Shown: one piece after another, positions 1 through 21,976 of the stretch
Numbering within the stretch: position 1 is the stretch's first letter
Layout: each line of letters starts with the position of its first letter
Virus record (IMG/VR): IMGVR_UViG_3300010379_000067
Span: 1 to 21,976 of that record
DNA length: 21,976 bases
Strand: one strand, 5' to 3'
From: a virus
Made by a program: the position numbers and the translations under genes
The notes under the pieces: generated by a model
What the model was told of the DNA's origin: nothing
Database searches by the model: none
The model's input: only the letters and a program-made list of their open reading frames with translations

Positions 1-101
1 ACCACATTGGCGTCAATCCCGTACTCACACACATTCCCCAGCTCATAGTTCCTGACAACATCCGTCGTCAGGTTCGCATTTACCGGATAATCCTGTGCCA
101 T
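1..101 (-). CDS. Capsid-associated (cement/decoration-like) protein, truncated by window end
   Basis: Only the first 33 codons are present. The ATG has a strong AGGAGG ribosome site seven bases upstream. The peptide contains RNYELGNVCEYGIDANV, which resembles the start of small capsid cement or decoration proteins I associate with phage head modules. Its place directly after the S49 protease/scaffold gene is where lambda-type phages keep their decoration protein. A copy of the TTTCAGAACA motif abuts the ribosome site. Seen: the start, ribosome site and partial frame. Inferred: the structural role. A major capsid protein is the alternative. Confidence 0.6.
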   Translation of the reverse strand, partial: MAQDYPVNANLTTDVVRNYELGNVCEYGIDANV

Positions 102-113
102 TGCAAAACCTCC

Positions 114-123
114 TGTTCTGAAA
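114..123 (-). repeat. TTTCAGAACA motif copy next to a ribosome binding site
   Basis: On the minus strand the motif reads TTTCAGAACA and runs directly into the GGAGG of the next gene (TTTCAGAACAGGAGG). It is one of 16 exact copies in the window and one of the few lying fully between genes. Confidence 0.85.
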
Positions 124-147
124 GTGTTGAAGCCCGGACCCCTGAGA

Positions 148-181
148 GACTAAGAAGGGACTAACAAGGCCCTTCTTAGTC
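148..181 (-). terminator. 12-bp stem-loop between protease and capsid gene (possible terminator or processing hairpin)
   Basis: Perfect 12-bp arms (148-159 and 170-181, GACTAAGAAGGG and its complement) surround a 10-base loop. It begins 7 bases past the S49 stop codon in the direction of transcription. No T-run follows, so a classical intrinsic terminator is doubtful. An RNA-processing or stabilising hairpin between head genes made in unequal amounts is an equal possibility. Confidence 0.4.
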
Positions 182-187
182 CTTCAC

Positions 188-688
188 TCAGGCCGATCTT
201 TTGCTGCTCAGAATCCGCACGCGGCCCTGGGCAACGGCGTACTGATAGGCGATGAAAGACGCCTCGCTGGTGAATTCCTTCGCCAGCTCCGGCTTCTTGA
301 GCCACTGTTCTTTCGCAATGGCCGTCACCTGGTCTTTCGACATATCCGCTGTGAGCGGCATGTCCTTGCCGTCGCGGCTGATCGTGGTTTCAGTGGGCAC
401 GTGGCCTGCGACCCTGGGCGCGTCGGTCCGAAGATCGGCGGCGATCCCGCCCAGCTTCTTCTTCTCGGCTGCCAAGACTGCCACTGCGGCTTGCTCACCC
501 GTGGTTTTTCCGTCGAACTTGAGCGCGGCAATGAGATCCTCGTGCCCTGGAAGCGTCTGGCCCTCCACAGCCTGAATTCTCTTGCGCTCGGTTTCGGCTC
601 CGGTGATGACACCGGCTTTGTGACCTTCATCGAACGCCAGCTTGCGCATGGCCTCGATGTCGGCTGGCAATACTGCGGTAGTGCTCAT
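188..688 (-). CDS. Nested scaffold protein from an in-frame internal start (Nu3-like)
   Basis: Inside the protease gene, an in-frame ATG at 688 is preceded by GGAGG with a 7-base spacer, as good a ribosome site as any in the window. Translation from it gives a 166-residue protein beginning MSTTAVLPADIEAM, rich in Glu, Lys and Ala and without the catalytic residues. In lambda, Nu3 is made in the same way from within gene C and acts as the capsid assembly scaffold. Seen: the start and ribosome site. Known: the lambda arrangement. Inferred: that this one is used. Confidence 0.75.
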   Translation of the reverse strand: MSTTAVLPADIEAMRKLAFDEGHKAGVITGAETERKRIQAVEGQTLPGHEDLIAALKFDGKTTGEQAAVAVLAAEKKKLGGIAADLRTDAPRVAGHVPTETTISRDGKDMPLTADMSKDQVTAIAKEQWLKKPELAKEFTSEASFIAYQYAVAQGRVRILSSKRSA

Positions 689-1582
689 AGACGAACCTCC
701 ATCGTGATTTGCAGCGCTGGCGCTGCGTTGTGGAAACAACAATTGTTGACGGGCGGCTTTCAGATCAGTGACAGCCTGGCTGGCGGTTTTCACACCATCC
801 ACCAGTCCGGCCTTGATTGCCCGCTGGCCGATGAATACTTTTCCCTCGGCCATTTCAGAGAGAACGGTGTCCACGCTGGCGTTCCGATTGCGTGCAACAT
901 CCGTCACAAAAATGGTGTAGATCGTGTCCACCTGGTCTTGCAGCTCCGCCCGGCCCTCTGCGGATAGCGGCTCATGTTCGCTAACGATGCGCTTGAATTT
1001 GCCCGCTGCAATCTCGGTGACCTTGATCCCGGCTTTTTCCTCAGCCTTGCTCACATCCGTGTGGGACGCGACGACGCCGATTGAACCGACCAGGGCGGTC
1101 TCGCTCGAAATGAAAACTTCGTCGGCTGCGGAGCCGATCCAGTACGCGGCGCTGGCCATCATGCCTTCACAGACAGCCGTGACCGGCTTCTTGCCACGGG
1201 CCGCGAACACCTGGGCGCAGAACTCTTGCGTGCCCTGCACTTCGCCGCCTGGGGAATCCACCAGCAGCAGGATGGAATGGACCTCAGGGTCATTGAGCGC
1301 CGTGGCGAAGTCCCTCTGCAGGAGCTGGGAAGAAGTGCCGCCGCTGATTTGCGAGAACAGGTTTGCGCGCTTTGCGATGACGCCCAGGATCGGGATGACC
1401 GCCACGCCGTCTTGAACGGTGAGCGCCTGGTACTTGTTGTCGAGCTTGCGGCCCATCTCCGCTTCAACTGCCGCCAGGTCCACGCGCTCACCGTGCGCGT
1501 GACGAATGTAGAGGTCGCGGATTTGCGCGTACTTGTCTTGAGAGATGGCCCACGGTGCATTCAGAACATCAATCATTTCCAT
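188..1582 (-). CDS. S49-family prohead protease with C-terminal scaffold region (lambda gpC-like)
   Basis: This is a 464-residue ClpP/SppA-fold serine protease of the phage head, which matures the prohead. Visible marks are LLLVDSPGG at about 105-113, the nucleophile Ser144 in MMASAAYW, the VGSIGV turn near 165-170 and the general-base Lys195 in AAGKFK, the Ser-Lys dyad of the S49 family. The part after residue 299 is a separate charged helical region like the scaffold part of lambda gpC, and it has its own internal start. The ATG overlaps the stop of the preceding portal gene (TAATG). Order portal, protease, capsid-associated gene matches lambda B-C-D. Nothing essential looks missing. Confidence 0.93.
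   Translation of the reverse strand: MEMIDVLNAPWAISQDKYAQIRDLYIRHAHGERVDLAAVEAEMGRKLDNKYQALTVQDGVAVIPILGVIAKRANLFSQISGGTSSQLLQRDFATALNDPEVHSILLLVDSPGGEVQGTQEFCAQVFAARGKKPVTAVCEGMMASAAYWIGSAADEVFISSETALVGSIGVVASHTDVSKAEEKAGIKVTEIAAGKFKRIVSEHEPLSAEGRAELQDQVDTIYTIFVTDVARNRNASVDTVLSEMAEGKVFIGQRAIKAGLVDGVKTASQAVTDLKAARQQLLFPQRSASAANHDGGSSMSTTAVLPADIEAMRKLAFDEGHKAGVITGAETERKRIQAVEGQTLPGHEDLIAALKFDGKTTGEQAAVAVLAAEKKKLGGIAADLRTDAPRVAGHVPTETTISRDGKDMPLTADMSKDQVTAIAKEQWLKKPELAKEFTSEASFIAYQYAVAQGRVRILSSKRSA
696..700 (-). promoter_or_regulatory. Internal ribosome binding site for the nested scaffold
   Basis: GGAGG on the minus strand, seven bases before the internal ATG at 688. It lies in the linker between the protease domain and the scaffold region, where a separate product is expected to begin. 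Confidence 0.75.
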
Positions 1583-2463
1583 TAGGAGTCACCTTTCCTG
1601 GGCGGCTCTCCGCCGTCCCCGCCCTCATCCTCTAGCTCGTTTTCTTCGTCCGTATCCGAACCTTCGTCTTCCGGATCGGCGTCGGGGGCCTTAGCGAGGC
1701 GGGCCTTCCTGGCTTCTTCGGTTTCACCCGTTTTCTCCTTCGGCGGCGGATTCTGAAGGTCATCAATCGTGCCGTCCGCCAGCAGTGCGGCAAGAGATCG
1801 ACATGTTGCGCACGTCTTCGGCTCAAAGTCATTGCCGTGGAGACAACACGCAAAAGTCATCAGTGCGTTCCTCGCCGGGGCAGCCGGGGCCGGTGTTGCG
1901 CCCGGCTGTCCTGGCGTCTGCGGAGCCGAATTCGCTGGCGCTGCGGGAGAAGCACCTCCTCCGCCGCCTGGTTGCTTCGCAGGAGTCGCGCCGCCTGGGA
2001 TCGAAGGATCGGCGACGGTAATTCTCTCGGCCTGGGCGGGTCCGGTTGTCTGTTCCGTGCTGGCAATGAGACCGCCCTTGAGTCGAGCCTTGCGTTCTTT
2101 CACTTGCTGGCGCAGCTTGTCTGACCAGATGCCGCCCGTGAGCTGCATAGTTTCTTCAGCCAGCGTGGAGACGCCGATTGAGAGGCGCTTGTCTGCGGCC
2201 TCCACTTCCTTCACCGGGTCAATCTGCATCGGTGAATCGCCTACCCAGGTCGCTTGAAGCCAGGCCTGGCGGATCGCGGGCTTCTGGAAGTAGCCGGGAG
2301 CCGTTATGCGGCCGATGGAGACCGCTTCATCCATCCATGCCTCATAGATCGGCTGGCAGAAACCGTCCGATACCCAGACGCGCCTGTTCCGAAAGAAGCG
2401 CCAGGCGTCCAGGAGCGCAGCGCGGCTGGCGGAGTATGAGGCCGTGAAGTGCTTAATCAGCAC
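1582..2463 (-). CDS. C-terminal part of the portal protein, separated by an in-frame amber codon
   Basis: These 293 residues continue the upstream portal in the same frame. The first residues (LIKHFTASYSASRAALL, then FCQPIYEAWMDEAV and DPVKEVEAADKR) are the conserved C-terminal half of lambda-type portals (gpB), and in relatives they follow GLPFE directly. The nominal start is the GTG right after the TAG, but it has no ribosome site, so independent translation looks unlikely. After residue about 115 comes an unusual extension: a Pro/Gly/Ala-rich linker, a short Cys segment (ACCLHGN, CATC) and a very acidic tail. It is either read through the amber codon or reflects a nonsense mutation or sequencing error. 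Confidence 0.85.
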   Translation of the reverse strand: MLIKHFTASYSASRAALLDAWRFFRNRRVWVSDGFCQPIYEAWMDEAVSIGRITAPGYFQKPAIRQAWLQATWVGDSPMQIDPVKEVEAADKRLSIGVSTLAEETMQLTGGIWSDKLRQQVKERKARLKGGLIASTEQTTGPAQAERITVADPSIPGGATPAKQPGGGGGASPAAPANSAPQTPGQPGATPAPAAPARNALMTFACCLHGNDFEPKTCATCRSLAALLADGTIDDLQNPPPKEKTGETEEARKARLAKAPDADPEDEGSDTDEENELEDEGGDGGEPPRKGDS

Positions 2464-3723
2464 CTAAAACGGCAGACCCAGCGCCATGCCGATTTGACGC
2501 AGCAGGGATTGCACGAAAAGGTCATAACCGGCGTTCGGGCGGTTTGGGATGAAGTTCGCAATGTCCTCACCCGGCCCCAGGTCCACAATTGCGCCCGGCC
2601 CGAGGCCCACTTCACTGTCAGACGCACTGGTCGCGCCAGAGCCGTTGCCGTTGATGTTCGGGAGTTGCGGCGCAATCTCCTGGCTTTCCTCCGTCTTGAT
2701 AAACACGGTGAGCATGGCGGAGACCACTGCGGCCATGACCTCAGCCTCGCTGTACCTGTCCAACTGTTTGAGTGTTTCGATTACCGGCGTGAGGTAAGGA
2801 ACTCCGCGTGTCTGCCCTGGGCGGGTTTTGTCGTACAGGTGTAAAACGTTCCGGCGTCCGGTCTTTGTTCCGAAAGCCGCGTAGCGGTCCCAGATGAGCA
2901 TCTGGGTCCGGTCAATCGATCCGGGGTGACGGCGCATGAGGTGGTACGCGATTGGAGCACCCGCGTCATCCATTTCCACGCCGCCGCAGAACGTGATGGT
3001 GTTCCGCTGAAAGTACGGGTTGATGAGCCGGTCCGACTCAATGAGCTGGATTCTCAGGCTGTACGGCGTTCGCTTTGATGTGCCGTCCATCGGCAGCAGC
3101 GAGATCACGTCGCCGCTTTCCAGCGCGGAGCGAAAGGCCAGGGATTGCAGCCCGTAAAAGTTTTGAGTGCGTGTGACGTCACACTCCACGCTCTCAGACC
3201 ACAGTCGAAACTCGCGTTCCGTTTTCTCCTGCCACTCCGAGGCCGCGTCCTCAGTGAGGCCCAGCACCTTCGGCTCAATCTGGGATTGGAGCTGAAGGCC
3301 GTTGCCGATGACGTTCTGGCACACTGTTCCGATTGCACCGCACGCCAGCGGGGAATTTCGGGTGAGGTCACGCGAACGATCGCGCAGGATCGGCAGATCG
3401 AAAATTACATCGCTGTCCGCGCTATTGTTTCGAAGCCGCCACTCTTGCATGGAGCGGCGATTGAAGCGCGCTCCGGTGTAGCCGCCAGGGTAAGAGCCGC
3501 CTTCTCCGCCACGGTTAAAGACGCCGCCCAGGAAGCCGCCAGAGGGACTGCCGAAACCAGACCAGCCGCCCATCGCCAGCAGCGCCTTTGACTTCATGCG
3601 GTCCACGGCCCAGCCCGGCGCGATAACTTGAATCAGTTTGTCCAGGACGTTCGGACGGATATTCGCCTGCAGACTGCGCATCATCGTCTGGGGTGTGACC
3701 CGTGGAACTTCTCTGAGGCTCAC
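2464..3723 (-). CDS. Portal protein, N-terminal part (lambda gpB family), ends at amber codon
   Basis: This is the dodecameric ring protein at the head vertex through which DNA is packaged. The 419 residues hold the portal core (RDLTRNSPLACGAIGTVCQN near 115-135, the stem and wing regions, and the end GMALGLPF). In lambda-type portals the chain goes on with about 100 more conserved residues; here TAG follows GLPF and the rest continues in frame in 1582-2463. The GTG start overlaps the gpW-like stop (GTGA), with GGCGGTG upstream. A Gly-rich segment near residues 51-80 (GGFLGGVFNRGGEGG) is atypical. Other TAG codons in this phage act as ordinary stops, so genome-wide recoding is unlikely. Confidence 0.92.
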   Translation of the reverse strand: MSLREVPRVTPQTMMRSLQANIRPNVLDKLIQVIAPGWAVDRMKSKALLAMGGWSGFGSPSGGFLGGVFNRGGEGGSYPGGYTGARFNRRSMQEWRLRNNSADSDVIFDLPILRDRSRDLTRNSPLACGAIGTVCQNVIGNGLQLQSQIEPKVLGLTEDAASEWQEKTEREFRLWSESVECDVTRTQNFYGLQSLAFRSALESGDVISLLPMDGTSKRTPYSLRIQLIESDRLINPYFQRNTITFCGGVEMDDAGAPIAYHLMRRHPGSIDRTQMLIWDRYAAFGTKTGRRNVLHLYDKTRPGQTRGVPYLTPVIETLKQLDRYSEAEVMAAVVSAMLTVFIKTEESQEIAPQLPNINGNGSGATSASDSEVGLGPGAIVDLGPGEDIANFIPNRPNAGYDLFVQSLLRQIGMALGLPF

Positions 3724-3950
3724 AGTGGCACCGCCCCACGAACGCGGATGCCGCCCCGAGCTGCGCGGGCGCGCAGCACCTCAATTCGCTTCCCCAGGTC
3801 GATAATGTCGGCCCTGAGCCGGTCGAGCTGTGGATTTGTTGTGGATCGTCCAGCGATGGCGTAGGCCTGCTGCTTCATCCGGACCTCTTGATCGGTGAGC
3901 AGGTCGTAGCGCCGCAGTGCCTCGGTCAACTGATCAGAGTATTGAACCAC
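3720..3950 (-). CDS. gpW-like head-tail joining protein
   Basis: This 76-residue protein lies between the large terminase and the portal, exactly where lambda places gpW. It is short, helical and charged (YSDQLTEALRRYDLL; LRADIIDLGKRIEVLRARAA), as in the gpW family, which finishes the filled head and prepares it for the tail. The GTG start has no clear ribosome site, and no alternative start is in frame before Met24. A 69-base spacer follows the terminase stop. Function rests mainly on position and size. Confidence 0.7.
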   Translation of the reverse strand: MVQYSDQLTEALRRYDLLTDQEVRMKQQAYAIAGRSTTNPQLDRLRADIIDLGKRIEVLRARAARGGIRVRGAVPL

Positions 3951-4019
3951 GCCAGCAGAATGAGGCCTTTACAGACGGGAATAACAGCCTATATCTACTT
4001 ACGGGGGTGAGATTTGGAG

Positions 4020-5945
4020 CTAGGTCGAGATGCCGCGGTTTCGGAAACGGCGGACCCGCACAGGGCGGAGTGACGGCGGGACACCCTTCGTTCGCTCAAT
4101 GGCAGCCTGCAAAAACTTGAGGTCTCGGAAGGTCACCGGGTCGATGATGTTCTGAAGGCAGAACAGCCCGGCGAAGCAGTACACGGTCAAATCCAGTGCC
4201 TCGTTACGATGGTAAGTTTTGACGTAGAGCATCTTGCGGGTCCGGGTTCGCTTGTTCCGAATCGTGATCTTCTTCTCACCCACGAGCTGCTCTAAATACT
4301 CGTCAGTGCAGCCCTGGTTGCGCTTTCCCTTGTCGTCTATGGCTGGCTGCTCGGGCAAGTGGATGAAGCCGGGTCCAGGCTGGCGGATTTTCAGCCGAGA
4401 GAACAGCCGGTCCTTCACTGCGAAGGTCCCGATGGTGAACAGGCGGATGCGGGCGCGCTTCGTGCTGCCCTCAGACACCAGGCCGGGCTTCGAAAGATAC
4501 TCCACGCCCTTTATCGCGAACACTCTGCGGCGGGCGTGCTGGCGCGGCTCCACAAAGTCATACACGGAATCGGTGTGCGCGCCGGAATCAACAAAGGCAA
4601 TGGCCGGGGTGATTTCGGCTCCGCTCTCATGCTTTCGCGGGCGCAGCAGGAACTCATCCGCTTGCGCCCACACGTCAACGCCGGTCGCCGGGTCTCTGCC
4701 CTGGCCAGGATCGCCCCAGAACACCTCATGCTCAATGAGCCAGGCTTCTTCGTCCGCTCCGAATCCCATCACCTGGCATTCCAGCCGATTGATTTGCACG
4801 TCCACTGCGCCAATCAGAACAGCGACGCCAGCCGGTACTTCAGCCGGGTACACCTCACGGCGCGCCTGAAGGCCCGTCGCCGCTATAACGTCACCCTGTT
4901 CTTCCCAGGTCTCGCCCAGAACGGTGTTGACCCAGGTTTTCAGCAGCTCAGTGTTCTCTTTCGCCTTGAGAAATTCGTCCACGCACGCGGGCCATGACTT
5001 CCAGCCCAGGGGTGAGTACAGACTGCTCAAGTGAAAGCCCACGGTCTTACCGTCGCCCACGGCTGTGCTCCGCCACTGCCCGTGATCCATCATCCAAGTC
5101 TTGTGACGCTCCTCAATGAGCTGCTTACACGCAATACAGAACAGCCGGGCGGTCTCGGGATTGTGGTCTGTGAATTGAATGTTCTCCCAGCGCAGCCAGT
5201 CCATATTCGCGCAGTGCGGGCAGGGAACGAAGAAGCGCCGATAGTCGGAATGGGCCATCTCGCGCTCCACGCGGGACAGCATCTTGATCGTGGGTGTGGA
5301 CACTTTGAAACGCTTGCGGCGGCTGAAATTGCTGGTGCGCTTTTCAGCCAGCATCATCGGGTCGCCCTGGCCGTCCACGTCCTCGGGGTACTCGTCAATC
5401 TCGTCACAGAACAAGTAGCGGATCGGCATCGAGCGGAGGCCTGCGGCGCTGTTCGCGCCGGTGAGGATCATCATCCCGCCCTGAAATTCCTTGACCAGCG
5501 TGGTGTTGCCGGAGTCACGGCTGCGGGCGTCTCGAATGCGGGCGCGCAGCGCCGGAGTCTCGCGGATCATCGGCGCAAGGCGCTGGCGGCTGACTCGCTT
5601 TGCCACGTCCACAGTCGGTTCCACCATGAGCAACGGGCCTGGGGCCTTGTGGACGATGTAGCCGATCCAATTGTTACCGCACTCCGTCCCGCCGACTTGC
5701 GCGCCCTTTTGGAACACCACATCCTCGCACGGGTGTGAAGGACTCAGGCAGTCCATGATCTCTTTCAGGTACGGCGTCCGGCTGGTGCGCCACGGGCCAG
5801 GCTCCGCCGCAGCCTCACCCGAGAGAATCCGGTGCTCATCCGCCCACTCACTCACCGTGAGGAGCGGGTCCGGTATCCATCCCTCGCGCCAGGCCTCAAT
5901 GTAGAGGTTTGTGGCCGTTAGCACTTCCAAGTTCGGCGCAGACAC
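4020..5945 (-). CDS. terL: Terminase large subunit, GpA family
   Basis: This is the ATP-driven packaging motor and DNA-cutting subunit, 641 residues, the usual length of lambda gpA. The Walker-A-like loop is KGAQVGGTE (80-88) and Walker B is YLFCDEIDEY (177-186, with Asp181 and Glu182). A zinc ribbon is seen as CPHC (242-245) and CIAC (270-273), which occurs in GpA proteins. The nuclease domain begins around GAVDVQINRLE (379-389), where Asp382 is a candidate metal ligand. The GTG start has a clear ribosome site (GAGGAG, 7-base spacer) and lies inside the end of the small subunit gene. The stop is TAG. It works with the small subunit just upstream and docks on the portal. Confidence 0.96.
   Translation of the reverse strand: MSAPNLEVLTATNLYIEAWREGWIPDPLLTVSEWADEHRILSGEAAAEPGPWRTSRTPYLKEIMDCLSPSHPCEDVVFQKGAQVGGTECGNNWIGYIVHKAPGPLLMVEPTVDVAKRVSRQRLAPMIRETPALRARIRDARSRDSGNTTLVKEFQGGMMILTGANSAAGLRSMPIRYLFCDEIDEYPEDVDGQGDPMMLAEKRTSNFSRRKRFKVSTPTIKMLSRVEREMAHSDYRRFFVPCPHCANMDWLRWENIQFTDHNPETARLFCIACKQLIEERHKTWMMDHGQWRSTAVGDGKTVGFHLSSLYSPLGWKSWPACVDEFLKAKENTELLKTWVNTVLGETWEEQGDVIAATGLQARREVYPAEVPAGVAVLIGAVDVQINRLECQVMGFGADEEAWLIEHEVFWGDPGQGRDPATGVDVWAQADEFLLRPRKHESGAEITPAIAFVDSGAHTDSVYDFVEPRQHARRRVFAIKGVEYLSKPGLVSEGSTKRARIRLFTIGTFAVKDRLFSRLKIRQPGPGFIHLPEQPAIDDKGKRNQGCTDEYLEQLVGEKKITIRNKRTRTRKMLYVKTYHRNEALDLTVYCFAGLFCLQNIIDPVTFRDLKFLQAAIERTKGVPPSLRPVRVRRFRNRGIST
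4148..4165. repeat. Palindrome TGTTCTG-AAGG-CAGAACA in the terminase gene
   Basis: Two copies of the motif core CAGAACA face each other with four bases between them (perfect 7-bp arms). It encodes ordinary terminase residues (FCLQN). It is the only place I found where the recurring TTTCRGAACA motif core forms a perfect inverted pair. Confidence 0.6.
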
Positions 5946-6462
5946 GTTGAATCTCCTCTGACAGCAGTTTGTGGACCTCGCGGGAATCAGAACAGCCCGC
6001 GAGAATGGGCGCTATGCGGTCCGGTATGTTCAAAAGCATGTCCCTACAGCGTCTTGCGAGGTTGAACGCGGTCACTTTGACCACATCAGCGGAGATCACG
6101 GAGCCACTTTTCAGCTCAAAATCGAGCTTCGCGAGGCGCGCTGAGTAGCCTTCACGCACCGCTCGGGCCTTGATATAGCCCGTTTCAGCCGTGCTGGGGG
6201 CTGTCGGAACGGGAGATCGTGCGTCTGAGGACGCCGGAAGGGGCGGATTTCCGGGTTTCCGACGCCCTTTCGGGTTTCCCGACACAGAATTGCGGGATTT
6301 CGTCTCGTCAGTGTTCGCCGCCCACTGCCGATCTACCGTTTTCGGGTTGAGCTTGCCGTCACGCCCCTGGGTGATGCGTCCGGCCTTGATTGCCAGTTGC
6401 ACGGCCCGGTGCGTGACACCGCGATGCCTCGCGTATGCCCGGACGCTCAGATTTCGTGTCAT
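5896..6462 (-). CDS. terS: Terminase small subunit (Nu1-like)
   Basis: This is the DNA-recognition subunit of the packaging enzyme, 188 residues. The N-terminal 45 residues form a winged-helix/HTH-like unit (LSVRAYARHRGVTHRAVQLA) of the kind that binds cos or pac sites. A polar linker is followed by GYSARLAKLDFELKSGSVI and a helical C-terminus that would oligomerise and contact TerL. The gene overlaps TerL by 50 bases and the HNH gene by four (ATGA). Family assignment is by motif and position; the DNA target cannot be read from the sequence. Confidence 0.88.
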   Translation of the reverse strand: MTRNLSVRAYARHRGVTHRAVQLAIKAGRITQGRDGKLNPKTVDRQWAANTDETKSRNSVSGNPKGRRKPGNPPLPASSDARSPVPTAPSTAETGYIKARAVREGYSARLAKLDFELKSGSVISADVVKVTAFNLARRCRDMLLNIPDRIAPILAGCSDSREVHKLLSEEIQRVCAELGSANGHKPLH

Positions 6463-6893
6463 GCAGCCGCTTTTCGGTACACTCCCGCTTCGATGTTGTC
6501 CAGGATGCGCTCCCCTGGTGGATCATGCTGGACGAAGGGCACTCCGGTGCCATATTTGACCAGGAAAGCGGAACCGAAGTAATCAAAGCTCCGCCCAGGG
6601 GCGGGCGCGTAGGTGATGCCGCCCGCGATGGCTTCCCTGTACCGTTTCCAGGCCTCACTGTTCCGAAAGCGGCAGTGAACCATCATGTGGCAGAGGTAGC
6701 ACATGGGGAACGCGAAGATGTGGGGCCCGAACGGCTCACTGTAGTCTTCGCAGTGGTAGTCGAGCGGGCCTTCCGTCTGATCGCACGCGCAGCACTTGCT
6801 GGCGGGCGCTTGCCGCCCGGCTTTGATTTCAGCCTTAGCCCAGACCCAGGACCGTTGCCGCAGCTCACCAGAGAAGCCGTTGTAGGAATTCAT
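6459..6893 (-). CDS. HNH-like zinc-binding protein
   Basis: In this 144-residue protein one zinc pair is CCAC (34-37) and the second is CYLCHMMVH (65-73). Between them, PLDYHCEDYSEPFGPH carries the His-rich strand of an HNH fold. Phage HNH proteins beside terminase genes can stimulate cutting by the terminase; this one sits directly before the small subunit, overlapping both neighbours by four bases. The canonical second His/Asn of the active site is not obvious, since HCED replaces the usual HH, so catalysis is uncertain and a purely structural zinc finger is possible. Codons for FRNS contain one TTTCGGAACA motif. Confidence 0.68.
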   Translation of the reverse strand: MNSYNGFSGELRQRSWVWAKAEIKAGRQAPASKCCACDQTEGPLDYHCEDYSEPFGPHIFAFPMCYLCHMMVHCRFRNSEAWKRYREAIAGGITYAPAPGRSFDYFGSAFLVKYGTGVPFVQHDPPGERILDNIEAGVYRKAAA

Positions 6894-7495
6894 GCCCGGC
6901 CTCCGGTCTCTCGCGGCGTCCAGGCCCGCGAGTATTTGTAGCTGTCCAGGTTTTTGTTCTTGAAGACGTTCTCCTGGGAGAGCAACTCGATTTCGTCAAG
7001 GGTCGCACCGATCTCGCCGGCAATCTCAGCCGGGTCCATGTGGTACTGGTTGAGGAGCCGCCGCACTACGTCACTCATGCGAACGGCAACGTGCGCACCC
7101 TTCGCTCGGTTCATCCGAATTGTCAGTAGCATGGCGTGTGGGCGGTCCACGTTTATTATGCAGCACGGCACCAGGCCCTTGTACTGCTTTCGGAACGCCT
7201 CGCTGTCCAGCGAGAGCCGCCAGCGGTGGAAGCCGTCAATGATGATCGAGTCCGGGTTTATCAGGATCGGCTGGACCCAGCCCGTGGTGAGGATCGAGCG
7301 CTCAAGCAACCGCAGCTCCGGTGTGAAAACCACGTTCGGGTTATAGTCGTTCGCGTCCAGCTTGTTCGCGTTCATCCAGACCACCTTGTCAATCGGCTCC
7401 ACGCGGACATCGGTGCTTAAAATTTTACGGGGTGCGAAATTCTTTACGGGGGTGTGAAGAATTTCGCACCCTTTTCCGCTCTTGACACGCTTCAT
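6890..7495 (-). CDS. ParB-like nuclease/CTPase-domain protein (IbrB-like)
   Basis: This 201-residue protein has a ParB N-terminal (ParB/sulfiredoxin fold) domain. Diagnostic parts are LDANDYNPN (47-54), WVQPILIN (73-80) and IIDGFHRWR (85-93), the nucleotide-binding strand-turn of the family. There is no ParB-type DNA-binding or partition partner, so chromosome partition is unlikely. It follows a PAPS-reductase-like gene, the same pair as E. coli IbrA/IbrB, whose biochemistry is unresolved. The start overlaps the upstream stop (ATGA) with AAGG in front. Residues 8-22 are encoded by a large inverted repeat, so the start region may be under hairpin control; a start at Met41 is the alternative. 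Confidence 0.85.
   Translation of the reverse strand: MKRVKSGKGCEILHTPVKNFAPRKILSTDVRVEPIDKVVWMNANKLDANDYNPNVVFTPELRLLERSILTTGWVQPILINPDSIIIDGFHRWRLSLDSEAFRKQYKGLVPCCIINVDRPHAMLLTIRMNRAKGAHVAVRMSDVVRRLLNQYHMDPAEIAGEIGATLDEIELLSQENVFKNKNLDSYKYSRAWTPRETGGRA
7430..7471 (-). repeat. 15-bp inverted repeat in the 5' end of the ParB-like gene
   Basis: Arms 7430-7444 and 7457-7471 (GGGTGCGAAATTCTT and complement) are perfect over 15 bp with a 12-base loop. In the transcript this forms a strong hairpin about 25 bases after the start codon. A short A/T stretch follows, so attenuation or mRNA processing between the PAPS-reductase-like gene and the downstream genes is possible. Confidence 0.7.
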
Positions 7496-8565
7496 GACAC
7501 CTTCCTCCGGCCCATTGGCAGGATCTCACGTTTGTACGCGCCGCTCATCATCTGTTTCAGAACATGCTGCGGCGGATAGGCTCCCGGTTGACGCCTGGCG
7601 CGGGTCATGACGCTCCGCAGCCGGTCCAGCGCCAGGGTTTGCTGCTTCTCATCCACCATGAATTCGATGACCCACGCCCGCACTCCCTCAAAGGTTTCCC
7701 CATAGCGCTTCACGATGGCTTTGCGGTCCATGTCGCTGTAATAGCGCTCGTGGGTGCGCATCTCGGGGAACACGTCGATGACCTGCTGGTACAGTGTGGG
7801 CGCGAACAGCTTCAGGTGATCGAAGCGCTTCGAGGTTTCCGCGTGGAGCGGAGTTGACACGCGCAGCGCCACGTTCGCCCACATCTGAGCGTCGTAGAGT
7901 GGGCAGTAATCAATGTGGTGCTCCATGAAGAACTTGAACACGTCGTTCTCTTCCCAATCGTAAAGCGGCTTGCAGAGCATGATGTTCGCGGGCGCGGGTC
8001 CGGTGCCAGCCGTGAACGGTGACGTGAGGTAATTTTCGTTGAGCTTGTTGACGCTGGCGCGAAAACGCATCAGCGACTCGGCCGCCCGGATGCCGGTCAC
8101 GCAAGCGATCTTCCCCCGGTAGAGCTTCGCCACTTCCGCGTCCATGTTGTACTGGTCAAAAATCCTGTCGTCACCTGGTGGTAGTGTGAGCGCCCAAGGC
8201 GGAGCCTGGCGCACGTGTCGGCGGTTCGGGTCCCATTGCACATAGCTGCGCGAGACGCCCAGGACGTACTCAGTGCTCTTGAGAGGGTAGGCATACCAGG
8301 TCATGTTGACCCAAGGCAGGCGGCGGTACTTATCCACGAAGTCAATCACCGGGTCCGGGATCAGCTCCTCATCCCGGAACACCACGTTCACGACTTTCTG
8401 CCCGAACTCTTTGGCGATCTCGCGGGTGAGGTGGAGCACGGCCAGGCTGTCTTTTCCGCCCGAGAACATCACCGCGATGGTGTCAAAGATTTCAAACGTG
8501 TGGCGGAGCCGGGCGCGGGCCTCGGTCAGCACATCCGTCTCCAGGTAGTGCCTAACTCTTGCCAT
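7492..8565 (-). CDS. PAPS-reductase-like ATP pyrophosphatase (IbrA/DndC-related superfamily)
   Basis: This 357-residue enzyme is of the adenine-nucleotide alpha-hydrolase fold. The PP-loop is MFSGGKDS (33-40); VTGIRAAESLMRFR (156-169) is the second conserved block, and MLCKPLYDWEENDV (196-209) the third. The redox motif ECGxH of true assimilatory PAPS reductases is absent, and only three Cys are seen (155, 198 and one in DYCPLYD), so no DndC-type iron-sulfur set is apparent. It probably activates a substrate with ATP rather than making sulfite. ParB-like genes lie on both sides with short overlaps, implying one pathway; nucleic-acid modification or takeover of host sulfur chemistry are candidates. 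Confidence 0.88.
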   Translation of the reverse strand: MARVRHYLETDVLTEARARLRHTFEIFDTIAVMFSGGKDSLAVLHLTREIAKEFGQKVVNVVFRDEELIPDPVIDFVDKYRRLPWVNMTWYAYPLKSTEYVLGVSRSYVQWDPNRRHVRQAPPWALTLPPGDDRIFDQYNMDAEVAKLYRGKIACVTGIRAAESLMRFRASVNKLNENYLTSPFTAGTGPAPANIMLCKPLYDWEENDVFKFFMEHHIDYCPLYDAQMWANVALRVSTPLHAETSKRFDHLKLFAPTLYQQVIDVFPEMRTHERYYSDMDRKAIVKRYGETFEGVRAWVIEFMVDEKQQTLALDRLRSVMTRARRQPGAYPPQHVLKQMMSGAYKREILPMGRRKVS

Positions 8566-9190
8566 AGCGGCCCTTCTTCACAAAACTCGCGAGGCGTGCG
8601 CCCAGCGTATCGCCAGGGTGTTTCTTTTTCAGAAAACTGAGGAAGGCAAACCACAGCTCTTGCTGGGCCGCGTTCTCAAAAATGATGTTGTAGCTGATAA
8701 CCGGAACACCCATGCCGCCGCCGCGTCTGCCCTCTGCAGCTCCGCCGCTGTCCATGTCGGCCAGCAGCCGGTCCAGCTCCTCCTGGCCGATGCCGGTTGT
8801 GCTCAAGTCACCGTGCTCCGCCGCCAGGGCTTGCAATTCACCGCGCAGCAGATCCTCATCCCAATCGGACTCAAGCCCGACCTGGTTGTCAGCGATGATA
8901 TAGGCCCGCTTCTGGGCGGCGGTAAGGTGGGTCAGCTCCACCACTGGCACTTTCGCCATCCCCAGCTTCTCTGCGGCCTTCATCGCGCCGTGTCCGGCCA
9001 GGATGCCGCCCTTTTCATCCACCAGGATCGGCCGCGTGAAGCCGAATTCCAGGATGAGCCCGGCCAGCTTGTCAATCTGCTCGTCGCTGTGAGTCCGCGG
9101 ATTTTTGTCGTAGGGCTTCAGCCTGGCCAGCGGCCAGAACTGTAGCTTCTTCCCCATGTGAACCTTCGCGTTGACTTTCTCAGTCTTCAT
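8552..9190 (-). CDS. ParB-like protein of the phage modification-cassette type
   Basis: This 212-residue protein has a ParB N-terminal domain: ARLKPYDKNPRTHSDEQI (22-39), GGILAGHGAMKAAEKLG (61-77) and YIIADNQVGLESDWD (97-111). This version is usually found joined or next to DNA methyltransferases; no methyltransferase is present here. A distinct C-terminal domain (YNIIFENAAQQELWFAFLSFLKKKHPG) is shared by phage members. It opens the left operon after a 380-bp spacer, with GGAGG six bases before the ATG and direct repeats just upstream. It ends with TAG and overlaps the PAPS-reductase-like gene by 14 bases. Confidence 0.88.
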   Translation of the reverse strand: MKTEKVNAKVHMGKKLQFWPLARLKPYDKNPRTHSDEQIDKLAGLILEFGFTRPILVDEKGGILAGHGAMKAAEKLGMAKVPVVELTHLTAAQKRAYIIADNQVGLESDWDEDLLRGELQALAAEHGDLSTTGIGQEELDRLLADMDSGGAAEGRRGGGMGVPVISYNIIFENAAQQELWFAFLSFLKKKHPGDTLGARLASFVKKGRYGKS

Positions 9191-9207
9191 GCGCCTCCTG
9201 AGCGTTG

Positions 9208-9232
9208 AGTGGCTAGTTAAAGTGGCTAGTTA
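9208..9232 (-). promoter_or_regulatory. 12-bp direct repeat upstream of the ParB-like operon (possible operator)
   Basis: AGTGGCTAGTTA occurs twice with one base between (9208-9219 and 9221-9232). On the coding strand it reads TAACTAGCCACT and ends 18 bases before the start codon at 9190, in the leader. A 13-bp pitch places a bound protein on nearly the same helix face. The adjacent HTH gene product (9570-9956) is a candidate binder. Confidence 0.5.
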
Positions 9233-9367
9233 GTGGAGAAGGCTGTCACTGGATTTTTGGCGGGGTCGCCGTTACCGTCGCACCACCCCCCGGCCTCACG
9301 AGGACCCGCCGTTTCCCCATGCCCAAGGTGCGGTAGTATCTGGCAAATATTTTGAGCTGCCTTGCTG

Positions 9368-9391
9368 TGGTGTGTTGGTGTGTTGGTGTGT
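9368..9391. repeat. Three tandem copies of TGGTGTGT
   Basis: Perfect 8-bp units, three in a row, in the spacer upstream of the ParB-like operon, followed by more TG-rich sequence to about 9450. It could be slippage-prone microsatellite DNA; no function is evident. Confidence 0.6.
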
Positions 9392-9569
9392 CCACGCATG
9401 GCTGCGCATGGGTACACACTGGTGCCTATAGGTGGGTGTGTGTGGTGGACGGTATGTAGGTGTGCCCGCACTAAAGTGACGCTTTCAGAACAGCCTGTAA
9501 TTACACCCTACTTAGAGTGAGTGGTGCGCGCCCCAGGTGCGGTCTGGTTGCCATGCGCGCAGCGCTCCA

Positions 9570-9956
9570 TCATGCGCCGGTGCTGCTGGTGTCTGCTGCT
9601 GCTGCCGGTGAACGCTTTGCCTTGGGTGCCTTGCGTTCCGCCAGCTTACTCTGACGTTCATAGTGAAGCAGCATCTCTCCACCAGATTTGAAGTGAAAGG
9701 CATGGGCCAGCGCGCACAGTTGCGGCACGGATAGCCTGTTGATGCCGTTTTCTATAGCTACTACACGGGCCAGTGTGATACCCGCCTTCTGTGCCGTTTG
9801 CCGCAATGACAGACCACGTTGCTCACGTGTGGCCCGTGCATACTTGGCAAACTTGCGTTCTGAAAACTGACGTTTCATAGCGGTCCTGGTTGCAGCCAGC
9901 GTCACGGCAGTTTTTTTGAGCTGGCTGCGCAGCTTGCTTTTTTTGGTCTTTTTCAC
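9570..9956 (-). CDS. HTH (XRE-type) transcription regulator
   Basis: This 128-residue protein has a basic N-terminal stretch (KKTKKSKLRSQLKK) and an XRE/Cro-type helix-turn-helix at about 38-90: YARATREQRGLSLRQTAQKAG, then VVAIENGINRLSVPQLCALAHAF. The tail is Ala/Lys-rich. The GTG start at 9956 is chosen because it has GGGAGG five bases before it and overlaps the upstream stop (GTGA); an upstream extension would run far into the preceding gene. Being the last gene before the spacer, it may control the switch to the ParB-like/packaging operon. Met27 is an alternative start. Confidence 0.82.
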   Translation of the reverse strand: MKKTKKSKLRSQLKKTAVTLAATRTAMKRQFSERKFAKYARATREQRGLSLRQTAQKAGITLARVVAIENGINRLSVPQLCALAHAFHFKSGGEMLLHYERQSKLAERKAPKAKRSPAAAADTSSTGA

Positions 9957-10333
9957 GGTCCTCCCTTTGGGTGTGGCTTGTGATACAGCGCGTCTGTGAC
10001 CACGAGCAACAAATCGCCTGGTGTGGTGACGTTGCTGGTGGAGCAATCTATAAACTGCTCGGTCGCATCCGGGCGACGAAGATGCTCCGCAATGAGATCG
10101 AGCAAAGCCATGCGCTGGCTTTGGGTCAGTTCGATGTGGAACTTTCCCGCGCCAGTGCAACGAATCAGGTGATCTACTTGGAATTGAACAAAGGCGCGCC
10201 AGCGCGCTTCGTCTGTTGTGAAAACCGTGTCCGCGTTGGCCTGAAGAAACTCACCAATGATATGTACCGCATGGATCGTCAGTGCGTCATCCGTCTTTAC
10301 GGCTGGGCGTTTACTGTTCTGATTCTCATCCAT
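9953..10333 (-). CDS. Hypothetical phage protein
   Basis: This is a 126-residue protein that I do not recognise. It looks soluble and mostly helical (TIHAVHIIGEFLQAN; SQRMALLDLIAEHLRR), without membrane or metal-binding segments. The ATG is preceded by AGGTGTAGG and lies just after the upstream stop. It overlaps the downstream HTH gene by four bases, so the two are probably made together. Confidence 0.75.
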   Translation of the reverse strand: MDENQNSKRPAVKTDDALTIHAVHIIGEFLQANADTVFTTDEARWRAFVQFQVDHLIRCTGAGKFHIELTQSQRMALLDLIAEHLRRPDATEQFIDCSTSNVTTPGDLLLVVTDALYHKPHPKGGP

Positions 10334-10334
10334 C

Positions 10335-10532
10335 CTACACCTCGTGAATTATTGTGCCGTGCTCTTGTAGCTGCTTACGGAACATCTCGATGACCAGCTT
10401 TTCGTTCTCCGGTGTTGCCGCGTACCCATTGGCCAGCAGGAACTCGTCTGTAATGATGTGCATGGCAAGGTCTTTGTCCGTGTAGATGCCTGGCTCAAGC
10501 ATCCGCCAGCCGGGCTGTTTCGGATTGCTCAT
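10335..10532 (-). CDS. Small hypothetical phage protein
   Basis: A 65-residue protein starting MSNPKQPGW. This start is chosen because AGGAGG stands ten bases upstream and because the preceding gene ends two bases before it; the frame remains open further upstream but only inside that gene. The C-terminal part (ENEKLVIEMFRKQLQEHG) looks like a helix. Codons for EMFRK carry a one-mismatch copy of the TTTCRGAACA motif. The stop is TAG. Function unknown. Confidence 0.7.
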   Translation of the reverse strand: MSNPKQPGWRMLEPGIYTDKDLAMHIITDEFLLANGYAATPENEKLVIEMFRKQLQEHGTIIHEV

Positions 10533-10534
10533 GA

Positions 10535-10819
10535 TTACTTTCCTCCTGGAAGCCCCAGCGGGTGTTCTCCGCAAACGGGCGTGAGTGGCATGTGGACTTT
10601 TTCAGATTGCGTCATGGTGAACGGGCCAAAGTTGTGAGCCACGAACGTGCAGAGCATGGTCCACATGACCTTGCGCTTCTTTCCGCACTCCGCGCACTTG
10701 ATCCAGCGGTTGTAGCGGAGGAATCGAACCCAGCTCCGCTGTTCCTCTGTGAACATCTTGTTGGGCTTCGCTTCGAGGATCTCAACTACCAATAGCGGCT
10801 CCGGCTTTTGCTTGCTCAT
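10535..10819 (-). CDS. Small Cys-containing hypothetical protein
   Basis: In this 94-residue protein a CAECGKK pair (near 37-43) and a later CGEH suggest one zinc site. The ATG has GGAGGG in front and overlaps the upstream stop (ATGA). It belongs to the run of small zinc-ribbon-like genes of this region. No function can be assigned from sequence. Confidence 0.72.
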   Translation of the reverse strand: MSKQKPEPLLVVEILEAKPNKMFTEEQRSWVRFLRYNRWIKCAECGKKRKVMWTMLCTFVAHNFGPFTMTQSEKVHMPLTPVCGEHPLGLPGGK

Positions 10820-11160
10820 TTGCCCTCCGCGTGGTGTCGTTCGAACGCCGCGAATGACCGGAATGTGAGCCGGGTTGCGGCTTTGATTTGTTTGATGGTG
10901 ATTAGCTTGTAGATGAGCGCCAGGCGCATTGCTATGTTCGGGCGCCCTTCATTCCAAAGGACGCCCATGAGACCGGCGCAGTGGGATTGCTCTGCGGGCT
11001 TCACTCGCTTGCCGTGCATCTGGCCCGTGGTTTGATGGCAGGCAAACCAGCGCGTGTCGTCACGCATCTCCTGAGCGATGGTGCTGGCGCGCCTGAGAAA
11101 CGGCTGTACATCCTTTCGGAACGGACACTGCGCGCACGGCTTTTTTACCGAGAATTTCAT
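10816..11160 (-). CDS. Small Cys-rich protein with CxxCPFR motif (DUF6283-like)
   Basis: This 114-residue protein begins MKFSVKKPCAQCPFRKD and later has FACHQTT and HCAGLMG. The order CxxCP(F/W)R, CH, CAG resembles a small phage family I know as DUF6283, of unknown function and probably metal-binding. The start at 11160 is supported by the ATGA overlap with the upstream gene; the frame is open further upstream only as a shadow of that gene. Confidence 0.72.
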   Translation of the reverse strand: MKFSVKKPCAQCPFRKDVQPFLRRASTIAQEMRDDTRWFACHQTTGQMHGKRVKPAEQSHCAGLMGVLWNEGRPNIAMRLALIYKLITIKQIKAATRLTFRSFAAFERHHAEGK

Positions 11161-11525
11161 GCTTTCGTTTTGATCGTCCCGGCTGCGCACTCGGGGCACA
11201 GTGGCGGGTTTTTCCCGGCTGCCAGGATCATCTGCCCGGACGGCGCAAACCAGAGCGGCGTGTTGCACAATGAGCACGGGATTTGCGCGGAGCCTGGCAT
11301 CATGGTTGCCATGTCCGGGGCGTAATCCACGGGCACGCCGACGATGCAGCAACCGCTGGCAATTATCTCCTCTGGCGGTTTGATCTCTACCGGAATGAAC
11401 TTGCCGCGATTGCCGTTCGGTGCGGTCGCTTCAATCGTCCACTCCCGTTTGCCGTGAATGCTTTCATCCTCCGGCGACGACACCGTGTCGTAACTGTCAA
11501 CCCACCACCACAGTCGTTTGCTCAA
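11157..11525 (-). CDS. Hypothetical protein with C-terminal zinc ribbon
   Basis: In this 122-residue protein a Trp-rich N-terminus (LWWWVDSYD) and a beta-type middle are followed by CSLC and CPEC about 25 residues apart, a typical zinc ribbon. The start is TTG at 11525, shortly after the upstream TAG, with AGGA very close. It overlaps the CxxCPFR gene by four bases. Function not recognised. Confidence 0.7.
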   Translation of the reverse strand: MSKRLWWWVDSYDTVSSPEDESIHGKREWTIEATAPNGNRGKFIPVEIKPPEEIIASGCCIVGVPVDYAPDMATMMPGSAQIPCSLCNTPLWFAPSGQMILAAGKNPPLCPECAAGTIKTKA

Positions 11526-11528
11526 TTC

Positions 11529-11819
11529 CTACTCGCTTTCATCATTGCCGCCGTCCGGCGCTGCATCTCCTGCGCAGCTTCCAGGAATGGCAGCTTCATC
11601 CATTGTTCTGAAAACCGTTGTCTCAGTTTCATAGTGCAGCTCCACGGCCACGTCACCGCACATTACGCAGCGCCGGTTGACGATCTTCAATCCGATCCAT
11701 CTCTCTACCTGTTCTTGAAACAGGTGTTCCGCTTCCACCACGGCCATGTCCTGGGGATCAAAGCCCATCGCCAGAATGCAGTGGCGCTGCGGGCACATGC
11801 ACTGGATCAAATGGATCAT
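11529..11819 (-). CDS. Small Cys-containing hypothetical protein
   Basis: A 96-residue protein beginning MIHLIQCMCPQRHC. A second pair, CVMCGD, lies near residue 52, so a single zinc site is plausible. The tail is acidic (DAAPDGGNDESE). It overlaps the upstream gene by ATGA and ends in TAG. The codons for VFRTM contain an exact TTTCAGAACA motif. Function unknown. Confidence 0.7.
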   Translation of the reverse strand: MIHLIQCMCPQRHCILAMGFDPQDMAVVEAEHLFQEQVERWIGLKIVNRRCVMCGDVAVELHYETETTVFRTMDEAAIPGSCAGDAAPDGGNDESE

Positions 11820-12058
11820 GAAGCCTGCTCACGTGCTTTGTGGCGCTCATCCTGGCAAAGAAGGACGTTCATCCTCCACTCAATAAACCAGTCCAGTGAG
11901 CAATCGGCGGACGCGAGCACCGCCATTATGTTCGGGTCCGCCTCATCAAACGGGAAGTGCTCACACTTCCACGAAAACAGAACACCGTCCGGGTGCTTAT
12001 AGACCACCAGCACTTTCGCGTGCGGAGGTACGTCCAGATTGCAGTTCGTGCATTTCAT
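11816..12058 (-). CDS. Small Cys-containing hypothetical protein
   Basis: An 80-residue protein beginning MKCTNCNLDVPPHAKV, with a CxxC at the very start and WKCEHFPF later, again suggesting a small zinc site. GGGAGA precedes the ATG. It overlaps both neighbours by four bases. Function unknown. Confidence 0.7.
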   Translation of the reverse strand: MKCTNCNLDVPPHAKVLVVYKHPDGVLFSWKCEHFPFDEADPNIMAVLASADCSLDWFIEWRMNVLLCQDERHKAREQAS

Positions 12059-12309
12059 GATGGTGTTCTCCCAGGGGCAGGGCGCACGCTCAAGCCGAAT
12101 GCGGCCAGCTCCTCTTGCAAGTCCTGCATCTTTTGCAGGTCCGCTTCAGTGGCTTCAACCTGGGGGTCCAGCATGGTCATGACCGCGTTGAACAGAGCCA
12201 CTGCGCCGCCATAAAAGGCGCGACGGCATTCTTCAATTTGCACGCCGCCCGCATCTTTCGGAATGACCTCTTTGCGATAACTCAGCCACTCTGGCTCCAA
12301 TCGCTTCAC
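12055..12309 (-). CDS. Small helical hypothetical protein
   Basis: An 84-residue protein, mostly helical, with the amphipathic stretch EATEADLQKMQDLQEELAAF. It has one Cys and no metal site. The GTG start overlaps the upstream stop (GTGA). I do not recognise the family; a small DNA- or protein-binding accessory factor is only a guess. Confidence 0.68.
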   Translation of the reverse strand: MKRLEPEWLSYRKEVIPKDAGGVQIEECRRAFYGGAVALFNAVMTMLDPQVEATEADLQKMQDLQEELAAFGLSVRPAPGRTPS

Positions 12310-12515
12310 TTGCGCGCCTTCTTTTTCACCGGCTCCGGCTGGCGGATGGTGAGGTCAATCTCCACTTTGATTGCCGTGTGAACATCACACGTCATGCCCG
12401 CCGCTTCCAACGCCCTCTTGATTTTCAGAACACGGTCCGTTGCCATTGCCACGTCGTACATATTGAACGGGTCAATCGGCGGTAGGTCAACCGATCCTTT
12501 CACTTCATCGCTCAT
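12306..12515 (-). CDS. Small hypothetical protein preceded by a motif-plus-RBS leader
   Basis: A 69-residue protein ending in a Lys-rich tail (EPVKKKARK). Its leader on the coding strand is TGTTCCGAAA, a few bases, GAGGCAGC, ATG. The same arrangement precedes the gene at 15494-15883, and a looser version the gene at 20641-20991. It overlaps both neighbours by four bases. Function unknown. Confidence 0.7.
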   Translation of the reverse strand: MSDEVKGSVDLPPIDPFNMYDVAMATDRVLKIKRALEAAGMTCDVHTAIKVEIDLTIRQPEPVKKKARK

Positions 12516-13216
12516 GCTGCCTCTTTCGGAACAAGGGTTGTAATCACTTCCGCAACCGAATAATGAATCTGTTTGACATGCCCAGGCCCTTCTGCCTGGG
12601 CGGCTTTCAGCAACTCAGGCAGCCCACCTTCAATCGAGTCCAGGCATTCACTTCGCGTGGCTGGCCGTCCCTGGCAATACCAGAGCGTTTCCAGTGGCTC
12701 TCCAATGCGCACCAGAAAATCGCGCGCACCCGACGACTTTGCCTTTACAAGTGTGAAGCTCCTGGTGATCCAGACCAGAGTGACGCCGGGATTGCGCAGG
12801 ATCGCTATCCCTGGCGGGTCCACCTTTTCAGCGGGCAGGTCATTCTCCCGGCGAACCATCTTGGGCACTGAAAGGAACGGGCAGGCGCGGGCGGAAAAGA
12901 TTGAGCAGTCCCGATGCGATGGCGGCTCGGATGAGATTCTGTTTACTGCGCACATGGGGCCTATGGTGAAAGCCAGATTCGCTCCCAGCTTCTCACCGCA
13001 TACCCAGCAGACTTTGTGGTTCAGCGCCTTGTACACCTTTCGGCTGTCCACAACGCGGAAATCGGGGTGATCGCCTGGCGCGCCTGATAGCAGAGACGGT
13101 GTGCTGTCCTCGTGGAACCATTGCACAAACCACGGCACCGGATAGCCGCGCTCGTCAACTGGCAAGCGCTTCATGCGGTCGGGCAGCTCTGGCATGTTCG
13201 GACGCAGCTTGTTCAT
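12512..13216 (-). CDS. Conserved phage/plasmid protein with zinc motif (CWVCG ... GPMCAVNR)
   Basis: At 234 residues this is the largest gene of the small-gene block. The N-terminal half has CWVCGEKLGANLAFTIGPMC (near 70-90), EPPSHRDC and ACPFLSVPKMVRRE, a Cys pattern I know from uncharacterised proteins of phages and plasmids of high-GC bacteria. The C-terminal half (VTLVWITRSFTLVKA; RIGEPLETLWYCQGR) looks like a separate alpha/beta domain. GGAGGATC precedes the ATG, which overlaps the upstream stop. Molecular function is not known; zinc binding is inferred. Confidence 0.78.
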   Translation of the reverse strand: MNKLRPNMPELPDRMKRLPVDERGYPVPWFVQWFHEDSTPSLLSGAPGDHPDFRVVDSRKVYKALNHKVCWVCGEKLGANLAFTIGPMCAVNRISSEPPSHRDCSIFSARACPFLSVPKMVRRENDLPAEKVDPPGIAILRNPGVTLVWITRSFTLVKAKSSGARDFLVRIGEPLETLWYCQGRPATRSECLDSIEGGLPELLKAAQAEGPGHVKQIHYSVAEVITTLVPKEAA

Positions 13217-13431
13217 CGGTGATCCTCCGGCGAATGTCTACAACGATACTTGGGATACTTCTCTTGCAGCCTGAGCAGCGCGGGCCGGAGCACGATGTAA
13301 TTTTCGTCATCAGCGTGGCACGCGGCCTCCGCTACTTTCGTGAGGAAGTCTCCACTTTGGTGCGGGAGTCCGTTCACAATGCCGCATATCCACAGGGGCA
13401 GCTCTGGGTACTCTGGGTCAGGCCTAATCAT
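13213..13431 (-). CDS. Small hypothetical protein, first gene after a 105-bp gap
   Basis: A 72-residue protein beginning MIRPDPEYPELPLWICG. No ribosome site is evident upstream of the ATG, though the next gene overlaps its end by four bases. The 105-bp gap before it may hold a promoter or leader. Contains two or three Cys/His but no clear motif. Function unknown. Confidence 0.62.
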   Translation of the reverse strand: MIRPDPEYPELPLWICGIVNGLPHQSGDFLTKVAEAACHADDENYIVLRPALLRLQEKYPKYRCRHSPEDHR

Positions 13432-13536
13432 GGGATTGTCTCAGTGAGTGGTGGGTGCTAACTACGTGGTGACGGGGCGGGTTAGAGCCTGGTCAGTTTG
13501 TTCTGTTTACCACTAAGCTGTTCCGAATTGCAAGTG
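13432..13536. other. Short intergenic gap with motif copies
   Basis: About 105 bp between the tail-protein-like gene and the next small gene. It contains a one-mismatch motif copy (13519-13528), a related TGTTCTG (about 13499-13505) and AGTGAGTGGTG (13443-13453), which is also in the spacer at 9516-9526. No clear promoter or terminator was seen. Confidence 0.5.
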
Positions 13537-14211
13537 CTACCGCTGGGAATTGTACGCCCTATCCAGCTCCTTGTCCCACACTTGCGAATAAGTGTCGATG
13601 GCCACGCCGAAGAAGTCATAGCTGGCCTTCAGTTTGGGACGGTCCACAAACAAGTACAGCGCCATCACTACGTCTCCAACCTTCTGAAACAGTCCACGCG
13701 GAACGGTGCCGTGCGCCTCTCGCGGGAGCGAGAATACACCGCCGTCTTGGGCGCTAATGAGCTGGGTTGTGCCGTCTTTCAGAACACGCTGGGTCAACTG
13801 GATTCGAGAGAGCTGGTAGGCTGCGGTCACGGGATCAGTGAATGCCGGGCGGGCTGCACTGCCGGTGATGGGCACGCCCACAGACTTGCCGGACGCGGGC
13901 TCTTTGTAGCCGCCCTCGACGAACTCAGCCAGGAGCACGCGGGCCTTTGTGTTATCCAGCGCGATCTCCGCGAACACCTCTTGCTGTGGACCGATGCCCT
14001 TGAACACCTTGGCAAAGGCTGTGATCTTCACCAGGCGGTACATAAACTCATTCTTGCGGATGGTGAAACTGCGGTCGAGCTGGGCGCGCTCCTCACGCTG
14101 GATTTCAAGCGCCGTTCGATTCATGGCCGTGGCCACGGCATACGCCAGGCGCTTCTCCTGAGCGATCAGGTTGGCGGTGAGGCCCGAGATGTCAATATCG
14201 AACTTAATCAC
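13537..14211 (-). CDS. Virion morphogenesis / minor tail protein Z-like
   Basis: A 224-residue protein. The N-terminal region AYAVATAMNRTALEIQREERAQL followed by SFTIRKNEFMYRLVKIT, and the central ARVLLAEFVEGGYKEPASG, resemble phage minor tail protein Z and related tail-completion proteins, which cap or join the tail tube. That placement would be odd: it lies among small early-type genes, far from head and tail genes, and no other tail gene is near. The GTG start overlaps the upstream gene by eight bases; the stop is TAG. Assignment is by pattern only, and a homologous fold with another use is possible. Confidence 0.6.
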   Translation of the reverse strand: MIKFDIDISGLTANLIAQEKRLAYAVATAMNRTALEIQREERAQLDRSFTIRKNEFMYRLVKITAFAKVFKGIGPQQEVFAEIALDNTKARVLLAEFVEGGYKEPASGKSVGVPITGSAARPAFTDPVTAAYQLSRIQLTQRVLKDGTTQLISAQDGGVFSLPREAHGTVPRGLFQKVGDVVMALYLFVDRPKLKASYDFFGVAIDTYSQVWDKELDRAYNSQR

Positions 14212-14467
14212 TTGCCACCAGCTTCCTGAGCAGGTTTTCCTCGTACTCTGCGCAGCACGCCATGCAGAAGTGACCGCGAATCTTCTCGCTCATGTTTTTG
14301 CGCATGTGGATGCACCCGCACTGAATGCAGGGTATCAGGAACATGCGCCTGGTCTCAGCTTCCGTGAGTTCCGCGTCACTTGATTCCCAATCTTCGTACT
14401 CCATCCAGCAGCGCTCACAGGTTTCCCCGCGCTTCAGCGTAGCCGGTGTGTCACAGACTGTGCTCAT
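14204..14467 (-). CDS. Small Cys-rich (zinc-finger-like) protein
   Basis: In this 87-residue protein three CxxC pairs (CERC, CIQC, CMACC) with a nearby His (CIHMRK, HFC) suggest one or two zinc sites. ATG overlaps the upstream stop (ATGA). Likely a compact nucleic-acid- or protein-binding finger, but this is inference from the Cys spacing only. Confidence 0.7.
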   Translation of the reverse strand: MSTVCDTPATLKRGETCERCWMEYEDWESSDAELTEAETRRMFLIPCIQCGCIHMRKNMSEKIRGHFCMACCAEYEENLLRKLVASD

Positions 14468-14712
14468 GATTTAATCCCCATTGCCTCCGGTGTTCCGCAA
14501 CGATATTTCAGTAAGCGTCCGTCCGCGCCGAAGCCGCGTCCGCTGTTCTGAAAGGCCATCCAGCAGCACCCGTGACATTTAAGGCATGAAGCCATTCTCA
14601 CCACATTGCCAAAGCCCGTCGTCTTGCTATCGAACGGCCCGAGTTTATGGCCTAACGCTTCAGCGGCTTTGACCGCCTGGCTGCGGATTGGTTTCCAGTC
14701 CAGCCTCGTCAT
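14464..14712 (-). CDS. Small Cys-rich protein
   Basis: In this 82-residue protein the segment ASCLKCHGCCWMAF gives four Cys and one His within nine residues, with another Cys near the C-terminus. An exact TTTCAGAACA motif lies in the codons for AFQNS. Both ends overlap neighbours by four bases. Unknown function. Confidence 0.7.
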   Translation of the reverse strand: MTRLDWKPIRSQAVKAAEALGHKLGPFDSKTTGFGNVVRMASCLKCHGCCWMAFQNSGRGFGADGRLLKYRCGTPEAMGIKS

Positions 14713-15062
14713 TCGGGTGCCACCACGCGCTTCATACGTTCAAAGAAGTTTGCTATCCCGTGCGCCTCTCCCTCAAAGAAGTCACGCATTCGCTTGTTAT
14801 CCGCCGTCGCAAGCTGTTCCGCGTACCGATGGTTCTCAATTCGGAACACTATGTCACCAGTGGTTATGGTGACGTTTGTAGGCCCCAATGAGAACACCGG
14901 CCAGACGATCTTCACCGGCGTGTGTGCGAATGAGCGCCGGGCTTCCAGTTGCTCGGGAGTGGTCTGCGGTGGTGTCGGTGCTGGTGGTGGCTGTGGCACC
15001 GGAGGCCAGTCGGTCCTACGGTTGTCTGCGTCCTCACGCCAAGTGTCACGTTTTACGGTCAT
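14709..15062 (-). CDS. Hypothetical phage protein with Pro-rich N-terminus
   Basis: A 117-residue protein starting MTVKRDTWRED. The start is chosen for its GAGGAG site and its ATGA overlap with the tiny gene upstream. A proline-rich linker (PPVPQPPPAPTPPQ) leads to a domain with VTITTGDIVFRIENHRYAEQL. Not recognised. It may be an adaptor-type protein, but nothing shows this directly. Confidence 0.7.
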   Translation of the reverse strand: MTVKRDTWREDADNRRTDWPPVPQPPPAPTPPQTTPEQLEARRSFAHTPVKIVWPVFSLGPTNVTITTGDIVFRIENHRYAEQLATADNKRMRDFFEGEAHGIANFFERMKRVVAPE

Positions 15063-15226
15063 TGGGCGCTCCTCAAAGGTTCTTCGCTGTAAACCGTGAT
15101 CCATCCCCGGTTTTTTCCCTGCTGTTCATCCACGTGATCCAGCAACTCCTCAAACGTCTTGAAGCTTTCGGAACACTCCACAAGCTTGCCGTTTTTCCTG
15201 TGCCGGATTGAGCAGATGAACGTCAT
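15059..15226 (-). CDS. 55-residue hypothetical protein
   Basis: A very short gene beginning MTFICSIRHRKNGK and ending EEPLRSAQ. It is supported by exact four-base ATGA overlaps at both ends, filling the only gap between its neighbours. The content looks protein-like (GWITVYSEEP). One exact TTTCGGAACA motif lies within it. Function unknown. Confidence 0.7.
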   Translation of the reverse strand: MTFICSIRHRKNGKLVECSESFKTFEELLDHVDEQQGKNRGWITVYSEEPLRSAQ

Positions 15227-15492
15227 TCACTGCCTCTCAGCCATTCCAGCATCGCCGGGTCTTCAACCGCGCTCTGTGCGTTTGTCCATCTCTGCCAGCG
15301 CCGCAGCTCGTCTTCCTGCACTTTGATTTCATTCAGCCAGACTTTGTACTTCCAGCCTCGCTTTTGCACGAACGGGTAAGCCTTGCGCAGCGCAGCGCGC
15401 AGAACCTTGTCACCCGCCGCTGGGTTGTCCAGGAGCACGCGCCGGATGAACGGTCGCACCACTGGACGCCATGTGCTGGGCCGTCGTGACAT
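15223..15492 (-). CDS. Small conserved phage protein (AYPF...KVWLNEI)
   Basis: An 89-residue protein starting MSRRPSTWRPVVRPF. The core AALRKAYPFVQKRGWKYKVWLNEIKVQ is a pattern I recall from small uncharacterised phage and plasmid proteins. The ATG at 15492 lies just after the upstream stop; a longer frame exists upstream but overlaps the preceding gene heavily. Basic and helical; function unknown. Confidence 0.7.
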   Translation of the reverse strand: MSRRPSTWRPVVRPFIRRVLLDNPAAGDKVLRAALRKAYPFVQKRGWKYKVWLNEIKVQEDELRRWQRWTNAQSAVEDPAMLEWLRGSE

Positions 15493-15493
15493 G

Positions 15494-15883
15494 TCATCCA
15501 GCCGCCCGGTACAGTTTCGACTTCCACATCGGAGACGGGCATCCATGCGCCAGTGGGTTGGGCTCGTGGTGTTCCGTTTTCTCGATCCAGCCTTTTTTCG
15601 CGGCGGCTGTCATCATCGGCCCGAGAGCGCGGTCTGTGAACGTGGTGCAGCCTTCGTCGCGCAGCTTTTGCGTGATCTGCCAGCCGTAGAAGCCCTCGCT
15701 GGACATGGCGAAGTTGTAGAGCAACTCCCGCGCTCGGTTCTTCCAGAACGGTGATGCGTTTTTCACCGCCCGCTTCATGCCGTCGTCTCGTGCTTCGCGC
15801 CAGGCCGGAACTTCAACCGGCTTCTTCACCAGCGGCGGGTCCGGGAATGCCAGACCAATTTGATTTTCACTCGAAGTCTTCAT
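15494..15883 (-). CDS. Winged-helix-like phage protein
   Basis: In this 129-residue protein the middle and C-terminal part (GFYGWQITQKLRDEGCTTFTDRALGPMMTAAAKKGWIEKTEH) has the pattern of a winged-helix domain found in small phage proteins near replication genes. The leader carries an exact motif copy followed by GAGGCAGC and the ATG. It lies just downstream of the replication initiator and may act with it. DNA binding is inferred from the fold pattern, not shown. Confidence 0.7.
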   Translation of the reverse strand: MKTSSENQIGLAFPDPPLVKKPVEVPAWREARDDGMKRAVKNASPFWKNRARELLYNFAMSSEGFYGWQITQKLRDEGCTTFTDRALGPMMTAAAKKGWIEKTEHHEPNPLAHGCPSPMWKSKLYRAAG

Positions 15884-16065
15884 GCTGCCTCACGCTTTCG
15901 GAACAGTTCACGTTGCTGCCAGCGCTCGTCGTCTATGTCATCCGCTGGCCGGGCCGGATACCTACTCGGGATCGGATTCGCCCACGCCCAGCTCCCCGGC
16001 TCACCCTCGGAAACGAACGCGGGGCGCGGTACTTTACGATCACGAGGATCAATCTCTTGGGTCAG
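15880..16065 (-). CDS. 61-residue protein with probable CTG start
   Basis: A small open frame that has no ATG, GTG or TTG. It begins with a CTG that overlaps the replication gene's stop as CTGA, in the same manner as the ATGA overlaps throughout the operon, and ends with an ATGA overlap onto the next gene. The peptide (LTQEIDPRDRKVPRP, then PGSWAWANPIPSRYPARP, then ERWQQRELFRKREAA) looks protein-like. Translation would come by coupling to the upstream gene. The alternative is that this 180-bp stretch is untranslated. Confidence 0.6.
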   Translation of the reverse strand: MTQEIDPRDRKVPRPAFVSEGEPGSWAWANPIPSRYPARPADDIDDERWQQRELFRKREAA

Positions 16066-16829
16066 GCTTCACGTCTTTCCTGCCCGGTGTTGGTGTTGGT
16101 TGTGCTCCTGGGTTTGTAGCGCCCATGCCCGTCTGGGATCACGAGAAGGTCTCCCCAATCGCGTTCCTCATGGGAAGGTTTTGGGGTTGCGGTTGGTGTT
16201 GATCTTTCGAGAAGTGTTCCATGTGGAACGTTTTGCACAGTTTCCACAGCTCCCCCCTCACACTCCCCCCTTTCCCCAACTGCCGACGATGACGAGGGTG
16301 TCAACGTCTGAGAATCTAAGTTCTTTATTTCTTTACTTCTAACTTCTAACTTCTGAGCGTCGCTTCGAGCGACGGCGCGGGCGACGCTGGGAGCGACGCT
16401 TGACGGAAACCGACCCAAAATGTGGTCTGTGGTGTCCAGCCAGTTCGCGATCTTCGCTTGAGCGTCGCTTGGAGCGTCGCTGCCAGCGTCGCTTGGAGCG
16501 ACGCCCTTCCGTTTCGCGTTCGCGGCGTTTGCGCCCTTGCGCGCCCGCTCTGTCACAGCGTTGTCACGCTCCTGTCCCACGTCGAATAATCGATCAGCTT
16601 TTTGGACGAAGAATTGCAGCACGGAATCCAGCGAAGCCCGGACCTGGCTCTCCGATCGCATGGTCCTGCGGGCGATCTCGGACGTGTCCACGGGGCAGGA
16701 GCCTTCCAGGCAGCACACGCACCTCATTCTCTGCAGGAGCACGGCGGCGGCGTCCGTGAGCCGGTCAATCCGCGGATCGGTGAGGTAGGTGCTGGCCCAG
16801 AATTTGAACCACAGTTTTTCGTCGGCCAT
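16062..16829 (-). CDS. Replication initiator-like protein containing the candidate origin
   Basis: In this 255-residue protein the N-terminus (DEKLWFKFWASTYLTDPRIDRLTDAAAVLLQRM, then DTSEIARRTMRSESQVRASLDSVLQFF) is the winged-helix domain of phage replication initiator or primosomal loader proteins (lambda O / DnaT-like). A low-complexity linker made of SDA repeats (110-125) and a variable Ser/Thr-rich tail follow. As in lambda O, the linker region of the gene carries direct repeats that could be the origin the protein binds. ATG overlaps the upstream stop by one base (TGATG). No helicase or helicase loader was recognised beside it. Confidence 0.8.
   Translation of the reverse strand: MADEKLWFKFWASTYLTDPRIDRLTDAAAVLLQRMRCVCCLEGSCPVDTSEIARRTMRSESQVRASLDSVLQFFVQKADRLFDVGQERDNAVTERARKGANAANAKRKGVAPSDAGSDAPSDAQAKIANWLDTTDHILGRFPSSVAPSVARAVARSDAQKLEVRSKEIKNLDSQTLTPSSSSAVGERGECEGGAVETVQNVPHGTLLERSTPTATPKPSHEERDWGDLLVIPDGHGRYKPRSTTNTNTGQERREA
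16335..16355. repeat. Three tandem 7-bp repeats in AT-rich DNA
   Basis: ACTTCTA, ACTTCTA, ACTTCTG in direct succession beside the iteron block; a candidate unwinding element. Confidence 0.75.
16356..16400. repeat. Iteron block A (four 12-bp-spaced AGCGWCGCT units)
   Basis: Units start at 16356, 16368, 16380 and 16392. The first and last are perfect; the second and third have one or two changes. They encode part of the initiator's tail (VARAVARSDA). Confidence 0.7.
16461..16505. repeat. Iteron block B (four 12-bp-spaced AGCGWCGCT units)
   Basis: Units start at 16461, 16473, 16485 and 16497. Three are identical (AGCGTCGCT) and the fourth is AGCGACGCC. They encode the repeated Ser-Asp-Ala linker of the initiator. 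Because 12 bp equals four codons, a pure protein repeat is the alternative reading. Confidence 0.7.
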
Positions 16830-17080
16830 CAGGGCACCACCTTGAAGCCTTGCTCGGTGACGACGACGCGGCCTTTCAGAACAAGCTCACTGAGGATCTC
16901 GGGAAAGTCCTCCGGCAGATGCCCGCCCGTGAGCATATTGGGCAGAGCTTCAGTCTTCGACCAGAGGAGTTGCAGGTCCTCGGACGTTGCGCCGGATGGT
17001 GGAATCACCAGGTGGTCTTCATTTGCGTGGTGTTCTAAAAAGCGCAAAAGGCTTGCGCCACGCGGCGTCAAATCGGGCAT
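16829..17080 (-). CDS. Small hypothetical protein, possible winged helix
   Basis: An 83-residue protein starting MPDLTPRGASLLRFLEHH. The start is chosen for its GAGGAGG site and its place one base after the upstream stop. The C-terminal part (DFPEILSELVLKGRVVVTEQGFKVV) looks like the wing of a small winged-helix domain. It precedes the initiator gene with a one-base overlap. An exact TTTCAGAACA motif is in the codons for LVLKG. Function not known. Confidence 0.72.
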   Translation of the reverse strand: MPDLTPRGASLLRFLEHHANEDHLVIPPSGATSEDLQLLWSKTEALPNMLTGGHLPEDFPEILSELVLKGRVVVTEQGFKVVP

Positions 17081-17081
17081 T

Positions 17082-17372
17082 TCACACCTCCTCATAATCC
17101 CAGGCACCGCGAAACTTGCGGGCCAGATAGAACGTATGCATCGGAAAAACTTCCGCAGCCATCTTGACTTTGACTCGTGCGTCATCACGAAAAAATCCCT
17201 TCGTCTCGTAGAACACCAGCAGGCCAGCAGCGGTATAGACCGCGAAGTCCGGGGTGTACCTGAGATCAGCGGCCAGCTTGAGAGTGATTTGCTCGAAGTA
17301 CACGTGGCTGAATTCGCCGGCTCGGCGGCGGAGGTCCAGCATGTTGTAAAACTCCAGCTCCATGCCGTTCAT
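17082..17372 (-). CDS. Small PD-(D/E)XK-type phage endonuclease
   Basis: In this 96-residue protein the catalytic pattern is YTPDF (40-43, Asp42) followed by FYETKGFFRDDARVK (Glu56, Lys58), typical of small phage nucleases related to the DUF1064 / T7-endonuclease-I-like group that process recombination or replication intermediates. The N-terminus MELEFYNMLDLRRRAGE matches the usual first helix of these proteins. I chose ATG 17372, with AAGG just upstream. The frame stays open to a TTG at 17516, which would add 48 poorly conserved-looking residues. It lies among replication and recombination genes, in keeping with this role. Confidence 0.78.
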   Translation of the reverse strand: MNGMELEFYNMLDLRRRAGEFSHVYFEQITLKLAADLRYTPDFAVYTAAGLLVFYETKGFFRDDARVKVKMAAEVFPMHTFYLARKFRGAWDYEEV

Positions 17373-17691
17373 CACGCCTTCACGGCGTTGAACAGCGCGC
17401 ACCAGATTCCCGCGTGCGTGGGGTGAGAAATGTGACATCAACTTTGCGGAGCGCCAGTGAGCCGCGTACTGTTTGCGCCTGGGCGTCAGGAACGAAGCCC
17501 GCTGGGAACACAACAAAAAATGTTGTAAACAACAAAATCATTTGTGCGTTCCGGGTGTCACTGGCCGGGCCAGGCCGCGTGCAAACGATTCACTGTGCGG
17601 CCCGACCGGACAATGGCTCTGGCGATTCTCCGCGACCTCCTTTCCTCACCGAATTCGTAAAACAGATCAGCGAGTGGTGACCACTGCTGCC
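17373..17691. other. Mostly non-coding gap with palindromes and an RsmH-like fragment
   Basis: About 320 bp. It holds alternating ACAAC/GTTGT repeats (17510-17533), AGCGAGTGGTG (17669-17679) overlapping AGTGGT-G-ACCACT, and, on the minus strand, a short frame resembling a piece of the rRNA methyltransferase RsmH (17558-17700). A promoter for the replication genes could be here, but no clear -35/-10 pair was seen. Confidence 0.6.
17510..17533. promoter_or_regulatory. Operator-like inverted repeats ACAAC/GTTGT/ACAAC
   Basis: ACAAC (17510-17514), GTTGT (17522-17526) and ACAAC (17529-17533) form two overlapping inverted pairs in AT-rich DNA upstream of the small nuclease gene. The inner pair is GTTGT-AA-ACAAC. 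The pattern suits a dimeric regulator; the binder is unknown. Confidence 0.45.
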
Positions 17692-17700
17692 TTACGTCTT
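17558..17700 (-). pseudogene. RsmH (MraW)-like fragment
   Basis: The minus-strand frame ending at the stop 17558-17560 reads ADLFYEFGEERRSRRIARAI and on through VRS. This matches the conserved block YGEERxxxRIARAIV of 16S rRNA methyltransferase RsmH in residues and spacing. The frame is open only from 17779 and has no ATG, GTG or TTG before the block; the surrounding residues do not look like RsmH and the SAM-binding part is absent. It is therefore a fragment, not a working enzyme. It might be transferred host DNA or part of an attachment site; a chance match is possible but looks unlikely. Confidence 0.5.
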
Positions 17701-18081
17701 CCAGGTGGCACCGCCTAAGCGGTACTCCTGAAACTTTGGGCGCGGCTGGCGGCGAGGTTTGCGCCGATGAAGGCGTTGCCTACGGCCAGCCGCGTTTCGG
17801 ACGGTGTAGCTCAGGAATCTGGTCACCGCCCGCATCCTGGGAGGGCTCACGCGCATGGCAACACAAAGGGGCGCGTGAGCTGCTGTCCAGGAACTTTGAA
17901 AGCCTGGGAGCCGGAGCTGGCGCGCAGCCAACCCGAGCACCAGGCCAATGAGTAAGCCGATGGTGAACGCGATCACGCGGCCGATCCGCGTGGGTCCAAG
18001 ATCGATCACGCGGCCAGGGATGATCTGGGCGCGCCGGTTGCCGATCACGACAACGTTGCTCGGCCTGTAAAAAGTGGTCAT
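17692..18081 (-). CDS. Small membrane protein with basic C-terminus
   Basis: In this 129-residue protein, after a short N-terminal part (TTFYRPSNVVVIGNRRAQI) there is one hydrophobic helix, GRVIAFTIGLLIGLVLGLAA (34-53), then a long, very basic tail (HRRKPRRQPRPKF) of low-complexity look. I chose ATG 18081 (GGAA upstream); GTG 18099 with GGAG is equally possible and adds six residues. The C-terminal 30 codons overlap the RsmH-like frame, so the true end or a frameshift in this gene is open to doubt. Inner-membrane location is inferred from the helix. Confidence 0.55.
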   Translation of the reverse strand: MTTFYRPSNVVVIGNRRAQIIPGRVIDLGPTRIGRVIAFTIGLLIGLVLGLAARQLRLPGFQSSWTAAHAPLCVAMRVSPPRMRAVTRFLSYTVRNAAGRRQRLHRRKPRRQPRPKFQEYRLGGATWKT

Positions 18082-18124
18082 GTCACTTTCCGGTTTCACG
18101 ATGCACACTCCGCGCTCTTGCGAC

Positions 18125-19324
18125 TCAGTACGGTCTGCCATCCTTGGGGAACAGCGTTGACGCTGGCGGCTCCGCTCCGCCAGGGCCAAGTGGGGTCCGA
18201 GGCGGCTCTGCGAATTCCTTTTCGAGTGGCGTCTGCTCTGGCGGCTCCGCGTCCAGGTTCACTTCCTGTTTTGCTCCCTCATTTGAGGGAGGAAAATGGG
18301 AAGTGTTTGGTTTAGGGGCCGCTGGCTGCGCGGGAGCCGAAGTCTGGCCCTTGGGTACGTCCACGGGTCCGGTCGCTGCAGAGGCCCTGGCTGTGCTGCC
18401 CGGCGCTGCGCTCTGCGGCGTCTTGCCATCCACCAGCATGATGCGAATGATCTCGTTGAATTTCATCTCCGGTTTGTCGCCCTTCGCGGGGTTGGTTTTC
18501 TCGCCCCACTCGAACGTGAGCACCTTGTCCAGCGCTCCGGCCAGCATCAGCTCCATCTCGACGGTGCGAATCCAGAACTTCGATTGCGTGTTGTCGGGGA
18601 ACTTGATCGTGATTTGCGTCCCGTGGGGCGGGCGCGGGTCCACGGCTATGAGTTTTCCCCTGTCCCTGTGCGGCTGCGGCTGCTGCGGCTGCTGCGCATT
18701 GTTGCGCCGGTAATCGCGACGGTTGCCGCCACGGTTGCCGCTGTGATCCTCACCCCCGCCGCCCTCGCTCTTGTCCGGCTCCGTCGTGTTGTCCGGGATT
18801 TGAAACTGGATCGTCAGAAATGACTTGTCCGCTGCGGTGATGGCCTTCGCGACGGCCTTGTCTCCGCCGTCCGCTCCCACACCAGGCCAGCGAATGATTT
18901 TCTTCTCGCGGGTGTCACCGTCCTCAAACGTGGCGAAAAACCAGATCGTCACCTCACGCCAGTCCTTGTTGCTGCTTGTCTTCGTGGTGCGCCACTCCCA
19001 CGGCGTGGTGGTATCGAACTCCCACGTGAGACTGACATGGTGCTTCGCCAGCAGCTTCGCTACGGCCTTTGAGATTTCGCTGGCGCGCACATAGTCATAG
19101 TGTTGCTCTGTGTTGTGACCGAGTTTCGGAACAGCCTCAATTTCACCCATGATTCGGAACAGCTTGGTCGCGAGTGAGGTTTGCCCAGGTGAGTCGGGGG
19201 CGGGCTGGGTGTCCCAAGACTCCCGCTCCGCCCCAGCCGCCCCAGGAGCCGGAGGTATGATTACGGGCGGCGGCGCGACATAGCCCTCCGGCACACTTGT
19301 TCTGAATTCTGCCGTCGCTTCCAT
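18125..19324 (-). CDS. erf: ERF-family single-strand annealing recombinase
   Basis: This 399-residue protein anneals complementary single strands in phage recombination and genome circularisation (P22 Erf family). The core lies at about 50-180: TKLFRIMGEIEAVPK, HYDYVRASEISKAVAKLLAKHHV, WPGVGADGGDKAVAKAITAADKSFLTIQFQIPD, including the G-x-D-K-A block typical of ERF. It is followed by Gly/Asn/Gln-rich linkers and a second conserved-looking section (TQITIKFPDNTQSKFWIRTVEM, 245-300), which is unusual, and a Pro-rich tail. The ATG overlaps the upstream stop by one base. Nearby nucleases fit a recombination module. Confidence 0.88.
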   Translation of the reverse strand: MEATAEFRTSVPEGYVAPPPVIIPPAPGAAGAERESWDTQPAPDSPGQTSLATKLFRIMGEIEAVPKLGHNTEQHYDYVRASEISKAVAKLLAKHHVSLTWEFDTTTPWEWRTTKTSSNKDWREVTIWFFATFEDGDTREKKIIRWPGVGADGGDKAVAKAITAADKSFLTIQFQIPDNTTEPDKSEGGGGEDHSGNRGGNRRDYRRNNAQQPQQPQPHRDRGKLIAVDPRPPHGTQITIKFPDNTQSKFWIRTVEMELMLAGALDKVLTFEWGEKTNPAKGDKPEMKFNEIIRIMLVDGKTPQSAAPGSTARASAATGPVDVPKGQTSAPAQPAAPKPNTSHFPPSNEGAKQEVNLDAEPPEQTPLEKEFAEPPRTPLGPGGAEPPASTLFPKDGRPY

Positions 19325-20127
19325 CAGTGAGTTCCTTTCTCATCCGCGCCGGGTCCAGGAAATTCGAGGCGCTTGTCATGGCCAGGTGACGGGATTTGCT
19401 TCGCGGCGTCCGGGTCCGGGTCCGCTCCGTTGCCCTTGGTCTTTTTGTCTTTGCCTTGGAACGTGGCCAGGTTTTCTTTCGCCTCATCCCCGGTCTGCTG
19501 TTCATCTTTGAACAGGTTTTCTTGCCGTTCCGCTTCATCCATCGCCTCAACTGAGAGAGGCTTCCCGGTCTCAGGATGCGCGATGGTTTTCTGTCCGACT
19601 TTCGGAACGTTGTACTCAATCGGGCATTTCACCTCACGCATTTCGTAGCCGAGGTTGACCTGCTGCGCGATCTTGTCGATGGAAGCCCGGTGCGCTTTGA
19701 TGTTGGCGTTGTACTGAGAAATCTCCTCAGCCTTGTCCGCCTCCGCCTCATTCAACCGGCCCACGGCCTGGGCAAGCTGTCCGCTGAGGGTCGCGAGTTC
19801 GTCTGTAGTGAGATCCACTCGCACCTGGCGCTTTACATGCGTCGGCCTGTGCTTCGTCGCAGCAGGGCTTTGGGAAGCGATGTCTGCGATGACCTGGGCG
19901 TCGGGAAGGACCGGCTTTGATTTTCCTTTTTTGGGTTTCGCCATTCCTGCTTTTCTCCCTTCGTTTTCATGTCTCCTCACTGCGTATCGTGATGTGACCA
20001 CCTGGTAGCCGTCCTCAAATTCCACGAGGACGCTGTTCATCCTGGGAGCGCGCACCAGCACTCGGCAGGCGGACCCCTTGCGTTCTGGAAGCCGACACCG
20101 CCAGAACCAAACGTGGTCATACGCCAC
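19324..20127 (-). CDS. Recombination-module accessory protein, possibly two fused small proteins
   Basis: This 267-residue frame begins GTG GCG TAT GAC, overlapping the upstream nuclease gene by 11 bases. The first 55 residues (YDHVWFWRCRLPERKGSACR; MNSVLVEFEDGYQVVTSRYA) look like a complete small phage protein that I know as a separate gene. From MAKPKKGKSK a second section starts, with a long helical coiled-coil-like part (LSGQLAQAVGRLNEAEADK) and CPIEYNVPKVGQKTIAHPETG, a type found beside annealing recombinases. GGGAG stands 14 bases before that Met, so two products from one frame are possible. Function unknown; the acidic Gln/Glu-rich tail is low complexity. Confidence 0.75.
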   Translation of the reverse strand: MAYDHVWFWRCRLPERKGSACRVLVRAPRMNSVLVEFEDGYQVVTSRYAVRRHENEGRKAGMAKPKKGKSKPVLPDAQVIADIASQSPAATKHRPTHVKRQVRVDLTTDELATLSGQLAQAVGRLNEAEADKAEEISQYNANIKAHRASIDKIAQQVNLGYEMREVKCPIEYNVPKVGQKTIAHPETGKPLSVEAMDEAERQENLFKDEQQTGDEAKENLATFQGKDKKTKGNGADPDPDAAKQIPSPGHDKRLEFPGPGADEKGTH

Positions 20128-20644
20128 GCTCCACCTCAAGCAATTTTTGTTGCGCAGCCTCACGTCTCCTGGCGGTAAACGGATGCAGGCTGAGGAGATT
20201 GAAGTCCACGGTCATTCCCATCTCTAGGAGATTGGCGCGCATGTGGACGATGGCGAATTGCAGTAAGCGGTTTTCAGAACGCAGGTCAACGTCGGATCGG
20301 ACATCCGCCTCGCACTGCACCACTACGTTGCCGCGCTCAATGGACATCAAGCCGTGGTCTGGGTAGTGCTCTTTGACCAGGGCGATGGAAACCAGGCCGG
20401 GCGGCGTAAAAAAGAACCGCCGAGTTCCCATGCGGAGGTTGTGCTTCTTCCGCTTGTCGCGGTGAAAGTCAGAGAGGGAAGTTTTGCACTCGACTACGGT
20501 CGAGCCAGCGAACCTCCAACTGGTTGACCAACCGATGGCGTCCGGGATCTCGCTTGTGGAAGCGATGCCAGAGAACACGACGTTGCACCGCCGCGTTCCC
20601 CTGAGCCATTTCACAGCGCGTTCGCACAGATCAGCATGAGTCAT
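20117..20644 (-). CDS. PD-(D/E)XK nuclease-like phage protein
   Basis: In this 175-residue protein the motif EIPDAIGWS (32-40, Asp35) followed by STVVECKTSLSDFHRDKRK (Glu52, Lys54) is the nuclease core of the restriction-endonuclease-like fold. The first helix, HADLCERAVKWLRG, is also typical of this phage group. The start at 20644 is set by the ATGA overlap with the upstream gene. Role in recombination, repair or attack on host DNA cannot be told apart; its neighbours (ERF and accessory gene) favour recombination. Confidence 0.8.
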   Translation of the reverse strand: MTHADLCERAVKWLRGTRRCNVVFSGIASTSEIPDAIGWSTSWRFAGSTVVECKTSLSDFHRDKRKKHNLRMGTRRFFFTPPGLVSIALVKEHYPDHGLMSIERGNVVVQCEADVRSDVDLRSENRLLQFAIVHMRANLLEMGMTVDFNLLSLHPFTARRREAAQQKLLEVERGV

Positions 20645-20991
20645 GTGCGGTCCACAATGCGCAGCAGCCGGTCCAGCTCCGCCGCAATGAGCGCGCCCGC
20701 GATGGCCAGCTTCTTGATGCGGTTGTGCTTCAGGCGCTTGTCCAGCTCCGGCTCCCAGGGCCACGGGTCCGCCATCGCCTTTTCACCGGTGCCCTCGCCG
20801 GAGTGGTCAACGAACAGTTGCGCGTTCGCGGAGCTGGCCGCATAGCACGCCGCCGCGATTGCCAGCTCACCCTCGTCATGCTCGTCATCGTGGGCGAACC
20901 GAAAGCCCTCTACTTCCACCTGGCGCTGGCGCTCCGCCGCGATAATCGAAACACCGTCGCCCATATCGTTGATTGCCATTGCTGCGTTCAT
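20641..20991 (-). CDS. Conserved phage protein (ERQRQVEVEG...DDEHDEGELA)
   Basis: This 116-residue protein contains SIIAAERQRQVEVEGFRFAHDDEHDEGELAIAAACYA, WPWEPELDKR and KLAIAGALIAAELDRL, the pattern of a widespread but uncharacterised phage protein with an MazG-like look. Acidic and His residues in HDDEHDEGE could bind metal. Its leader contains two imperfect motif copies followed by GAGGGCAGC and the ATG. Overlaps both neighbours by four bases. The enzymatic role is not established. Confidence 0.85.
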   Translation of the reverse strand: MNAAMAINDMGDGVSIIAAERQRQVEVEGFRFAHDDEHDEGELAIAAACYAASSANAQLFVDHSGEGTGEKAMADPWPWEPELDKRLKHNRIKKLAIAGALIAAELDRLLRIVDRT

Positions 20992-21098
20992 GCTGCCCTC
21001 TTTGGTTTCGGATTCGGAACCTCGCGGTCACCCCGTCGCCGTCTCGCGGGCTTCGATGGCCGCGCTTTTCGGAACGGGATGACCGGAGACTTTTTCAC
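20988..21098 (-). CDS. 36-residue highly basic peptide gene
   Basis: A tiny frame with a GTG start overlapping the upstream stop (GTGA) and a stop overlapping the next ATG (ATGA). The product (MKKSPVIPFRKARPSKPARR, then RRGDREVPNPKPKRAA) is rich in Arg, Lys and Pro, so nucleic-acid or ribosome binding is conceivable. It fills an otherwise empty 103-bp gap exactly, which is the main support. Confidence 0.6.
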   Translation of the reverse strand: MKKSPVIPFRKARPSKPARRRRGDREVPNPKPKRAA

Positions 21099-21397
21099 TT
21101 CACGCACACCCCGGACTCAGTTGCTCCGAGATGGGCGTCCTGTGTGAGTACCGGCCAGTTCCACGTGCCCTCTGACGTGCCCTGGTGAACACCAGTGATC
21201 CAGTGATCCTTCGGACCGTCCACGAACACGTGAAGATTGACCACGTCTGCCTCCGCAGAAACGGAAACGATCATGGCCGGTAGCACGTCGCCAGCACTCA
21301 CCCGGTTGCCAGGACCGCCGAGGGTCCGTTGGTTGATGATGGCCGCGTTGGCTGTATCACAGCGGAACTTCACAATGCGGCCTGCTTCAGTTTTCAT
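21095..21397 (-). CDS. Conserved small phage protein (VNLHVFVDG...TWNWP)
   Basis: In this 100-residue protein the order AAIINQ, VSAEADVVNLHVFVDG and GTWNWPVL matches a common uncharacterised beta-rich phage protein that I recall from many siphovirus early regions. The ATG overlaps the upstream stop by ATGA. It is probably a small OB- or SH3-like barrel; the function is unknown. Confidence 0.82.
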   Translation of the reverse strand: MKTEAGRIVKFRCDTANAAIINQRTLGGPGNRVSAGDVLPAMIVSVSAEADVVNLHVFVDGPKDHWITGVHQGTSEGTWNWPVLTQDAHLGATESGVCVK

Positions 21398-21783
21398 CGA
21401 GATTTGTTGCTCCTTTCCGGGCGCGCTTTGGAGCGTCCCTCAGCGAGAGCGAGTGCAGCGGTCCCTTTCACCAGGCCCAGGCAATCGTTCCAAGTGAGCG
21501 GCGTTCCATCCTGCGGCGGCTCCGCCATTGACGTGACAATGACTTTCGAGGCCAGCGTGGAGCTGGGCCGAGCGCCGCGTCGCCAGTTTTGAATGGTGAA
21601 TTCGGAACAGACGAGAGTGCGGGCCAGGCGCGCCACACCGTACTGAAGAATCCAGGCGCGGAACCTCTGCGTCGGGGGCGTGAGTGCTACAATTGTCCGG
21701 TGATGGGGCCTTGCTTTCAGAACAGCACCTCGGAGTGGAATTGCGCATCTGTGCGCAACTTCCGGGTGCTTAGGATCAATCAC
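21394..21783 (-). CDS. HTH (Cro-like) DNA-binding protein, first gene of the early operon
   Basis: In this 129-residue frame the helix-turn-helix is YGVARLARTLVCSEFTIQNWRRGARPSSTLASKVI (about 48-82), with the W-x-x-G-x-x-P pattern of Cro/XRE-like regulators. The GTG at 21783 is the only usable start, but it lacks a ribosome site and the first 35 residues look less conserved, so the true start may be an unusual codon further in. An exact TTTCAGAACA motif lies at codons 20-23 and inverted repeats lie just upstream. As the first leftward gene it is a candidate to bind these or the window-wide motif. Confidence 0.7.
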   Translation of the reverse strand: MIDPKHPEVAHRCAIPLRGAVLKARPHHRTIVALTPPTQRFRAWILQYGVARLARTLVCSEFTIQNWRRGARPSSTLASKVIVTSMAEPPQDGTPLTWNDCLGLVKGTAALALAEGRSKARPERSNKSR

Positions 21784-21806
21784 TTACATGTCAGGGTGCT
21801 GTAAGT
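21782..21806. promoter_or_regulatory. Inverted repeat ACTTAC...GTAAGT at the early gene start
   Basis: Six-base arms (21782-21787 and 21801-21806) with a 13-base spacer, overlapping the GTG start of the HTH gene. Size and place suit an operator, but the arms are short. Confidence 0.4.
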
Positions 21807-21976
21807 CGTTGCAAAACCACGGAGCCAGCCGCCCGTCATGGCCTGTTATTTAACCTTTGTGGTTAAAGGGTTTTGTTCGGAAATGGCGCCGACAGCGGGA
21901 AGGCCCTAGCCAGCACCATCATTTCAAGGCCCAGTTTCCCTGTTGGGCGCATCAAACCATCCATTCACCGTAAGCG
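21784..21976. other. Right-end non-coding control region
   Basis: About 190 bp without a convincing gene on either strand. Two inverted repeats are present. No strong promoter consensus was found. In temperate phages the divergent repressor gene would lie just beyond, so this may be the repressor-cro control region. Confidence 0.5.
21849..21867. promoter_or_regulatory. Inverted repeat TTTAACC-TTTGT-GGTTAAA (operator-like)
   Basis: Perfect 7-bp arms and a 5-base centre, total 19 bp, a typical size for a dimeric phage repressor operator. It lies 66 bp upstream of the HTH gene start. Confidence 0.5.

What the first reader, a model, noticed from the sequence alone, without database searches (positions are those of the whole stretch)
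16310..16505. Candidate replication origin with 4+4 iterons of 12 bp and three 7-bp repeats inside the initiator gene
Eight AGCGWCGCT-like units fall at exact 12-bp pitch in two blocks, and three perfect tandem heptamers sit in an adjoining AT-rich tract. The heptamers break the codon frame, so they are not a protein repeat. Lambda has four iterons plus an AT-rich tract inside gene O. The double array and short, nearly palindromic units differ from lambda.
Basis: partly seen in the sequence, partly recalled or inferred. Interest (0 to 1): 0.7.

Follow-up and report, generated by a model that had tools for sequence, protein, structure and literature searches.

The report
Phage replication origin inside initiator gene
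This virus of bacteria very probably starts copying its DNA at a cluster of short repeats hidden inside the gene for its own start protein, as phage lambda does, but with repeats half as long; relatives keep the layout while rewriting the repeat letters.

Summary
Eight AGCGWCGCT-like 9-mers lie at exact 12-bp pitch in two blocks of four (16356-16400, 16461-16505), beside a frame-breaking heptamer tract that holds the AT-richest 40 bp of the 22-kb contig. All lie inside one ORF (16062-16829, minus strand). The repeats are constrained as DNA, not only as peptide: 0 of 50,000 synonymous recodings come close.

The ORF's N-terminus is a confidently predicted winged helix, closest in structure to phage DUF1376/replication proteins. 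Two near relatives (L082, L083) keep the layout in the same register but with different repeat sequences. Between them, all six core substitutions in three units change in concert, including the inverted unit. Across 30 wider relatives, including the isolate Pam1, 12-bp units abut purine-rich CAGAA heptamers at a common junction. In Pam1 and Paracoccus phage Pkon1 the gene lies next to DnaB helicase.

Best reading: a lambda-like (O/ori-lambda, SPP1 oriL) origin embedded in the initiator gene, with iterons half lambda's length. It works like lambda ori, but the protein is not shown to belong to the O family. No function was tested. A family-wide test of iteron/recognition-helix covariation was null; that idea rests on one pair.

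The parts
16062..16829 (-). Candidate replication initiator gene, 255 aa, which contains the whole candidate origin
   Evidence: ORF; N-terminus joins a phage winged-helix family that includes PHROG 'replication initiation protein' members; homologues in L082, L083
16509..16829 (-). Winged-helix DNA-binding domain, residues 1-107
   Evidence: AlphaFold2 pLDDT 88.4: H26-42, H49-55, H60-73, wing E74-77/E80-83, H84-107; Foldseek viral hits DUF1376 proteins, best E 2e-6
16611..16652 (-). Predicted recognition helix, residues 60-73 (wing follows at 16581-16610)
   Evidence: L082/L083 amino-acid changes concentrate here and in the wing
16461..16505 (-). Iteron block 1, far from the AT-rich tract: four 9-bp units at 12-bp pitch
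16356..16400 (-). Iteron block 2, next to the AT-rich tract: four 9-bp units at 12-bp pitch, last unit flipped, abutting CAGAAG
   Evidence: same register in L082, L083 and wider family
16335..16355 (-). Heptamer repeats (CAGAAGT)(TAGAAGT)(TAGAAGT), frame-breaking
   Evidence: family-wide 7-bp periodicity
16313..16352 (.). AT-rich tract, candidate DNA unwinding element; lowest-GC 40-mer of the contig (22.5%)
16231..16239 (+). DnaA-box-like TTTTGCACA, the only TTWTNCACA in the window; same place in G001 (role inferred)
16216..16229 (.). Palindrome GTTCCATGTGGAAC, unique in the window; same place in G001, near-version in L083 (role unknown)
   Evidence: sequences

Best explanation
The region is a theta-type replication origin embedded in the gene of its own initiator. 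Shown by sequence: two blocks of four 9-bp, nearly palindromic iterons at 12-bp pitch; a fixed junction to a purine/AT-rich heptamer tract; a winged-helix N-terminus encoded just upstream. Inferred: copies of the initiator bind the iterons through helix 60-73 and the wing and form a multi-protomer complex. That complex melts the adjacent AT-rich tract and recruits the host DnaB helicase, since none is recognisable in the three related contigs. The block next to the tract is probably the essential one; the far block probably raises local initiator concentration or stabilises the complex. The DnaA-like box and palindrome further along may be accessory sites. Because origin and initiator share one gene, they are inherited together and the iteron sequence can be replaced together with the protein.
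For: DNA-level constraint: synonymous tests. Concerted change between L082 and L083: GTAGTTC,GTAGTTC,GAACTAC versus GCAGTGC,GCAGTGC,GCACTGC; all six core differences fall at two equivalent positions in all three units, the inverted one included, although the codons and amino acids differ there. If six substitutions fell at random in those 21 bp, all three units staying identical has a chance of about 5e-6 (my arithmetic: 189/(C(21,6) x 729)). Fixed register: window, L082, L083 and many distant relatives align as 12-mers ending at CAGAA. Over 30 anchored genes self-identity upstream of the junction peaks at lag 12 (0.43 against 0.39 synonymous-shuffled, z 4.7; other lags about 0.20-0.33). Unanchored over 38 genes: peaks at 7, 14, 12, 24. 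Odd 9-bp palindromes enriched in this region (z 3.7), not in the N-terminal control (z -0.7). AT-richest 40 bp of the contig. Winged-helix model, structural hits to DUF1376, replication-protein and replisome-organiser N-termini, weak PDB hits to DnaD-N and RepA. Relative L090 hits PHROG replication initiation families and DnaT. In Pam1 and Pkon1 the homologous gene follows DnaB. Precedents: lambda ori in O (PMC7466680, PMC3349717), SPP1 oriL in gene 38 (PMC6316719).
Against: No binding, unwinding or replication data. The window protein has no significant Pfam or PHROG hit, and its link to the wide family rests on weak sequence similarity (L090 23% identity), an HMM whose seeds included the targets, and fold. 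GC skew gives no origin signal. Only two close relatives were found. The lambda-like hairpin after the tract, common in the wide family, is absent in the window. Family genes are not phylogenetically independent, so pooled z-scores are optimistic.
Confidence: 0.85

Rival explanations
1. The array is a protein- or DNA-binding control site (operator, handcuffing or copy-control iterons) for the initiator or a repressor, and replication starts elsewhere.
For: Iteron arrays can serve control as well as initiation; the far block in the window is separated from the AT-rich tract.
Against: The junction to a melting-prone tract is kept across the family and the tract is the AT-richest 40 bp; no other iteron array in the window.
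Confidence: 0.09
2. The repeats are only a low-complexity peptide linker (SDA/SVA repeats) with no DNA function.
For: The pitch is four codons and block 1 encodes PSDAGSDAPSDA in frame.
Against: Synonymous tests; codons skewed to GCT, AGC and GTC in the array; the heptamers break frame; inverted units co-vary between L082 and L083; relatives lose the peptide and keep the DNA layout.
Confidence: 0.02
3. A partition or centromere-like site for plasmid-like maintenance of the prophage.
For: A ParB_N-domain protein is encoded at 8552-9190; palindrome 16216-16229 resembles a parS half-site arrangement.
Against: No ParA was noticed among the ORFs; the ParB_N gene sits with a PAPS-reductase gene, suggesting another role; the G001 relative carries an integrase-like ORF at 38386-39804, recognised by eye only; repeats sit with the winged-helix gene in phages generally.
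Confidence: 0.03

Closest known systems
Phage lambda O / ori-lambda (PMC3349717, PMC6022878, PMC7466680)
   Same: Origin inside the initiator gene; tandem symmetric iterons encoded just after the DNA-binding domain; adjacent AT-rich tract of about 38 bp; no own DnaB
   Different: Iterons 9 bp at 12-bp pitch (18-bp units in lambda, each bound by two O); 4+4 in two blocks; frame-breaking heptamers in the tract; no O-family Pfam hit; no P-like loader found
SPP1 gp38 / oriL (PMC6316719)
   Same: Direct repeats plus AT-rich unwinding element inside the initiator gene
   Different: SPP1 has a second origin, oriR, and its own loader and helicase; none found here
Phage DUF1376-type / WFKFYPxDW winged-helix proteins, e.g. 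Pam1 gp56 (annotated hypothetical)
   Same: Same predicted fold; same layout, 9-bp odd palindromes at 12 bp (Pam1 CCTAATAGG), CAGAAGC heptamers; gene beside DnaB in Pam1 and Pkon1
   Different: Window clade has a different C-terminus, no hairpin after the tract, no adjacent helicase and about 20% identity
Iteron plasmid origins (RepA, pi, pSC101 type)
   Same: Iterons, AT-rich tract, DnaA-like box, winged-helix initiator
   Different: Origin lies within rather than upstream of the initiator gene; no Rep Pfam hit; fold match weak (4pta, E 0.17)

Membership tests
Lambda-type in-gene origin (by layout) | Origin lies within the initiator coding sequence | tested here: met
   All elements within ORF 16062-16829
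Lambda-type in-gene origin (by layout) | Several tandem symmetric iterons | tested here: met
   4+4 units, near-palindromic
Lambda-type in-gene origin (by layout) | Iterons of about 18 bp | tested here: not met
   Units are 9 bp at 12-bp pitch; lambda value from PMC3349717
Lambda-type in-gene origin (by layout) | Adjacent AT-rich tract | tested here: met
   22.5% GC at 16313-16352
Lambda-type in-gene origin (by layout) | Initiator binds iterons and melts the tract; replication starts there | not testable with these tools
   Needs bench work
Lambda O protein family | Sequence homology to O (Pfam/PHROG O-like models) | tested here: not met
   No O-family hit for window, L082 or L083; distant relatives L086 and L094 reach O-like PHROGs only weakly
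Lambda O/P module | Dedicated helicase loader next to the initiator | tested here: inconclusive
   No DnaB or IstB/DnaC-like gene in G000-G002; lambda P itself not searched; the window is a partial contig
DUF1376 / WFKFYP winged-helix phage initiators | Winged-helix N-terminus of this family | tested here: met
   Model and Foldseek best E 2e-6 to DUF1376 proteins; family alignment A4
DUF1376 / WFKFYP winged-helix phage initiators | Curated family model hit (Pfam DUF1376) | tested here: not met
   Not hit at E 0.1
DUF1376 / WFKFYP winged-helix phage initiators | 12-bp units abutting CAGAA heptamers in the gene | tested here: met
Iteron plasmid Rep proteins | Rep_3/RepA-type sequence or fold | tested here: inconclusive
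   No Pfam hit; weak fold match 4pta E 0.17

The most novel reading that the evidence does not exclude
A widespread but undescribed class of phage origin: unannotated winged-helix initiators that carry, inside their own gene, short odd-palindromic iterons at 12-bp (sometimes 11-bp) pitch fused at a fixed junction to purine-rich heptamers. The iteron sequence would be rewritten in concert with the recognition helix, giving a natural collection of matched initiator/iteron pairs from which a recognition code could be read.
Probability: 0.35. Interest if true: 0.7.

Novelty: new variant of a known kind. Interest (0 to 1): 0.5.

Why it matters
It adds a mechanistically readable origin to phages known only from metagenomes and predicts the function of genes now annotated 'hypothetical', such as Pam1 gp56 and Pkon1 p29. 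Because origin and initiator are one gene, pairs such as L082/L083 let one ask how an initiator and all copies of its binding site change specificity together, a standing question for iteron replicons. Lambda-like origins are textbook, so the surprise lies in the short, fixed-register, freely re-lettered units.

Tried and rejected
GC skew as an origin marker: uninformative in G000-G002 (nearly monotonic), and not at the gene in Pam1 or Pkon1. Family-wide partial Mantel test of iteron similarity against recognition-helix or wing similarity given the rest of the domain: null (r -0.06, p 0.73; r 0.07, p 0.25; 24 genes), so the L082/L083 enrichment (9 of 17 changes in 24 of 103 residues, Fisher p 0.0035) stays a single-pair hint found after looking. 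Hairpin after the tract: strong in several relatives (L168, L187, L095) but absent in window, L082 and L083. Direct searches for the initiator in viral, genome and phage collections found nothing; relatives came through the neighbouring nuclease gene. TerL relatives carried no initiator homologue. The lag-7 z of 10.5 is inflated by the anchor pattern; the unanchored one search is the fair value. One search used a block 2 start off by one; its unit simulation is superseded.

Full report
What is there. The window is a 21,976-base virus record, probably a fragment, coding almost entirely on the minus strand: head genes (GpA terminase, lambda-type portal, S49 peptidase), an ERF recombinase and a nuclease, and between them an ORF of 255 aa at 16062-16829. 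Eight 9-bp units like AGCGWCGCT sit in that ORF at exact 12-bp pitch, four at 16356-16400 and four at 16461-16505, the two blocks starting 105 bp apart. Next to the first block come three AGAAGT-type heptamers (16335-16355) in the AT-richest 40 bp of the whole contig, 22.5% GC against 59%. Dinucleotide shuffles give 0.07 spaced pairs where six are seen.

The repeats are kept as DNA. The 12-bp pitch is four codons, so a peptide repeat had to be excluded. Recoding the units with synonymous codons at the phage's own usage gives 25.6 mismatches to the consensus on average; the real sequence has 4, and none of 50,000 recodings reaches that. Within-gene codon shuffles give the same answer (45 and 19 repeated 8-mer pairs against 5.6 and 2.8). 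Ala GCT, Ser AGC and Val GTC are enriched in the array against the rest of the gene (Fisher p 0.010, 0.005, 0.005). The heptamer breaks the codon frame.

Close relatives. Searching with the neighbouring nuclease gene found two contigs whose next genes include homologues of the ORF (L082, 226 aa; L083, 302 aa). Protein identity to the window is about a third, but the layout is the same. Reading 12-mers back from the junction CAGAA, the window gives TCAAGCGTCGCT CCCAGCGTCGCC CGCGCCGTCGCT CGAAGCGACGCT; L082 gives GATGGTAGTTCA AACGGTAGTTCG ATTCGAACTACT; L083 gives GATCGCAGTGCA AATGGCAGTGCC GTTCGCACTGCT. The 7-bp core ends at the same base before TCAGAA in all three, and the last unit is flipped in all three. 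From L082 to L083 the core changes from GTAGTTC to GCAGTGC in both direct units and, as reverse complement, in the inverted unit, where the reading frame gives other amino acids. Peptide selection cannot do that. L083, like the window, has a second block upstream.

The wider family. The N-terminus joins phage proteins beginning WFKFYPxDW. One member, L090, hits PHROG replication initiation families and a DnaT domain; another sits beside DnaB in Pseudanabaena phage Pam1, and the Paracoccus phage Pkon1 gene likewise. Over 38 such genes, self-similarity beyond synonymous shuffles peaks at lags 7, 14, 12 and 24. Over 30 genes anchored at the CAGAA junction, upstream self-identity is 0.43 at lag 12 and about 0.20-0.33 at other lags. 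Nine-base odd palindromes are enriched there and not in the N-terminal codons. Examples: Pam1 CCTAATAGG, L168 AGGTGACCT, L181 AGCAGTGCT (11-bp pitch), L194 AGCAATGCT. The unit sequence differs between lineages while pitch and junction persist. These genes share ancestry, so the z-scores overstate independence.

The protein. AlphaFold2 on the 29-sequence alignment gives a winged helix at pLDDT 88 with recognition helix 60-73 and a two-strand wing. Viral structural neighbours are DUF1376 proteins (best E 2e-6), with replication-protein and replisome-organiser N-termini lower down; PDB matches are weak but include DnaD-N and the RepA 'MDR initiator'. Amino-acid differences between L082 and L083 concentrate in helix and wing (9 of 17 in 24 of 103 residues, p 0.0035), while silent changes are evenly spread. 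The same idea tested across 24 family members gave nothing, so it stays a hint.

Mechanism. Initiator copies bind the iterons, the complex melts the adjacent AT-rich tract, and host DnaB is recruited; no DnaB or IstB-type gene was found in the three contigs. The binding, melting and recruitment steps are inferred from layout and from lambda and SPP1 (PMC7466680, PMC3349717, PMC6022878, PMC6316719). Beyond the tract, the only TTWTNCACA in the 22 kb (16231-16239) and a unique palindrome GTTCCATGTGGAAC (16216-16229) lie together; G001 has its only copies of both at the equivalent place. One such box per window is expected by chance (0.90), so the shared position is the point, and protein conservation (VETV..VPxGT) could explain it.

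Verdict. It is a lambda-like origin in design, with short units and an initiator that is not an O-family member by the tests run here. Literature searches in the open PMC library found no description of this family's origins, but most subscription papers are not held there.

Noticed in passing
window 16216-16253: Unique palindrome GTTCCATGTGGAAC beside the contig's only TTWTNCACA; same pair at the same place in G001, degenerate in L083. Could be DnaA- or parS-like, or just the conserved peptide VPxGT.
   Followed up: partly
window 6890-9190 (-): PAPS-reductase-domain gene between a ParB_N-domain gene (8552-9190) and a second gene (6890-7495) whose DNA matches mycobacteriophage genes annotated ParB-like; looks like a DNA-modification or sulfur-chemistry module rather than partition.
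   Followed up: partly
L083 6540-6700: Between the two iteron blocks the L083 initiator carries an insert encoding a zinc-ribbon-like CPECGAG..CRTC motif, absent in L082.
   Followed up: no
L092 3819-4592: Initiator-like gene with many TGATAACG copies, several inside the codons of the winged-helix domain itself, followed by AT-rich AGAATAGATAAGAATAG repeats.
   Followed up: no
L168, L187, L095 and other relatives, just after the heptamer tract: Strong hairpins follow the purine-rich tract in many relatives but not in the window clade; function unknown.
   Followed up: partly
window 13537-14211 (-): Gene without Pfam hit, conserved in L082 and L083 just downstream of the initiator module (MIKFDIDI..GL); function unclear.
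   Followed up: no
window 9208-9232 and 9368-9391: Perfect tandem repeats, 13 bp (AGTGGCTAGTTAA, 1.9 copies) and 8 bp (TGGTGTGT, 3 copies), in a gene-poor stretch.
   Followed up: no
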